Assembly (NCBI GenBank): GCA_038746835.1
Contig: JBCDKH010000003.1
Span: forward strand, 1-61,700
Length of the DNA stretch: 61,700 nucleotides
DNA from: Planctomycetota bacterium
Lineage (GTDB): Bacteria; Planctomycetota; Phycisphaerae; Tepidisphaerales; Tepidisphaeraceae
Reading direction: 5' to 3'
Of the stretch, positions 1 to 61,700 are shown piece after piece (the stretch's first letter is position 1; every line of letters begins with the position of its first letter). Under the pieces are notes generated by a model. The model was not told the origin of the DNA, did not search any database, and saw nothing but the letters and a program-made list of their open reading frames with translations. Both the position numbers and the translations under genes were made by a program.

Positions 1-100
1 CCCCCCGCGGGGGGGGGGGCGGGGGGGTTTCCCGCGGGGGGTCCTGGTGGGTCGCCTGGGTGGGCCCCCCCCCCCCCGCGGGGGCCCCCCCCCCGGCGGC
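1..100. other. low-complexity G/C homopolymer stretch at the window edge
   Basis: The first ~100 bases are almost only runs of C and G with a few T bases, unlike the mixed high-GC sequence after it. An open frame runs through it only because poly-C/poly-G reads as Pro/Gly. It is most likely low-quality sequence at a contig end; a real G-rich repeat is the less likely alternative. Confidence 0.6.
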
Positions 101-191
101 ACCCGCTTCTCTGGGCGCAACGCGTCACGCGGTGGTTGCAGCGGATGACGCGAGCGACGACGCTGATCCCGTGGGAACGGTCGTTGCCGAT

Positions 192-1160
192 ATGTCCGCC
201 GAGGCGACGCTGCATTGTCCGCACTGCCGGTACGACCTCCGCGGCGCGACCGGCGACGTCTGCCCGGAGTGCGGCAAGACCTTCGACCCGGCCACGCTCG
301 GAAAACCCGAGATCCCTTGGAACGATCGGCACCGGTGGTGGTCGATCCGCTCGTTTATCGCGACCGTCTGGCTGGTCCTTCGGCACCCGATCCTGTTCGC
401 CCGGCAGATCGACACGCCGGTCTCGCTCAAGCCGGCCAAGCGGTTCCGGCTAATCTGCGTGCTCCTCGCGGCCGGGTGTCTGGTGCCGATGGTCTGGCGT
501 ACGGCCTGGCAGTTCTACCCAGCCGCGATGCAAGACCCGCTGCTGGAAGACGTCGCCAACTGGCAGCGGGACGACCCGCCTGAGTGGGACGACTTCGTCG
601 GCTGGCCCGAACTGATCGCCGACACCTCCATCATCGCCGCCCTCTGCCTTGGCACGGGGCTCTGGCTCTTCCTCGGCTCGGGCCTGGCGACCTACGCCCT
701 GGAAACCCGCGAACGCCACGCCCCAACCCGCGAACGCCGCCTCGCCATCGGCTACTACACCGCGGCCCCATTGGCGCTGAGCCCGCTGATTGTCTTCATG
801 CTCGGGATAGACTACGTCGCTCACTTTCGAGGATTTTCTAGTAGCCAATATCCCGGCGAAACGCTGTGGGAATACATCCTTCTCACAGCTAAGTTCTTCT
901 TGTCTCCATTCAAAGGCCCGCTGGACATCGCGATTGCCTTTCTGATTCCAACAACGATCTGCGTGCAACTGCTCTACGTCTGCACGCTCCCGTATGTAGC
1001 CCTCGTCCGCGGACTCGACGTCGGCATCTTTCGATCTTTCGCCATCGTTCCAAGCCTCATCGCGGGATGGCTCGTGCTGTTGATCCCTCTCGTTTTGGGT
1101 CTGCCGTTCCTCGCGTTTTATCTACAGATCGCGTGGCACGCACTCGACAACCTGCGATGA
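192..1160 (+). CDS. zinc-ribbon polytopic membrane protein, copy 1
   Basis: 322-residue protein with an N-terminal zinc ribbon (Cys9, Cys12, Cys24, Cys27, in the pattern CPxC...CPEC) and about five hydrophobic segments to the C-terminus, recalling Yip1-type membrane proteins. The frame is open upstream to base 60, but that part reads through the G/C homopolymer tract; ATG at 192 matches the start of the paralogue at 6474 and is chosen. The two paralogues share the ribbon, the IPWxxRH stretch, the FARQ segment and a WHAL C-terminus. The gene converges on the GspG-tailed protein at 1237-2712, as its paralogue does on 7387-8859. Function is unknown; the ribbon may bind a partner or nucleic acid at the inner membrane. 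Confidence 0.8.
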   Translation: MSAEATLHCPHCRYDLRGATGDVCPECGKTFDPATLGKPEIPWNDRHRWWSIRSFIATVWLVLRHPILFARQIDTPVSLKPAKRFRLICVLLAAGCLVPMVWRTAWQFYPAAMQDPLLEDVANWQRDDPPEWDDFVGWPELIADTSIIAALCLGTGLWLFLGSGLATYALETRERHAPTRERRLAIGYYTAAPLALSPLIVFMLGIDYVAHFRGFSSSQYPGETLWEYILLTAKFFLSPFKGPLDIAIAFLIPTTICVQLLYVCTLPYVALVRGLDVGIFRSFAIVPSLIAGWLVLLIPLVLGLPFLAFYLQIAWHALDNLR

Positions 1161-1236
1161 AGGTTCAATCGATCGTTGATTGTCAAATCGCGGCGACCTG
1201 CATCTCATCAATCGCGAGCAATTGAGCCGACTTTGA

Positions 1237-2712
1237 TTATCGCTGCGGATTGATCGCTTGCGCTCGCCGCCCACCGTCGAAGAGATAAGTCCATGGATCG
1301 ACGTCCGGATCTGGCGAAGCTTCGAGCGGAACAACGCGATCGAGGGTCCGCCACTTGTTGACAGGCCCGAACCACGTCCGATCACCCTGTCGCCGCTGTG
1401 ACCCACCCTGATCGATGCCGTCTTCCCAGACGCTGTAGACGAGCGGGATAAGAGCATCGGGCCGATATCCAATCGGCTGCGAACCGTCGGCGAATGGGTC
1501 GATCGGCACGTCTGGAAGGTAACCGGGAACAAGATCCTCAAGGGTGTTGGGGAGCCGCCCGTCGTGATCAGCCTGATAAAGCTTGATCGCTAGCGCAGTC
1601 GCAGTGAGTCGATGCTGGGCAGTGGTCACGAAGTGCCCCCGTGCCATCCATCGGTAAGCACCTTGAATCGCCGTTCGACGCCCTCCGTTGAAGAGACACC
1701 CCGCAAGCGTCGCAGGGCGTCTGCGCTCCTTCAGTGAATCGACTCCGATCGCTTCGGCCAACCGACGTGCATCAGGAAACGTCTCCGCCTGCGCGAGGAG
1801 GGGTGATGTGACGCTGGCAAGCCGCGCCTTGTGCAAGAGCGATGTGGTCCTCAGCCGCTCGGTCATCCATCGCTCTCTCCAAGTTGATGGCGAACTGGTC
1901 TCGGCAGCCTGCATGATTACTTCGACCCGATCGACGGCCAAGGCCTTGCTCGCACGAGCCTTGCGATCGATCAGGAGACGCGCGATCAAGTTGCGAACTT
2001 CGGGCTCTGCAGCGGCCCACGCGTCCAAGGGCTGACTCGCATCGATCGGATAGGCGATGAGTTCAACGGCAAGCGCAGCAGCCCAGGCTTCCACGCCGAA
2101 GCCCACGGCGTCTGCAAGAATGCCATATCCCAGGTGCTGCGCTGCCTCGCCGAGGTGGGTCACTTCGACCAACCGCCGAATCGCTCCAAGCGAGTCGCCG
2201 GCGTGCAGCCGCGCATCCGCGTCATAGCCGAGCAGCATCGAGAGTTGTCGATGTGCTCCAAGCGATGAGTCAGCTACGTCTCGGTTGAACAGAGGCATGC
2301 CAAAGTCGGCCTCTTCCGTCGCCAGGGCAGCCTCGGACAGAAGGTTGAGCTGCTCAGCGAACGTGCTGCCAAAGTCTGCGTCGGCGGCACGGGCTCGCCG
2401 TTCGTAGACCGTGTCGAATCCGGATCTGACGTGCTCCTTCTGCGCCGCTGTCATGTCCGGCATCGACGCGGCGGCGGCGTTGATCAGGACGGCCGGGTTG
2501 TTGCCGGTGTCGGGAGCTACACCCGTGATGCGGGCCAGATCGTCCGGGTGTGGGAGCCCGTCGCCACGCCACTCCTCGATGAGCGCGAGGCGTTGCCGTT
2601 CGACGTACCAGCCGAGCCAGACGTGGAAGCTGACCACGCTCACGATCAGCACCAGCGTCAAGGCCGTCAGCCGCTTGAGCCACCAGAACCTCGGGATCGG
2701 CCGATCGTCCAC
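1237..2712 (-). CDS. membrane-anchored protein with GspG-like C-terminal segment, copy 1
   Basis: 491-residue protein starting at GTG. One hydrophobic segment (residues ~13-33) follows the motif FWWLKRL, so it is probably a single-pass protein with a large periplasmic domain. The C-terminal ~110 residues follow the pattern seen in type II secretion pseudopilins and related planctomycete proteins: a LYxxDHDGxLPxxLxxLVPxYLPxVPxDP stretch, then a YR...VYSV segment and a DQGG end. It pairs convergently with the zinc-ribbon gene at 192-1160 and is a diverged paralogue of 7387-8859, with nearly equal length and the same FWWLKRL anchor. There is no type IV prepilin cleavage site, so it is not a pilin itself. 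Role unknown. Confidence 0.8.
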   Translation of the reverse strand: MDDRPIPRFWWLKRLTALTLVLIVSVVSFHVWLGWYVERQRLALIEEWRGDGLPHPDDLARITGVAPDTGNNPAVLINAAAASMPDMTAAQKEHVRSGFDTVYERRARAADADFGSTFAEQLNLLSEAALATEEADFGMPLFNRDVADSSLGAHRQLSMLLGYDADARLHAGDSLGAIRRLVEVTHLGEAAQHLGYGILADAVGFGVEAWAAALAVELIAYPIDASQPLDAWAAAEPEVRNLIARLLIDRKARASKALAVDRVEVIMQAAETSSPSTWRERWMTERLRTTSLLHKARLASVTSPLLAQAETFPDARRLAEAIGVDSLKERRRPATLAGCLFNGGRRTAIQGAYRWMARGHFVTTAQHRLTATALAIKLYQADHDGRLPNTLEDLVPGYLPDVPIDPFADGSQPIGYRPDALIPLVYSVWEDGIDQGGSQRRQGDRTWFGPVNKWRTLDRVVPLEASPDPDVDPWTYLFDGGRRAQAINPQR

Positions 2713-2725
2713 GACAGCCAGAGTA
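2713..2725 (-). promoter_or_regulatory. TACTCT -10-like box 7 nt before GTG start
   Basis: On the minus strand TACTCT (2725-2720) is followed by 7 nt and then the GTG at 2712. This spacing puts the expected transcription start at or next to the start codon. No Shine-Dalgarno sequence is present. Confidence 0.5.
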
Positions 2726-2783
2726 CAACGTCGCCGTCCAATCCGATGCGCTCCCAGCGAAGACCTTGGCGCCCAGCCAATGA

Positions 2784-2815
2784 CAACGGCCCGCTCCGGA
2801 AAGAGCGGGCCGTTG
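2784..2815 (-). terminator. 13-bp perfect hairpin downstream of the dockerin gene
   Basis: Arms 2784-2796 and 2803-2815 pair perfectly (13 bp, mostly G/C) around a 6-nt loop, 45 nt after the stop of the gene at 2860-5928. There is no good U-tract on either strand, so it may act as a weak or bidirectional terminator or an RNA 3'-end stabiliser. Confidence 0.5.
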
Positions 2816-2859
2816 CGTTGGATTGATCCCGGCGTTCCGGCCGGTGGTTGTCGCGGGAC

Positions 2860-5800
2860 TTAGAGCTCGTCGTCGCTGAACAGCGAGTCTGCCGGAGCGG
2901 CGACCGACTGACCGAAGTTGGCACGCAGGATGCCGAAGTCGGCCAGGTTGACCGCACCGTCCAGGTTGAAGTCGGCACTCAGGAAGCCATCGACCGGCGT
3001 GCCGCCGAAGTTGGAACGCAGGATGCCGAAGTCGGCCAGGTTCACGCTGCGGCTGCGGTCGGCGTCGCCGGCGAGGAAGAAGTCCTCGATGAACGGCGAC
3101 GAGACAAGCGTGGCACCGCCGGAGTTGGCAACGCCGGCCGTGTCCAGAGAGAACTCGTAGTTGCCGTTGGTCAGCAATCCACTCTGGACCAGCGGAACCA
3201 GCGAGAATACTGCCAAATTGAGCCCTGGTAGGAACACGGCCGTCACCGTCGAGGTGTCGATCTGGGTGGCAGTTGTCACGTTCGTCGCAATCAGATCAGA
3301 CGGGTCGATACTGGACGACACGTCCTGGTCGATTTCGAAGACGACCTCAAGTGTGCTCGCGTCGTACGAAGTGGCGACGACCTCCGGCGGAGCGGCCGAG
3401 AGCTCGATGGCACCGATGTCGACGAAGTCGTCGACGACCATCGGGTCATCGAACACGCGGTCGAACGGAGCACCACGCTGGTCGAAGACGAGCGCGACGT
3501 CGTCCAGGCTCTCATCGGCAGGCGTGTCCGGATCGTCGCCGGCAACGTTGTCCGCACCCGGGTTGACCGCCAGTGCCGGGGCACCGTTGTCAATCGCGTC
3601 GCTGCCCGGCAGCGGCAGGTGGTTCCGGGTGGAGCCACCGTTGAAAGCCAGCGGAGCCAGCGCCGGCGAGTCGGTCGCAAAGGCTGCCGGCGTTGCCGGG
3701 GTGAGCTCATCGCCGTCGAAGTCGAAGACGATGTCCGTACCGAGGATGGTGTTGCTGGTTGTCTCACCAGCGCCGAACGTCGAGCCACCCGGCAGGGCAG
3801 CGGTCGTGCCGAAGTTGGCCGGCTCCTGAACCTGCGGGGTCAGCGGATCGCCGTCGTCGTCGACGAAGCCGGTGTTGCCGGCGAGGAACGAGTTGACCAC
3901 CGTGAAGCTCGTCGTGTCATCCAGGAACGTGTCGGTCGGCTGGATGACGATCGCCGAGTCCAGGCCGTCGTTGAGGACGACCGTCGACTGGGTGATGCTG
4001 ATGACAAAGGCCGGGTCGACTGTGGCACCGGTTTCGCCGAACGCGCTGAAGCTCATGGCCGCGCGAGCGTCGGACGTGTTGCCGGAGAAGGTCGACTGGA
4101 CAATCGCGACGTTGTAGACGTCGACGCCGAATCCGATGTTTGGATCGGCCTCGGCAATCTGGACTTCCAGTGCGCCGCCGAAGCCGTAGTCGGGGCCGAA
4201 CGTGTCGGGATCGACCGGAGCGGTCGTGTTGATGGCACTGTTGCCGCTGAACTCCGAGTTGAAGACGAACAGGTCACTGTCGGACGCCCACAGGCCGCCG
4301 CCGGCACCGCCGCTGTCGACTGCGCCGATGCTGCGGTTATCGAAGAAGCGCGAGTTGATCACGTCCACGCCACCGATGAACGACGCGACACCGCCGCCGA
4401 GGTTCACGGTCTGGTTGCTGAGGAAGGACGAATCGATGATCTCGAGCTGGGCATCGCCGAAGTTGCGAGCCTGCACCGACCCGGTGGCCGACGCGCCGAC
4501 GACGTTGCCGGCCTCGAGGGCGACAGCCTCTCGTGCCACCGTGCTCATCGAATCCGGGCCGATCGACGAGAAGGTCGACAGGTTGGCGTCTTCGTTGACA
4601 AACGCAGCGGACGAAGCGGTCGTCGAAGGACCCGGCGCCGCACGACCCGCGGCGGCTGCCGAGGGCACGATGGTCTCGTTGCCGAGGAAGAAGACCGCAC
4701 CACCGCTCTCTTCCGACGAGTTGGCCTGGAAGCTGCTGCTATTGATGGTCAGGCCGGTGCCCAGCGGGCCGGTGCCGCCGACGGGCGTCTCGCCGAAGTT
4801 CAAACGAACCTCGACGGCACCGCCGGTACCCGTGACGAAGTTCTGGTCGGCAGAGGCCTGCTGGAACTGAGCGAAGTTGGCATTGAACGAGCTGCCCGAG
4901 ATGTTGGTCGTTGGGCCGTACGACGTCACGGCTCCACCGGTGTCGCCGGCGAAGTTGTTGGTGAAGACGCTGTCTGTGATGTTCAAGACGTGCTCCACCG
5001 AGCCGTCGTCCGCCGCGTATACCGCACCGCCGTACAGGCCGGTCAGCGCCGTGTCATTGGCGGTGAAGTCGGCGTTTGCAATGTTGACGGTGTCGGTGAT
5101 AAGGAACAACGCACCGCCGAGGTCGTCGCCCACGTTGTTGCTGAAGGACGTGCCGTCGATGTTGAGCGTGTCGACCTGGGCGCGAATGGCACCGCCGGTG
5201 CCGGCCGCGACGGGCGTGATGAGGGCGCTGTTACCGACGAACGAGCCACCCGTGATCGTGAGGATCGTGTCCGCACCGAAGGCCGCGACAGCGCCACCGC
5301 TGGTCGCACTGTCCGGGTCGAAACCGGTGTTGTTGGTGAAGTCGGTGTCGGTGAAGGTCAGCGTGCCCTGAGCAAAGATGGCACCGCCATCGCCGGCCTC
5401 GTTGTCATCGAACGTGGTGCCGACCGTCGTCAGCGACGCGCCCGCGTTCACAAAGGTCGACCCGCCGGCACCTCGCAGGAACTCGGGTGCGGCATCGGGA
5501 TTGAGCGGATCAAAGGCCGGGTTCGGCGTCTGAGCGATGTTGCCGCCGGTCAGGACCAGACCGTTGAACGTGAGACTGGAGGCTGCCAGAACCGTGAAGT
5601 GACGAGACTCGACGCCGGCACCGATCGTGACACCTGCTGCCGAGTCTGTGATGGTGAGGTCGCTGCTGCCACCGATCACGATCTCGCCCTGCGTGAGGGT
5701 GATGGTCTGCGGCGTGGCGAAGACCGTCGGATCGAAGACGATTTCGTCGGCGCCCGGCGAGGCCTCGGCCTCGAGGACGGCTTCGCGAAGCGTGGTCAGC

Positions 5801-5928
5801 CCGTCGGTCGGGTTCGTCACGTCCGAGACCGTGTCGACGGTGAACGTGGCGAGGAGCCGGCGGGTCTCGAGGTTCTCGATCAGTCGGTTACGGGTTGCCT
5901 TGCGGCGGGTAGGGGTCGTTTGACGCAT
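2860..5928 (-). CDS. LEPR-XLL beta-helix surface protein with C-terminal dockerin-like repeats
   Basis: 1022-residue protein. The N-terminus is basic and carries LETRRLLA (residues 20-27), the LEPR-XLL signature of planctomycete surface proteins. Next comes a CSLREA-like segment (TLREAV) and a long right-handed beta-helix region rich in GGAI/GGAV and FxxN motifs, like polymorphic outer-membrane protein repeats. After it is an adhesin-like domain, then two dockerin-like calcium-binding repeats (DADRSRSVNLADFGILRxNFG and DFNLDGAVNLADFGILRANFG). The frame is open 44 codons further upstream; ATG at 5928 is chosen because AGGG lies ~9 nt before it and the LEPR-XLL motif falls where expected. It is inferred to be a secreted, calcium-binding cell-surface protein. 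No hydrophobic signal peptide is visible and no PEP-CTERM is present. Confidence 0.88.
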   Translation of the reverse strand: MRQTTPTRRKATRNRLIENLETRRLLATFTVDTVSDVTNPTDGLTTLREAVLEAEASPGADEIVFDPTVFATPQTITLTQGEIVIGGSSDLTITDSAAGVTIGAGVESRHFTVLAASSLTFNGLVLTGGNIAQTPNPAFDPLNPDAAPEFLRGAGGSTFVNAGASLTTVGTTFDDNEAGDGGAIFAQGTLTFTDTDFTNNTGFDPDSATSGGAVAAFGADTILTITGGSFVGNSALITPVAAGTGGAIRAQVDTLNIDGTSFSNNVGDDLGGALFLITDTVNIANADFTANDTALTGLYGGAVYAADDGSVEHVLNITDSVFTNNFAGDTGGAVTSYGPTTNISGSSFNANFAQFQQASADQNFVTGTGGAVEVRLNFGETPVGGTGPLGTGLTINSSSFQANSSEESGGAVFFLGNETIVPSAAAAGRAAPGPSTTASSAAFVNEDANLSTFSSIGPDSMSTVAREAVALEAGNVVGASATGSVQARNFGDAQLEIIDSSFLSNQTVNLGGGVASFIGGVDVINSRFFDNRSIGAVDSGGAGGGLWASDSDLFVFNSEFSGNSAINTTAPVDPDTFGPDYGFGGALEVQIAEADPNIGFGVDVYNVAIVQSTFSGNTSDARAAMSFSAFGETGATVDPAFVISITQSTVVLNDGLDSAIVIQPTDTFLDDTTSFTVVNSFLAGNTGFVDDDGDPLTPQVQEPANFGTTAALPGGSTFGAGETTSNTILGTDIVFDFDGDELTPATPAAFATDSPALAPLAFNGGSTRNHLPLPGSDAIDNGAPALAVNPGADNVAGDDPDTPADESLDDVALVFDQRGAPFDRVFDDPMVVDDFVDIGAIELSAAPPEVVATSYDASTLEVVFEIDQDVSSSIDPSDLIATNVTTATQIDTSTVTAVFLPGLNLAVFSLVPLVQSGLLTNGNYEFSLDTAGVANSGGATLVSSPFIEDFFLAGDADRSRSVNLADFGILRSNFGGTPVDGFLSADFNLDGAVNLADFGILRANFGQSVAAPADSLFSDDEL

Positions 5929-6256
5929 CGATTCAGCCCTTTGCAGTGGTGTTCGAGTCTCTGTGGAGAAAACGGGAAGGAGTGGCGATGGGAACGCGGA
6001 ATCAGCGACATCACTCCGCCAGGGGCGGGTGGCTTCGCAGCACGTGGACGATGGACGCATCGTTCTCCCGATTCACGCCACCATCACCGTTTGCCAGGCG
6101 AGTAAGGACCCTCGCGGCAGCGCCACAGGATAGTGACACGGGACCGAAATGGAACAACAAATTGCGAAGACTGAAAACGAGGAGGTCGCGCCACTCGCAC
6201 CGCCGCCCGATTTCTCGCCCCAGCCGGCACAACGCTCCCGAGATCCGATCACGCGA
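5929..6256. other. gene-free region upstream of the dockerin gene
   Basis: No convincing gene. It is less GC-rich than its surroundings in the part around 6120-6190. It must hold the promoter of the minus-strand dockerin gene; a TATCCT box around 6130 on the minus strand is a weak candidate and would give a leader of roughly 200 nt, unlike the near-leaderless genes elsewhere in the window. Confidence 0.4.
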
Positions 6257-6412
6257 TCACGCCTCGTCGTCGCTGAACAGCGAGTCTGCCGGAGCGGCGA
6301 CCGACTGACCGAAACTGGCACGCAGGATGCCGAAGTCGGCCAGGTTGACCAGGCCGTCGTAGGTTGAAATCGGCATCGAGGAAGCCGTTCTGTGGCATGG
6401 CGTTGAGCGTCA
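6257..6412 (-). pseudogene. frameshifted remnant of a dockerin-gene 3' end
   Basis: Nearly identical to the last ~90 bases of the intact dockerin gene (compare 2863-2960): it reads DGLVNLADFGILRASFGQSVAAP and ends SLFSDDEA at TGA 6257-6259. Just upstream (minus strand) an ADFN motif is present, but in another frame; one extra base after ADFNL breaks the reading frame. No upstream beta-helix domain follows. It is best explained as the leftover of a duplicated dockerin gene. Confidence 0.75.
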
Positions 6413-6454
6413 GGCTAGAGACTAGATCAGCGAGGCCTCCTTCTCCTAAGCAGG

Positions 6455-6460
6455 TACCGT
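6455..6460 (+). promoter_or_regulatory. TACCGT box 13 nt before ATG
   Basis: TACCGT lies 13 nt before the ATG at 6474, which would give a leader of about 6 nt. It is the same hexamer found before several other genes here. Confidence 0.4.
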
Positions 6461-6473
6461 ATCGCGAGCCGGC

Positions 6474-7379
6474 ATGACCATGGAGACCGACGAGCCGTTG
6501 CCGTGTCCCAACTGCGGCTATGACCTGCGCGGGAATGCGTCGGACGTTTGTCCGGAGTGCGGAGACGCGTTCGATCCGGCGAGGCTTGCCGAGGCCCAGA
6601 TTCCGTGGCAGGAGCGCCATGAGATCGGGCGTGTTCGGGCGTTCGTGCAGACCGCGTGGCTTGTCATCCGCCGGCCGACGCGGTTCGCACGACAGGCGAC
6701 CCGGCCGGTTCGATATCGCGATGCTCGGCGGTTTCAATTCGTGTGCGTGCTGCTGGCGTGGCTAACCATCGGGCCGGTCTCGGCGTGGGGGCTGTGGAAC
6801 GCTCGCGACAGCTACGTTTCCGGGGAACCCTCTCCGTTCATGTACTACAGCCAGCCGTCGGGCGACACGTCGAGCCCGAGCGCTTTGCTCGCCGACGGGT
6901 CGATCGTCGCGGCCTTTCTGGTTGGATTGTTTCTGTGGCTGTTCCTGACAACGGGCGTGGCGAGTTACTTCTTCCAACTGCCGTCATTGTCAACTGCGAT
7001 TCGAGACCGAGCGATCGCCGCGAGCTACTACGCGGCAGCGCCTCTTGCGTTAACGCCGGTCGCCGGCGTCACTGTGTTGGCGATGCTCGGTGTCGCGTAC
7101 CTCGGCGAAGAGGAGATTTGGCCAGAGCTGATTGCGATGTGGTTGGTCGTTGTCCTCTTCACAGCGGCTGCTGTCCTCGTACTCGTCGCATTGCTCGCAA
7201 CTGCGACCGTGCCGATGCGGTTTCTTCGGCGAGGACTGCATGCCTCGGCGACTCGGTCGATCGCGTGTCTTGTGACAGTCGTCAGTTCCAGCTTGCTGTT
7301 GTTCGTTTGGATGGTCGTCGGTCTTCCAACAATGGTCTTCTACGTCCAGCTATCGTGGCACGCCCTCCGCATGCCGTAA
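6474..7379 (+). CDS. zinc-ribbon polytopic membrane protein, copy 2
   Basis: 301-residue paralogue of 192-1160. The zinc ribbon is Cys11, Cys14, Cys26, Cys29, followed by an IPWxxRH motif, a FARQ segment and about five membrane segments ending in WHAL near the C-terminus. A second in-frame ATG two codons in is also possible. Its 3' end is only 7 bp from the 3' end of the convergent GspG-tailed gene (7387-8859), so both transcripts must overlap at their ends. Conservation of this convergent pairing in both copies suggests the two products are functionally linked. No enzymatic motif was recognised. Confidence 0.82.
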   Translation: MTMETDEPLPCPNCGYDLRGNASDVCPECGDAFDPARLAEAQIPWQERHEIGRVRAFVQTAWLVIRRPTRFARQATRPVRYRDARRFQFVCVLLAWLTIGPVSAWGLWNARDSYVSGEPSPFMYYSQPSGDTSSPSALLADGSIVAAFLVGLFLWLFLTTGVASYFFQLPSLSTAIRDRAIAASYYAAAPLALTPVAGVTVLAMLGVAYLGEEEIWPELIAMWLVVVLFTAAAVLVLVALLATATVPMRFLRRGLHASATRSIACLVTVVSSSLLLFVWMVVGLPTMVFYVQLSWHALRMP

Positions 7380-7386
7380 GGCGAGG

Positions 7387-8859
7387 TCAGGGCGATTCCT
7401 GGGACTCCATTTCGATCACGAATTCGTCAGGCTCGGCTCTTGGGTCTGGAGCGGGCGTGAGCGGTTGGGCAAGGTCCAGATGCTCCCAACTGCGCTGCGG
7501 ATTACCACCTGGCCGGACCATCCGTCCGCCGTCGTCCTGTCCGTTGACGCCGACGCTGTAGACGACGGGCAAAGGCCCGCCCAGCCGATATCGAAGTGGC
7601 GGCGATTCGCTTGCCATTGGATCGCCCGGCACAAACGGCAAGTACTCCGGTACCAAGGCGTCGAGGTCTGACGGCAAAGCTCCGTCGTGGTCCACGCGGT
7701 ACAGCCGGACGGAAAGGGCAACCGCTGCCATGCGTCGTTGCGCTTCCACACGCGTGAACGCCTCTGTGCCCCGATCGAGGCTCGGCAGCAGGATCGAACT
7801 CATCAGCTCGCTCAGCATCTCCGCGCTTGATTCCGGTTCGACCTCGAAGCCGAAATCGTCACGCGACCTGGCGATCAGGTCTATCCATCCTCGCAGGTCG
7901 TTTGACTCCGCTGCCGCGTCACCCATGGCGGAGATAAACGCTGCCGTACGCAACAGGTCCGCCTTAAAGAACGGTTTGGCGACCCATCCCGAAACGCCAC
8001 CGGCCGGCAGTCCGACGAACTGCGGAGCCGCCGCTGACATCGTCCGCTCGCCGCGGTAGGCAAAGGCGGCGTCGTGCATTGGCTCGTTCGCGTCGGCGAG
8101 CAGGTCCGCGATGAGTGCTTCGACGGCCGGCCGAGCTGCGCGCCAGCGCTCGTGGCGATCGGCATCGTCCAGCCCGGGAATCGGCGTTGTCGCGAGATCG
8201 GCCGCCCGCGCTGCGGCGAGCGCTTCGATGCCGCAACTGACCAGACCGCTGACCAGCGACGGGCCGTAGGTCGGCGTTGCATCGCTCAGACGAAGCATGT
8301 CGCGGATCGCCTCAGTCGCACCCAGCAGATCACCTTCCGCATGCTCCACGGCCGCGAGGTAGCCCAAACGATTGGCGATTTCTCGAAAGCTATTCAAAAG
8401 CGGCATTAAGGTGCTGATCTGCACGGCCGGGAGGCCCCAGTCGAAGATGGGCTCCTCGATCTCTCGTGCCTGCCGCGCAAGGTCCAGCTGCAGTTGCGTC
8501 GTCTCGACGATGGACCGCAAATGCGTCAGACCATCGGCATCGACACGAAACGGCGAACCGCGCAACTCGTCTGCCTCCCAGTCTTCGTCTTCAGGTGAAA
8601 GCGGCGGCAAGGCCGAGGCGGCGGTGTTGAGCGGGAATGCGGCGTTCCGCGGGTCCTGTGGAACGACGCCTTGGTTGACAACGGTCTCGTCCGGATGCGG
8701 CCAGCCGTCCTGCCGCCACTCATCGAGCAGCGCGGCCTCGCGAGCGTCGATGTGGTTGCCGAGCCAGATGTGAAATCCCAACCACGCCACCGGCAAAGCC
8801 ACCGCGACCGGTAATAGCCGCTTCAACCACCAGAACGTCCGGATCGGCGGTTCGTCCAC
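7387..8859 (-). CDS. membrane-anchored protein with GspG-like C-terminal segment, copy 2
   Basis: 490-residue paralogue of 1237-2712. The frame is open to 8958, but GTG at 8859 gives an N-terminus (DEPPIRTFWWLKRL) that aligns with copy 1 and lies 7 nt after a TACCCT box, so it is chosen. One hydrophobic anchor lies at residues ~14-33. A mostly helical middle region follows. The C-terminal part has LYRVDHDGALP, LVPEYLPFVPGDP, an RYR segment and VYSVGVNGQDDGG, closely resembling the tail of GspG-like planctomycete proteins. It probably faces the periplasm. It is divergent from the FkbM gene at 8883, with only 23 bp between the start codons. Confidence 0.82.
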   Translation of the reverse strand: MDEPPIRTFWWLKRLLPVAVALPVAWLGFHIWLGNHIDAREAALLDEWRQDGWPHPDETVVNQGVVPQDPRNAAFPLNTAASALPPLSPEDEDWEADELRGSPFRVDADGLTHLRSIVETTQLQLDLARQAREIEEPIFDWGLPAVQISTLMPLLNSFREIANRLGYLAAVEHAEGDLLGATEAIRDMLRLSDATPTYGPSLVSGLVSCGIEALAAARAADLATTPIPGLDDADRHERWRAARPAVEALIADLLADANEPMHDAAFAYRGERTMSAAAPQFVGLPAGGVSGWVAKPFFKADLLRTAAFISAMGDAAAESNDLRGWIDLIARSRDDFGFEVEPESSAEMLSELMSSILLPSLDRGTEAFTRVEAQRRMAAVALSVRLYRVDHDGALPSDLDALVPEYLPFVPGDPMASESPPLRYRLGGPLPVVYSVGVNGQDDGGRMVRPGGNPQRSWEHLDLAQPLTPAPDPRAEPDEFVIEMESQESP

Positions 8860-8882
8860 GGCCGCGAGGGTACCGTGTCGGC
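8860..8882. promoter_or_regulatory. overlapping divergent -10 boxes on a shared GGTACC palindrome
   Basis: Only 23 bp separate two divergent GTG starts. Plus strand: TACCGT (8871-8876), 6 nt, GTG 8883. Minus strand: TACCCT (8872-8867), 7 nt, GTG 8859. The two boxes share the TA at 8871-8872. Each -35 region would lie inside the other gene. Confidence 0.55.
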
Positions 8883-9746
8883 GTGTCGCTCGCGTTGGCC
8901 ATTTTGAGGCAGTATGCCGACGTCGCCCCGACGGAACGCGGCGGGTTTCGGCTGGCACGGGTGGCGCGCCGGCTGGTGCCGCGGGCGAAGTGGCGGGGCG
9001 TCTACGGCGACGGGCGAGGCAACGCGCTCGACCTCGATCTGGCGACGTATCCGGATGTGGCGATGGCGTGCGGGCTGTACGAGCGCGACACGGATCGACT
9101 GTTCGAGAAGCTGCTCCGGCCCGGCATGCACTTCGTCGACGGCGGGGCGAACCTCGGCTACTTCACCTGCCGGGGAGCGAGGCGCGTCGGCTCGACGGGA
9201 CGCGTCGATGCCTTCGAGCCCGATCCCGACAATCGCCAGCGGCTCAAAGGCAACCTGCAACGCAACGGCCTGGCGAACGTGACGGTCCGGCCTGTTGCTC
9301 TGTCGGATCAGTCGGAAACGCTCACCTTCCACCACCCGGTCAATGGCGATCGCAACCATGGCGAGACGTCGCGGTTCGACATCGCCGGCGTCGAGACGAA
9401 GTCGTTCGACGTCGAGGCCGTCCGGGCGGACGAGGTGATCGAGGACGTGCCGGACGTGGTGAAGCTGGACCTCGAAGGCGGCGAGCTGGCGGCGGTGCGT
9501 GGGATGACGCGCTGGCTCGCGGCGGACCGTCCACCGAAGGTCGTGCTGGAGCACAACCCACCCGCCGACGCCCGCGGCGGTCATCGCCCGGGTGACGTGT
9601 GGCGTGCGTTCTTGGAGGTTTCGCCGGGCTGGACGTGCTCGCGTGTCCGCTCATACGCAGCCGGGCATCTGGCACCACTGGTCTCGCCGGAACAGCTGGA
9701 CCGGCTCGATCGACAGGTCAACTTGCTGTTTCAGTCTTCGGGCTGA
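8883..9746 (+). CDS. FkbM-family SAM-dependent methyltransferase
   Basis: 287 residues, starting at GTG. It has the FkbM/Methyltransf_21 core: a SAM-binding motif FVDGGANLGYFT, an acidic residue in DAFEPDPDNRQRL that would bind the ribose of SAM, LSDQSETL, and VVKLDLEGGELAAVRGM near the C-terminus. Family members O-methylate sugars or polyketides, so methylation of a surface glycan is likely, given the glycosyltransferase genes downstream. A long palindromic repeat begins at its stop codon and separates it from the GT2 fusion gene. Confidence 0.85.
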   Translation: MSLALAILRQYADVAPTERGGFRLARVARRLVPRAKWRGVYGDGRGNALDLDLATYPDVAMACGLYERDTDRLFEKLLRPGMHFVDGGANLGYFTCRGARRVGSTGRVDAFEPDPDNRQRLKGNLQRNGLANVTVRPVALSDQSETLTFHHPVNGDRNHGETSRFDIAGVETKSFDVEAVRADEVIEDVPDVVKLDLEGGELAAVRGMTRWLAADRPPKVVLEHNPPADARGGHRPGDVWRAFLEVSPGWTCSRVRSYAAGHLAPLVSPEQLDRLDRQVNLLFQSSG

Positions 9747-9869
9747 AACGCAAAGGCGCAAAGAGGCAAAGGTCAGAGCAAAGCACCGGGCGTCGTGCTG
9801 GTCCTCCTGGAACCTCAAAACACTTTCTTACCTTTGCTCGGGCTTTGCCTCTTTGCGTCTTTGCGTTTC
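9745..9869. repeat. long inverted repeat of GCAAAG units (palindrome family D)
   Basis: The left arm 9745-9771 (repeating CGCAAAG/GCAAAGG units) pairs with the right arm 9843-9869, with ~70 nt between. It starts inside the stop codon of the FkbM gene. Similar GCAAAG-unit palindromes are common intergenic repeats in many environmental bacteria; it could fold as a transcript end or be a REP/MITE-like element. Confidence 0.75.
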
Positions 9870-9922
9870 CCCTGTGACATCGATTGGGGCATGCTGAAAC
9901 TGGCATCTGCGACGTCGTGACG

Positions 9923-9928
9923 TACCGT
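9923..9928 (+). promoter_or_regulatory. TACCGT box 11 nt before GTG
   Basis: TACCGT is followed by 11 nt and the GTG start at 9940, which would give a leader of only a few nucleotides. Confidence 0.42.
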
Positions 9929-9939
9929 GTCGGCCCGCT

Positions 9940-12054
9940 GTGATCGACGTTCTGATCCAAACCTTCAACGAGGAACGGAATCTGCCGCACACGCTGCGCA
10001 GCCTCGAAGGCGGCTGGATCCGGCACGTCTTTGTCGTCGACTCCGGCAGCACCGATCGCACCAAGCAGATCGCTACGGAGTGGGGCGCGACGGTCATCGA
10101 GCACGCGTGGGAGGGGTACGCCCGGCAGAAGAATTGGGCATTGGCCAACGTGCCGTTCGAGGCGGACTGGGTGCTCATCGTCGACGCCGACGAGGCCGTC
10201 GACATGCCGTTGCGGGAGAAGCTGACGGAGCTCTCAAAGAAGGAAGCAGGACCTGAGGGCGAGATCGGGTTCCAGATCAACCGCGTCTTCGTCTTCAACG
10301 GCTCGAAGATCTGGCACTGCGGCTACTACCCGAGCTGGAACCTGCGCTTCTTCCGCCAGGGCATGTGCCGGTACGAGGACCGACGCGTCCACGAGCACAT
10401 GGTCTGCGACGGAAAGGTCGGCTTCCTGGACGCAGGCCTGCGGCTGATCCACGAGGATCGACGCGGGCTGGAGCACTTCTTCGCCAAGCACAATCGCTAC
10501 AGCACGCTCGAAGCCCTGGAGCTGTTTGAGAATCCCGAGCCATGGCCGGGTTTCGGCGGGTTTTTCCAGGATCAGACGAAGCGTCGACGGTTCCTGAAGA
10601 GTCGCGTGTTACCGCTGGTGCCGTTTCCCTGGTCGCAGCGGATGTTCTACATGCTGGTCCTGCGTGGCGGCATCCTTGACGGTCGCGCCGGGATCGAGCT
10701 GAGCAACATGATCAGCATCTACGAGGTGCTGATCCGGGCCAAGTACCGCGAGGTCGCCCGACTGGCGCGGTCGCAGCCGCGGCGGCTTACACAGGCGCTG
10801 CCGCAGGACGTCCGAGGAGACTTTGCGGCCAAGAAGCCAGTTGTCGTTCCGGAAGAGTCCAAAACGCCCGGCGGGTTGGCACGCGCCGAGGGCGAGATTC
10901 AGCTCGGCGAGGCGGTCACGTCTCCCGACGAGAAGAAGCCGCCGACGATTCCGGGCGCGGTGCCCGAACCCGGAACGCAGCTGGTCGCCGCGGGTGCGGA
11001 CGATCCGTCGGCCGAGAGCTGGGGCGAAGTGATCTACGCCGGCGCCGCCCGCAGCGACGACCCGGCCGAGCAGGCCAAGCCGTTCGGCGGCGATCGCCAC
11101 GGCAAGGCCAAGGTCAGCGTCGTTATCCCGACGCTCAACGAGAGCAAGAACCTCGCCCGCTGCCTCGACCACCTGACCTGGGCCGACGAGGTGGCCGTGG
11201 TCGACTCGGGCAGTCGCGACGACACCGCCGCGATCGCCGAGCGCTACGGGGCCAAGGTCATCCACTTCCACTGGAACGGCCGTTGGCCCAAGAAGAAGAA
11301 CTGGGCGCTCCGCGAGGCACCGCTGGCCAACGACTGGGTCCTCATCGTCGACGCCGATGAGTGGATCATGCCAGAACTCGCCCGCGAGGTCGGCCACGTC
11401 GTGCTCGACAAGCCCGAGCACGCGGGCTTTTACGTGAACCGCCGATTCATCTTCATGGGCCGGTGGATCAAGCACTGCGGCTACTACCCGTCGTGGAACC
11501 TGCGCCTCATCCGTCGAGGCCAGGGCGAGTACGAACGCCTGACCGACGTCGGCAACACCGGCTCTGGCGACAACGAGGTTCACGAGCACGTCGTGCCAAA
11601 GGGGCCGGTCGGCTACCTCGACAACGACATGCTCCACTTCGCCTTCCCGAACATTCACACGTTCATGGAGAAGCACAATCGCTACTCCAACTGGGAGGCG
11701 ATCGTCCAGCTCCAGAACGAGCAGGAAGGCGGCGAGGAGGAGCCGCAGGGCAAGAGCGATCAGGAGATCGGCGATGTGCTGTCGCGCAGGCGTCGGCTCA
11801 AGAACCTGTCGCGTCGCGTGCCGTTCCGGCCGACGCTGCGATTCCTGTACGCGTACGTCCTTCGCGGCGGGTTCCTCGACGGCAAGGCCGGCTACGTGTT
11901 CTGCCGTTTGCTGGCGATCTACGAGTACCTCAGCGTGGCCAAGCACACCGAGCTCGTTCAGGCGCGCGACGATGCCGAGCAGGCGTTCGCCCTGAGCGAC
12001 GTCCCGCCGGCTCTGGGCAATCCGGTCGTGGTGAACGAAAGCAACAGCAACTGA
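9940..12054 (+). CDS. tandem fusion of two GT2 glycosyltransferase domains
   Basis: 704 residues with two copies of a WaaE/KdtX-like family 2 glycosyltransferase. Domain 1 spans about residues 1-285 and domain 2 about 389-690, joined by a ~100-residue Pro/Glu-rich linker. Each has a NE (E/S)xN start, VDSGSxD, a VLIVDADE metal/nucleotide-sugar site, a KNWAL motif, HCGYYPSWNLR and a C-terminal RGGxLDGxAG segment. Both DAD motifs are intact, so both domains may be active, perhaps adding two sugars in a row. WaaE-like enzymes act at the cytoplasmic face on lipid-linked core glycans. Starts at GTG. It leads a tightly packed run: its stop overlaps the next start (TGATG). Confidence 0.88.
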   Translation: MIDVLIQTFNEERNLPHTLRSLEGGWIRHVFVVDSGSTDRTKQIATEWGATVIEHAWEGYARQKNWALANVPFEADWVLIVDADEAVDMPLREKLTELSKKEAGPEGEIGFQINRVFVFNGSKIWHCGYYPSWNLRFFRQGMCRYEDRRVHEHMVCDGKVGFLDAGLRLIHEDRRGLEHFFAKHNRYSTLEALELFENPEPWPGFGGFFQDQTKRRRFLKSRVLPLVPFPWSQRMFYMLVLRGGILDGRAGIELSNMISIYEVLIRAKYREVARLARSQPRRLTQALPQDVRGDFAAKKPVVVPEESKTPGGLARAEGEIQLGEAVTSPDEKKPPTIPGAVPEPGTQLVAAGADDPSAESWGEVIYAGAARSDDPAEQAKPFGGDRHGKAKVSVVIPTLNESKNLARCLDHLTWADEVAVVDSGSRDDTAAIAERYGAKVIHFHWNGRWPKKKNWALREAPLANDWVLIVDADEWIMPELAREVGHVVLDKPEHAGFYVNRRFIFMGRWIKHCGYYPSWNLRLIRRGQGEYERLTDVGNTGSGDNEVHEHVVPKGPVGYLDNDMLHFAFPNIHTFMEKHNRYSNWEAIVQLQNEQEGGEEEPQGKSDQEIGDVLSRRRRLKNLSRRVPFRPTLRFLYAYVLRGGFLDGKAGYVFCRLLAIYEYLSVAKHTELVQARDDAEQAFALSDVPPALGNPVVVNESNSN

Positions 12055-12974
12055 TGACGACGCTTCCCGACGTGCCCTTCGCTGAGGAACTGCCACGATT
12101 TTCGCTGGTGATCCCGTGCTACAACGAGGAGGACGCAATCGTACAGACGCTCGACGAGATCGAGCGCGTCCTCGCAGACGCCGGCGTGCACGAGGTCATC
12201 GTCGTCAACGACGGCAGCAAAGACCGCTCCGGCGAGTTGCTCCACGAGGCCGCCAATTCCGGCAAGTACCCAAACCTCACTGTCGTCGACCACGACTTCA
12301 ACCGCGGCTACGGCGCCGCCCTCAAGACCGGCATCCGCAACGCCTCGGCCCCGCTCGTCGCCATCACCGACGCCGACGGCACCTACCCCAACGAACGCCT
12401 CGGCGAGCTGGTTGACATGGCCGTCGAACACCGATGGGACATGGTCGTCGGGGCCCGCACGATCAAGGACGAGGTCACGTATCCGCTCATCCGCAAGATT
12501 CCCAAGTGGTTCCTCGTCCGCTGGGCCAGCTGGTTGAGCGACCGGAAGATCCCGGACATGAACTCCGGCATGCGTGTCTTCCGACGCGAGGTGGCGCTGA
12601 AGTTCATGCCGGTGCTGCCCGACACGTTCAGCTTCACGACGACGATCAGCGTCGCGATGCTGACCAACCGGTTCAATGTCCACTACGAGCCGATCGGCTA
12701 CGCGGCCCGCGTCGGCAAGAGCAAGATCAAGCCGATCCGTGACACGCTGCGGTTCGTGCAGCTCATTACACGGACGGGCATGTACTTCGCTCCGATCCGC
12801 GTGCTGACGCCGCTGATTCTGCTGCTGCTGCTCGCGTTTCTGGCCAGCCTCGGCTACGACCTGTTCATCTTGCGTGACCTGACGGACAAGACGATCCTGC
12901 TCTTGATGTTCGCGATGAACGTGACGATCTTCGCGCTGCTGGCGGACATGATCGACAAGAGGAACGCCGGATGA
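12054..12974 (+). CDS. DPM1-like GT2 polyprenyl-phosphate glycosyltransferase
   Basis: 306 residues. N-terminal GT2 domain: FSLVIPCYNEEDAI, VIVVNDGSKDRS, NRGYGAALKTGI and the metal site ITDADGTYP, then MNSGMRVFRR. Two hydrophobic segments lie at the C-terminus (around residues 245-265 and 278-300). This arrangement is typical of enzymes that move mannose, glucose or an amino sugar from a nucleotide onto undecaprenyl phosphate. The ATG overlaps the upstream TGA by one base and the stop overlaps the next start (ATGA), so translation is probably coupled. A GtrA-like protein two genes on is a common partner. Confidence 0.88.
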   Translation: MTTLPDVPFAEELPRFSLVIPCYNEEDAIVQTLDEIERVLADAGVHEVIVVNDGSKDRSGELLHEAANSGKYPNLTVVDHDFNRGYGAALKTGIRNASAPLVAITDADGTYPNERLGELVDMAVEHRWDMVVGARTIKDEVTYPLIRKIPKWFLVRWASWLSDRKIPDMNSGMRVFRREVALKFMPVLPDTFSFTTTISVAMLTNRFNVHYEPIGYAARVGKSKIKPIRDTLRFVQLITRTGMYFAPIRVLTPLILLLLLAFLASLGYDLFILRDLTDKTILLLMFAMNVTIFALLADMIDKRNAG

Positions 12975-13753
12975 GCACCACCGTCGATGACGCCACCGTT
13001 CGCCAGAAGCTGCCGCGTGAGGAGGAACACCTCGACGCGCTGTCGCGGATGCGCGCCCTGGAGACGTACTACCAGTGGACGCTGTCGCTCGTCCGGCCTT
13101 GGCTGGGGAAGCGCGTCCTCGACGCCGGGTGTGGCACGGGCAACTTCCTCGAGAGCGTCAAGACCCACGTCGACCTCGCCCACGGCGTGGACTTGTCGCC
13201 GCAGAACCTGGTCGCGTGTCGCGAGCGATTCGCCAACGACGGCAACGTCTCCGTCGCCCAGGCGGACCTCGACGCCGATGCCGCGGAACTGAACGCGATG
13301 CAGTTCGACACGGTCGTCAGCCTCGACGTCGTCGAGCACATCGAGGACGACGTGGCGATGTTGCAGAACCTGCTGGACGTCGTCCAACCGGGCGGACACC
13401 TGCTGCTCAAAACCCCGGCCCACAAGTGGCTCTTCGGCGCGGTCGATGAAGCCAGCGAGCACTATCGCCGCTACGCCGCCGGCGAGCTGCGCGACAAGGC
13501 GCAGCAGGCCGGTTGGGAGATCGTGAAGCTGCGGTTCATGAACCTGTCGGGCGTCGGGCCATACTTCCTGAAGAGCCGCGTGCTCAAGAAGAAGGCCAAC
13601 TTCAGCCGGACGTTCAAGCCTTGGCAGCTCAAGGCGATTCGTGTCGCCGTCCCGGTCTTCAAGGCGGTCGACGGCGTGTCGTCGCTCGTCACCGGTTTCA
13701 ACGGCCCGCCGGCCGGACAGTCGGTCGTGCTCATCGCCAGGAAGCCCCAGTGA
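12971..13753 (+). CDS. class I SAM-dependent methyltransferase
   Basis: 260 residues. The Rossmann methyltransferase motif I is VLDAGCGTGNFL, followed by GVDLSPQNL, the acidic FDTVVSLDVVEHIEDD motif and VQPGGHLLLKTPAH, as in Methyltransf_11/UbiG-like enzymes. The C-terminal ~80 residues are basic with a weakly hydrophobic segment, as in glycan-cluster methyltransferases. It overlaps both neighbours by 4 bases. Its position among glycosyltransferases points to glycan or glycolipid methylation, but the substrate cannot be read from sequence. Confidence 0.85.
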   Translation: MSTTVDDATVRQKLPREEEHLDALSRMRALETYYQWTLSLVRPWLGKRVLDAGCGTGNFLESVKTHVDLAHGVDLSPQNLVACRERFANDGNVSVAQADLDADAAELNAMQFDTVVSLDVVEHIEDDVAMLQNLLDVVQPGGHLLLKTPAHKWLFGAVDEASEHYRRYAAGELRDKAQQAGWEIVKLRFMNLSGVGPYFLKSRVLKKKANFSRTFKPWQLKAIRVAVPVFKAVDGVSSLVTGFNGPPAGQSVVLIARKPQ

Positions 13754-14166
13754 CCCAGCCGATCGGCACCAAGAAGTCGGGCTTCCGCTGGCTGCTCATC
13801 AGCGGCGTGAGTTTCTTTCTGCTGCTGGGCCTGACGATTCTCCTCACCGAGGTCTTTGGTCTGCCGGAGGAGGCGTCGTACGCGATCGGAATCGTCGTCG
13901 TGATGGCGAGCAACTTCCTCTTCTGCCGCTATTACATCTTCGAAGCCGGCAGCGAGTCGTTCTTCAAACAGCTCGGCGGCTTTCTGGCCGGGACGATCGT
14001 CTTTCGCCCGCTGGAGTACCTGACCTTCCTCGGCCTGCACACGGGACTCGGACTCGATTACCGGCTGACCGTCGCGGTCGTCTCTGTCGGAGCGCTGGTC
14101 GCAAAGTTCTTCACGTACAAGCGGTTCGTCTTCCGCCGACCGGCATCGTCGCCGGCGATGACGTAG
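13750..14166 (+). CDS. GtrA-family membrane protein
   Basis: 138 residues with about four membrane segments. It shows the GtrA pattern: a first segment with FRWLLISGVSFFL, an NFLFCRYYIF motif after segment two, and a C-terminal KFFTYKRFVFR. GtrA proteins are thought to flip or hand over polyprenyl-phosphate sugars made by DPM1/GtrB-like enzymes such as the product of 12054-12974. The start is GTG at 13750, overlapping the upstream TGA (GTGA); a longer open frame upstream is not used because the homologous part starts here. Confidence 0.85.
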   Translation: MTQPIGTKKSGFRWLLISGVSFFLLLGLTILLTEVFGLPEEASYAIGIVVVMASNFLFCRYYIFEAGSESFFKQLGGFLAGTIVFRPLEYLTFLGLHTGLGLDYRLTVAVVSVGALVAKFFTYKRFVFRRPASSPAMT

Positions 14167-14167
14167 A

Positions 14168-15082
14168 TTGACGCCCTTGGCCGGGACTTACCTCAAAGCT
14201 CGTGCGCTCATCAAGCGCATCCTGCCGCGATCGCTCGTGCGTGGCCTCGTCCAGCGGATGCCCGATCGCACGGTGACGCGCGTCGTCCCGCACGTCGACG
14301 GCACGCTCGCCTTTGGCCTGCGTCGACATCACTGGCTCATGAGCGACCGCTGCTTCGAAGGGCACGGCCTGACGCTCGGCCTGTTCCAGCACATGGCCCG
14401 CGAAGGTGACGTCTTTTACGACGTCGGGGCCAACATCGGCTACTACGCACGGTGGTCCCTCGCGAACCTGCCGATCCGCAAGCTTGTCGCCTTCGAGCCG
14501 ATGGCGGCGAACCTGACAATCCTGCGAAAGAACCGCGAGCTCGCCAAGCGACAGGGCGACTTCGACATCCACGACCTCGCCCTGAGCGATCAGGACGGCG
14601 ACGCGGAATTGCAGACCGACGACCAGTCCGACGGCTCGGCCGCCCTGAGCCGCGTCACCGGCGGTGCGGCGAGCGAGTCCCGCGCCGTCCGCGGTCTGGC
14701 TCCTCTGGTCGAAACCGTCACAGAACGGCGTCTCGACACGCTGCTCGCCGAGGCGCCCGACTTGCCGCCGCCATCACTGATGAAGGTCGACACCGAAGGG
14801 GCCGAGCACCTGGTGCTCGCTGGCGGACGCGAGACGTTCGCAACGCACAAGCCGCGACTGATCCTCGCCATGCACGGCAAGGACCGGGCGGAAGAGTCCC
14901 TGTCACTCTTGGCCGACGTCGGTTATCACGTCGCCGGCTGGGTGGGCAAAGACGCAGAGCGCCAGTGGCAGATGTTCCGTCCCGGCGATGCCGCATTGAT
15001 GAGCGACAACAACTGCGTCGCCGCCTTCGACGAGGCCGACGTCGCGACCCCCGCTCCGGTGCTCGATTTGAGCGTGTCGTAG
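14168..15082 (+). CDS. FkbM-family SAM-dependent methyltransferase
   Basis: 304 residues. The FkbM core is VFYDVGANIGYYARW (SAM binding), VAFEPMAANL, LALSDQDGDAEL and LMKVDTEGAEHLVLAGG. The C-terminal part (residues ~225-290) holds MHGKDRAEESL and a segment seen in FkbM enzymes of glycan clusters. The start appears to be TTG, one base after the gtrA-like stop, with an alternative start possible downstream. It is the last gene of the 9940-15082 run and is only distantly related to the FkbM gene at 8883. A sugar O-methyltransferase role in surface glycan decoration is inferred. Confidence 0.82.
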   Translation: MTPLAGTYLKARALIKRILPRSLVRGLVQRMPDRTVTRVVPHVDGTLAFGLRRHHWLMSDRCFEGHGLTLGLFQHMAREGDVFYDVGANIGYYARWSLANLPIRKLVAFEPMAANLTILRKNRELAKRQGDFDIHDLALSDQDGDAELQTDDQSDGSAALSRVTGGAASESRAVRGLAPLVETVTERRLDTLLAEAPDLPPPSLMKVDTEGAEHLVLAGGRETFATHKPRLILAMHGKDRAEESLSLLADVGYHVAGWVGKDAERQWQMFRPGDAALMSDNNCVAAFDEADVATPAPVLDLSVS

Positions 15083-15088
15083 GTCGCG

Positions 15089-15156
15089 GCTCTGGTGCCA
15101 CTGCATCGTTGCAGTGCTCTGATCCGACCACTGCAAGAATGCCGTGGCACCAGAGC
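15089..15156. repeat. nested palindrome between convergent genes (family C)
   Basis: Outer arms 15089-15100 and 15145-15156 pair over 12 bp, and a small inner hairpin (15101-15114, CTGCA-TCGT-TGCAG) sits inside. It lies between the ends of two convergent genes and could serve as a shared terminator. Its sequence is unlike the other palindromes in the window. Confidence 0.7.
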
Positions 15157-15168
15157 AGTGGTGAGCGG

Positions 15169-16335
15169 TCACACGACAAACGCCGCGTGCAGGCGGTCCA
15201 TCTCGGCGACCATGCCCTTGGCGGTGTCGTGCCAGCGGAATCGCTTGATGTTCTCCCGGCCGCGGGCGATCAAAGACGCGTCGGCATCGAACGCCTTCCG
15301 AATCGCCGCCGCCGCCGCCTCGGGCGTGCCGGCGTCGGCGATGATGGCTCCGTCGCCCGCAACCTCGGGCAGGGCGGCCTCGTTGCTGACGACGACCGGC
15401 GTGCCGCGACTCTGAGCCTCAACGATCGGAATGCCGAACGACTCGCACACGCTCAGGAACGCCATCACCCGTGCCGTCCGGTAGGCCTCGGCCAAACGCT
15501 CGTCGCCCACCCGTCCCTCGAGCACGACGCGATCTTCGAGCTTCAACTCACGAATAAGGCGTTCCAGCGACGCGCGATAGTCCGAGCTGCAGTAACCGAC
15601 GATGTGGTATCGCAGCGGCTGGCCGTCGATCGAGTCGGGCAGCAGCGGCAGGGCGCGGATGATCATCTCCTGCCGCTTGTACGGACTGACGTTGCTGACG
15701 GTCAGGATCATCGGCTCGCGCGCAGTGAGCGGGACGTCATCGCTCAGGTCGACATCGACGAGATGGTCCGGCAGGCCGTTGTAGAAGACCGGCATCGACT
15801 TCGCGCTCGGCCCGTGGTGGTGAGCGATGAGGTCGCGGAGGAAGTGGCTCGTGAACGACATCGTGATGTGCGACGACCGCTCTGCCCGTCGGACAGCGAT
15901 GCGATGCGCCCGACGCCGCACAAACGCGATCACGTGGTGCTTCATCGCCGTGTAGGCGGCCGGCATGTACGACCACGGGTCGCCCAAGTGCGCCAGCGTC
16001 GGCCACTCGAGCCCACGGACGGCCATTCCGTTGAGCTGCAGGAGAGCCAGGGCATCTCGCTCACGAAGCCAGTCGGGCAACGTCCGTCGCTCCCACGCGA
16101 GCCGCTTGAATCGCTCCGCCGTTGCGGCCGGTGCCCAGTAGAGGTCGATGTCGTCTCGGCCGGCGAAATGATCGGCGACCTCGACGTGCAACTCCTTGTC
16201 CTTGGTCAGGAGCAGCGTCGTCCGCCTGCCGAGTCTCGCAAACTCTGTCGGCAGAGCCTTGGCGAGCGTCGCGTTGCCGCCGCTGCCCACGCACAGCGCG
16301 TTGACGACGATCGGCTTGTCGGCGCGAGTGGACAT
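15169..16335 (-). CDS. family 4 glycosyltransferase
   Basis: 388 residues, GT-B fold. The C-terminal Glycos_transf_1 domain is clear: ILTVSNVSPYKRQEMIIRAL, VVLEGRVGDERLAEAY, then the nucleotide-sugar site SVCESFGIPIVEAQSRGTPVV with an E-x7-E pair. The N-terminal half starts with a glycine-rich loop (CVGSGGNATLAKAL). The frame is open far upstream to 16590, but that stretch is antisense to the next gene; ATG at 16335 fits the first beta strand and lies 9 nt after TACGTT. It is divergent from the GT4 gene at 16407. Donor and acceptor are unknown. Confidence 0.87.
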   Translation of the reverse strand: MSTRADKPIVVNALCVGSGGNATLAKALPTEFARLGRRTTLLLTKDKELHVEVADHFAGRDDIDLYWAPAATAERFKRLAWERRTLPDWLRERDALALLQLNGMAVRGLEWPTLAHLGDPWSYMPAAYTAMKHHVIAFVRRRAHRIAVRRAERSSHITMSFTSHFLRDLIAHHHGPSAKSMPVFYNGLPDHLVDVDLSDDVPLTAREPMILTVSNVSPYKRQEMIIRALPLLPDSIDGQPLRYHIVGYCSSDYRASLERLIRELKLEDRVVLEGRVGDERLAEAYRTARVMAFLSVCESFGIPIVEAQSRGTPVVVSNEAALPEVAGDGAIIADAGTPEAAAAAIRKAFDADASLIARGRENIKRFRWHDTAKGMVAEMDRLHAAFVV

Positions 16336-16344
16336 CGACGGCAA

Positions 16345-16350
16345 AACGTA
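16345..16350 (-). promoter_or_regulatory. TACGTT box 9 nt before ATG
   Basis: On the minus strand TACGTT (16350-16345) is followed by 9 nt and the ATG of the GT4 gene at 16335. No Shine-Dalgarno sequence lies in the gap. Confidence 0.42.
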
Positions 16351-16406
16351 CGCAGCGGGTTTGGACAACCTCGCATACGTCGGCGGGCGATGCCTATGCC
16401 TTAACG

Positions 16407-17585
16407 ATGTCGGCACCGGCTCCCGAACGCCCGCTGCGGGTCGACCTCGTCCAGCCAACGCTCGCCAAGTACCGCGTCGCCCCGTTTCGCGAACTCGCCC
16501 GCCGGCCGAATATCGACGTGCACGTCTGGTTCGCGAGTGATCCGGACCTGCCCAACGTCGAGCCTGACGGTTTCGCCACGTCGCCGGCATCGATTCGACG
16601 TCTGAAGGTCGGGCCGAGGACGATCAGCTACCAGCCAACGCAGTGGCATCTGGCGAAAAAAAGCGATCATCCGAGCCGCGATCGCGTGTTGATGCTGCTG
16701 TGGGACGTCCAGTACGCCACGCTCGTCCCGGCCATTCTGCGGGCGCGCCGAAACGGCATCGCGACCGTCCTCTGGGGGCACGGCTTCGGCAAGAACGAGT
16801 CGCCTGCGAAACAGCGGATTCGCGACCGCGTCGGCAAGCTGGCGGACACCGTTGTCGTCTACGACGACTGGGCAGCCGAGCGATTGATCGAACGCGGCTT
16901 CGACGCCGATCGGGTCTTCGTCGCGCGCAACACGATCGACGTGGCCGACGTGCAACAGCGGGCGGCGTCGCTCACGGCGAACGACGTCACCGCGTTCCGG
17001 CAGCGCATCGGCATCGGTGACGATCCGATGGTCCTCTTGGTCAGCCGGGCGATGCCCGACCGACGGGCCGACCTCCTGCTGGAAGCCGCGGCGACGCTGC
17101 GGGCGAGCGAACACCCAGATCTCCGTGTCGGGCTCGTCGGAGCAGGCTGGGCGGACGTCGTCGCAAGCGACCTCACCCGACTCGGCCTCGGTGGGGCGGT
17201 CATCATGCCGGGGGCCGTGTACGACGACGCGGAACTCGCGCTCTGGTTTGCGGCGTCGTCGGCCGTCGTGTTGCCCGAAGAGGCGGGACTCGCCGTCGTC
17301 GACGCGATGGCCAACGGCCGACCCGTCATCACCCACGACGAAGTCGCCGCCCACGCCCCGGAAGGGCGGAACGTTCGCCACGACATGACGGGCCTGCTGT
17401 ACCGACGCCACGACGTCGCCGACCTCGCCAACAAAACTGGTCAGCTGCTGTCAGACCCGTCGCTGGCCGACCGTTTGGGCAAGCAGGCGTTTGCCGATGT
17501 CGACAAGCGGCTTTCCGTCGCGACCATGGTCGACGGCCACGTCGCCGCGATCACCGCGGCGCGTCGGAGATGTGACGCACGTTGA
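16407..17585 (+). CDS. family 4 glycosyltransferase
   Basis: 392 residues with a GT-B layout. The N-terminal half has a nucleotide-sugar enzyme start (LVQPTLAKYRVAPFREL) and an RNGIATVLWGHGFGKNE segment resembling fucosyl- and N-acetylglucosaminyl-type GT4 proteins. The C-terminal domain has VLLVSRAMPDRRADLLLEA, IMPGAVYDDAELALWF and the donor site PEEAGLAVVDAMANGRPVI. It is divergent from the GT4 gene at 15169, with 71 bp between, and is probably part of the same glycan pathway. The sugar is not predictable. A palindrome that works as a terminator for the opposite strand follows its stop. Confidence 0.85.
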   Translation: MSAPAPERPLRVDLVQPTLAKYRVAPFRELARRPNIDVHVWFASDPDLPNVEPDGFATSPASIRRLKVGPRTISYQPTQWHLAKKSDHPSRDRVLMLLWDVQYATLVPAILRARRNGIATVLWGHGFGKNESPAKQRIRDRVGKLADTVVVYDDWAAERLIERGFDADRVFVARNTIDVADVQQRAASLTANDVTAFRQRIGIGDDPMVLLVSRAMPDRRADLLLEAAATLRASEHPDLRVGLVGAGWADVVASDLTRLGLGGAVIMPGAVYDDAELALWFAASSAVVLPEEAGLAVVDAMANGRPVITHDEVAAHAPEGRNVRHDMTGLLYRRHDVADLANKTGQLLSDPSLADRLGKQAFADVDKRLSVATMVDGHVAAITAARRRCDAR

Positions 17586-17604
17586 GTTCGAAAGAGCAGC
17601 TACC

Positions 17605-17639
17605 AAAAGAAGACACCGCCCGCGAGGGTCGGTGTCTTC
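17605..17639 (-). terminator. intrinsic terminator (10-bp stem plus U-tract), minus strand
   Basis: Arms 17609-17618 and 17630-17639 form a perfect 10-bp stem with an 11-nt loop. On the minus strand it is followed by CTTTT-type T bases (17608-17605), giving a classic intrinsic terminator. On the plus strand there is no T-tract, so it mainly serves the minus-strand transcript. Confidence 0.7.
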
Positions 17640-17709
17640 CGGAGGGGAGAAAATGCGCCGTTCGGGCTTCAACTGCCAGCTGCCGCCGGTGGAGCCCCTT
17701 TATCTTGCC
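17605..17709 (-). ncRNA. candidate ~105-nt small RNA with own promoter and terminator
   Basis: A near-perfect sigma70 promoter (TTGACA, 16-nt spacer, TATGAT) on the minus strand predicts a start near 17709, and an intrinsic terminator ends at about 17605. No ORF of note lies between. Near the 3' part is a single-stranded-looking C-rich stretch (UCUCCCCUCC), the exact complement of the strong Shine-Dalgarno of the small plus-strand ORF at 17653. It matches no RNA family I recognise (no SRP, tmRNA, RNase P or 6S hallmark). It could be an antisense regulator. Confidence 0.5.
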
Positions 17710-17793
17710 CAGCTTATCATACAGCGTCCAAGGTACCTGTCAATGCAATGTGGCGGTGGTTTGTTTATCGGGTTCGCGTCGCGCGAGACTTGA
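17653..17793 (+). CDS. possible 46-residue small protein opposite the small RNA
   Basis: ATG at 17653 is preceded by GGAGGGG (17641-17647), one of the best Shine-Dalgarno sequences in the window. The 46-codon frame encodes a moderately hydrophobic peptide with two Cys and a C-terminal GGGLFIGF segment; no family is recognised. Its ribosome-binding site and first ~19 codons lie antisense to the candidate small RNA. No promoter is evident on the plus strand, except read-through from the GT4 gene. The call is weak and rests on the Shine-Dalgarno sequence. Confidence 0.25.
   Translation: MRRSGFNCQLPPVEPLYLAQLIIQRPRYLSMQCGGGLFIGFASRET
17716..17743 (-). promoter_or_regulatory. near-consensus sigma70 promoter
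   Basis: Minus strand: TTGACA (17743-17738), 16-nt spacer, TATGAT (17721-17716). It is the best match to the canonical promoter seen in the window and would start transcription near 17709. Confidence 0.6.
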
Positions 17794-18102
17794 GTTTTTC
17801 TTTCGCGAGCACGCTGCTTCCCGCTTGTGACGCCCAAGGCCCAACGTTGGCCAATTGCGTCATCGGTCGCACGCGACGTTTCACACCAGCCCTCCTTCGA
17901 AGAATAGTTCGACGCTACAGACATCATGGTTCGGCTGAAGTGAAGTTGCAGCATTCGGTGCCGGAGGGTGCCACGTTGCGTCCGCTGTGCATCGCGGTGT
18001 TGCCCGCAGGCACCGACCCGCCCAGTCGGACCCGAACAACCCCATTTCCGCGTCCTCAAGGGCGTTTTCAGCGCGACGCACGGGCGTTGAGGCCCGTGTG
18101 GC
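17794..18102. other. gene-free stretch with a hairpin before the small unknown gene
   Basis: No supported gene. Open frames on both strands lack family features. A 7-bp hairpin (18079-18085 with 18092-18098, 6-nt loop) stands just before the ATG at 18103, and shorter complementary segments occur around 17967-18015, so a structured leader is possible. No known riboswitch motif was recognised. Confidence 0.35.
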
Positions 18103-18549
18103 ATGACGCTGGCTGCCGTTGCTCCAGTCCTCGTTGCCGCTTCGGATCTGGCATTGGTGCGCTTGATCCGGGATGCGATTGCCAAGCCGGAGCCATTCCA
18201 TCCGGACAAGACCCATCCCGCGGACGCCGACGGTCCGGACCACCCGAGTCATCCCAGCGCGATCAACGACGGCCCAGACGCGACGCGCACCATCCAAGAG
18301 ACCAACGTCGTCTACCTCCACGACAACCAGCCGCTCGTCGTTTCGCCCGAGACGCCGATCGGACCCGCTGTGGCCCCGCTGCCAGGTCCGATGCCGGCAC
18401 CGTGGCAGCTGTTGCTCCGCGAACAAGTCTGGAATCGCCCCGTCGAGGCTCCGCCTGTGCCCGAGCTTCTGGATCATGCCCAGGCCGCCGCTCGTTACGG
18501 CTTGGCCGCCACGACGCCGAGCCAGCGTTTGGTCGACGCATTCCTCTGA
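18103..18549 (+). CDS. small protein of unknown function
   Basis: 148 residues. The N-terminus (LAAVAPVLVAASDLALVRLIRDAI) is hydrophobic to amphipathic; a Pro/His/Asp-rich middle (residues ~28-62) looks disordered; and the C-terminal half carries APWQLLLREQVWNRPVE and LLDHAQAAARYGL. No domain is recognised. The ATG is 4 nt after a hairpin. It lies upstream of hemA in the same direction with a 162-bp gap. Codon use fits the neighbours, which favours a real gene, but an unrelated longer frame also overlaps here, so it is moderately supported only. Confidence 0.5.
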   Translation: MTLAAVAPVLVAASDLALVRLIRDAIAKPEPFHPDKTHPADADGPDHPSHPSAINDGPDATRTIQETNVVYLHDNQPLVVSPETPIGPAVAPLPGPMPAPWQLLLREQVWNRPVEAPPVPELLDHAQAAARYGLAATTPSQRLVDAFL

Positions 18550-18634
18550 ACACGCAGCGTGCCCGACTCCTGCGGTGTGGCAGTGTGCCGCGGTGGGTGT
18601 TCATTTCTGTCGCAATGACGATCATCCGGCCGAA

Positions 18635-18640
18635 TAGACT
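18635..18640 (+). promoter_or_regulatory. TAGACT -10-like box upstream of hemA
   Basis: TAGACT lies 71 nt before the chosen hemA start, giving a leader of about 65 nt, longer than the near-leaderless genes around it. No clear -35 was found. Confidence 0.35.
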
Positions 18641-18711
18641 CGTCTGCACATGCAGTGGGTGCACGACCAACACATGCGATCACGAGGGGCGGCCCTTCGA
18701 GAGGGGTGCGC

Positions 18712-19980
18712 GTGCCGCTGACGGTCGCCGGCGTTCACTACAGAACCTGTGGCCTGGAGACGCGAGAGCGTCTCGCGGTGTCGCGTTCGGCACTCGCACA
18801 ACGCCTCGCAACAGCTTTGTCTGCGGCAAAGTGCGACGAGGTCGTCCTTCTGAGTACCTGCAATCGCGTCGAGGCCTACGTCGCCGGCGATGCCGCCGAT
18901 GCACGCGAGGCGTTGCTCAACGGGCTTGAGGTCGAGACGGACGAACTCTTCGAGCTCGAAGGGACCAAGGCCGTCGGCCATTTGTTCCGCGTCGCGTCGT
19001 CGCTCGATTCGATGGTGCCAGGCGAAGCGCAGATCCTCGGCCAGGTTCGCCGGGCGTACGACGCGGCCCGGGACGCGGGAACCGCTGCTCGGACGATGCA
19101 CGGTCTGTTCCAACGGGCGATCAAAGTCGGCAAGGAAGTCCGCGCCGAAGCCGGCCTGACCGCAGTCCGCAACGGCGTCGCAGAGACGGCCGCGACCCAC
19201 GCCGAAGACGTCCTGGGCAAACTCGGCGGCAAGAAGCTGTTGTGCGTCGGCACGGGCAAGATGAACCGCCTGCTCCTGCGGCACTTCCACAGCCGACCAC
19301 CGTCGGGCAGGCCGGCCAGCGTGGCTGTGATCGGGCGAAACCAGGAAAAGGCGACGCGCTTCGCAGCCGACTTCGGCGGTGACGGCGGGAGCCTCGACAT
19401 GCTGCCGATCCGCCTGGCCGAGGCAGACCTCGTCGTCTGCGGCACTGGCAGCCCGCGTCCGATCGTCGGCGAGCCGGTGGTCCGGGCGGCGATGCGGGCA
19501 CGTGAAGGCCAGCCGCTGTTCGTGATCGACCTCGCCTTGCCGAGAGACGTCGACCCGGCGGTGTCGAAGTTGGACGACGTGCACCTGTACGACCTCGACG
19601 ACCTCCAGGCCGCCGCCGAGATTGCGGCCGGCGGGCGTCGTGACGAGCTGAGCATCGCCGAGCGGATGGTCGAGAAGCACGTCGAGCGGTTCGTCGCCTG
19701 GCAGAACGGCCAAAAGCTCGGCCCGCTGATCGATCGCCTCTACGACCAGGCCAACGACGCCGCTCAGGACGAGGTCCAGCGATTCAACCGCAAGCTCCCC
19801 GACGGCCTCTCCGCCGAAGACCAAGCGAAGATCGCCGACGCCAGCGAGGAGCTGGCCCGTCGGCTCGTCAACAAGCTGCTCCACGGCCCGGTCTCCAGCC
19901 TCCGCTCCATGCCCGACCCGGAGCGCCACGCGACCTACCGACACGCGGTCGAGAAGCTCTTCCAGCTCGACGAGGAGTAG
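18712..19980 (+). CDS. hemA: glutamyl-tRNA reductase
   Basis: 422 residues. HemA reduces glutamyl-tRNA(Glu) with NADPH to glutamate-1-semialdehyde, the first committed step of C5-pathway haem synthesis. The catalytic Cys50 is in LLSTCNRVEAY, a GxGKMNxLLLRHF-type NADPH site follows (residues ~180-195), and MVPGEAQILGQVRRAY and the C-terminal dimerisation helices are present. GTG at 18712 is chosen because GAGAGGGG lies just before it and the catalytic Cys then falls at position 50, as in well-studied homologues; a GTG at 18706 and one at 18655 are alternatives. No other haem gene is nearby. A large palindrome follows the stop. Confidence 0.95.
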   Translation: MPLTVAGVHYRTCGLETRERLAVSRSALAQRLATALSAAKCDEVVLLSTCNRVEAYVAGDAADAREALLNGLEVETDELFELEGTKAVGHLFRVASSLDSMVPGEAQILGQVRRAYDAARDAGTAARTMHGLFQRAIKVGKEVRAEAGLTAVRNGVAETAATHAEDVLGKLGGKKLLCVGTGKMNRLLLRHFHSRPPSGRPASVAVIGRNQEKATRFAADFGGDGGSLDMLPIRLAEADLVVCGTGSPRPIVGEPVVRAAMRAREGQPLFVIDLALPRDVDPAVSKLDDVHLYDLDDLQAAAEIAAGGRRDELSIAERMVEKHVERFVAWQNGQKLGPLIDRLYDQANDAAQDEVQRFNRKLPDGLSAEDQAKIADASEELARRLVNKLLHGPVSSLRSMPDPERHATYRHAVEKLFQLDEE

Positions 19981-19998
19981 GAGTCGACCACCTCCGAC

Positions 19999-20100
19999 GC
20001 CGTGGGATGAGCGAAGCGTCTCCCCGGGTCCGACGACGGTTGATCGAAGCCCTCGGTGCTCCGAACCAGACCCGGGGTGACGCTTCACTCTACCCACGGC
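19999..20100. repeat. large inverted repeat (palindrome family E)
   Basis: Arms 19999-20030 and 20069-20100 are complementary over ~32 bp with a few mismatches and enclose 38 nt. It lies between hemA and the WecA-like gene and may act as terminator. Not similar to the other palindromes. Confidence 0.7.
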
Positions 20101-20136
20101 TTCGTGGTGACCGACGGACGATCCACGCACGGGAGC

Positions 20137-20142
20137 TAGCGT
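20137..20142 (+). promoter_or_regulatory. TAGCGT box 7 nt before GTG
   Basis: TAGCGT (20137-20142) is followed by 7 nt and the GTG at 20150, so the transcript probably begins at or beside the start codon. Confidence 0.48.
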
Positions 20143-20149
20143 CGGGTGC

Positions 20150-21358
20150 GTGTCCCCCGGACTTCTGGTTGCGATCCTGAGCGTCCTGTTCGTCACGGGA
20201 CTCGTCGTGAGCCTGGTCGCGACGCGATCGATGATCGGGTTCGCGCCAAAGATTGGGCTGGTCGACAAGCCCGGGCACCGCAAGATTCACGACGACGCCC
20301 GCCCCCTCGGCGGCGGCACCGGCATCTTCCTCGGCGTGGCGGTGCCGATGGTGCTCGGGGTCGCGTTCGTCGGCTGGATCTGGTTCCAGCACGACATCTG
20401 GCAATGGTGGAGGTTCGATGTGCCATACAGCGAGCCGCCTCTGATGCGTGGGCCGCTTGACACGTCGTGGAACCCAGACCTCGTGCGTGGGGTCGTTGAC
20501 CAACTTCCGCTTCTCCTCACCTTCCTCGCCGTCGGATTCGGCATGTACTTGCTGGGCCTCGTCGACGATCGCCGGGCACTCGGGCCGTTCGTCAAGCTCG
20601 GCGTCCAGCTCGGCCTGACGGTCGCGCTCGTGCTGCCGTTTCCGGAAGTCCGGCTGCTGACTGTCCTGGGCCTCGTGCCGAGCGTGATCATCACGACGCT
20701 CTGGATCGCGGCCGTGACGAACGCGCTTAACTTCCTCGACAACATGGACGGCCTGGCTGGCGGGGTGGCGGCGATCTCGGGGCTGGTCCTCCTGCTCACC
20801 AGCATGCTCGCCGGCCAGGTCTTCGTCCCGGCGACGCTGGCGCTCTTCGTCGGGGCGTGCGTCGGCTTCCTCTGGTGGAACTTCCCGCCACGCGTGGTGG
20901 GGGGCGGCCCGGCACGCATCTTCATGGGCGACTCCGGCTCGCTGTTCGTCGGCCTCGTCCTCGGCGTCATGACGGTCCGCACGACCTATGTCGCACCCGG
21001 TGCCGACTTTGCGTCGCTGGGCGGCGGGTGGTACGGCATCTTCGCGCCGCTGGTCGTGCTGGCCGTGCCGTTGTACGACATGACGGTCGTGAGTCTGATC
21101 CGCCTGAGCCGCGGCAAGAGCCCGTTCGTCGGCGACACGAACCATTTCAGCCATCGCCTGGTTCGCCTCGGCATGACCAAGCGAACGGCCGTCTTGTGCA
21201 TCTGGCTCGTCAGCGCCGCGACGGGCGTGGCGGCGCTCTTGCTGCCGCTGGTGACGAGTCCGTTGGCCGCGTGGCTGATCTTTCTCCAGACGCTGCTGAT
21301 CCTGGGCGTCATCCTGCTTCTCGAACGTGGCGGACGCGAGCCCACTCCGTCATCCTGA
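20150..21358 (+). CDS. WecA/MraY-family polyprenyl-phosphate sugar-1-phosphate transferase
   Basis: 402 residues with about ten membrane segments. Catalytic and family motifs are present: HRKIHDDARPLGGG, the LGLVDDRRALGP aspartates, NALNFLDNMDGLAGG, GDSGSLFVGLVLG, and DTNHFSHRLVRLG in the cytoplasmic histidine loop. It starts lipid-linked glycan synthesis by moving a sugar-1-phosphate (GlcNAc or a related sugar) from UDP to undecaprenyl phosphate. The HFSHRL loop and the exopolysaccharide context favour WecA/Rfe-type over the peptidoglycan enzyme MraY, though I cannot settle the sugar. The stop codon TGA lies inside the left arm of a long palindrome. Likely first enzyme of the polysaccharide locus that continues to 34771. 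Confidence 0.9.
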   Translation: MSPGLLVAILSVLFVTGLVVSLVATRSMIGFAPKIGLVDKPGHRKIHDDARPLGGGTGIFLGVAVPMVLGVAFVGWIWFQHDIWQWWRFDVPYSEPPLMRGPLDTSWNPDLVRGVVDQLPLLLTFLAVGFGMYLLGLVDDRRALGPFVKLGVQLGLTVALVLPFPEVRLLTVLGLVPSVIITTLWIAAVTNALNFLDNMDGLAGGVAAISGLVLLLTSMLAGQVFVPATLALFVGACVGFLWWNFPPRVVGGGPARIFMGDSGSLFVGLVLGVMTVRTTYVAPGADFASLGGGWYGIFAPLVVLAVPLYDMTVVSLIRLSRGKSPFVGDTNHFSHRLVRLGMTKRTAVLCIWLVSAATGVAALLLPLVTSPLAAWLIFLQTLLILGVILLLERGGREPTPSS

Positions 21359-21449
21359 GCGAGCGCAGCGAGTCGAAGGACCTCGCCTGAACCCGCCCCG
21401 GCAGACGCGTCCCGATGCGAGGTCCCTCGGCTGCGCTCGGGATGACGGA
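21347..21449. repeat. long inverted repeat, GTCATCC..GGATGAC type (family A, copy 1)
   Basis: The left arm begins at 21347 and the right arm ends at 21449; arms are ~33-40 nt and near-complementary. The left arm supplies the stop codon of the upstream transferase gene and the right arm ends 12 nt before the TAGAGT box of the next gene. Other copies: 43605-43700, 58333-58427 and a partial one at 60908-60950. Confidence 0.8.
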
Positions 21450-21460
21450 GGGGTTCCGGG

Positions 21461-21466
21461 TAGAGT
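21461..21466 (+). promoter_or_regulatory. TAGAGT box 9 nt before GTG
   Basis: TAGAGT is followed by 9 nt and the GTG at 21476, right after the palindrome. Spacing implies a very short leader. Confidence 0.43.
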
Positions 21467-21475
21467 CGCTCCTCC

Positions 21476-23821
21476 GTGACGCGTGCACCGACTGCCCTCG
21501 ATTGGCTGACGCGGGTGGCGTTTGTGCTCGCGGTCTCGCTGGCAGCGGGTCGGGCGATGACGTTGCTGTACCTGCGGGACACGTTCATCCCGATGCCGCT
21601 CCCGCCCGGCGAGCCGTTGCCGACGGACTTCCGCGGTCCCGGCGTCCGGGTGATCCTCGACGCGCTGTGCCTGTTGCCACTGTTGCTCGTGCTGCTGCGG
21701 CGGGCGATCGACGCGACGTACCGGCCGGCGATGTTTGGCGGACTCGCGTTTCTGATGGGTCTGTCGCTCTGGAGCTTTGCGAGTCTGCTCTGGGCCGACG
21801 ATCCGTTCGCCGCGGCCGTCGAGGGTTCGACGTGGATCGCGGCGGCAGCGTTGGCCTGGGCGATCGCGGCGACGACGCGCGGCTGGGTTGACCTGCGACT
21901 GGCCTTCGGCCTGGCCGTCGGCGTGCTCGCCGCCAACGTCATCGGCGGGCTCTTCTTCCTGGCGATCGAGCTGCCCGAGACGCTGCGGCAGGTCGAAGAA
22001 GACACCGCCGGCATCCTGCGTGGCCAGAACATCGAGCCCGGCAGCTTTGCGGCAGAGCAGTTTCTGGGCCGATTGCGGCGGGGCGAGTACGCGGGCTTCA
22101 ACGCCTCGATCAACAGCTACGCCGGGGCGATCGCATCCCTGATGCTGGTCGCGATCGGGCTGGCCTGGTCGTCGCTGCGATCCGATTGCCCGACGTGGCG
22201 CCACTTCGGCATCGTCGTCGGGCTCGTGTTCTTCGGCTGCATCATCGCGGGCGTCGGCGAACGGACGGGCCAGTCGACTGCGTGGATCCTCGTCGGCCTG
22301 GGCACCGCGCTCGCCGCCGTCGGGGCGGGCGTCGCGATCCAGAAGAACCCGACGAAGCTGGCGACGCTCGTCGTTCTCGTCCTGCCGGCGGCGACGTACC
22401 TCATGCTGCGGACCCAGGCCCGGGCGGCAATCGCAGCGTTCGTGCTCGTCCTCGGCGTGTTGGCGCTCGCGTGGGTCCTTCGGAGCAAGCTGCCGAGGTG
22501 GACCGGCGTCGGCATCGTCGGGCTGGTGCTGCTCGGTTTCGTCGGCCTGCTCGGCTACGGGCTCGCGACGGGCTCGATGCCGCACGTGTCGCTGCAGTTC
22601 CGGCTCTACTACTGGCTCGGAGCACTAGGCGTCACCGGCGACCATCCGCTGCTGGGCGTCGGGTTCTCCAGCTTCAGCGACGCGTACCTGCTCCACCGCG
22701 TGCCCAGCGCGGCGGAGGAGGTTCGGGACCCGCACAACCTGCCACTGCGTTTGCTGTCGGAATTGGGTCTGGTCGGGTTGGCGCTCGGGTTGGCAACGCT
22801 GATCCTGATTGCTTGGAGCCTTGCCCGACCAGCACATGACGCCGAAGCGGAAGCTTCGGGTTCGGGGGATTCGGGACCCTCAGAACCCGAAGCTTCCGCT
22901 TCGGCGTCGTCGGTCTCTCCGCGCTCGGTCGTCGTGCCCGCAGCCCTCGCGTCGCTGGTCCCGGTGGTCGCGACGATCGACTTCACTGCGGACGTCGGTT
23001 TCGTCGGACTCGAGGTGCTGCAGGGCATCGTCGTCGCGTTGGCCGTCGTCGCGGGAACGCTGCTCGTGGTCGCACGGTCGGCCGAACTCGAAGAGGCGGA
23101 CACCTCACCTGCCCCGGCGGCGTGTGCGGCGGGATTGGCGATGCTGGCGATGCTGCTCGTGCAGTCGATGGTTGCCGTCGTCGCCTTCTCGCCGGCGGTG
23201 CTGTTTGGCGTTGCGCTGGTCACCGGCGTGCTGCTTGGGACACGCCGGGCTGTCGGGTCGCGCCGACTAGTGTGGACAAGCTTCGGCCTCGCCGTGGTCG
23301 CGACGGGCGTCTTTGTCGGCGGGTTCGTCGTGCCGATGGTGCAAGCCGAGCGGCTGGCGTTGCGGGCGGACACGCTGGTCCGACAAGGCGATCTGGACCT
23401 GGCTCAGCAGACCTACGCCGACGCCGCCGATGCCTCGCCATTGCCGAACGACCACTATCACGATCGTCGCGGCAGGGCGTTGCTGCTGATGAACGAGCCC
23501 TCCCTCGCCGAAGCCGCGTTCCGGCACGCGGCGGAGATCCGTCTGACGTCGCCCAAGTACGACAACATCCTCGCCGGCCTGGCCGAGCGGCGGGGCGATC
23601 GCGACGAGCAGATCGCCCGGCTGCGTGCCACCATCGCCAAGAACCCGACCGAGATCGCCTTCCGACTGCGCCTGGCCGCGGCATTGGGCGAGTCGACCGA
23701 CGAGGGCCGAGTGCAGATCGCCGAGACCCTCCGGCTCAACGACGCCTTCGCTCCCGACGAGCCCGAGCGGCTGCCGGTGGAAGAAGTCGAGCGGCTCCGG
23801 ACGTTGGCAGAGTCGCCATAG
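21476..23821 (+). CDS. O-antigen ligase/polymerase-like (Wzy_C) membrane protein with TPR tail
   Basis: 781 residues. More than ten membrane segments; the family signature is around residues 365-430: RLYYWLGALGVTGDHPLLGVGFSSF, then a DPHNLPLRLLSELGLVGLALG segment typical of the Wzy_C periplasmic loop. Residues 456-477 are encoded by a palindromic repeat and form a Ser/Glu/Ala-rich insert between two membrane helices. After the last helix (~630) a TPR-like helical domain follows. Proteins of this family polymerise or ligate lipid-linked repeats in the periplasm; the neighbourhood favours exopolysaccharide polymerisation. It starts at GTG. Confidence 0.85.
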   Translation: MTRAPTALDWLTRVAFVLAVSLAAGRAMTLLYLRDTFIPMPLPPGEPLPTDFRGPGVRVILDALCLLPLLLVLLRRAIDATYRPAMFGGLAFLMGLSLWSFASLLWADDPFAAAVEGSTWIAAAALAWAIAATTRGWVDLRLAFGLAVGVLAANVIGGLFFLAIELPETLRQVEEDTAGILRGQNIEPGSFAAEQFLGRLRRGEYAGFNASINSYAGAIASLMLVAIGLAWSSLRSDCPTWRHFGIVVGLVFFGCIIAGVGERTGQSTAWILVGLGTALAAVGAGVAIQKNPTKLATLVVLVLPAATYLMLRTQARAAIAAFVLVLGVLALAWVLRSKLPRWTGVGIVGLVLLGFVGLLGYGLATGSMPHVSLQFRLYYWLGALGVTGDHPLLGVGFSSFSDAYLLHRVPSAAEEVRDPHNLPLRLLSELGLVGLALGLATLILIAWSLARPAHDAEAEASGSGDSGPSEPEASASASSVSPRSVVVPAALASLVPVVATIDFTADVGFVGLEVLQGIVVALAVVAGTLLVVARSAELEEADTSPAPAACAAGLAMLAMLLVQSMVAVVAFSPAVLFGVALVTGVLLGTRRAVGSRRLVWTSFGLAVVATGVFVGGFVVPMVQAERLALRADTLVRQGDLDLAQQTYADAADASPLPNDHYHDRRGRALLLMNEPSLAEAAFRHAAEIRLTSPKYDNILAGLAERRGDRDEQIARLRATIAKNPTEIAFRLRLAAALGESTDEGRVQIAETLRLNDAFAPDEPERLPVEEVERLRTLAESP
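22841..22906. repeat. palindrome family B, copy 1, in frame in a coding region
   Basis: Left arm 22841-22863 and right arm 22883-22906 are complementary (GAAGCGGAAGCTTCGGGTTC type). It lies inside the ligase gene and keeps the frame open, encoding a low-complexity EAEASGSG..EPEASASA stretch. A second copy is at 42341-42395. Confidence 0.75.
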
Positions 23822-23885
23822 CGGTGAGGTCGCGCCTACCCTCCCCGCCCGGCGCACTGCGCCCTGACTCTGACCCAACGACCCG

Positions 23886-24164
23886 ATGGCCTACAAGTAC
23901 AAGCCCCGCAAGAGCATCAAGCAGCGGTTCAAGGTGACCGGCACCGGCAAGCTCAAGCATCAGCGGACCAAGCGCCGCCACCTACTCAGTGGCCGCAGCG
24001 GTGACAAGATGCGGGCTCTGTGCCGGCCGGACGTTCTTGTCGAGGGCCACAGCAAGCCGCTCCGCGTCGCGATGGGCGTTTCGGGCAAGAACCCGGTCCG
24101 CACCGCCCACGTCCGCCGCATGAAGGCCGCCCAGGAAGCCAAGGCAATGTCCAAGGACGCCTGA
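23886..24164 (+). CDS. rpmI: 50S ribosomal protein L35
   Basis: 92 residues, longer than the usual ~65. The N-terminal half is the L35 signature: KYKPRKSIKQRFKVTGTGKLKHQR, then HLLSGRSGDKMRALCRP. The extra C-terminal ~30 residues are basic, ending in MSKDA. L35 and L20 are normally co-transcribed behind infC; here they lie between exopolysaccharide genes with no infC upstream. A TACCCT box around 23836 could drive it with a leader of ~45 nt. Confidence 0.93.
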   Translation: MAYKYKPRKSIKQRFKVTGTGKLKHQRTKRRHLLSGRSGDKMRALCRPDVLVEGHSKPLRVAMGVSGKNPVRTAHVRRMKAAQEAKAMSKDA

Positions 24165-24272
24165 GCGACCACGAACAACTCCAAGCTGCCGGCACGTGAC
24201 CGGCACGGCCAAGCCCGCGACGACGCGTCGCGATGAGCCTCTGGACCCACTGCAACCCCTTTCCCACCCACC

Positions 24273-24650
24273 ATGCCACGCATCACTGGCGGTCCGAAGC
24301 AGGCCCGCAAACGCAAGAGGATTCTGAAGCAGGCCCGCGGCTACGTCGGCCCACGCAGCAAGAACTACCGCGCCGCCAAGGACGCTGTCCGTCGCGCCGG
24401 TGCGTACGCGACCGCCCACCGCAAGCAGAAGAAGCGCCTCTACCGGCAGCTCTGGATCACGCGGGTCTCGGCGGCGCTGCGACCCTTCGGCATCAGCTAC
24501 AGCCGGTTCATTCCGGCCCTGCAGGCGGCTGGGATCGATCTGAACCGCAAGATGCTCAGCGAGATCGCGATTGCCGATCCCGACGCGTTTGCTGCGATCG
24601 TGGACAAGGCCAAGCCGCACGTGCACCAGCCGGTCGCCAAGGCGGCCTGA
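24273..24650 (+). CDS. rplT: 50S ribosomal protein L20
   Basis: 125 residues, the usual length. The N-terminal rRNA-binding arm is PRITGGPKQARKRKRILKQARGYVG, followed by SKNYRAAKDAVRRAGAYATAHRKQKKR and the globular domain LWITRVSAALRPFGISYSRFI. It binds 23S rRNA early in assembly of the large subunit and in many bacteria represses its own operon. It lies 108 bp after rpmI with no clear promoter between; that gap may hold an L20-binding leader, although no pseudoknot could be confirmed by eye. Confidence 0.96.
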   Translation: MPRITGGPKQARKRKRILKQARGYVGPRSKNYRAAKDAVRRAGAYATAHRKQKKRLYRQLWITRVSAALRPFGISYSRFIPALQAAGIDLNRKMLSEIAIADPDAFAAIVDKAKPHVHQPVAKAA

Positions 24651-24673
24651 CCTGGCGCGAACCGCTGTTGGGC

Positions 24674-24751
24674 TTGACACGTCCAACAGGAAGTTATCGG
24701 TAGCCACACCGCAGGGACGTGGTAGGCTCTTGTTCCGGAGGAGTCTCCGGA
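24674..24751 (+). promoter_or_regulatory. possible promoter and small hairpin upstream of exosortase
   Basis: TTGACA at 24674-24679 is followed 15 nt later by TATCGG, a weak -10. A 7-bp hairpin with a 4-nt loop (24734-24740, 24745-24751) follows. The hairpin may end the rplT transcript or lie in the exosortase leader. Weak call. Confidence 0.3.
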
Positions 24752-24870
24752 CGTCCGACAACTCGGCCGCCTTGGCCTCTCGGATCGTCTGTCGGCTGCG
24801 ACTTGCCGACGTCGGACGGGTGGCCCTTGATGCGACCGACGATCGGGCGAGCCCTCGTGCCGCGGGAGAC

Positions 24871-26235
24871 ATGTCTACGACGCCTTCACCTCGACTGGCC
24901 TATTCGACGGACGCCAAACCGGCGACGGACGAGCCGCGCGACCCGTGGCTGGGCATTACCCAGACCGCCTGGACGTGCATCGGCGTCGTCTTCGCCCTGA
25001 TGGTCCTGCTCTATTGGCGAAACCTGGATCGCCTGTGGGACAAGACCAATCCGATCTACGGCCAGGCCGCCGACAATTGGTCGCACTCCGTCCTCGTCCC
25101 GATCATCGGGCTCGGCTACCTGTGGCTCAATCGTGAAGGTCTGCGGGCCACGAAAAGTGAGCCGGTGATGCCGACGACGCGCGTTCCGCTGCTGCTCGGC
25201 GGCGGGGTGGCGCTGGGCTTCCTGTGCTCGGCGACGTGGCTCTTCTCGCGAGCGGCGGGGGGCTTGGTCGAACTGCAGCCGTTCCTGCTTCCCGCGGCGG
25301 GTGTGTTCATCGGACTCGCGCTCGTCGAAGCGATCGTCACGCTGGCCAACGTCGGAGCGGCACGCTTCGGGATCGTTCGACTCACGGGCGGTCTCGCGTT
25401 CCTGCTCACGGGCATCTCCGGACAAGTGCTCGCCCAGACAGGCGTGCTGGAGTCGACCGTCGGCTCCAACCTCGCCGGCTACCTCGGCCCGCTCTTCTTC
25501 GCCACCGCCTTCCTCGGCCTGCTCGCACTGCTGCTCGACTGGGGCCTGGGATGCCTCATCGCCGGCGTCCTCCTCAGCGGCTATGGCATCTGGCCGGGCC
25601 AGAACGACTACCTCAAGGACCTCGGCATGGTCCTGGCGACCTTCGGGGCCGTTCTGACGCTGGCCGGTTGGGGCGTCATGAAGTACGCCTGGTTCCCGAT
25701 CGCCTTCCTGGTCTTCGCCTTGCCCTGGCCGGGATTGGTCTACAGCAAGGTGGCGCTGCCGCTGCAGTTCCTGGCTGCCAAGGTTGCAGTCGTCGTGATG
25801 AACATCGCCCAGGTCGACACCTACGTCGAGGGCACCAAGATCATCATCGAACGCGCCGGCGGCGAGCGGGTGCTCAACGTGGCCGAGGCGTGCGCGGGCA
25901 TGAGGTCGCTGATGACGTTCCTCACCGCCGGCGGGGCGATCGCGTTCCTGTTCGGCCAGCGTCCGATGTGGCAGCGGCTGCTCATCGTCGCCAGTGCCGT
26001 GCCGATCGCGATTCTGATGAACGTCGCCCGCGTCAGCGGCCAGGGCCTGCTCGACGTCTATGTCAGCGAGGACTTTTCCAGCGGCTTCGCCCACTACTTC
26101 GCCGGGCTGGTCATGCTGATCCCGGCCTTTTTCCTGCTGTTGGGTGTGGTGTGGGTCGTCGACAACCTGTTCGTCGAAGTCGACGAGGACGAAGACGAGC
26201 CCTCGACGCCCGCGACGACTCCGGCTCCTGCCTGA
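24871..26235 (+). CDS. exosortase (planctomycete type, extended)
   Basis: 454 residues, polytopic. Exosortases are transpeptidase-like membrane proteases that cut sorting tails such as PEP-CTERM. The catalytic set is present: Cys341 in AEACAGMRSLMTF, Arg387 in ILMNVARVSG and His408 in SGFAHYFAGL. DNWSHSVLVPIIGLGYLW (residues 68-85) matches the N-terminal family motif. Between it and the core there is an extra membrane region (about 110-250), making it longer than typical ~300-residue members. ATG at 24871 has GGGAG close upstream; an open frame reaching 24571 overlaps rplT and is not used. EpsI follows 28 bp downstream. No PEP-CTERM substrate is seen in the window. Confidence 0.88.
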   Translation: MSTTPSPRLAYSTDAKPATDEPRDPWLGITQTAWTCIGVVFALMVLLYWRNLDRLWDKTNPIYGQAADNWSHSVLVPIIGLGYLWLNREGLRATKSEPVMPTTRVPLLLGGGVALGFLCSATWLFSRAAGGLVELQPFLLPAAGVFIGLALVEAIVTLANVGAARFGIVRLTGGLAFLLTGISGQVLAQTGVLESTVGSNLAGYLGPLFFATAFLGLLALLLDWGLGCLIAGVLLSGYGIWPGQNDYLKDLGMVLATFGAVLTLAGWGVMKYAWFPIAFLVFALPWPGLVYSKVALPLQFLAAKVAVVVMNIAQVDTYVEGTKIIIERAGGERVLNVAEACAGMRSLMTFLTAGGAIAFLFGQRPMWQRLLIVASAVPIAILMNVARVSGQGLLDVYVSEDFSSGFAHYFAGLVMLIPAFFLLLGVVWVVDNLFVEVDEDEDEPSTPATTPAPA

Positions 26236-26263
26236 GACGAATGCTGATCATCAAGGAGAAAAT

Positions 26264-27187
26264 GTGACCGCCTTCACCCCCGAGTACCGCTCGCCTGACA
26301 CGCCCACCAACGATCCCGCCGTTAAGCGGAGCCAACGTTGGCGCGCGCTGGCGGCCGTCGGTGCGATCCTCGCCGTCGCTGCCGTCGGGCTCAATGCGGC
26401 CGTGCCGACGCTGAAGCTCAACTTCCGCAAGGAAGCTGTGCAGCCACGCGAGTCGATCTTCGGCATTCCGACGCGGATGGGCCCGTGGGTCATGATCGCC
26501 GACCACAAGATGCCCCAAGAGGTCGTCGACGAGCTCGGCACTGAGCTGTACGTCCACCGGCAGTACATCGACCTGCGTCAGGCCGACCCTGCGCTGGTCG
26601 AGGAGTATGAGAACGCCGAGACCAAGAGCGACGACCTCATGCGTCGCCTGGCCATGAGCGCCGCCGAGAAGTCGGGCAGCAACGGCATGTACCTGCACGT
26701 CGCGTACTACACGGGCAGCGTCGACACGGTGCCGCACATTCCCGATCGCTGCATGCTCGGCGCGGGCTTCGACATGATCGCACGGGACACGCGCATGCTC
26801 GCCGTCCCTGCGACGGGCATCGACACCGACGAGGGTCTCCCCGTCAGCTACAGCGCGTTCCAGGACCGCAGCAACGCCGTCGGCGGTGCCCGGCCAGTGA
26901 ATCGCGTCGCCTACTTCTTCCACGTCAACGGCGACTACGAGCACGACGCCATCACCGGCGTCCGCAAGCGTCTGCAGAACCTGTTCGAAACCCACGCCTA
27001 CTTCGCCAAGATCGAGATCGGCACCTTCGGGGGCGAAGGGACCGCGGCCGAGGAACGGGCGATGCAGGACATGACCGACTTCCTGACGGAGGCGTTGCCC
27101 GAGGTCGAGGCGATCCTGCCCGACTGGGACGCCGTCATCGGCAAGACCGCCTCAGCCGACAATGGAGCGACGGCAGCAGCCGGTTAA
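26264..27187 (+). CDS. exosortase-associated EpsI-family protein
   Basis: 307 residues: a single N-terminal membrane anchor (residues ~29-46) and a periplasmic EpsI/DUF3485 domain with the hallmark HIPDRCMLGAGF (Cys163), matching the conserved HxPxxCxxxxG pattern. EpsI proteins are fused to or next to exosortases and are thought to act with them. The start is GTG at 26264 with a strong AAGGAGA 5 nt upstream. An 8-codon minicistron (ATG 26241 to TGA 26267) ends across this GTG, which could couple translation. Exosortase, EpsI, the TPR protein and the tyrosine kinase probably form one operon. Confidence 0.88.
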   Translation: MTAFTPEYRSPDTPTNDPAVKRSQRWRALAAVGAILAVAAVGLNAAVPTLKLNFRKEAVQPRESIFGIPTRMGPWVMIADHKMPQEVVDELGTELYVHRQYIDLRQADPALVEEYENAETKSDDLMRRLAMSAAEKSGSNGMYLHVAYYTGSVDTVPHIPDRCMLGAGFDMIARDTRMLAVPATGIDTDEGLPVSYSAFQDRSNAVGGARPVNRVAYFFHVNGDYEHDAITGVRKRLQNLFETHAYFAKIEIGTFGGEGTAAEERAMQDMTDFLTEALPEVEAILPDWDAVIGKTASADNGATAAAG

Positions 27188-27268
27188 GCTCCTCATCCAG
27201 GCCGCCGAATCACCACATCGGCGACCTGCCATTTTCAAGCGCCCCTCGACCGCCACCCAACGCAGCCC

Positions 27269-30200
27269 ATGGCCCGCAAAAGGCTCAACACCAACCTGCT
27301 CATCGCCCTCACCGCCGCCATCGCTGTGGCGGCACTCGGGCTGTTTCTGGGCGTCAACTACTACCTCGACAACCCCGACCGCGCAGTCAGCCGCGCAACC
27401 GCGTTCGAGGCCGAAGGCGAGTTCCGCAAAGCAGCAGGACAGTGGGGCCGGGCCTACCGATCGACACGCGACTCCGACTACGGCCTGAAGGTCGTCGAGA
27501 ACCTCGGCCGGCTCACCGTCGATCCGGAAGCCGGCGACCAGAACCTCGAGCAGATGGGCCAGATCCTGGGCCAGCTCGTCACCGACAACCCCGACGACGC
27601 CGACGTCCAGCGTCGACTGATTCGTCACTACTCCACCGCGCCCGGCTTCCTGACGCGTCGCGTCACCGGTCCGACGCGCTTCGTCCGCGAGGCCGCTGAA
27701 CGCCTGCTCGAAATCGACCCGACCGACTCCGAAGCGATCGTCTACTTCCACGCCACCTCGCTCGATTTGGCGAACGTGCCCAGCGAAGGCATCACCGAAG
27801 ACGAGATCGAAGAGGCCCGAGCCGCACTGGCCGGGGTCATTCGGAATCAGCCCGTCAACGGCGCGGCGCTCTCGTCACTGCGTGTCGACCTGTCCCGGCG
27901 TCTTTCCGGTCTGACTGCTGACGAGGTGATCGACGAGATTCTCATCGAGGCCGAGTCCCTCACGGAGGCTGCGGTCGCGTCTGTCGAAGCCGACTTCACG
28001 CCACGTGAGGGCGAGCCCACCGATGCGGCTGAAGTGCTCATCGCCGCCGGTCAGATGTACGACGCCCTCGGCGGGCTTCGTGATCGCCAGGCCCAGCTCG
28101 CCATCGCCCAGGCCGCACGCGATGCCGGCGATGTTCCGGACCCTGTCATCGCCCGAGAGGCCGGCCGGGCCGCGTCCCAGGCCCCTCGCGAGCAGGCGGT
28201 CGCACAGTTCCGAGCGGCCGTCGATCGGCTGTTGGAAGGCGATTCAGTCAACTCGACGAGCTACGTCCGCGCCCACTTTTCGCTTGTGGAAGCCCTTCGA
28301 CGCCAGAACGAGCTCGACGAGGCCGAGGCCGTGCTCGATCGCGTCGCCGAAGCCCGTCCTTGGGACGTTCGGGCGATCAACGTCTACGCCGACCTGCTCC
28401 GCGACCGCGGAAAGTTCCAGGAGGCACGCGAGATCCTCCAGGCCGTCGCCGCCAAGGCGGATGAGCCGCTGCCCGAGCTGTTCGGCTTTGCCGGCGCCAC
28501 GGCCCGTCTTCAGCGGGCGTACGTCGGGCTCTACCTCGCCGATGCCGCGATGGACGAGCGTCGCTCCAAGCGTCAAGCCAACAACTCTTCGGCCAGTGAG
28601 CAGCGTGAGTTGCTGGAGATCGCCGAGCGCGGGTTCTCCGACTATTCCGAGAAGGCCGACCTGCTGTCGCTCAACCGCTCGTTCGCGGTCGACAAAATCG
28701 AAGGGCTGTTGCAGATCGCCCGCGGCGACACGTTTGCGGGCATGGACACGCTCGAGAGCGGCCTGCGTGACCTGGAACAGATCGACTCGCCGTTCACTCG
28801 CACCGAGCAGGTGACGCTGCTGCGGCTCCTTGCCGACGTCAACCGCGAAGCAGGGCAGGCCGGTTCGGAAACCGAGTACCTCGCCCGTGCCTTCAACCTT
28901 CAGGGCAATGTCAACGACGGCATTCGCCTGATGGAGCTCTACCGGCTCTCGGGCGAACTCGGGCGCGCTCGAGATATCCTGACCCGACTCGAGCCGATCA
29001 AGCCGTCGCTCACCCCAGACCTGGTTGCCAGACTTGAGGCGGCCGAGGTGCTGCTCACGCCGCAGGAAGATCGCGCCGCCGCGGTGGCCCAGCTTCCCGA
29101 GAGCACCGACCGCGAGCGTCGCATCAAGATCGACGCCGCCCTGCGTGCCAACGAGACGGACACTGCGGTTCGGCTGACCGAGCAGGTCTTTGCCGAAGCG
29201 CCCGAAGACGAGCGGATCGCGCAGGTCCTCGCCCAGCTTTACCTCCGCACGAACCAGCGCGAAGCCGCACTCGAAGTGGTGCGGCAGTTCCCGGACAACG
29301 AGCTCTTCAAGGCATTGGAGGTCGCTCTGACGCCGGGCTCCGCGGACGTGCTCGACACGATCGAGGACCCCGCCCAACGCAAGCTCTACGAGGCCCAGGT
29401 CGCCGAGCGCGACGGCCAACCGCAGGAGGCGATCGCCCTCGCGGAAGAGGCACGCACGCTCGTCGCCGACGACGCGACGACCGAACAGCGCAACGCCATT
29501 GATGAGGCCGTCTTCGACCTCTTGCTACGAAACGACGCGACCGTCAAGGCCACCGCTGTTGCAGAAGATCTCGGCCGACGTGGTGCCGACGGTGCTGGCG
29601 GCGATCTCTACCGCGTCCGCATTCAGGTTGCCGAGGGCGATCTCGACGAAGCGACGCGTCAGGTTAAGGCACTCGCCAACCGGTTCCCGCGCATGGCCGA
29701 GGCACAGATGGCACTCAGCGAAGTGCTGCGTCGCGTCGGCGACAATGCCGGTGCCGCAGACGCAGCCCGCCAGGCGCTCTCGCTCGCACCGACCGACGTC
29801 CGTGCGATCATCGAAGCCGCCACCGCCTTCGAAGCAGCCGGCCGAGCCGACGATGCTCAATCGGTGATCCAGCAGGGCCTCGTCCAGCGGCCGCGGGATC
29901 CGCGCCTTCGCCAGCTGGACGAGACCCTCACGCTCCGCTACGGCGACGCCGAACCGGTGCTTGCCGATCGTCGTCGTGCGGTCGAAGAGAACCCGGAAGA
30001 CGCCACCGCCTGGCAGCGTCTCGCCGCCGCCCAAGCCGCCGCCGTCGAAAACGCCGTCCGCGGCGATGACGCCGCCCTCCGTGCAGAACGCGTTCGGGCA
30101 ACGGTCGACACGGCACTTCAAGGCCTGGAGAAGTTCCCCGACGACGGACGCTTCCTCGCCCAGCTCGCCCGAGTGGGACGGCTTGCCGAGGACGAAGGCA

Positions 30201-32281
30201 TTCAGGATCGCGTCCGCGAGGCCGTCCAGCGTGTCATGACGCCCAGCTTCGAGGAGACGCTCATCGACGACGCGTCGGCTGTCGGTGCCGCCGCGACCTA
30301 CTACGCGAACGTCGACGACCTTCAGTCGGCCATTATCGTTGTGCGTCGTCACCTGGGTCGGCTTTCCGCCGACGCGCCGCGCGAGCAGCGTGCGTTCATG
30401 CTGCTGGCGTTGTCGCAGCTGCTCACTCGCGGTGGTCAGAACGAAGAAGCCGCCTCGGTGCTCGTCGGCTTCGAAGACGTGCCACAGGTCCAGCAGCGTC
30501 TGGTCGCGATGCTCGCCCAGCAGGCGACGCAGGCGACCGGCGAGGAGCAGGATCGTCTCTTCGAACGCCTCGCCGATGCCGTCTCTGGCGACGACGTTCA
30601 ACCCGGACCGCTGCTCGCGGCAGCGTTCGCCGAGCTCAATCGCGGCAACGCCGAGCGGGCCGTCGAGCTCTTGGAACGCGCCGATCGCATTCGGCCCGAT
30701 GACGGCGGCACGATCTACCTGCTGGGCGTTGCCCTGGGTCAGCTCAATCCGCCCGACCTTGAAGGCGCTCGCGACCAACTCGAGCGTGCCGCGGAGCTTC
30801 GACCGACCAACCTGGACGCGTACCGCAACCTTGCTCGCGTCTACCAGCAGCTCGGCGAACGCGACGCTGCCGAAGACGCGTACCTGCGTCTTCTGGAAGT
30901 CGACGATGCCGACCTGAACGCACGTCTGGCGTTGATCCAGATGCAGCTGGCCAAGAGCCCGCCCGACTACGCCGCCGCCGATCGCTACTTCCGAGCGGCC
31001 GAGGCGACCGCTGTTGCGGGTTCGCCGACACTGCTGATCGCGCGTGCCCGGATGGAGATGGACCGCAACCGCGCCACCGACGCCGTCACCTACGGCCGAC
31101 GTTCGGTCGAGGCGTCGGTCGACGCACGTCGCGCCCTGGCTGGCAACGCCTCGCCGACGGCACAGGAGCTCCGGGCGGCGAACATTCCAAACTTCCTCAA
31201 CGCCTACCTCGACTTGCTCTTGCGTTCAGGTCGCATCAGCGAGGCGATTCGCGAGATCGACTTCTGGTCGTCTCGTGTCACCGCCAACGGTGCCGAAGAG
31301 CCGCACTGGCTTCAGGTGCGTCGGGCCGAGGCATTCGCCCGCGACGGCCGCCGAACCGAGGCCCGTGACGCGTACATCCGCGCGTTCAACACCGCCGCGG
31401 CCACAGCCCCCGGCCAGGCCGATGTCGTCCTGCTGGAGATGGCCAAGCGCATCGACCCAGACTCGGCATACGCACTCGTCCGAGATCGCGTCGAAGGCGA
31501 TCAGAGCGACGCGCAGGCGACGATGTCGGCCGCGATGATCGCCGCTCGGATCTACATCCAGGCCAACGAGAACGACAGGGCGCTCGGCTTCATCCGCAAG
31601 GTCCGGCAAGTCTTCGCCGACGAGGGACAAGAGATCAGGGATTCGACCGAGATTTTGCTGAGTCAGCAGGAAGGCACGCTCTACCTGACCAACACGCCGC
31701 CGCAGATCGATGATGCCGCATCGGCGTTCCGGCGGGCGTTGGAACTCGCCCCGGACAACGTCGCGGTCAACAACAATCTTGCCTACACGCTCACGCTGCT
31801 TGCCGATGCGTCGGAAGAGAGCGACATGGGCAAGGAGCGTCTGCTGCGTCAGGCCGTCGAACGCGGCGACGTCGCCCTGGCCACGGCGCGCAATGAAGCT
31901 CGTCGCCGTGGTGGCGTCGCGTCGCCGAGCGTGATCGACACCGTCGGCTGGGCACGGGCCAAGCTCGCCATGACCACCGGCGACGATGCCGGCCTCGACG
32001 AAGCGATCCGCCTGCTCCGCACAGCACGCGACAACGCCGAACGCGACGGCAACGCGTTCCCGGAGGTCTACGTCCACCTCGCCAGGGCCCTCCGCGCCGA
32101 CGGCAATCTGAGCGACGCGATCGAGAGCGCCCGCGTCGGCCTCGACTTTGTCACCCGCCGCCTCGACAACGCCGAAGAGCGTCGTCCCGGCGACGAGCAG
32201 TTGCTGAACGAAGTCCGCGACCTCATTCGCGAAATGGAGAACGAAGCCGACGCCGCAGCAGCCCAGGAGGGCGTCGAGTAA
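27269..32281 (+). CDS. giant membrane-anchored TPR protein of the exosortase locus
   Basis: 1670 residues. One N-terminal membrane segment (residues ~8-27, LLIALTAAIAVAALGLFLGV) is followed by many tetratricopeptide repeats up to the C-terminus, visible as repeated A-x2-LxR/AxALxxxP units. It resembles the PEP-CTERM-associated TPR proteins (PrsT-like) of EPS clusters, but has no lipobox. Likely a periplasmic scaffold for the glycan polymerisation and export machinery. It lies 81 bp after EpsI. Ends Gly-Val-Glu at TAA. An unusually long TPR protein, with highly acidic composition. Confidence 0.85.
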   Translation: MARKRLNTNLLIALTAAIAVAALGLFLGVNYYLDNPDRAVSRATAFEAEGEFRKAAGQWGRAYRSTRDSDYGLKVVENLGRLTVDPEAGDQNLEQMGQILGQLVTDNPDDADVQRRLIRHYSTAPGFLTRRVTGPTRFVREAAERLLEIDPTDSEAIVYFHATSLDLANVPSEGITEDEIEEARAALAGVIRNQPVNGAALSSLRVDLSRRLSGLTADEVIDEILIEAESLTEAAVASVEADFTPREGEPTDAAEVLIAAGQMYDALGGLRDRQAQLAIAQAARDAGDVPDPVIAREAGRAASQAPREQAVAQFRAAVDRLLEGDSVNSTSYVRAHFSLVEALRRQNELDEAEAVLDRVAEARPWDVRAINVYADLLRDRGKFQEAREILQAVAAKADEPLPELFGFAGATARLQRAYVGLYLADAAMDERRSKRQANNSSASEQRELLEIAERGFSDYSEKADLLSLNRSFAVDKIEGLLQIARGDTFAGMDTLESGLRDLEQIDSPFTRTEQVTLLRLLADVNREAGQAGSETEYLARAFNLQGNVNDGIRLMELYRLSGELGRARDILTRLEPIKPSLTPDLVARLEAAEVLLTPQEDRAAAVAQLPESTDRERRIKIDAALRANETDTAVRLTEQVFAEAPEDERIAQVLAQLYLRTNQREAALEVVRQFPDNELFKALEVALTPGSADVLDTIEDPAQRKLYEAQVAERDGQPQEAIALAEEARTLVADDATTEQRNAIDEAVFDLLLRNDATVKATAVAEDLGRRGADGAGGDLYRVRIQVAEGDLDEATRQVKALANRFPRMAEAQMALSEVLRRVGDNAGAADAARQALSLAPTDVRAIIEAATAFEAAGRADDAQSVIQQGLVQRPRDPRLRQLDETLTLRYGDAEPVLADRRRAVEENPEDATAWQRLAAAQAAAVENAVRGDDAALRAERVRATVDTALQGLEKFPDDGRFLAQLARVGRLAEDEGIQDRVREAVQRVMTPSFEETLIDDASAVGAAATYYANVDDLQSAIIVVRRHLGRLSADAPREQRAFMLLALSQLLTRGGQNEEAASVLVGFEDVPQVQQRLVAMLAQQATQATGEEQDRLFERLADAVSGDDVQPGPLLAAAFAELNRGNAERAVELLERADRIRPDDGGTIYLLGVALGQLNPPDLEGARDQLERAAELRPTNLDAYRNLARVYQQLGERDAAEDAYLRLLEVDDADLNARLALIQMQLAKSPPDYAAADRYFRAAEATAVAGSPTLLIARARMEMDRNRATDAVTYGRRSVEASVDARRALAGNASPTAQELRAANIPNFLNAYLDLLLRSGRISEAIREIDFWSSRVTANGAEEPHWLQVRRAEAFARDGRRTEARDAYIRAFNTAAATAPGQADVVLLEMAKRIDPDSAYALVRDRVEGDQSDAQATMSAAMIAARIYIQANENDRALGFIRKVRQVFADEGQEIRDSTEILLSQQEGTLYLTNTPPQIDDAASAFRRALELAPDNVAVNNNLAYTLTLLADASEESDMGKERLLRQAVERGDVALATARNEARRRGGVASPSVIDTVGWARAKLAMTTGDDAGLDEAIRLLRTARDNAERDGNAFPEVYVHLARALRADGNLSDAIESARVGLDFVTRRLDNAEERRPGDEQLLNEVRDLIREMENEADAAAAQEGVE

Positions 32282-32428
32282 TCGGCGACTGACCTTTTTG
32301 GTAGCACCCGATAGCGTCTTAACACCTTGCTTTCAGACTGACCTTGGCAAACGGATAGAACGCCTCTTCAGCCACACGCCCCTTGCCGGACCGGATGCCG
32401 GTTGCCTTTTGACCCTTCGACCCGACCC

Positions 32429-34771
32429 ATGACCACGCTTCCGCAAACGGTCCGACACGAGCAAGGCCCCGCACGCGGTCGGCATCGCGGCACCAACGGG
32501 CACGCCAACGGCCACGACAGTGCCAACGGCACGTCGCTCCCCGCACTGCCGAGCATGCCCGTCCTGTCCACGCCCGTCACCATGCCCGCCAGCGCCGGCG
32601 GATCGGGATCGGGCGGCCTCACGGGCAATGACGTCGCGCGGGTGCTGCGTGAGAACCTCATCTGGATCGTCCTCGCCGGCATTCTGAGCGGTGTCGCGGG
32701 TTTCGGGCTGAACCAGTGGCTCCTGAAGGAGCACGTGAGCTACAAGGCTCAGGGACAGCTGCTCGCTCCGCCGGAAGTACCGTTCGACATCACTGGCCGC
32801 GGCGAGAGCGTGCGACCCGTTGCTCGCGAGAACCTGGAGGTTCTGCTCCAGACGCAGGTCGCTGGCCTGAAGAACCCCGAGCTTCTCATGGAGGTCCTCG
32901 AGGACAACAGCGAGGTCCGCAACAGCAGCTGGCTTCGCAAGGAAGCTGGCATGGACGAAGCTTCGACCATCAACTCGCAGATTGCCGTCGAGAAGATGCT
33001 TGAGAACTTCAACGCGTCACCGCTCAAGGGGAGCCGACTCATCAATGTCAGCTTCGAGGCGGACAACGCTCAGGATGCCACCAACATCCTCCGCGTCATC
33101 ACCAACACGCGCATGCGTGAGGTCGAAGAACTTTCTAGCCGCGACCTCGACCTCGAGATCCGCGAACTCGGCAGGCTCATTGGTCAGCGGCAGGAACGGC
33201 TCGACGACATCGATCGTCAGATCCGCGCGGTCCGCACTGACGGCGGCGGGGCCGACGACATGGCGGCCACCCGCACCGTCGTCCAGGGCGAGCTCGGCCA
33301 GCTCATCCGAGCCCGCGGCGAGGCGGAGGCCTCGGCTGCCGAGTTCCGTCAGGCACTCGAAAGCGCCCAAGACGCGATCTCGCGCGGCAACGACCCACCG
33401 ATGGTCAACGCCCAGGTCGCCCAGGATCCGAAGCTCCTTCGCCTCGAAGCTCAGATCGACAACATTCGACAGCTTCTGGCCATCAATGAGCAGAAGCTCG
33501 GCGAAGGGCACACCTTCATCGAAGCGTTGCGTGAGCAGCTCGATGCCCTGACCAACCTCCGAGCCGACACCGAGGCTGACGCGCGTGCACGAGCGCGCGA
33601 CGGGCTGATCGCTCAGCTCCAAACCCAACTCGAACTCTTCGAAGAGCAGGCAGAGCAGGCCAACGTCGAGATCGAGCGTTTCGACAGTCGCCTCAAGCAG
33701 CTCGAACGCGATGCCGCCGAACTGAGCCTGCTGACGCAGGATCGCATGGCCAAGTCGGCCGAACTCGAAGCGAACCGCACGCGCCTGTCGCTGCTCGAAC
33801 GCCAAAGCTTCGTCCGCCCGCAGCAGCAGTTGCAGTGGTACGTCCAACCGGTCCCGCCGACCAGCCCGGACTTCCCGCGACTGCCGCTCACCGTCGCCTT
33901 CTGCATGCTCCTGGGCGTCGGCAGCGTCGTCGGCCTCGCGTTCCTTCGCGAGGTCCTCGACACCACCGTCAAGAGCCCACGCGACGTCGTCCGCGGTGGC
34001 GACATGACGGTCCTGGGCACCATCCCAGACGAGAGCGACGACCCCGAAGCCACCAGCGACGGCAACCCGCTCTCGCTGGCCATCGCCCACAGCCCGCACT
34101 CGATGACGGCCGAGCAGTACCGCATGGTCCGCTCGCGTCTGGCGCACGTTGCTCCGCTGGAGACCACACGCTCCATCCTCGTCACCAGCCCGCAGCCGGG
34201 TGACGGCAAGACGACGGTCGCGTGCAACCTCGCCGCGGGTCTGGCGCTCAACGGCCGGAGCGTGCTCCTCATCGATGCCAACTTCCGCCGGTCTGCACTG
34301 CACGAGGTCTTCGGCCTCGACAACGAGGTCGGCTTCTCGACTGCACTGGTCGACCCCGATCGCTTCGACGAATGCGTTGCCACCGTCGAAAACGTGCCGA
34401 ACCTCCACGTCCTCCCGGCCGGGCCCAAGCCCGACAAGTCGGCGGCGACGGAGCTCATCGAGGGCAACGGCTTCCTCGACGTCATCGACCACGCCTACGA
34501 GCAGTACGACGTCGTCGTCTTCGACTCGGGCCCGATCCTCTTCACCAGTGAGACCGGTGCATTGGCCCCGCAGGTCGACGGCGTCATCAGCGTCGTTCGC
34601 GCCCGCAGCAGCACGCGTGGCCTGCTCGGCCGACTGCGTGACTCGCTGGCGAGCCTGAACGTCGAGCACCTGGGCGTCGTCCTCAACGCCGTCCGCAGCC
34701 GCGCCGGCGGGTACTACACGCGGAACATCAAGACCTTCTACGACTATCAGAACGTCCCCGCCCGTCGGTGA
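32429..34771 (+). CDS. Wzc-like chain-length regulator with BY-kinase domain
   Basis: 780 residues. N-terminal Wzz domain between two membrane segments (residues ~78-97 and ~490-508), with a long coiled coil between. The C-terminal cytoplasmic BY-kinase domain has Walker A SPQPGDGKTTVACNLA (~residue 590), Walker A' VLLIDANFRRS and Walker B YDVVVFDSGPI. The tail has a tyrosine cluster (Tyr762, 763, 771, 773), the expected autophosphorylation site. Such kinases control length and export of exopolysaccharide by cycling phosphorylation. ATG at 32429 is chosen over a TTG at 32402. It closes the exopolysaccharide operon. No outer-membrane Wza-like gene and no cognate phosphatase is visible here. 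Confidence 0.9.
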   Translation: MTTLPQTVRHEQGPARGRHRGTNGHANGHDSANGTSLPALPSMPVLSTPVTMPASAGGSGSGGLTGNDVARVLRENLIWIVLAGILSGVAGFGLNQWLLKEHVSYKAQGQLLAPPEVPFDITGRGESVRPVARENLEVLLQTQVAGLKNPELLMEVLEDNSEVRNSSWLRKEAGMDEASTINSQIAVEKMLENFNASPLKGSRLINVSFEADNAQDATNILRVITNTRMREVEELSSRDLDLEIRELGRLIGQRQERLDDIDRQIRAVRTDGGGADDMAATRTVVQGELGQLIRARGEAEASAAEFRQALESAQDAISRGNDPPMVNAQVAQDPKLLRLEAQIDNIRQLLAINEQKLGEGHTFIEALREQLDALTNLRADTEADARARARDGLIAQLQTQLELFEEQAEQANVEIERFDSRLKQLERDAAELSLLTQDRMAKSAELEANRTRLSLLERQSFVRPQQQLQWYVQPVPPTSPDFPRLPLTVAFCMLLGVGSVVGLAFLREVLDTTVKSPRDVVRGGDMTVLGTIPDESDDPEATSDGNPLSLAIAHSPHSMTAEQYRMVRSRLAHVAPLETTRSILVTSPQPGDGKTTVACNLAAGLALNGRSVLLIDANFRRSALHEVFGLDNEVGFSTALVDPDRFDECVATVENVPNLHVLPAGPKPDKSAATELIEGNGFLDVIDHAYEQYDVVVFDSGPILFTSETGALAPQVDGVISVVRARSSTRGLLGRLRDSLASLNVEHLGVVLNAVRSRAGGYYTRNIKTFYDYQNVPARR

Positions 34772-34898
34772 CCTTCCGATCCTCTCGCAGGATCACCGTC
34801 GTCGAGTCTCAAACCATCACCCAAGCCGCTGGCTCAAAGCCCGCGGTTTTCATCATTTGCACGGCTGATCTGTCCCACTGCGTGATTCACCGTCGCGC

Positions 34899-34904
34899 TA
34901 ACGT
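34899..34904 (+). promoter_or_regulatory. TAACGT box 6 nt before ATG
   Basis: TAACGT is followed by 6 nt and the ATG at 34911; a clean leaderless-type spacing with no Shine-Dalgarno. Confidence 0.48.
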
Positions 34905-34910
34905 GCGTGC

Positions 34911-35372
34911 ATGACGCAGAACATGCCACGCACGACGATTGTCGCCGGCGTCCTCTTGATCCTTCTTGGGCTGCTCGGCTTCGTGTTCGGCGGCGGTTTC
35001 GGCGATGTGCAAGAAGGCCTCGATCACGGGCAGAGCTTCACGAAGGCACTCGCTGACTCCCCGACCAGATCGGCTCTGATTCCACTCGTGCCCGGTGTTG
35101 CGATCGGAGTCTGCGGGGTCATCGCGTTGCTCGGACCGAAGCCTCGGATGATCGCAATGCATCTCGCCGTTTTGCTGGGATTGCTTGGAGCACTCGCAAC
35201 GATGCCTCCGATCTTCGCCCGCGTCTTGCCGGGTAAGGCGTCCGCCCTGGCGATCGTGAGCGTTGTCGGAATGCTCGTTCTCTGCGGCGGCTACGTGATT
35301 ATCGCGGTCCAGTCGTTCATCGCTGCCAGGAAAGCCCGCAAGGAGGCCGAGGGTTTCGAGGTCGTCCGGTAA
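34911..35372 (+). CDS. small four-helix membrane protein, unknown function
   Basis: 153 residues with four membrane segments (about residues 10-28, 57-74, 81-99 and 112-133). The first two are split by a soluble Asp/Gly-rich loop (FGGGFGDVQEGLDHGQSFTKALADSP). A basic C-terminal tail (KARKEAEGF) is probably cytoplasmic. The proline in TMPPIFARVLPGKAS breaks the helix pair. No family recognised. It lies between the exopolysaccharide operon and a LysM lipoprotein gene. Confidence 0.72.
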   Translation: MTQNMPRTTIVAGVLLILLGLLGFVFGGGFGDVQEGLDHGQSFTKALADSPTRSALIPLVPGVAIGVCGVIALLGPKPRMIAMHLAVLLGLLGALATMPPIFARVLPGKASALAIVSVVGMLVLCGGYVIIAVQSFIAARKARKEAEGFEVVR

Positions 35373-35420
35373 AGGGCTGGCTCTGCTGGCTGTCGAACGC
35401 GTGGGCCGACGTTGTCGGAC

Positions 35421-35804
35421 ATGCACAGCGTGCCCGGCACCGGACTTCTGCTCACGATCGTCGTCGCCGGCTGCGCCACGATCCGGCCGCCGAGCCAGGT
35501 CGCGTTGCCCGAGCCCGAGTCACCAACGGCCGAATCTGAAACGGCGACGCCGGGTCACTTCGACGTCCTGGCCGTCGGCGACACGGCGACGCCGCAGTTC
35601 GACTTCACCAAGCCCGTCCCGACGCAGACCATTGTCGTCGGTCATCGTCAGCCGACACGACACGTCGTCGCGCCTGGCGAAACGCTCTTCGGCATCGCCC
35701 GAGAATACCTCGGGCACGGCGGCCGTTGGCGCGAACTGCTCGACTCCAACCCACGCCTCCAGCCGGACACGCTCGCTGCGGGCGACGTGGTGGTCATCCC
35801 GTGA
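35421..35804 (+). CDS. LysM-domain lipoprotein
   Basis: 127 residues. A short signal segment ends in the lipobox VAGC, with Cys18 as likely lipidation site. A Pro/Glu/Thr-rich linker follows, then a C-terminal LysM domain (residues ~78-127) that reads VVAPGETLFGIAREYLG..RWRELLDSNPRLQPDTLAAGDVVVIP. LysM binds peptidoglycan or other GlcNAc polymers. ATG at 35421 gives a compact signal peptide; an upstream TTG would add three residues. A cell-wall-binding role is inferred. Confidence 0.8.
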   Translation: MHSVPGTGLLLTIVVAGCATIRPPSQVALPEPESPTAESETATPGHFDVLAVGDTATPQFDFTKPVPTQTIVVGHRQPTRHVVAPGETLFGIAREYLGHGGRWRELLDSNPRLQPDTLAAGDVVVIP

Positions 35805-35840
35805 TGCGAGTGTTGGATTCGGTGATCGGGCCAGTCGCGG

Positions 35841-36419
35841 TCACAGGTGACGCAGCAGCTCACCCAGCGAGGAAATGGTCACGGCCGGTTCATCGTCGAA
35901 CGGGCGATCGTCGCCGTGACTGATCCAGACCGACACGCAGCCGGCCGCGTTGCCGGCGGCAATGTCGAAGACGCTGTCGCCGACCATCAAGCACTCCGAA
36001 CACCGGCGGCCGATGCGTTCGGCAGCGATGTGGAGCGGCGTCGGATCGGGCTTGAACGGCAAGCCGTCGTCGCGGGCAATCGTCGGACACGGCGGTAGTC
36101 CGTGCACGCGCCAGACGGTCTCGACGACCATTCGGCTGTTGCGCGTGATGACCGCGAACGGCAAACCGCGTCGGCCGAGCTCTTGGAGCACGTCGTGACA
36201 CGCCGGGTCGAGCTCGCTCGCCTCGGCGTCGGCCTGCTCGTGCCGGTGTAGAACCCGCTCCGCCTCGGCACGATCCGCCGGCGAGAGCTCGTCCATCGCC
36301 TCCAGAATCGCCCGGCCCGGCGGCAGGCCGATGTCGCGGCGGATCGCGTCGAAGTCCAGCGTCGGCCGCGTCAGCGTGCCGTCCATGTCGAAAAGCACGC
36401 CACGCACGTGGAAGTCCAT
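35841..36419 (-). CDS. HAD-superfamily phosphatase, phosphoglycolate-phosphatase-like
   Basis: 192 residues. HAD motif I is LFDMDGTLT with nucleophile Asp11 and Asp13. Motif II is VITRNS, motif III has the lysine in GLPFKPDP, and motif IV is MVGDSVFDIAAGNAAG. A small helical cap domain lies between (residues ~28-75). Likely acts on small phosphate esters such as phosphoglycolate, or on nucleotides. ATG at 36419 is chosen over a TTG at 36440. The start codon sits in a perfect 13-bp hairpin (36394-36431), and TACCGT lies 21 nt upstream, so the message probably begins right at this structure. Confidence 0.85.
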   Translation of the reverse strand: MDFHVRGVLFDMDGTLTRPTLDFDAIRRDIGLPPGRAILEAMDELSPADRAEAERVLHRHEQADAEASELDPACHDVLQELGRRGLPFAVITRNSRMVVETVWRVHGLPPCPTIARDDGLPFKPDPTPLHIAAERIGRRCSECLMVGDSVFDIAAGNAAGCVSVWISHGDDRPFDDEPAVTISSLGELLRHL

Positions 36420-36431
36420 GCGTGGCGTGCT
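36394..36431 (-). promoter_or_regulatory. 13-bp hairpin containing the HAD start codon
   Basis: Arms 36394-36406 and 36419-36431 are perfectly complementary with a 12-nt loop; the ATG (36419-36417) is at the arm/loop boundary. Folding would restrict ribosome access. Confidence 0.55.
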
Positions 36432-36467
36432 CGAGTTCAAACGGTAATGAGGACCGTGGCGGCTCGA

Positions 36468-36992
36468 CTATTCGAGGATGACGCCCAGACCCAGGCTGAA
36501 GATGAACGTGCCGTCATCGATCGCATCGTCAGCGGCCTCGTCGTCTTCGAAGAAGAACTGGTACTCGACCTGCCCGAAGAGGAACCAGCTCTCGGCCAGG
36601 AAGTACTTCACGCCGCCCTCAGGACCGGCGAAGAAGGTGTCGGTAACCGAGTCGCCGTAGTTGTAGCCGAAGCTGGCACCGACGAATGGCTGCAGCTCGG
36701 AGCCGACCTCGCCGAAGTGGTAGTTGGCAAAGACCGCGGTGCTTCCGTCGAGTGCGTTGACGCCGATGTCGTTGTAGCGGACGTTCTGTCGGACGCCGCC
36801 TTCGATCTGGTCGGCGAAGAAGTAGCCGACGCTGGCGGTGAGGTCGAGCTGCGTGCTGTCGAACTCGACGTCGGTCTGCGAGTTGCCGCTCAGGCGGAGC
36901 TCGATGTCCTGCTCCTGGAACTGGGCGGACGCGGCGGACGTCAGACCGATGACCGCAGCGGCGGCGACGAGCGTGGTGGTGATGTAGTTCAT
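36468..36992 (-). CDS. small outer-membrane beta-barrel-like protein
   Basis: 174 residues. Signal peptide MNYITTTLVAAAAVIGLTSAASAQ with a likely cut after ASA. The mature part alternates polar and hydrophobic residues in short strands (e.g. VEFDSTQLDLTASVGYFFADQ, ELQPFVGASFGYNYGDS) and ends in the strand TFIFSLGLGVILE. This is the pattern of OmpA/OmpW-like eight-stranded barrels. Two nearby ATGs exist; 36992 gives the shorter signal peptide. It is followed on the same strand by the HAD gene 49 bp on. Ligand unknown. Confidence 0.75.
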   Translation of the reverse strand: MNYITTTLVAAAAVIGLTSAASAQFQEQDIELRLSGNSQTDVEFDSTQLDLTASVGYFFADQIEGGVRQNVRYNDIGVNALDGSTAVFANYHFGEVGSELQPFVGASFGYNYGDSVTDTFFAGPEGGVKYFLAESWFLFGQVEYQFFFEDDEAADDAIDDGTFIFSLGLGVILE

Positions 36993-37108
36993 GATCATGA
37001 AAGCGAAGCGGTTCAGGCGGTGACGGCGTCGAGTCGCCACCACCACACATCGGCCGTTGTACGTGCGTTGCCGCCTCGTGCGGAACGGGCAATCGGCTGC
37101 TGTGCTGC

Positions 37109-38074
37109 TCAACTTAGCGCTTCTGCGACCCGCGTCGCCCCGGCCGTGCCGCTGCGCCAGGCCGCCTCGACGCCGTCCCCGAGCAACCAGTCGCCTGCTA
37201 CTACAAATCGGCCGTTTTCCTCAGAAAGACAAGGCATGCCCACCGGCGTCGGCGTGGTGACAAAGCGCCACCGATGGGCCACACGATGCGCGGGCGGCTG
37301 GGTCATGCCGAGGACCGCGGCAACGTGTCGCGCTGCCTCGGCCGCGATCTCCTCCGGCCGCGCTTCGAGAAATTGCTCGCTGAAGTCGTGCGTCAGATGC
37401 ACAGCCCACGCACCATCGCCCGCGCGGATCAGTCGCTCGATCGGACCGCGTCGCACGTGAGCAAGGCCGAAGTCGGCTTCGTCGGATTCCCACGCGACCA
37501 TCGCCGCCCACGTCGGCCGCATCGTGACCGACTCGACCTTGGCAGCAAGGTCCGGATGGGCTTCGCCGACAATGGCCGGGACTTGCGGTGCTGGGCACGT
37601 GAGAACGATCGCGTCGAAGCCGTCGATCGCAGGCTGATCCTGGAACGCCAGCCGGCCCGAGCCGGCCTCGGTGACGTGGTGTTTCGGATGAAACGTCACG
37701 CCGGGCGTGGCCGCGAGGTGTTTGGCGATGGCGTTGATGGCCGGCGTGCCGGTGACGAACCGCGTCGGATCCTCGGTGACGCCATCGCCGTCGATGAGCA
37801 CCGCCCGGCCAGCGAAGGCCGTCGCGACGCCGGCTTGCTTCCATGCCTCGACGGCATTGCGGAATTCAGGATCGGTCGCTTCGAAGACCGCGCAGCCGTG
37901 GTTGAAGACGATCGGCCTTCCCGCGACCTCCGCCCGGCGGACGCTGGTCCGCCCGCCCGGCCCGCGGGCCTTATCGAAGACATCGACGCGGTGCCCCCGC
38001 CTCGCTAGTTCGGCGGCGGCGGTCAGTGCTGTGATTCCTCCACCAGTTATCGCGACGCGTGGGTCCGTGCTCAC
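37109..38074 (-). CDS. FAD-dependent oxidoreductase, renalase/amine-oxidase-like
   Basis: 321 residues. The dinucleotide-binding start is VAITGGGITALTAAAELARRGHRVDVFDKARGPGGRTS, a GxGxxG-like loop followed by the acidic ribose-binding position and the GGR(T/M) motif of the amine-oxidase/renalase superfamily. The C-terminal FAD motif is RFVVAGDWLLGDGVEAAWRSG. Size and domain order fit renalase-like bacterial proteins. Start GTG at 38074 lies 5 nt after TACGGT on the minus strand. The substrate cannot be predicted. It starts 36 bp after the stop of the Cys-rich protein gene on the same strand. Confidence 0.82.
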   Translation of the reverse strand: MSTDPRVAITGGGITALTAAAELARRGHRVDVFDKARGPGGRTSVRRAEVAGRPIVFNHGCAVFEATDPEFRNAVEAWKQAGVATAFAGRAVLIDGDGVTEDPTRFVTGTPAINAIAKHLAATPGVTFHPKHHVTEAGSGRLAFQDQPAIDGFDAIVLTCPAPQVPAIVGEAHPDLAAKVESVTMRPTWAAMVAWESDEADFGLAHVRRGPIERLIRAGDGAWAVHLTHDFSEQFLEARPEEIAAEAARHVAAVLGMTQPPAHRVAHRWRFVTTPTPVGMPCLSEENGRFVVAGDWLLGDGVEAAWRSGTAGATRVAEALS

Positions 38075-38110
38075 GCTGAACCGTACTCCAGCAAGCGACG
38101 CGAACTTCGA

Positions 38111-38509
38111 CTACCCGACGCCCGCACGGCACCAGGGGCACGTGCAATCGCTGTCGTCTTCGTGCAGATGACAGTGCTCGTCGGGGTCGCGGGCCTTGTC
38201 CATGACCGGACAACCGCAGCCGGCGTCGCGATCGGGGGCAGCGAGTGGCCGGTGCTGCATCGGTCGGCCGCAGTGATTGAGGCCGCCTTCGCGGACGTGC
38301 AACGGACACGCCTGACAGGCGGCATAGCGGGTCGTCCAGGCCTCGTAGACGGGCAGGGCGTGCAGGCTCCGCAGACGCGACTTGGCAAACTTCGTCGCAG
38401 CCCGGCTCCACACAGCGACGGGGCGACCTTTGCGTCGCCGCGTTCGTTCGAAGGCCGTCGGGCCACCTGAGCAACCAAAGCACGCCACTGGAACTGGATC
38501 GGCGTTCAC
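38111..38509 (-). CDS. cysteine-rich protein, possible metal binding
   Basis: 132 residues with 11 cysteines (10, 13, 65, 68, 80, 98, 100, 113, 122, 124, 127). The arrangement is CxxC near the N-terminus, CQAC, a lone Cys80 in NHCGRP, then CGC and a terminal HCHLHEDDSDCTCPWC cluster rich in His. This suggests zinc or iron-sulfur binding. Starts at GTG. A long frame on the opposite strand overlaps its first part but belongs to the upstream side of the GT-C gene. No named family recognised. Confidence 0.65.
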   Translation of the reverse strand: MNADPVPVACFGCSGGPTAFERTRRRKGRPVAVWSRAATKFAKSRLRSLHALPVYEAWTTRYAACQACPLHVREGGLNHCGRPMQHRPLAAPDRDAGCGCPVMDKARDPDEHCHLHEDDSDCTCPWCRAGVG

Positions 38510-38621
38510 GCGTCTTTGGCTCGAACGGGCGTGTTACGCTCGAACGGGCAACGCGGCTTGCCCACGGCGTCGGGAGGCGGACAATGCTCCACCGGCTGCC
38601 CCGCGGCCGGGCGGGACCTTC

Positions 38622-40385
38622 ATGCTCTTTCGTGCCGAGCCACCTCTGTCCTCCGCCACCCAGCCCGCCGTCGAGGCCGGGCAACCCTCTCCGCAGACGC
38701 TCGTCGACTGGACGCCGAGCTGGGCGCCGATCGTCCTGAAGCTTCGACCGTGGCTCGTGGGCGTGTGGCTGCTCGTGCACCTGGCCGCGTTCAACGGGCA
38801 GTGGCGCATCGGCTTGGACTCGGCGCAGTACCGCGCCATCGGTCACTCCCTGGCGATCGGCGAGGGCTATGCGGTCCTGGGCGAGTCGCACGACAAGGTC
38901 TATCCCGGCCTGCCGATCCTGCTGGCCGGGCTGGAGCGTGCCTTCGGCCCCGACGCCGTCTGGCCCGGCATCGTGACGATGCTGCTGATCTCAGTCGGCG
39001 TCGTGCTGCTGACGTATCGCCTGATGCGCAGCGTCCTGCCCGACTGGGCGGCAACGATCGTGGCGGCGGGAGTGGCGTTTAACTGGCGATTCGTGCAGCA
39101 GGGGCACGAGCTGATGACAGACCTGCCGTTCCTGCTGGGCGTGATGATCGCCTTGGTCGGACTAGAGGCCGTGGTCGGTGGGCCCGGACGGACCGGCATG
39201 CGGTCGACCAGCTGGCCCAAGATCGCCGGCTGGCTCGTCCTGGCAGCCGTCGGCTTCGTGCTGGCCTTGTCGATGAGGCCGACGGCCTGGGTGCTGGCGG
39301 TCGCGGCAGCGCTCTGGGCGACGGGCATCGCGATCGCCGGACTCCGCTCGCGCGAGACCGCCCAGCGGCGTCGCGGCATCGCGGAGGCAGTGACGCTCTG
39401 CGTCGTCGTGCTGACCGGCATCGTCTTCAGGCTCTTCGACCCACGCTCGGCCCTGAGCGATCGAGGCAGCTACGAGCGCGAACTGCTCGAACGGCTCCAA
39501 CAGCTCGTCAACGAGCCGAGCCTCTGGCTCGATCGATTCCCAACCATCGCCATCGAGATCTTCGACCAGGACATCGCCCGGCTCTTCTTCGGCGAGCGAA
39601 TCGAAATCCTCAACGTCGTCTTCACGATCTCGATTCTGGTCGGCGTTTTTCTTCTGGCCGTGCGTCGTGACGACCCGTCGCTGCGTCGGCCGCTGTGGAC
39701 GCTGGTGGTCGCGGTGTTGATGGGCACGCTGTTCATGCTCAGCAGCGAGGCGCGCTACTGGCTGATGGTCCTGCCGATCCTGTGGGTCGGCTGGATGTTG
39801 ATCGTCTTCCGCACCGGCGTCCGCTGGCTGGCAACGATGCGCAGTCGCAGCGTGTTTGCCGGCGTCTTGATCGCCGCGGTGTTCGTCGGCAACGGCATCC
39901 ACATCGGCAAGCTCATCTACGAGCAGCGATCCACACCGTTCCTGCGGCACTACAAGGACGGCGTCTACGCGCCGCTGGCGGAGTTCGCCCAGCTCATGAA
40001 GACCGACACGCCGCCCGACGCGATCTTCGTCGGCCCGCAGGCACCGGTGCTGAGTTACCTGAGCGAGCGCCGCGTCCGCAGCCAGCGCGACCTGAACTTC
40101 GGCGAGATCACGGATCGGGTCGATCGGCTGCTCACGCTCCGCGACAGCGACGCGACGTGGATGGTCTTCCCGTACAACCCGTACAAGCCCAAGGATTACA
40201 ACATCGGAGCGCTCATTCGTGACGGCGCGCTCTATGCCGCCAACCTGCGGCAGGAAGACGGCATCCTGCTCGAACTCCGCGACACCGACGGCACGATGCG
40301 CACGTGGTGGGCGGCACCGTTCTTCATCGACGAGTTGCAGATTCCCGAGAGCGAGCGAAGGCGTTTGAAGTCGGAGGACCGATGA
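38622..40385 (+). CDS. polytopic GT-C-like membrane glycosyltransferase, member 1 of 3
   Basis: 587 residues with about ten membrane segments and a C-terminal soluble domain from ~residue 430. The first periplasmic loop carries the GT-C/PMT-like catalytic region, IGLDSAQYRAIGHSLAIGEGYAVLGES, with an Asp near the start. It then repeats the layout of the next two genes (40382, 42318), with a shared PGLP/PGWP..LLAGL motif. The protein presumably transfers a sugar from a polyprenyl-phosphate donor to a glycan or protein in the periplasm. ATG at 38622 is chosen; the upstream frame is antisense to the Cys-rich gene. The stop overlaps the next ATG (ATGA). Confidence 0.8.
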   Translation: MLFRAEPPLSSATQPAVEAGQPSPQTLVDWTPSWAPIVLKLRPWLVGVWLLVHLAAFNGQWRIGLDSAQYRAIGHSLAIGEGYAVLGESHDKVYPGLPILLAGLERAFGPDAVWPGIVTMLLISVGVVLLTYRLMRSVLPDWAATIVAAGVAFNWRFVQQGHELMTDLPFLLGVMIALVGLEAVVGGPGRTGMRSTSWPKIAGWLVLAAVGFVLALSMRPTAWVLAVAAALWATGIAIAGLRSRETAQRRRGIAEAVTLCVVVLTGIVFRLFDPRSALSDRGSYERELLERLQQLVNEPSLWLDRFPTIAIEIFDQDIARLFFGERIEILNVVFTISILVGVFLLAVRRDDPSLRRPLWTLVVAVLMGTLFMLSSEARYWLMVLPILWVGWMLIVFRTGVRWLATMRSRSVFAGVLIAAVFVGNGIHIGKLIYEQRSTPFLRHYKDGVYAPLAEFAQLMKTDTPPDAIFVGPQAPVLSYLSERRVRSQRDLNFGEITDRVDRLLTLRDSDATWMVFPYNPYKPKDYNIGALIRDGALYAANLRQEDGILLELRDTDGTMRTWWAAPFFIDELQIPESERRRLKSEDR

Positions 40386-42328
40386 CCTCGGCCGGTGCTG
40401 CGTCGGCCACGGTGCCGGGCGGGCACCGGCGATGGGACGTCCCAGCCGCGATGGCGGTCGTGCTGCTCGTCTTCACGCTCGTCCACAATCCGTACTGGGT
40501 GCCCACCGGCGACGGCGAGGTCTTTCTGACCGCCGCCCGCAACCTCGCCAGCGGCGACGGGCTGACGTACCTCGGCGAGCCACTTCGCATCGTCGCACCC
40601 GGCTGGCCCGCGACGCTCGCAGGTTTGCTGTGGCTCGGCGACGGACGGATCGTCGTCATGAAGCTGGCACAGATCGCGTTCATGGCGATCGGGCTCTTCG
40701 CTTGGCTGATGGCGTTGCAGCGTGGACGGACGCGGCACGTCGCGGCCGGGAGTGTGATGCTGGCGGCGATCGCCTCGCCGCTCTATCCGCTGACGTTCTG
40801 GCCGCATTCGGACGCGATCTTCGTCGCCTTCGCCGGCGGGTCGGTCTGGGCGGCGGCGATGTTCCGTGCGACGGGGCGATGGCGGTGGCTCGGGCTGACG
40901 TGTGGACTCCTGGCGGTCGGCATCGCGATGCGCTGGGCGGGTCTTCCCTTTGCCGTCGTTCCAGCTGCGATCTGTGTTGGCACGCGGCGCGGCGGCAAGC
41001 TCGCGGCGGGTATCACCGGCGCGATCGCGGTCCTGCTCACCGGGGCCATTGCGTTCGGGCTGGTCCTCTCGCTAGTGCGCTCCGGAACGCTCATCCCGCT
41101 GGCGACGTCCGTCACGCCGTCACTGTTCGTTCGCGAGATTCCGGAGATGTCGCTCATCAGCGAGGTCTGGTTTCGCCTGCAACGCCTGCCCGACTGGGTC
41201 GGCTGGACACTGTTTGCCCCGATGCGCTTCCTAGGCTTCGGCGGCGGCGGGGCGATCGGCGAATGGCTCAACCGCAGCGTCGGCTGGCTCGCCGTCCTCC
41301 TGCTCGCGACGGCAGCGATCGTCGAAGCCCGACGTGGCCGATGGCTGTTCCTCGGCGTGCTCGCCTATGTCGTTGGCCTCGCAGCAGCCTGGCCCTTCCC
41401 GAACTCGCGCTACCTCGTCCCGATCCTGCCCGGCCTGATCGCGGGCATCCTCGTCGCGCTGCATTGGGCCGCCTCTTCGCGCGAAAGCCCTGCCCTTTTG
41501 ATTTGCGTTGCCGGACTCGGAGGAATCGCAACCCTCTTTTTCCCTTTCGAGGCGCTTCCGCTGCCCTCGTGGCTCTGGTGGCTCCGGCCCTTGCTTGACC
41601 TCTTCAGCTCCGTTGCCGGACTCGATCTTCTCGCCGGATTTACAGTCACGGTTGCAATACTCGCTTCGGCACGTGGGGGCATGAATCGCTGGCATCCGAT
41701 CCGCGTTCTGGAGCCAGTAACACGCGTCACGTTCATCGCGATGTTCGTCCTCGTCAACGCGGCCATGTGGGCGACGGACGTCTGGATCGCCCGGTCCGGC
41801 GACGCCGACACGTACTACGCCCGTTACGAGGCCGGCCTGCATTGGAACCTGATGGCCGTCGCCGACGAGCTGGCCGACAGCGAAGGTTCGATCGCCGTCA
41901 GCGAGCGGTATGAGAACCTGAATGAACGCTGGGACTACCAGCACGCCGAGCGCGTCGTCGCGTACATCGCCGATCGCCCGTCGACGCCGGTGCCCGGGCC
42001 GCTGACGGGTTGGAGTGTCAAAAAGCTCCAGCAGTGGGCCCGCGACAACGACGTCGCGTGGTACGTCCACCAGAACCCGACGGTGCCGGGCCGCGTGTGG
42101 CACTTCCGCCTGACGCCCGACGAGCACGCGGCCGTCACGCAGCGCGAACGTCCCGGCCCGCGCGAGTGGCAGTTCGAGCTGTATCGCATGCAGAACTTCG
42201 CCGGCCCCGACGAGCCGCCGCGGAAGTGGCTCACGCCCCACGTCACGCCACCGCTTGTGGGCGATCGGCTCCACGAGATCGCAACGCGCGTCCCCCACTG
42301 GCCCGGAGGCGAGCGCGATGACCGCTGA
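40382..42328 (+). CDS. polytopic GT-C-like membrane glycosyltransferase, member 2 of 3
   Basis: 648 residues. After helix 1 the loop reads PTGDGEVFLTAARNLASGDGLTYLGEPLRIVAPGWPATLAGLL, close to that of member 3 and to ArnT/PMT-type loop-1 regions. About ten to twelve membrane segments follow, and a soluble domain begins near residue 490. It overlaps its upstream neighbour by 4 bases and its downstream neighbour by 11 bases, so the three are translated together. No family-specific donor motif is seen. Probably acts in surface-glycan or glycoprotein assembly. Confidence 0.8.
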   Translation: MTSAGAASATVPGGHRRWDVPAAMAVVLLVFTLVHNPYWVPTGDGEVFLTAARNLASGDGLTYLGEPLRIVAPGWPATLAGLLWLGDGRIVVMKLAQIAFMAIGLFAWLMALQRGRTRHVAAGSVMLAAIASPLYPLTFWPHSDAIFVAFAGGSVWAAAMFRATGRWRWLGLTCGLLAVGIAMRWAGLPFAVVPAAICVGTRRGGKLAAGITGAIAVLLTGAIAFGLVLSLVRSGTLIPLATSVTPSLFVREIPEMSLISEVWFRLQRLPDWVGWTLFAPMRFLGFGGGGAIGEWLNRSVGWLAVLLLATAAIVEARRGRWLFLGVLAYVVGLAAAWPFPNSRYLVPILPGLIAGILVALHWAASSRESPALLICVAGLGGIATLFFPFEALPLPSWLWWLRPLLDLFSSVAGLDLLAGFTVTVAILASARGGMNRWHPIRVLEPVTRVTFIAMFVLVNAAMWATDVWIARSGDADTYYARYEAGLHWNLMAVADELADSEGSIAVSERYENLNERWDYQHAERVVAYIADRPSTPVPGPLTGWSVKKLQQWARDNDVAWYVHQNPTVPGRVWHFRLTPDEHAAVTQRERPGPREWQFELYRMQNFAGPDEPPRKWLTPHVTPPLVGDRLHEIATRVPHWPGGERDDR

Positions 42329-44306
42329 GGAACAGACGACGCCGAAGCGGAAGCTTCGGGTTCCGGATCGTTCGGACCCGAAGCTCCCGCTTCGGTGTTC
42401 TGGGGAAGACACGTCAATCTGTTTGCCAACGGACGCGAAGCCCTTCGCCGCCGCCGTGCTCGCGGTCGCGACGGCGCTCTTCCTGACCTACCACGGCTAC
42501 TGGACGCCCGGCGGCGACAGCGACCTCTACGCCGCCGTGGCCCGCAACCTTGCCCGCGGGGACGGGTTCACCTACGCCAATGAGCCGGTCAAGATCATCC
42601 CGCCCGGCTGGCCAATCGTGCTCGCCGGGCTCATGCGGTTCAGCGTCGAGATGGGGTTCTTGAAGCTGGCCCAGATGCTGATGCTCGGTGTGGGCTTGCT
42701 GCTGCTCTACCCGGTCCTGCGCCGCTACGCCTCGCCACGCCTCGCCGCGACCGGCGTCGGGCTGACGGCCTTCATGCACCCGGTCTACCCGCTGGCGACG
42801 TGGATGCACACCGAGCCGCTCTTCGTCCTCCTCGGCAGCGGGGCGATGCTGACGGCGACGCTCTTTTCCGAACGCGGACGCTGGCCGTGGCTGATGGCGA
42901 CGGTCGTTCTGCTGTCGGCATCGGTGTTTGTCCGCTACTCGGGCATCTTCGGCTGGATCGTCGTCGCGGCGATCCTGGCGAGCCGCGTCGACGTCCGCTG
43001 GTCGCGCCGGCTCGGGCCGATGGCGATCTCGGGTGTGACGACGATTGCGACGTTGGCGTTGCTGCTGTTCGTCATTCGTCCGACGACCGAAGCTGGGCCG
43101 GACTTCGTCGATGAGACCGACCCTAATCGCACGACCGAGTTCGTCCTCGACAACGCACTCCCGCCGTCTGACCCGCTGGCGACGCGCCCATCCGAAGCCC
43201 GTCCGGACCTCGATGAGGCCGCCGTCGTCCAGGAGTCCCGCGGCCACGGCAACCCGTTCACGTCGAACGACCGCTCGAACCTCGCCATCGAGTACGCGAC
43301 CCGCGTCGCCAACACCGGCTTATGGGCGAGCTGGGCGCTCTTCTACCCGTCGCGGTTTGCTTCCGGCCTGCCGGGTTTGAACGTCGTCGTCGCGATCATC
43401 GGCTGGCTCGCCCTGGCGGCCGTGGCGGTGACGGCCGGTCGCTCGTTGCGGAAAGGGCACTACCTGCCGCTGGGCGTCTTGGCGTTCGTCGCGACGTTCG
43501 CGTTGCTCTGGCCGAACCCGAACGCGCGCTACCTCGTGCCGGTGCTGCCGTTGCTGGTCGTCTTTGTCTGGCAGGGTGTGACACGACGCGCCGAGACCGG
43601 CCCCTCCGTCATCCCGAGCACAGCCGAGGGACCTCGCCCGACTTCCGGTGACCGTCCAGACGAGGTCCTTCGGCTCGCTCCGCTCGCTCAGGATGACGGG
43701 GGGGCCGGACGACGTCGGCAGTGGGGCGTGGTCGCCTTCGCCGCGATGCTCGTCGTCGCCAACGCGCCGTTGTTTCTCGTCGACGCGACGCTGGCCAAAC
43801 GGCCTTCGCTGTTGCCGGGGCGTTTCGAGGCCGGCCACGCCGCAACACTCGTCGCAGCCGCCGATCACATGCGGCAGGCCGACGTCGCCGACGGCCAAGT
43901 GGCCGTCAGCAACCGGCACATCAACTTCGACAAGATCCGCCCGCTACCGACCGGCTCTCGAGCGGTCGTCGTCCTGCTCGACGTCGCCCCACGACCCATG
44001 CCCGGCCCTGTGCCCGACGAGCCGTGGGACCCGTGGCTGGCCGTCTGGATGAGCGAAACCGGCACACGCTTCTACCTCTACCAAGAGCCGGCGATCCCGT
44101 GGCGGCTGTGGCACTTCACGCTGCCCGAGCCGATCTTCGAGCGGCTCTCGGGTCGCGAGGTCGACGAGCCCCTGGGCGGCTGGCAGCTGTGGGAGCTGGT
44201 CGACAGTGACGTCCCCAAGCTTCGTCGAATCGAGCTCGAGCCCACCTCGATCGACGCGTGGCCCCACGCGATTCCGCAACGAGCAACTGCGTCCAACCTG
44301 AGGTAG
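42318..44306 (+). CDS. polytopic GT-C-like membrane glycosyltransferase, member 3 of 3
   Basis: 662 residues. Same loop-1 pattern (GGDSDLYAAVARNLARGDGFTYANEPVKIIPPGWPIVLAGLM) and soluble C-terminal domain. It carries two palindromic repeats in frame: family B at residues ~8-26 in the cytoplasmic N-terminal tail, and family A at ~430-461 between two membrane helices. Both sites are in loops or tails, consistent with tolerated insertions. ATG 42318 overlaps the upstream stop by 11 bases. The gene is followed by a TATACT box for the next gene. Confidence 0.8.
   Translation: MTAEEQTTPKRKLRVPDRSDPKLPLRCSGEDTSICLPTDAKPFAAAVLAVATALFLTYHGYWTPGGDSDLYAAVARNLARGDGFTYANEPVKIIPPGWPIVLAGLMRFSVEMGFLKLAQMLMLGVGLLLLYPVLRRYASPRLAATGVGLTAFMHPVYPLATWMHTEPLFVLLGSGAMLTATLFSERGRWPWLMATVVLLSASVFVRYSGIFGWIVVAAILASRVDVRWSRRLGPMAISGVTTIATLALLLFVIRPTTEAGPDFVDETDPNRTTEFVLDNALPPSDPLATRPSEARPDLDEAAVVQESRGHGNPFTSNDRSNLAIEYATRVANTGLWASWALFYPSRFASGLPGLNVVVAIIGWLALAAVAVTAGRSLRKGHYLPLGVLAFVATFALLWPNPNARYLVPVLPLLVVFVWQGVTRRAETGPSVIPSTAEGPRPTSGDRPDEVLRLAPLAQDDGGAGRRRQWGVVAFAAMLVVANAPLFLVDATLAKRPSLLPGRFEAGHAATLVAAADHMRQADVADGQVAVSNRHINFDKIRPLPTGSRAVVVLLDVAPRPMPGPVPDEPWDPWLAVWMSETGTRFYLYQEPAIPWRLWHFTLPEPIFERLSGREVDEPLGGWQLWELVDSDVPKLRRIELEPTSIDAWPHAIPQRATASNLR
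42341..42395. repeat. palindrome family B, copy 2, in frame in a coding region
   Basis: Left arm at 42341-42363 and right arm at 42375-42395; nearly the same arms as 22841-22906 but a different loop. It encodes PKRKLRV..DPKLPLR near the N-terminus of the third GT-C-like protein. Confidence 0.75.
43605..43700. repeat. palindrome family A, copy 2, in frame in a coding region
   Basis: Left arm from 43605 and right arm 43661-43699 match the arms of the family A copies at 21347 and 58333. It lies inside the third GT-C-like gene without a stop codon in that frame, adding about 32 residues in a predicted loop. Confidence 0.78.
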
Positions 44307-44333
44307 CTGCGGTGCTGCCGCTCGTTTGCTCTC

Positions 44334-44339
44334 GTATAC
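44334..44339 (+). promoter_or_regulatory. TATACT -10 box 6 nt before GTG
   Basis: TATACT (44334-44339) is the best -10 hexamer among the short-spaced set; 6 nt separate it from the GTG at 44346. Start of transcription is expected at or beside the GTG. Confidence 0.52.
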
Positions 44340-44345
44340 TTTTGC

Positions 44346-45350
44346 GTGGATCCGATCTCGCAGGGTGTCGTCGGTGCGATCGTGACGCATGCCGCGGTGG
44401 GGCATCGCCTGCCCCGAGCTGCTGCGCTTGTCGGGATGCTCGCGGGGATGGCACCCGACCTCGACATCTTCTTCCCGACCTTCGGCGACGTCACCGCCGA
44501 CTGGTACTGGCACCGTGGCCCGACGCACGCCATCGCGTACATCCCACTGGGAGCCCTGATCGTCTGGGCCGTCATGCTCATCTTTCCGTTCGCGCGGAAA
44601 CACAAGGGCGCAACCTATCTCGCCGCGCTCGTCGGCACCGCGACCCACGGCCTACTCGACGCGCTCACCAGCTATGGCACGATGCTCCTGTGGCCCTTCG
44701 CCGACACACGTGTCGCGTGGGACATCATGCCGATCATCGATCCGATCTTCACCGTCACGCTGGTCCTGGTGACGATCGTGGCCGTCATTCGCAAACGCTG
44801 GACGTGGTCCGTGGGCGGTAGCGTCTTCATGGTGGCGTACCTCGGCTTCGCGCTGGGCCAGCACACGCGCGCCTTCGACGCCGCCCGCACCCTCGCCGAG
44901 TCGCGCGGTCATGACGGCGATCGCTTGCGTGTGCTGCCAGCACCGACGGCGCTCTCGCTGTACCGCGCGATCTACGAACACGACGGCCAGCTCCACGTCG
45001 ACGCTGTCTTCACGCCGTACTTCTTCGGTGAGTCGCGCGTTCTCGAAGGCACCTCAGCCGCGATCATGCGTCCGGGTGATCTGAGTCTGGACGCCGAGCA
45101 GCAACGCCACTTCGACCGGTTCCGCTGGTTCTCGCAGGACACGCTCGTTCAGCCGTCGTATGCCGAGCCCAGACGTCTCGGCGACGGCCGCTACAGCAGT
45201 GAGGCAGCAGGCTTCAATCCGCTGTGGGGCCTGGACTTCTCCGGCGGCACGACGCGACGTTTCTTCGGCCGAGGCGACATCGACGCCGGCGAACTGATCG
45301 ACGCGATTCTCGGCAAAGACGACCGATTCGTGTACAACGCGACGCCATGA
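44346..45350 (+). CDS. DUF457/YdjM-type membrane-bound metal-dependent hydrolase
   Basis: 334 residues with about four membrane segments in the N-terminal half. The family motifs are MDPISQGVVGAIVTHAAVG, APDLDIFF, HRGPTHA and GTATHGLLDALTSYGT, whose His/Asp residues are the likely metal ligands; they match the DUF457 family annotated as membrane-bound metal-dependent hydrolases. The soluble C-terminal ~170 residues are extra. It starts at GTG and its stop overlaps the next start (ATGA). Substrate unknown. Confidence 0.82.
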   Translation: MDPISQGVVGAIVTHAAVGHRLPRAAALVGMLAGMAPDLDIFFPTFGDVTADWYWHRGPTHAIAYIPLGALIVWAVMLIFPFARKHKGATYLAALVGTATHGLLDALTSYGTMLLWPFADTRVAWDIMPIIDPIFTVTLVLVTIVAVIRKRWTWSVGGSVFMVAYLGFALGQHTRAFDAARTLAESRGHDGDRLRVLPAPTALSLYRAIYEHDGQLHVDAVFTPYFFGESRVLEGTSAAIMRPGDLSLDAEQQRHFDRFRWFSQDTLVQPSYAEPRRLGDGRYSSEAAGFNPLWGLDFSGGTTRRFFGRGDIDAGELIDAILGKDDRFVYNATP

Positions 45351-45952
45351 GCCAACTGCCGCCAGGCCCGCCGCAATCTGTCCCATACGGCACGCCCGCA
45401 ACGGCACCACAGGCCAGCGGCCTGGGCATCGCGTCGCTCGTCCTGGGCATTCTGGCGCTGCTCGCGATTTGCGTCTGGTTCGTCTCGCTCCCGATGGCCG
45501 TGATCGGGATCGTGCTAGGCATCGTCAGCTGGAGCACCGCAGCCAAGGACCCGCGCATCGCCAAGGGCATGCCCGTCGCCGGAACGGTCCTCAACGCGAT
45601 CGCACTCTTGCTTTACGTGATCATCTTCGTGATCGTCGGCATCATCTTCGCGGCCGCCGGGACTGCCGCCGTTGAGATTGCCGAACGCGCCGAGGCCGAG
45701 ATCGCCGCCGCGGACGATCGCCAGACGGTGATCGACGAAACTCAAACCGCCGGCGACGAAGCGCTGGCCGCCGCAGCGGAAGCCGGCCTCGACCCAGCCG
45801 TCCTCGCCGCCGCACGGCGCGACTTCGAACAGCAGATCACCCGCATCCAAATGCCCGGCAAAGACCTCGAGACGGCCAAAGACGAAGCCACCACCGCCCT
45901 CGACGACCTCGCCGCAGCGATCGAAAACGCCACGCCAGCAACAGCAGACTGA
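45347..45952 (+). CDS. DUF4190-like membrane protein
   Basis: 201 residues. A Pro/Gln-rich N-terminus is followed by two membrane segments of the DUF4190 type (SGLGIASLVLGILALL, and a second one with LNAIALLLYVIIFVIVGIIF). The C-terminal ~90 residues are Ala/Glu/Asp-rich and likely helical. It overlaps the hydrolase gene by 4 bases, so the two are probably co-translated. No further function can be given. Confidence 0.72.
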   Translation: MSQLPPGPPQSVPYGTPATAPQASGLGIASLVLGILALLAICVWFVSLPMAVIGIVLGIVSWSTAAKDPRIAKGMPVAGTVLNAIALLLYVIIFVIVGIIFAAAGTAAVEIAERAEAEIAAADDRQTVIDETQTAGDEALAAAAEAGLDPAVLAAARRDFEQQITRIQMPGKDLETAKDEATTALDDLAAAIENATPATAD

Positions 45953-46029
45953 CTCGCCTTCGGCGATCCGCCTTCTCCCCTCTGACCTTCCTCCCTCATC
46001 CCTCCTGCTTCATCCCTTCCGCCGCCCCC

Positions 46030-47199
46030 ATCCTCCCCGGCAGCCGCATCGGCATCCTCGGCGGGGGCCAGCTCGGCCGGATGTTCGGCATCGCCGCACG
46101 ACGCATGGGCTATCGCGTCCACGCGCTCGACCCGTCGCTCGACTGCCCGGCCGGACAGGTCGCCGACGTCGAGATCAATCGGCCGTACGACGACCTCGAC
46201 GCCGCACGCAACTTCGCCAACCACTGCGACGTCGTCACGTTCGAGTTCGAAAACGTCCCGGCCGAGACGCTCGAAGCGATCGAGGCCATCACGCCCGTCC
46301 GCCCGTCGCCGTTCGTCCTCCACACGACCCGGCACCGACTTCGCGAAAAGACCTTCCTCAAAGACCACGGCATCCCGCACGCCGTCTGGCGCGAGTGCAA
46401 CACGCCCGCCGACGTCGCGGCCGCGTCGAAGGAACTCGGCGAAGGCATCCTCAAAACCGCGCTCTTCGGCTACGACGGCAAGGGCCAGTCACGACTCCCG
46501 GCCACGGCTCCGCTCGAAACCTCCGAGGCCGCATGGCAGAAGCTCGGCGATCCCCCGGCCGCGGTGTTCGAACAGCTCGTCCCCTTCGTCGCCGAGGTCA
46601 GCGTCGTCCTCGCCCGGACGAATACCGGCGAAGTGAAGTCCTTCCCTGTCGGCCGGAACGACCACGCGGGCGGCATCCTCGACGTCACGACCGTTCCCAG
46701 CGGCTTGGGCGAGACGATCGAACAACGGGCGATCGACGTTGCGACGGATGTCGCCGTCGCCCTCGACGCCGTCGGCCTGATCGCCGTCGAACTCTTCGTC
46801 GTCGAAGACCTCCACGGCGGCGGTGGCACGGACCTGCTCGTCAACGAGATCGCCCCCCGCACCCACAACTCCGGCCACTGGACCTTCGACGCCTGCGTCA
46901 CCAGCCAATTCGAACAACAACTCCGCGCCGTCTGCGACCTGCCGCTGGGCGACACGAGCCTGACGGCCGGGGGTGTCGCCATGGCCAACCTCCTCGGCGA
47001 CCTCTGGCAGGGCGGCGAACCCGACTGGCCCGCCGCGGTGGCAGACCCGTCGATCAAGCTCCACCTCTACGGCAAGACAAGCGCCCGCCCCGGCCGCAAA
47101 ATGGGCCACCTCGTCGTGACCGCAGACACCCCCGACGAGGCCCGCCAACGCGTCCTTGCAGCCCGGAAGTCGCTCGTGTCGTCGGAACCCGCTGGCTGA
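46030..47199 (+). CDS. purK: 5-(carboxyamino)imidazole ribonucleotide synthase
   Basis: About 389 residues. PurK uses ATP and bicarbonate to carboxylate AIR in purine synthesis. The ATP-grasp core is clear: RIGILGGGQLGRMFGIAARRMGY, TFEFENVP, LKTALFGYDGKGQ and VNEIAPRTHNSGHWTFDAC. The start is uncertain: the conserved N-terminus (ILPGSRIGILGGGQLGRM) has no ATG, GTG or TTG in frame before it. ATG at 46081 lies inside the conserved motif and is too far in. I give 46030 (ATC) as nominal start; CTG at 45982, an ATC start, or a sequencing error are alternatives. No purE is nearby. Confidence 0.85.
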   Translation: MLPGSRIGILGGGQLGRMFGIAARRMGYRVHALDPSLDCPAGQVADVEINRPYDDLDAARNFANHCDVVTFEFENVPAETLEAIEAITPVRPSPFVLHTTRHRLREKTFLKDHGIPHAVWRECNTPADVAAASKELGEGILKTALFGYDGKGQSRLPATAPLETSEAAWQKLGDPPAAVFEQLVPFVAEVSVVLARTNTGEVKSFPVGRNDHAGGILDVTTVPSGLGETIEQRAIDVATDVAVALDAVGLIAVELFVVEDLHGGGGTDLLVNEIAPRTHNSGHWTFDACVTSQFEQQLRAVCDLPLGDTSLTAGGVAMANLLGDLWQGGEPDWPAAVADPSIKLHLYGKTSARPGRKMGHLVVTADTPDEARQRVLAARKSLVSSEPAG

Positions 47200-47263
47200 G
47201 CAGCGTCATCGCTTCCGACTTTCCAACAGCACGGCAACGTCAGCCGCTCGGACAAGTGCGCTG

Positions 47264-47728
47264 TCAAGCCCCGATGCGGCCGGCGCGTTGCCATTTGCGG
47301 AGCACCTGGATTTCGCCCTGGTGGCTCGCCTCGTCGTGCATCGCGTGGATGACCTGCCGGGCCCGCTTCTGGTTGGCCTCGCCGGCGGGGTTGACCGACG
47401 CGGGCTCGATCGCGAGCAGGTCGATCAGCCGGGTCTTCTGCCGGGTGAGCCGGTCGATCAGCTCCTGCCGGGTCGCCCAGTCGGTCGTCTCGGTCGGCGA
47501 GCGGCAGTCCATGCCGTACGTCTTGGCCCAGCCTTCCGGCAGCTCACTCTTCCCCGTCGCCTTTTCGATGATCACCCGATCCGCAACCCACAGACAGTGC
47601 CCGGCGTGCCACGTCAGATGATTCTGCAACCCCGGCACCGGCGTCCGCATCTCGTCATCGGCCGTCTTCTCGAGCTGCCGAATCGTCCGCGACCGAATCT
47701 CATCGACGACGAGCTGAAGGTGGTTCAT
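47264..47728 (-). CDS. DinB-like protein
   Basis: 154 residues, four-helix bundle type. Histidines that could form the DinB metal site are in NHLTWHAGHCLWVADR (~residues 37-52) and HDEASHQGEIQVLRKW at the C-terminus. The DinB superfamily includes metal-dependent thiol transferases and stress proteins; the role here is unknown. ATG at 47728 is chosen because it lies 7 nt after TACCGT, over a GTG three codons upstream. It converges on purK. Confidence 0.78.
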   Translation of the reverse strand: MNHLQLVVDEIRSRTIRQLEKTADDEMRTPVPGLQNHLTWHAGHCLWVADRVIIEKATGKSELPEGWAKTYGMDCRSPTETTDWATRQELIDRLTRQKTRLIDLLAIEPASVNPAGEANQKRARQVIHAMHDEASHQGEIQVLRKWQRAGRIGA

Positions 47729-47735
47729 GGCCGTC

Positions 47736-47741
47736 ACGGTA
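47736..47741 (-). promoter_or_regulatory. TACCGT box 7 nt before ATG
   Basis: On the minus strand TACCGT (47741-47736) is separated by 7 nt from the ATG at 47728. The next gene, on the plus strand, starts at 47792, so this is a short divergent promoter region. Confidence 0.48.
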
Positions 47742-47791
47742 GCGGCGGGCGCATTGTGATCACTTTCACGGGAATGTAGTCTGTCGTCTCG

Positions 47792-48046
47792 ATGCCACCG
47801 AAGCCCGAGTGGTGGGACTGGGAGCTGGAGCTTTCACCTCACCTGCTCAAGCGAATGAGAGACAGGGCCTTCGACGAAGTCGATCTCCGAGTCATGCTTG
47901 AAGCTGCCACCGTGTGGAGCCCAAGCGATACGTCGGGACGCTTCGTTATCGCCGCTCGACATTCGGGTCGGCCGTGGGGAATCGTCGTCGAGCCAGATGA
48001 AGAGGATCGGCTTCTCGTTGTCATCACTGCTTATCCAGTCACATAA
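47792..48046 (+). CDS. DUF4258-like small protein
   Basis: 84 residues. It has LSPHLLKRMRDRAFDEVDLRVMLEAATVW followed by GRFVIAARHSGRPWGIVVEPDEEDRLLVVITAYPV, the layout of DUF4258 proteins, which resemble RelE-type toxins (a His in the helix and a closing VITAYPV strand). TAGTCT lies 9 nt upstream. The next gene starts 12 bp after its stop, and a DUF2283 protein follows. Such pairs are candidates for toxin-antitoxin modules, but no activity can be read from sequence. Confidence 0.75.
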   Translation: MPPKPEWWDWELELSPHLLKRMRDRAFDEVDLRVMLEAATVWSPSDTSGRFVIAARHSGRPWGIVVEPDEEDRLLVVITAYPVT

Positions 48047-48058
48047 CTCCAAATCGAC

Positions 48059-48331
48059 ATGAAGGGCCGTTATCTCGAAGTCACGTACCGGAAAGGCAAA
48101 CCGCTGGCGGCGTACCTCTACCTGCCGCGTCGAGATGGCGACACCGTCGCCCGCAGCGAACCGGCAGCAGCAGAGATGGTGGTCGATTACACGGCGGACG
48201 GTCGGGCGATCGGCGTGGAGCTTCTGGCACCGGTGACGATGCGGCTTGATCAGTTGAACCATGTGTTGTCCGGACTGGGTGTTGACGATCTCACCCCGCA
48301 GGACGCCAGCCCGCTTCTCGCCGCAGTCTGA
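48059..48331 (+). CDS. DUF2283-like small protein
   Basis: 90 residues. A beta-rich protein with YLEVTYRKGKPLAAYLYLP, EMVVDYTADGRAIGVELLAPV and a C-terminal helix, the pattern of DUF2283. It is probably co-transcribed with the DUF4258-like gene. DUF2283 genes are often found next to DUF4258 genes; a partner or antidote role is inferred, not shown. Confidence 0.72.
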   Translation: MKGRYLEVTYRKGKPLAAYLYLPRRDGDTVARSEPAAAEMVVDYTADGRAIGVELLAPVTMRLDQLNHVLSGLGVDDLTPQDASPLLAAV

Positions 48332-48403
48332 GTACGGAGGCGTCAGCTTCGGCTGGAGCCGCGGCAGGCTGTGCGTGGTCGTCAGGGGCGACGGACGATC
48401 CGG

Positions 48404-48409
48404 TACCAT
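48404..48409 (+). promoter_or_regulatory. TACCAT box 6 nt before ATG
   Basis: TACCAT is followed by 6 nt and the ATG at 48416. No Shine-Dalgarno sequence. Confidence 0.48.
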
Positions 48410-48415
48410 TCGCGG

Positions 48416-49033
48416 ATGCTGAACACCCTGCTGCTCGTTCTCCTGGGCTTTGCTGCGCCCGCGACGTTGCCAGCGGAGGCGAACAATGACGTCGAGACGG
48501 TCGCGGCGTGGTTGACCGGGGACTTCAGCAGTGCGGAGCAGGCGGTGGAGGATGGGCGGTACTTTGCCATCGAGTTGCACGTTCGGCCGATCTGGGTGGA
48601 GCGGGAGGATGGGCCGTGGTTGTACGTCGAGCAGGCGGCGGCTCAGGCGGTTGAGCGGCCGTATCGGCAGCGGGTGTACCGAATCCTGGCGAACGAGGCT
48701 CAAGTGGCGAGCGTCGTCTACACGTTGCCCGGGGATCCGCTGCGGTTTGCGGGGAAGTACCGGACGCCTGAGGCGTTTGACGTGTTGTCGCCCGACGATC
48801 TGGTGTTGCGCGAGGGGTGCACGGTCTACCTGACGCGGGAGGGCGATGCGTTCGTCGGGGCGACGCGCGGGACGGGGTGTCGGTCGACGCTGGCCGGGGC
48901 CGCGTACGCGACCAGCGAGGTGGCTCTCCTCGCGGACGAAATCACCAGCTGGGACCGCGGGTACGACCAGGACGGCACACAGGTCTGGGGCGCCGAGGCC
49001 GGGCCGTATGTGTTCAAACGGCTTGAGCCGTAA
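48416..49033 (+). CDS. CpcT/CpeT-like secreted protein
   Basis: 205 residues. A signal peptide (LNTLLLVLLGFAAPATLPAEA) precedes a domain with TVAAWLTGDFSSAEQAVED, ELHVRPIWVEREDGPWLYVEQAA, RPYRQRVYRIL and a C-terminal WDRGYDQDGTQVWGAEAGPYVFKRL. This matches the CpcT/CpeT fold known from phycobiliprotein lyases, but also found in non-photosynthetic bacteria. No phycobiliprotein is expected in this organism, so another small ligand is likely. ATG at 48416 gives the signal peptide; the upstream frame is not used. Confidence 0.8.
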   Translation: MLNTLLLVLLGFAAPATLPAEANNDVETVAAWLTGDFSSAEQAVEDGRYFAIELHVRPIWVEREDGPWLYVEQAAAQAVERPYRQRVYRILANEAQVASVVYTLPGDPLRFAGKYRTPEAFDVLSPDDLVLREGCTVYLTREGDAFVGATRGTGCRSTLAGAAYATSEVALLADEITSWDRGYDQDGTQVWGAEAGPYVFKRLEP

Positions 49034-49044
49034 AGCCGGTGGTG

Positions 49045-50154
49045 CTACGAGGCAGCGTCGCGGAGTCGCTTGCAGCCCACGATCAGTCGCTCGTCAGGCA
49101 GGCCGAAGCTGAGGCGGAAGTGGGTGTCCTTGGCGGAGAAGACGCTGCCGGGAATGACCAGCACGTTCTTCTCGATCATCCGCTCAGCGAACTGCATTGC
49201 GGTCTGACTCTCGGGCACCTTCGGGAAGGCGTAGAAGGCGCCATCGGGGTGTTCGATCTCGAACGTCTCCCCGAGCTCTGACATCACGATGTCGCGCTTG
49301 CGGCGGTAGGCGGTGATGTGGTCGTCGACGGGGATGTCCAAGGCGGCCAGGGCGGCGTGTTGGAAGGGGGACGGGGCGCAGACGAACGTGTACTGCTGCA
49401 GCTTGATCATTTGCTCGGCCACCTCGCGCGGGGCGATCGCGTAGCCGAGACGCCAGCCGGTCATGCCGTAGGTTTTGCTGAAGCCGCGAAGCAAAATCGT
49501 CTTCGGCCAGAGATCGGCGATGGACGGGACGGTCGTCGCTTCGCCATACAAAAAGGGCACATAGATCTCGTCGCTGACGACGAGCAGGTCGTGCTTTTTG
49601 GCCAGCTCGGCGGCGGCACGGACTTCGGCCTCGGTCATCATCACGCCTGTCGGGTTGCTGGGCGAATTGAGGATGAGCAGCTTCGTCCGCGGCGTGATGG
49701 CGGCCTCGACCTTGGCGGCGTCGAAGCGGAAGTCGGGGTAGCTGTCGACCGGCACGCTCTTCCCGCCGGCTATCGTGACGAGGTGGCGGTACATCACGAA
49801 GTAGGGGTCGAGAAAGACCACCTCGTCGCCGGGATTGACGGTCGCCAGGATCGAGAGGAACAGGCCGCCCGAGACGCCGCTGGTGACGAGCACGTTGTCG
49901 ACGTCGCACGCGTGGTCGCTCGCGAGGCGTTCGCGTAGCGGGGCGATGCCCTGCGTCGGCGTGTACCGGTTGTGCCCGTCGCGGATGGCCTGGATGGCGA
50001 CGTCCTTCGCCTCGTCCGGCACGTCGAAGTCGGGCAGGCCGATGGAGAGGTTGATCGGATCCTTGAGCTTGGCCGCGAGGTCGAAGACCTTGCGGATGCC
50101 AGACGCATCGACGCCGAGGGCGCGTTCGGAAAGGTGGGCGGCGAGGTCGCGCAT
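49045..50154 (-). CDS. PLP-dependent class I/II aminotransferase
   Basis: 369 residues. Fold type I: INLSIGLPDFDVP near the N-terminus, YTPTQGIAPLRERL, the LILNSPSNPTGVMM substrate/PLP loop, SDEIY, and the PLP lysine Lys227 in GFSKTYGMTGWRLGYAIAP. The C-terminal Arg for carboxylate binding is in HFRLSFGLPDERL. It resembles aspartate/alanine-type transaminases. Stop lies 12 bp from the end of the CpeT-like gene (convergent). Confidence 0.88.
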   Translation of the reverse strand: MRDLAAHLSERALGVDASGIRKVFDLAAKLKDPINLSIGLPDFDVPDEAKDVAIQAIRDGHNRYTPTQGIAPLRERLASDHACDVDNVLVTSGVSGGLFLSILATVNPGDEVVFLDPYFVMYRHLVTIAGGKSVPVDSYPDFRFDAAKVEAAITPRTKLLILNSPSNPTGVMMTEAEVRAAAELAKKHDLLVVSDEIYVPFLYGEATTVPSIADLWPKTILLRGFSKTYGMTGWRLGYAIAPREVAEQMIKLQQYTFVCAPSPFQHAALAALDIPVDDHITAYRRKRDIVMSELGETFEIEHPDGAFYAFPKVPESQTAMQFAERMIEKNVLVIPGSVFSAKDTHFRLSFGLPDERLIVGCKRLRDAAS

Positions 50155-50159
50155 GACCC

Positions 50160-50165
50160 ACTTTA
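50160..50165 (-). promoter_or_regulatory. TAAAGT box 5 nt before ATG
   Basis: On the minus strand TAAAGT (50165-50160) is 5 nt from the ATG at 50154. It lies 10 bp from the stop codon of the upstream RTX gene, so the aminotransferase has its own promoter. Confidence 0.45.
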
Positions 50166-50175
50166 AGCCGCGGAA

Positions 50176-53100
50176 CTAGGCCAGGCCGGTCAGATCGAGC
50201 AGTCGTCGGACGCGGCCTTCGGTGTCGTCGCCGTCGCTGAAGAGACCGCGGTCGATGCTGAAGTCGTCGAAGACGAGGCGGTCGACGGAGCCGTCGTTGG
50301 CGGTCAGGCCGGCGGGGAGGAAGAGGTCAGGGCCGTCGTCGCCGATGAGGGTGTCGGCCCCGTCGTCGCCACGAAGGACGTCGGGGCCGGCACCGCCACG
50401 AATGAGATCATCGCCGTCGCCACCCGCGAGCCAGTTGCGCTCGTCGTCGCCGGTCAGGACGTCGTCGAACGCGGTGCCCTGGACGTTGGCGAAGGTTCCG
50501 GCGATGGTGCCGAAGCCGGCGGAGGTGTTGAGGATGCTGGCGGTCGCGCGGAGATCGATCATCACGCCTGCCGGGGCGTCAGCGAAGGTGAGGTCGTTGG
50601 TGCCGCCGGTGTCGACGAGGACGTCGGCACCGAGGCCGGCCGCGAGGGTGTCGTTTGCCTCGGCCGAGCGGAGGCTGTCGTCGCCGAGGCCGCCGTCGAG
50701 GAAGTTGCCGTCGCCGGTGTTGGCGACGAGCGTGTCGTCGCCCTCGCCGCCGAGGAGTGCAGAGCCGCCAGCGTCGAGGCCTTCGAGAGTGTCGTTGCCG
50801 GGTCCGCCGTCGATGCGGAGAAAGCCGCGGATGTCGTCGTCGCCGGTGCCGCCGAGGGCGACTTCGATGTCGCTGGCGAATCGTCCGCCACGTTCGAGGA
50901 CGAGGTTCGCGGTGGACTCGCGGTAGTGGACGATGTCGCCGCCCGCGCCGCCGGAGACGGTGTCGTTCTCGTCGGTGGTCAGACCGGGCAGGAGCAGGTC
51001 GTTGTCATCGCCGCCTTCGAGCAGGTCGTCGCCGGTGCCGGCGCGGAGCGAATCGCGGCCGCCCTGGCCGAGGAGCGTGTCGTTACCCGAAAGGCCATAG
51101 AGCCGGTCCGTTCCTTCGCCAGCTTCGAGGCTGTCGTTGCCCGCGCCACCGGCCAGCGTGTCACTTCCGAGACCGGTGCGAAGGGTGTCGTCGCCAGTAC
51201 CGCCGTCGACAAAATCATCGCCGGCACCGGTGAGGAGCACGTCGTTGCCGGTGCCGCCGAAGAGCGTCATCGGCGTGGTCGCGTCGGACATGTCGATGAC
51301 GTCGTCGCCGGCGGTGCCGATGACCGACTCGACATCGGACTCGGCCCGGGTGTTGCTGGTGGGCGAGAGGTCGAGCGACGGCAGCGAGGAGAAGTCGGCG
51401 ACGTCGAAGTCGGTGCCACCGCGGACGGTCGTGAACGGCGACTGGACGAGGAAGCGGTCGTTGCCGGTGCCACCGTCGAGGTCGCCGCTGCCGATGATGA
51501 CGTCGTCGCCCGGACCCGCGAGGACGGCGTCCGCGTTGCTGCCGTCGGTGATGATGCGGTCGTTGCCGCTGGCTCCGACAAGCTCGTTGCCGGAGCTGTC
51601 GGCGGAGGTGAGGGTGTCGTCGCCGGAGCCGCCGTTGAGGGTGCCGGCACCTTCGAGGTCGTCGTCGCCGCTGGCGCCGATGAGGCTGTCGTCGCCGCCG
51701 TTGCCGACGAGGGTGTCGTCGCCATCGTCGCCGAAGAGCGTGTCGCTGCCGGTGGTGCCGATGAGGCTGTCGTTGCCGGTGCCTGCGGTGACGGACTCGA
51801 CGCCGGCGAGCGTGAGCGTCGGGCCGCCGCTGGCGATAAGCGTGCTGTTCGCGAGGTTGACGACGAGGTTGTTCGTGACGGCCGAGAAGTCGACGGCGTC
51901 GTTGCCGGAGCCAGCGTCGAGAGTCGAGTCGGGGTTATCGGTGACGACCAGCGTGTCGTCGCCCGCTCCGGCGATCATCTCGACGCTGCCGTCGGCGGTG
52001 AGCGTGTCGTTGCCGGTCCCGGTGACGAGGACATCGATCGAGCCGTCGAGGTCGTCGAACTCGCCGGCAGAGCCGTCGTTGGCGAGGTTGTCGAGCGAGA
52101 GGGCGACGTCGGTCGATCGGCCGGAGTAGTCGGCGGTGTCGCGGCCGGTGTCGCCGACGAGCCGGTCGTTGCCGGTGTCGGCGAGGAGGGTGTCGTCGCC
52201 CTCGTGGCCTTCGAGCAAGTCGTCGCCGCCTCGTCCGCCGAGGCGGTCGTTGCCGAGTCCGCCGTCGAGCGTGTCGGACGCAGCACCGCCGAAGAGCGAG
52301 TCGTCGCCGTCGCCGCCGCGGAGTGTCGTCGGGAGGGTGAAGGCGCTGTCAACGTCGATGAGGTCTGCCCCGGCCGAGGCTTCGACTGTGACGTTGGCCA
52401 CGGCATTGAGTGGGAAGCTCGACGAGTCGATGCCGAGCGTCGCGACGACGTTGCCGCCGGTGATGGCGAGGGTGATCTGGTCGTTGCCGGGCGTGCCAAC
52501 GACGCGGAGGGTCTGACCGTCGAGCGTCGCAAAGGCCGGTGGCGGCGGGGCGGGATCGGAGACGTCAATCTTGATCAGGAAGACGTCGTCGATGCCTTCG
52601 AGCGCGTCGTTGCGTCGGCCGACGAGGACCGCGTTGCCGTCGTTGTCGAGCGTGGCGTCGAGGACGAGGTCGGTGGCGGCACCGGCGTCGATGCGGACGC
52701 CGTCGGGCAAGTCGGGCGTGTCGGACAGGCCGTTGCTCTGGACGAGTCGGACGGCAGGGTCGATCTCGCCGTCGCTTGTGCCTTCGGAGTAGCCGGCGAC
52801 GACGATGGTTCCGTCGTCGAGGACGGACGCGTCGGCGACGACGTTGCTGAAGCCGAAGCCCGAGCCGCCGGGCAGGTTGACGAAGTTGTTGAAGACGAGG
52901 CTGCCGTCGGCGTCGAAGGAGGCGAGCCGCGACTCGCCGTCGTCTTCGGTGATGCCGATGACGGGTCCGCCGGCGGGCGAGATGTCGAGCGAGGTCGCCG
53001 AGAAGAAGTCGAGGCTGGAGAAGGGCACGATCGCCTCGCCGGCGTCGCCGAAGTCGGCATCGAGCGTGCCGTCGCCGGAGATCGCATAGGCCGACGAGCG

Positions 53101-53844
53101 TTCGGGCTTGGCGGCGAAGCCGAAGGTCGCCTGATCGATCTCCTGCACGTCGACCAGCACGAGCAGCCGGGCCGCGTCGTCGGCTGCCGGGAAGGCGCGG
53201 ACGGCTTCGACCCGGACGCCGCCGACGAGTTGTTCGTCCAGGGCAAACAAGTCGGTCGTCGAGACGATCACTCCGTCGGCCGTGAGCCGGACGACCGACG
53301 CCGCCTCGTCGTCGGCGCTCGGGTTGCCCGCAGCGATGAGCGAGCCGTCGGCGAAGCGATCGATGACCGGGCGGAAGGGCAGGTCGAGCCGGCCGGTGGT
53401 GGCGAAGGTCGGGTCGAGTCCGCCGGTCGGCAGAAGGCGAAGCAGTTCGCCGGTGTCGCCGTTGGCGCGGGCGACGAGGAGGTTGCCGTCGGGCAGCGGC
53501 AGGAGGTCGGTGACGTTGGCCGACGGTCCGCGGGCAGGCAGCTCGATGATGCCGTCACCGCCGAAGGCCGTGACGAGGTCGCCGTCGGCGTCGAGCTTGA
53601 CGACAAACTCGCTCGCGACGGTGCCGGTGCCGTCGAGCGCGAACCCGCCGGCGAAGATCGAGTCGTCCTCGGCAACGGCAACTTCGAGCAGGGCCTGATT
53701 CGAAGCGCCCGGCTGCAACTCCAACGCCACGACGCCTGCCGTGCCGAAGCTCGTGACGGCCTCGCCGACAGCGAGCAACCGACGGGCCTCGACGGGTTCG
53801 ATCGGGCTACTTCGGGATGCGTTGCGTCGATTGGAGGTGGACAT
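50176..53844 (-). CDS. LEPR-XLL delta-60/RTX giant surface protein
   Basis: 1222 residues. The basic N-terminus has the planctomycete motif VEARRLLA (residues 18-25). Residues ~30-480 are delta-60-like repeats (FGTAGVV...DDSIFAGG, FGGDGIIEL...DGNLLVARA). Residues ~505-1190 are calcium-binding RTX repeats (GGxGxDxLxG), many with the classical GGDGDD form. There is no obvious hydrophobic signal peptide and no C-terminal PEP-CTERM. The highly repetitive Asp-rich sequence gives long open frames on other strands, which are ignored. ATG at 53844 is chosen over earlier starts because the motif then falls in place. A Ca-dependent surface or secreted protein is inferred; no type I exporter genes are near. 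Confidence 0.85.
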   Translation of the reverse strand: MSTSNRRNASRSSPIEPVEARRLLAVGEAVTSFGTAGVVALELQPGASNQALLEVAVAEDDSIFAGGFALDGTGTVASEFVVKLDADGDLVTAFGGDGIIELPARGPSANVTDLLPLPDGNLLVARANGDTGELLRLLPTGGLDPTFATTGRLDLPFRPVIDRFADGSLIAAGNPSADDEAASVVRLTADGVIVSTTDLFALDEQLVGGVRVEAVRAFPAADDAARLLVLVDVQEIDQATFGFAAKPERSSAYAISGDGTLDADFGDAGEAIVPFSSLDFFSATSLDISPAGGPVIGITEDDGESRLASFDADGSLVFNNFVNLPGGSGFGFSNVVADASVLDDGTIVVAGYSEGTSDGEIDPAVRLVQSNGLSDTPDLPDGVRIDAGAATDLVLDATLDNDGNAVLVGRRNDALEGIDDVFLIKIDVSDPAPPPPAFATLDGQTLRVVGTPGNDQITLAITGGNVVATLGIDSSSFPLNAVANVTVEASAGADLIDVDSAFTLPTTLRGGDGDDSLFGGAASDTLDGGLGNDRLGGRGGDDLLEGHEGDDTLLADTGNDRLVGDTGRDTADYSGRSTDVALSLDNLANDGSAGEFDDLDGSIDVLVTGTGNDTLTADGSVEMIAGAGDDTLVVTDNPDSTLDAGSGNDAVDFSAVTNNLVVNLANSTLIASGGPTLTLAGVESVTAGTGNDSLIGTTGSDTLFGDDGDDTLVGNGGDDSLIGASGDDDLEGAGTLNGGSGDDTLTSADSSGNELVGASGNDRIITDGSNADAVLAGPGDDVIIGSGDLDGGTGNDRFLVQSPFTTVRGGTDFDVADFSSLPSLDLSPTSNTRAESDVESVIGTAGDDVIDMSDATTPMTLFGGTGNDVLLTGAGDDFVDGGTGDDTLRTGLGSDTLAGGAGNDSLEAGEGTDRLYGLSGNDTLLGQGGRDSLRAGTGDDLLEGGDDNDLLLPGLTTDENDTVSGGAGGDIVHYRESTANLVLERGGRFASDIEVALGGTGDDDIRGFLRIDGGPGNDTLEGLDAGGSALLGGEGDDTLVANTGDGNFLDGGLGDDSLRSAEANDTLAAGLGADVLVDTGGTNDLTFADAPAGVMIDLRATASILNTSAGFGTIAGTFANVQGTAFDDVLTGDDERNWLAGGDGDDLIRGGAGPDVLRGDDGADTLIGDDGPDLFLPAGLTANDGSVDRLVFDDFSIDRGLFSDGDDTEGRVRRLLDLTGLA

Positions 53845-53970
53845 CGCAGCAGGGCAAGGCAGCGGGCGGGTCGGAGAGCCAGTGCACGCTATTCGATGTC
53901 CTCCGCTCCTGTCGCCGACAAAACCGCCTTCAGGTGCGTGTGGCGTCGACCAGGCGAGCCGGTTGGCCGA

Positions 53971-53976
53971 TACAGT
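53971..53976 (+). promoter_or_regulatory. TACAGT box 8 nt before ATG
   Basis: TACAGT is followed by 8 nt and the ATG at 53985. No Shine-Dalgarno sequence is seen. Confidence 0.45.
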
Positions 53977-53984
53977 CGGCGACA

Positions 53985-55337
53985 ATGACTCAGCCGGCAC
54001 CCACGGCAGACCATCCCGAACTCTCCGCCGTCGCCAAGGCCTTGCGACACAAGATCGACAGCGGCCAAGGCGTGGTCGGTGTCGTCGGGCTGGGCTACGT
54101 CGGCCTGCCACTGCTGGCGGCGTTCCATCAGGCTGGGTTCACGGTCGTCGGCTTCGACAAGGATCCCGCGAAGATCGAGGCGCTCCATCGCGGCGAGAAC
54201 TACCTCGGCCACCTCGGCAAGTCGCTGGTCAGCGACATGCTCGGCAGCCGGTTCGACGCGACCACCGACCACAGCCGCCTGGGCGAGTGCGACGCGATCC
54301 TCGCTTGCGTCCCGACGCCGCTCGGCAGGCATCTGGAGCCGAACCTGTCCTATGTCCAAAACGTCGCCCGTGACGTCGGCAAGACGCTCCGTCCGGGGCA
54401 GATCATCGTCCTGGAAAGCAGCACCTATCCACGGACCACACGGGACGTAATGCTGCCGTTGTTCCAGAAGTCGGGCCTGAAACTCGGTGAAGACTTTTTC
54501 GTCGCCTACTCGCCGGAGCGGGAAAACCCCGGCAGCAAGGACTTTTCGACCGCCACGATCCCCAAGCTCGTCGGCGGCCTGGATGTCGTCAGCGGTCTCT
54601 TGGCCAAGGAGCTTTACGCCCGTGCGATCCGGGCCGAGATCGTCCTCGTCGACTCCGCAGAGGTCGCCGAGGCGGCGAAGCTGCTGGAGAACATCTACCG
54701 GGCCGTCAACATTGCGCTGGTCAACGAGATGAAGGTCGTGCTCGACTCGATGGACATCGACGTCTGGCAGGTCGTCGACGCAGCCAAGAGCAAACCCTTT
54801 GGTTTTCAAGCGTTTTACCCAGGCCCGGGGCTCGGCGGGCACTGCATTCCGATCGACCCGTACTACCTCACCTGGAAAGCCCGCGAGTACGGCCACGCGA
54901 CGCGGTTCATCGAACTCGCGGGCGAGGTCAATCGGAGCATGCCGCAGTTCGTGGTCGACAAGACGATGCTCGCCCTCAATGACGCCGGCAAAAGCGTCCG
55001 CGGCAGCCGGATTCTTGTGCTGGGCCTGGCGTACAAGCCCGACGTGGATGACGTCCGCGAGTCACCCAGCTTCGAGCTGATCGAACAGATCGAACACCTC
55101 GGCGGCCTCGTCGACTACCACGACCCCCACGTCCCCAAGACGCCGTCGATGCGCCACTACGCCGTCGACAAGGCGAGCATCGATCTCACGCCCGCGTCGG
55201 TCGCGTCGTACGACTGCATCGTCGTCGCCACCAACCACACGGCGATCGACTGGCCGATGGTCGCGAAGGAGGCGACGCTGATCATCGACACCCGAAACGC
55301 CTTAGCCGGCCTGGGCGGGAACGTCGTCAAGGCGTGA
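53985..55337 (+). CDS. UDP-sugar 6-dehydrogenase (UDP-GlcNAc/UDP-ManNAc type)
   Basis: 450 residues. NAD-binding VGVVGLGYVGLPLLAAF (residues ~31-47), VPTPL, VLESSTYPRTTRDV and the catalytic Cys287 in PGLGGHCIPIDPYYL, then LGLAYKPDVDDVRESPSFEL. The GGHCIPIDP context and SPERENPG fit the WbpA/TviB group that oxidises UDP-GlcNAc or UDP-ManNAc/GalNAc to uronic acids, rather than UDP-glucose dehydrogenase. It would supply an acidic sugar for the surface glycan. ATG at 53985 lies 8 nt after TACAGT; the longer upstream frame is antisense to the RTX gene. It converges on gcvP. Confidence 0.9.
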   Translation: MTQPAPTADHPELSAVAKALRHKIDSGQGVVGVVGLGYVGLPLLAAFHQAGFTVVGFDKDPAKIEALHRGENYLGHLGKSLVSDMLGSRFDATTDHSRLGECDAILACVPTPLGRHLEPNLSYVQNVARDVGKTLRPGQIIVLESSTYPRTTRDVMLPLFQKSGLKLGEDFFVAYSPERENPGSKDFSTATIPKLVGGLDVVSGLLAKELYARAIRAEIVLVDSAEVAEAAKLLENIYRAVNIALVNEMKVVLDSMDIDVWQVVDAAKSKPFGFQAFYPGPGLGGHCIPIDPYYLTWKAREYGHATRFIELAGEVNRSMPQFVVDKTMLALNDAGKSVRGSRILVLGLAYKPDVDDVRESPSFELIEQIEHLGGLVDYHDPHVPKTPSMRHYAVDKASIDLTPASVASYDCIVVATNHTAIDWPMVAKEATLIIDTRNALAGLGGNVVKA

Positions 55338-55355
55338 CGCACGTCCGCCAGCCGG

Positions 55356-58271
<2,916 letters not shown>

Positions 58272-58280
58272 GGGTGACCA

Positions 58281-58286
58281 AGCGTA
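58281..58286 (-). promoter_or_regulatory. TACGCT box 9 nt before ATG
   Basis: On the minus strand TACGCT (58286-58281) lies 9 nt before the gcvP ATG at 58271. Confidence 0.4.
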
Positions 58287-58332
58287 CGAGCGCTCGGTGC
58301 CAGACCGTTTCAGATCGGTGCCATCGCCCCCC

Positions 58333-58427
58333 TCCGTCATCCCGAGCGCAGCCGAGGGACCTCGTCTGGTTCCGCCGGTTCGTTCAGACGTGGTCCCTCG
58401 ACTCGCTTCGCTCGCTCGGGATGACGG
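58333..58427. repeat. palindrome family A, copy 3, intergenic
   Basis: Same arms as the copies at 21347 and 43605, here between the divergent gcvP and cinA-like genes. Any frame extending gcvP upstream would run into it. Confidence 0.78.
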
Positions 58428-58515
58428 GTGTTCTCAAGCGAAGATCCCCCAGACTTCCCGACCGTCCGACGCGAGCCCCGAGCGTGAGTGACGTCCGCAG
58501 CGACCGAGCGGGCGC

Positions 58516-58521
58516 TACCGT
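58516..58521 (+). promoter_or_regulatory. TACCGT box 7 nt before ATG
   Basis: TACCGT is followed by 7 nt and the ATG at 58529. The most frequent form of the box in this window. Confidence 0.48.
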
Positions 58522-58528
58522 GCGAGCA

Positions 58529-59818
58529 ATGTCGGAAACCCGCTCACCCGTCGCCCGTGTGCTCAGCATCGGGGACGAAATCACCAGCGGGCTCACCGTC
58601 GACACGAATACCGCGTGGTTTTCCAGGGAACTCGCGAGCCTCGGCGTCCGCGTCGTCAGCCACGAGAGCACGAGCGACGACCAGCCGGCGATCGAGGCAG
58701 CGATCAAACGACTCGCCCGCGGCACCGACCTCCTCGTCATCAGCGGCGGCATCGGGCCAACGCCCGACGACCTGACCCGCGAGGCCCTCGCAGCCGTTGT
58801 CGGCCAGCCCGTCGTCATCAGCGAGGCCTGGATCGACCGCATCCGCCAGATCTGGGCCAAGCGCGGCAAACAGATGCCCGACGCCAACCGCAAGCAGGCC
58901 GGCTATCCCGAGGGGACCGAGCTGCTGGACAATCCCGTCGGCACCGCGGCCGGGGTGTTGGCCGACGTCGACGGCTGCCGGGTCGTCGTCGTGCCGGGCG
59001 TGCCGAAGGAAGCCAAGGCGATGTTCGACAAGCACGTCCGCCCGCTGGCGACGAAGCTCGCCGCCGACGCGGGCGGGCACGTCCTCCGGATGCGGGCCCT
59101 GCACACCTTCGGGCTGGGCGAGAGCGACGTGGCCGAACGGCTCGGGCCGGTCCTTGAACGCGGGCACTTCGGCGACGAGCTCGACGTCGGCACCACCGCC
59201 AGCAGCGGCGTCGTCAGCGTCCGCTGCTACGCCCGGGCCGAGACGACCGAGCATGCCGACAAGCTCCTCGACGACGTCGAAGCGACCGTCCGCGAGAAGC
59301 TGGGCCACGTCGTCTTCGGCACCAACAACGACACGCTGCCGAGCGTTCTTGTCGACTTGCTAAAGGAAAAACGCCAGACGCTCGTCACGGCCGAGAGCTG
59401 CACGGGCGGACTGATCGCCAAACTCGTCACCGACGTCTCAGGCAGCAGTGCCGTCTTCGACCGAGCGTTCGTCACCTACACCAACGACAGCAAGGCCCAA
59501 CTCGTCGGCGTCGATCCGGCGACGATCGAGGAGCACGGTGCCGTCAGCACCGAGGTCGTCGAGCAGATGGCGACCGGAGCTCTGAAGAGCGCCGGCGATG
59601 TGGCACTCAGCGTGTCGGGCGTCGCGGGTCCGGGTGGCGGAACCGAGGCCAAGCCGGTCGGCACCGTCTGCATCGGCATCGCGTGGAAAGACGGCGTCGC
59701 GGCCAAGCGGTTCGGCTTTCACGGCGATCGTGAGATGGTTCGCCTGCGGAGCGCCCTCATGGCGTTGGGCATGCTGCGACGGCACCTGCTCGGGTTGGAC
59801 CCGCTGGAACTGGCATGA
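58529..59818 (+). CDS. cinA: CinA-like protein with C-terminal nicotinamide-nucleotide amidase domain
   Basis: 429 residues. The N-terminal MoCF/COG1058 domain has ARVLSIGDEITSG, VISGGIGPTPDDLTRE and VVVPGVPKEAKAMF. The C-terminal PncC/CinA domain (~275-425) has TAESCTGGLIAKLVTDVSGSS, AVSTEVVEQMA and VSGVAGPGGGTEAKPVG. CinA cleaves NMN to nicotinate mononucleotide and takes part in pyridine-nucleotide salvage; the competence link is indirect. ATG at 58529 follows TACCGT; the open frame upstream runs through a palindrome and is not used. It overlaps the next gene by 4 bases. Confidence 0.92.
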   Translation: MSETRSPVARVLSIGDEITSGLTVDTNTAWFSRELASLGVRVVSHESTSDDQPAIEAAIKRLARGTDLLVISGGIGPTPDDLTREALAAVVGQPVVISEAWIDRIRQIWAKRGKQMPDANRKQAGYPEGTELLDNPVGTAAGVLADVDGCRVVVVPGVPKEAKAMFDKHVRPLATKLAADAGGHVLRMRALHTFGLGESDVAERLGPVLERGHFGDELDVGTTASSGVVSVRCYARAETTEHADKLLDDVEATVREKLGHVVFGTNNDTLPSVLVDLLKEKRQTLVTAESCTGGLIAKLVTDVSGSSAVFDRAFVTYTNDSKAQLVGVDPATIEEHGAVSTEVVEQMATGALKSAGDVALSVSGVAGPGGGTEAKPVGTVCIGIAWKDGVAAKRFGFHGDREMVRLRSALMALGMLRRHLLGLDPLELA

Positions 59819-60771
59819 CGACCCTCGCCACGAACGGCTATGCCACGTCGGTCTGGCCGTTCGTGTCGGCGGCGTTGCTGGTGCTGGCGTCGGGGCTTGG
59901 GACATGGCTGCTGTCGATCTGGTGGACTGGCCGATTGATCCACCGGCCGCCGCGACTGACGCCGGTGCGTGCCGCGTACCGGCTGGGGCGATCATCGCCG
60001 ACGGACCTGGATCTGGCGTACGAGGAGCTGTCGTTCGACGTGGCGGACGTGCCGGGATCGACCAGGACGATCCGGCTGCTGGGCTGGTGGATTCCGGCGA
60101 AGGTGCCGTCGACGAAGAGCGTCGTCCTGCTCCACGGCTACGGCGACTCGCGAGCCGGGACGCTGCCGTGGGTCGTGCCGTGGCATGACGCGGGCGTGAA
60201 CGTGCTGCTGGTCGACCTGCGTGCCCACGGCGACTCGGGCGGCCGGCGGTCGTTCGGCGGGACGGTGGAACGGGCGGACGTCGTCCAACTCGTCGGCGAC
60301 CTGCGCCTGAGCCGGCCCGACGAGACGGCCACGCTGTTCCTGGCGGGCGTGAGCTTTGGCGCGATGACCGCGGCCGGTGCGGCGACACGTCTGGAAGGGC
60401 TGGCAGGTTTGGTGCTCGACTCGCCGATCGACGACTGGAAGTCGGCCACGAAGCGGTGGGGCCAGCTTTTCAGCCTGCCACCGGCCGGGCGATTCGCGCA
60501 TCGCGTCCGCATGTGGATGGCCGACGGCAACGACCCGGATCGGCTCGACACCGCACGCGACATCGCAACGGCCAACGTGCCGACGCTGGCGATTTTGCCG
60601 ACGTCCGACGTCCTGCTCCCGGCGGACCCGCGCGCCGACGTCGCCACCGCGGCGAAAGCGACTCCACACGGCGACGCGTGGCTCCCAGACGTCGGTCACA
60701 ACGAATCGATCGTCGCGCTGCACGACGCGTACGCGGATCGCTTAAACCGGTGGTTGCAAGTGGTCGCGTGA
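59815..60771 (+). CDS. membrane-anchored alpha/beta hydrolase
   Basis: 318 residues. One N-terminal membrane segment (residues ~16-36), then an alpha/beta-hydrolase domain: VVLLHGYGDSRAGTLPWV, VNVLLVDLRAHGDSGG, nucleophile Ser in LAGVSFGAMTA, ILPTSDVLLPAD and the terminal His in DVGHNESI. It recalls the YfhR/BEM46-like lipid-type hydrolases. ATG overlaps the cinA stop (ATGA). Substrate unknown. Confidence 0.82.
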   Translation: MTTLATNGYATSVWPFVSAALLVLASGLGTWLLSIWWTGRLIHRPPRLTPVRAAYRLGRSSPTDLDLAYEELSFDVADVPGSTRTIRLLGWWIPAKVPSTKSVVLLHGYGDSRAGTLPWVVPWHDAGVNVLLVDLRAHGDSGGRRSFGGTVERADVVQLVGDLRLSRPDETATLFLAGVSFGAMTAAGAATRLEGLAGLVLDSPIDDWKSATKRWGQLFSLPPAGRFAHRVRMWMADGNDPDRLDTARDIATANVPTLAILPTSDVLLPADPRADVATAAKATPHGDAWLPDVGHNESIVALHDAYADRLNRWLQVVA

Positions 60772-60807
60772 TTCCCATCGGGAAGCAAGGCTCCATGCTC
60801 CCACCGT

Positions 60808-60870
60808 TTAGCGGTGAGCGCTAGCGAGCCTCCGGTCCTCACAGAGAGGCTCGAATGCGATCACCGCTAA
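60808..60870. repeat. cruciform-type palindrome (family F)
   Basis: Outer arms 60808-60817 and 60861-60870 (TTAGCGGTGA and its complement) enclose a second inverted repeat (60826-60832 with 60846-60852). It follows the hydrolase stop and may end that transcript. Confidence 0.6.
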
Positions 60871-60907
60871 CCGAGAGATACCGCTCGCCTGCTCGCAGTG
60901 GAGCAAG

Positions 60908-60950
60908 ACGAGGTCCTTCGACTTCGCTAACGCTCTGCTCGGGACGACGG
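60908..60950. repeat. partial family A palindrome (one arm)
   Basis: Only the right-arm-like half (ACGAGGTCCTTCGAC..CTCGGGACGACGG) is present, with several changes from the complete copies. It lies in the gene-poor region 60772-61051. Confidence 0.55.
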
Positions 60951-61051
60951 AAGCGCTCAAGCGCTTTGGACTGCGTGCAGGATGATCGAAACGACTGACA
61001 CGCAAGCGAAAAACCTCGCTTGAACCAACGCGTTAATGACGCGTCCCCGCC

Positions 61052-61534
61052 TCACGCCATCGGTGGGGGGAACTCGCTGGTCGACCAGTAGGCGTCCAGC
61101 GCTGAAACCAGCTCCGCGAAGGCCTCTTGCCCGACGGGCTTGATGAGGTAGCCGGCGACGTTTCGGCGATACGCCTCGGCCTTGTCCTCTTCGATGTCGC
61201 TGGAGGTCAAGACGACCACGGCCGTGGTGCGGAGGTGGTCCTGAGAGCGGAGTTCGCGCAGGAAGTCCAGGCCGCTGACGCGTGGGAGGTTGAGGTCCAG
61301 CAGTACCAGCCGGCGCTCTTCCGGCAGCCGAATCTCAGGATCCTGGTTGGCCAGGACACTCAGGGCACGCTCGGCGTCCTCGACGACCTCCAGACGGTGC
61401 GACAGGCCCGCCCGCTTGAAAGCGCGGCGGATATTCATGACGTCGATGTCGTTGTCCTCGACGAGCAGGACGTTGAGCGTGCGCGTGCGGGACCTGGCGG
61501 CAGGGGCAGTGAAGGTGTCGACGGCTTGAACCAT
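61052..61534 (-). CDS. CheY-like single-domain response regulator
   Basis: 160 residues, a receiver domain with short tails. Acidic pocket Glu26-Asp27, phosphoacceptor Asp80 (LVLLDLNLPRVSG), Thr110 in VVLTSSD, and Lys132 in GYLIKPV are present. Such regulators (Rcp1/RpfG-like group) usually pair with a separate histidine kinase; none is seen here. The start at 61534 (ATG) is chosen from the receiver-domain start; the upstream open frame to 61633 has no family support. Confidence 0.88.
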   Translation of the reverse strand: MVQAVDTFTAPAARSRTRTLNVLLVEDNDIDVMNIRRAFKRAGLSHRLEVVEDAERALSVLANQDPEIRLPEERRLVLLDLNLPRVSGLDFLRELRSQDHLRTTAVVVLTSSDIEEDKAEAYRRNVAGYLIKPVGQEAFAELVSALDAYWSTSEFPPPMA

Positions 61535-61700
61535 GGTGTACAGCGGTGATCTCGGCGGTCGTGGTGCAAGCAGCGGACCAGTCGCCGCAAAATTCCGCAG
61601 ACCTGTTCCGGCATCGACGGCGTTGCTCGGCAAGTTGAACGCCGATGCGCGTTATGGGCCTGTTCTGGCTGGAAATCACGGTGCGACGTGAGTCGACTGC
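61535..61700. other. window end, no gene assigned
   Basis: 166 bp upstream of the response regulator. It should contain its promoter, but no TANNNT box at a short distance is visible. An open frame on the minus strand covers it without family support. Confidence 0.3.

Follow-up and report, generated by a model that had tools for sequence, protein, structure and literature searches.

A small RNA (sRNA) gene lies on the minus strand of the window, which is the whole 61,700-nt stretch of planctomycete DNA analyzed here, and we are nearly certain that it represents a real, conserved sRNA family, i.e., a genuine non-coding RNA gene. The family, which apparently has not been described before, carries an almost invariant C-rich stretch next to its terminator, and the reading we favor, with a probability of roughly 0.6, is that the RNA acts in trans by pairing with Shine-Dalgarno regions and blocking ribosome loading. 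Computation established the structure of the gene, its conservation and covariation, its spread across the class Phycisphaerae and the lack of detectable Hfq in that class, and from these features we infer the expression, pairing, targets and physiological role of the sRNA.

Regulatory RNA in Planctomycetes is nearly a blank, and a 2022 survey counted 8 distinct sRNAs for the entire Planctomycetes-Verrucomicrobia-Chlamydiae group (PMC9029176). A class-wide sRNA whose anti-Shine-Dalgarno seed stays fixed, in bacteria that lack detectable Hfq, would, if true, provide a first handle on RNA-based regulation in planctomycetes. It would also add a further, apparently independent case in which ribosome-binding sites are blocked in a similar manner, beside Yfr1, the C-rich sRNAs of Firmicutes and a rhizobial family.

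Architecture of the locus

The locus comprises the following features.

17738-17743, minus strand: -35 box TTGACA; TTGAC is kept in most same-family loci
17716-17721, minus strand: -10 box TATGAT; relatives have TAGGAT, TAAGAT or TATAGT
17605-17709, minus strand: predicted small RNA of ~105 nt, with its start placed ~7 nt past the -10 box
17641-17655, minus strand: conserved unpaired seed CAUUUUCUCCCCUCC, fully complementary to a Shine-Dalgarno with its 7-nt spacer and AUG (GGAGGGGAGAAAAUG)
17609-17639, minus strand: terminator stem-loop of 10 bp, with compensatory changes among relatives
17605-17608, minus strand: terminator U-tract UUUU; most relatives have a longer tract
17653-17793, plus strand: opposing 46-codon frame, judged not to be a gene and unconserved in relatives

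An earlier note on this DNA had singled out the minus-strand promoter, and we found it at the same place: TTGACA, a 16-nt spacer and TATGAT (17743-17716) score 11/12 as a sigma70-type site, which is the only one of at least 10/12 in the whole window, with 0.1 sites of 11/12 expected per mono-shuffled window. The perfect intrinsic terminator and the ~105-nt predicted RNA that the note described were likewise verified in the sequence. The stem, which starts ~75 nt downstream of the -10 box, consists of GAAGACACCG (17639-17630) and CGGTGTCTTC (17618-17609) around an 11-nt loop and is followed by UUUU (17608-17605); our automated terminator scan accepts loops of at most 8 nt and therefore did not list it. 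The terminator hairpin is present in both the minimum-energy and the centroid folds of the RNA, and the folding energy of the whole RNA is unexceptional (z = -1.3). Two covariance models match the locus, R1 at 17602-17660 (1.2e-22) and R2 at 17603-17657 (6.2e-14).

The plus strand holds the elements previously reported for it, namely GGAGGGG (17641-17647), ATG (17653-17655) and 46 codons up to a stop, and these codons form the end of an open frame of 100 codons that begins at 17491. As had been claimed, the RNA perfectly complements the Shine-Dalgarno region, but the 10 nt assigned to this match were too few, as the conserved complement extends over CAUUUUCUCCCCUCC (17655-17641).

Conservation within the window's family

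A blastn search of 60 related genomes with the locus as query showed that 20 of the 25 other genomes of the same family share a core, up to 65 nt long (17669-17605). All same-family copies proceed from GCGCAUUUUCUCCCCUCCGGA to a stem-loop and then a U-tract, and UUUUCUCCCCUCCGGA is identical in 20 of the 21 same-family loci, the exception being without one C. Across these 21 loci the loop of the terminator drifts and its stem covaries, while the seed is constant. Every one of the 220 pair cells in the stem is a standard pair (220/220), double changes occur in 5 of the 10 pairs, and the covariation score was reached by none of 500 shuffles. The earlier note had looked to relatives for covariation of the hairpin and for conservation of the peptide frame, of which the first holds and the second does not, as the frame is unconserved in 21 relatives.

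Sequence upstream of the seed is also patterned. Promoter-like elements of the form TTGAC...TA end 36-56 nt upstream of CCCC in 16 of 21 same-family loci, with a mean score of 9.6 versus 4.9 in DNA farther upstream; in the window copy this distance is 68 nt. Thus the promoter and terminator on whose conservation in close relatives the note had staked its proposal are retained: the terminator covaries, and most same-family loci have a TTGAC/TA-rich promoter with comparable spacing. A hairpin of at least 4 bp directly 5' of the seed is found in 18 of 21 loci (1.9 expected with shuffled upstream DNA), and the window copy has a longer 5' part without a clean 5' hairpin. Outside the window's family no clear promoter consensus emerged. 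The sRNA is a stand-alone gene with promoter and terminator, the promoter being clear only in the window's family.

Two repeat structures were seen during these comparisons. In one same-family genome, locus L249 (G013:C5, about 25519-25603) is a tandem array of a ~37-nt unit, each with UUUCUCCCCUCC, at a contig edge. In genome G017, 11 places match positions 153-173 of the query, and a hairpin element repeated in that genome looks like the second half of the terminator hairpin.

Distribution across the class

Covariance model R1 reached other families, and the second model, R2, was used for the class-wide count. At E<=1e-6, R2 matched 179 of 347 sampled Phycisphaerae genomes, which represent 131 of 248 genera and 16 families; the large searches applied strict filters at the cost of weak matches, and their E-values are rough. 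About half of the sampled class genomes gave no match at that threshold, which may reflect real loss or divergence. Many genomes of families f3, f12, f14 and f19 contain at least two copies.

In a draw of 392 genomes from the phylum, three outside the class matched at E<=1e-5, none of them with the seed, and none of ~350 genomes of other planctomycete classes had the RNA plus the motif. The out-of-class matches that we inspected in phylum-wide searches were ordinary terminators, a tRNA or chance. A pattern scan of an 84,980-species collection returned at least 80 records, and the titles of all those listed name planctomycetes, for the most part Phycisphaerae, Phycisphaerales or Sedimentisphaerales.

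The terminator is present in all members of the class-wide set, and among 63 diverse members its stem shows double changes in 11 of 12 pairs, with 96.8% of cells paired and a score reached by 0 of 500 shuffles. The unpaired stretch before the terminator, which ends in UUUCCCCUCC or UCUCCCCUCC, hardly varies class-wide, and in other families it reads UUUUCUCCCCUCCGG, GGCUUCUUUCCCCUCCGG or GCUUUUCCCCUCCGG. Because the models and the search pattern contain the seed, they partly select for its constancy in families other than the window's; fairer evidence comes from the DNA-search set and from members with unrelated stems. Members of the latter kind keep the seed beside unrelated stem sequence in GGACGGUCGG (L070, L071), GGUAGGCGA (L103, L105) and GCCCCGUUAG (L307, L308), and the second copy in one genome (L280, G090:C3:5996-6060) does the same. 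In the diverged sRNA-like copies L280, L278 (f23), L276 (f18), and L307 and L308 (f15), the C-rich seed adjoins an unrelated terminator, which suggests that the family is broader than the models show.

The seed and its proposed mode of action

The anti-Shine-Dalgarno of 16S rRNA reads CCUCC. The seed stretch of the sRNA complements a strong Shine-Dalgarno, and in the window's family CAUUUUCUCCCCUCC complements the Shine-Dalgarno, the spacer and the AUG together; the sRNA therefore probably turns off translation of other genes. In the mechanism we propose, transcription would begin at the sRNA's own sigma70-type promoter and stop at the intrinsic terminator, and the RNA would expose, before the terminator stem, an unpaired stretch that copies and extends the ribosomal anti-Shine-Dalgarno. 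This seed would base-pair with the purine-rich Shine-Dalgarno region of target mRNAs and keep ribosomes off, with the result that those mRNAs would be silenced or destabilized. Such action would proceed without Hfq, which was not detected in 61 class genomes in searches that detected the controls.

In the UUUUCUCCCC and GCUUUUCCCC types, the seed is predicted to be more open than it is when the 5' part is shuffled. The window copy has a partly accessible seed by prediction (0.54), and accessibility falls further in the GGCUUCUUU type with its longer 5' part. Of 47 members of the GGCUUCUUU type (ending GGCUUCUUUCCCC, e.g., L094, L120, L182 and L186), 25 carry GGAGG at ~45-60 nt 5' of the seed, where shuffling predicts 6.2, and the upstream GGAGG occurs in 0 of 71 members of the UUUUCUCCCC types. 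Based on this arrangement, the GGAGG of the GGCUUCUUU type could pair with the CCUCC of the same RNA and lock the seed. A bolder proposal, which we regard as doubtful, is that a core sRNA in a class with no detectable Hfq serves as a global brake on mRNAs with strong Shine-Dalgarno sequences, to which one lineage has added the GGAGG seed lock.

Relationship to known small RNAs

Rfam 15 contains no family that scores above its gathering threshold at the RNA, in the window or at 20 member loci. The sole gathering-score match across the window and member loci was one unrelated tRNA, and sub-threshold matches (Cis52_sRNA, SNORA12, MIR5998 and others) look like chance. The RNA had no match to Yfr1 in Rfam, and the RsaE model scored 15.9 on it versus a cut-off of 79. 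A literature search, with most subscription journals outside its scope, found no description of the RNA.

Judged by its sequence, the RNA is a member of none of three groups that it resembles in kind. The first is cyanobacterial Yfr1, a class-wide sRNA of 54-69 nt in which two stem-loops surround the unpaired, ultraconserved, pyrimidine-rich ACUCCUCACAC and the 3' hairpin with its U-tail is the terminator (PMC2190773). Both RNAs are short and class-wide and have an unpaired conserved pyrimidine-rich stretch and a 3' terminator hairpin, and 18 of the 21 same-family loci show the two-hairpin layout, although the window copy lacks a clean 5' hairpin. However, the Phycisphaerae motif is UUUUCUCCCCUCC rather than the undecanucleotide ACUCCUCACAC, and the RNA belongs to another phylum, has a longer 5' part and occurs in several copies in some families. 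The second group comprises RoxS/RsaE, FsrA and LhrC of Firmicutes, whose C-rich regions pair near the ribosome-binding site of mRNAs, largely free of Hfq (PMC8216469, PMC4132741). The Phycisphaerae RNA shares with them a C-rich region aimed, by prediction, near ribosome-binding sites without Hfq, whereas they have several such regions per RNA and it has one, directly at the terminator; no sequence relationship was detected. The third group is rhizobial SmelA075/SmelA099, in which a perfect anti-Shine-Dalgarno CCUCCUCCC is kept while the stems diverge and several copies occur per genome (PMC3927594). A constant anti-Shine-Dalgarno motif despite diverging stems and multiple copies per genome are common to both families, but the rhizobial motif lies in two to four hairpin loops, whereas the Phycisphaerae motif is single, unpaired and adjoins the terminator.

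Targets and alternative explanations

Searches for mRNA targets returned no recurrent gene among exact extended matches. The exact 11-mer GAGGGGAGAAA occurs in its own genome only at the sRNA locus, and extended exact searches with it yielded no gene in common. Sites of the form GGAGGGG-N-ATG in the same genome include few convincing genes and no shared gene, and GGAGGGGARA-N-ATG across 61 genomes likewise gave no shared gene. The latter pattern is ~5x commoner than its reversed control, an excess for which Shine-Dalgarno use alone accounts, and several matches to the target patterns turned out to be the complement of the sRNA itself or diverged copies of it. In genome G029, GAGGGGAGAAA is located at bases 132-142 of nine contigs, at the same distance from the contig start, and these contig-end repeats may stem from a mobile element or from the assembly.

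In line with the lack of a common mRNA target, the conserved stretch might dock a protein or a G-rich RNA that it sponges, instead of pairing with mRNA Shine-Dalgarno regions. There are precedents for such partnerships, as the motifs of Yfr1 and Yfr2 are nearly complementary (PMC6778093) and RosA sponges RoxS (PMC8216469). The RNA-binding regulator CsrA is also widespread in the class, with 37 of 41 genomes having it. However, CsrA recognizes GGA, not CCUCC, the motif matches an extended anti-Shine-Dalgarno sequence exactly, and no partner is known, and we consider a docking or sponge function unlikely.

Genomic position raises another explanation, in which the RNA is a 3'-UTR element or specialized terminator of the upstream gene and its C-rich stretch protects, processes or terminates the mRNA with no action in trans. 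Many copies do follow a conserved gene that has the same orientation, which is ribonucleotide reductase in 38 loci and an acyltransferase in most loci of the window's family; convergent genes are secA in 19 loci and a HIT-family gene in the window's family. However, the neighbor differs among families, and the window copy has no close same-strand gene upstream. A mere terminator would not need a fixed unpaired stretch, and the changing neighbors, together with the promoter that the RNA has to itself in the window's family, favor an independent gene. We therefore view this explanation as improbable overall, and in some bacterial families the RNA may have arisen from a 3' UTR.

The type I toxin-antitoxin pair that the earlier note had seen in the layout, with the RNA as cis-antisense antitoxin of a small plus-strand toxin, fits the overlap geometry at the window locus only and is rejected as highly implausible because the opposing frame is conserved in neither length nor sequence: from the conserved ATG position it runs for 46, 31, 10, 3, 32, 5, 109, 5, 30, 33... 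codons (3 to 109 in 21 relatives) with no shared peptide sequence beyond MRR/MRH/MRG, the ATG is absent at that position in most other families, only the start of the frame overlaps the conserved RNA, and the plus-strand peptide is unlike a typical short hydrophobic toxin. The note's other suggestion fits better, namely a regulatory RNA that stands alone and pairs with G-rich ribosome-binding sites at other loci.

In the window, the neighbors of the sRNA gene are a convergent glycosyltransferase gene and, past a small ORF, a glutamyl-tRNA reductase gene. An attenuator of the downstream gene is ruled out there because the gene past the terminator is convergent. The ORF ahead of the glutamyl-tRNA reductase gene (148 codons, 18103-18549, plus strand) has no Pfam match. 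Farther along, at 21309-21488, overlapping ORF fragments on both strands read VILSERSESKD, HPERAQRVEG and SLGCARDDG, which suggests a dispersed repeat of the kind often misread as short proteins.
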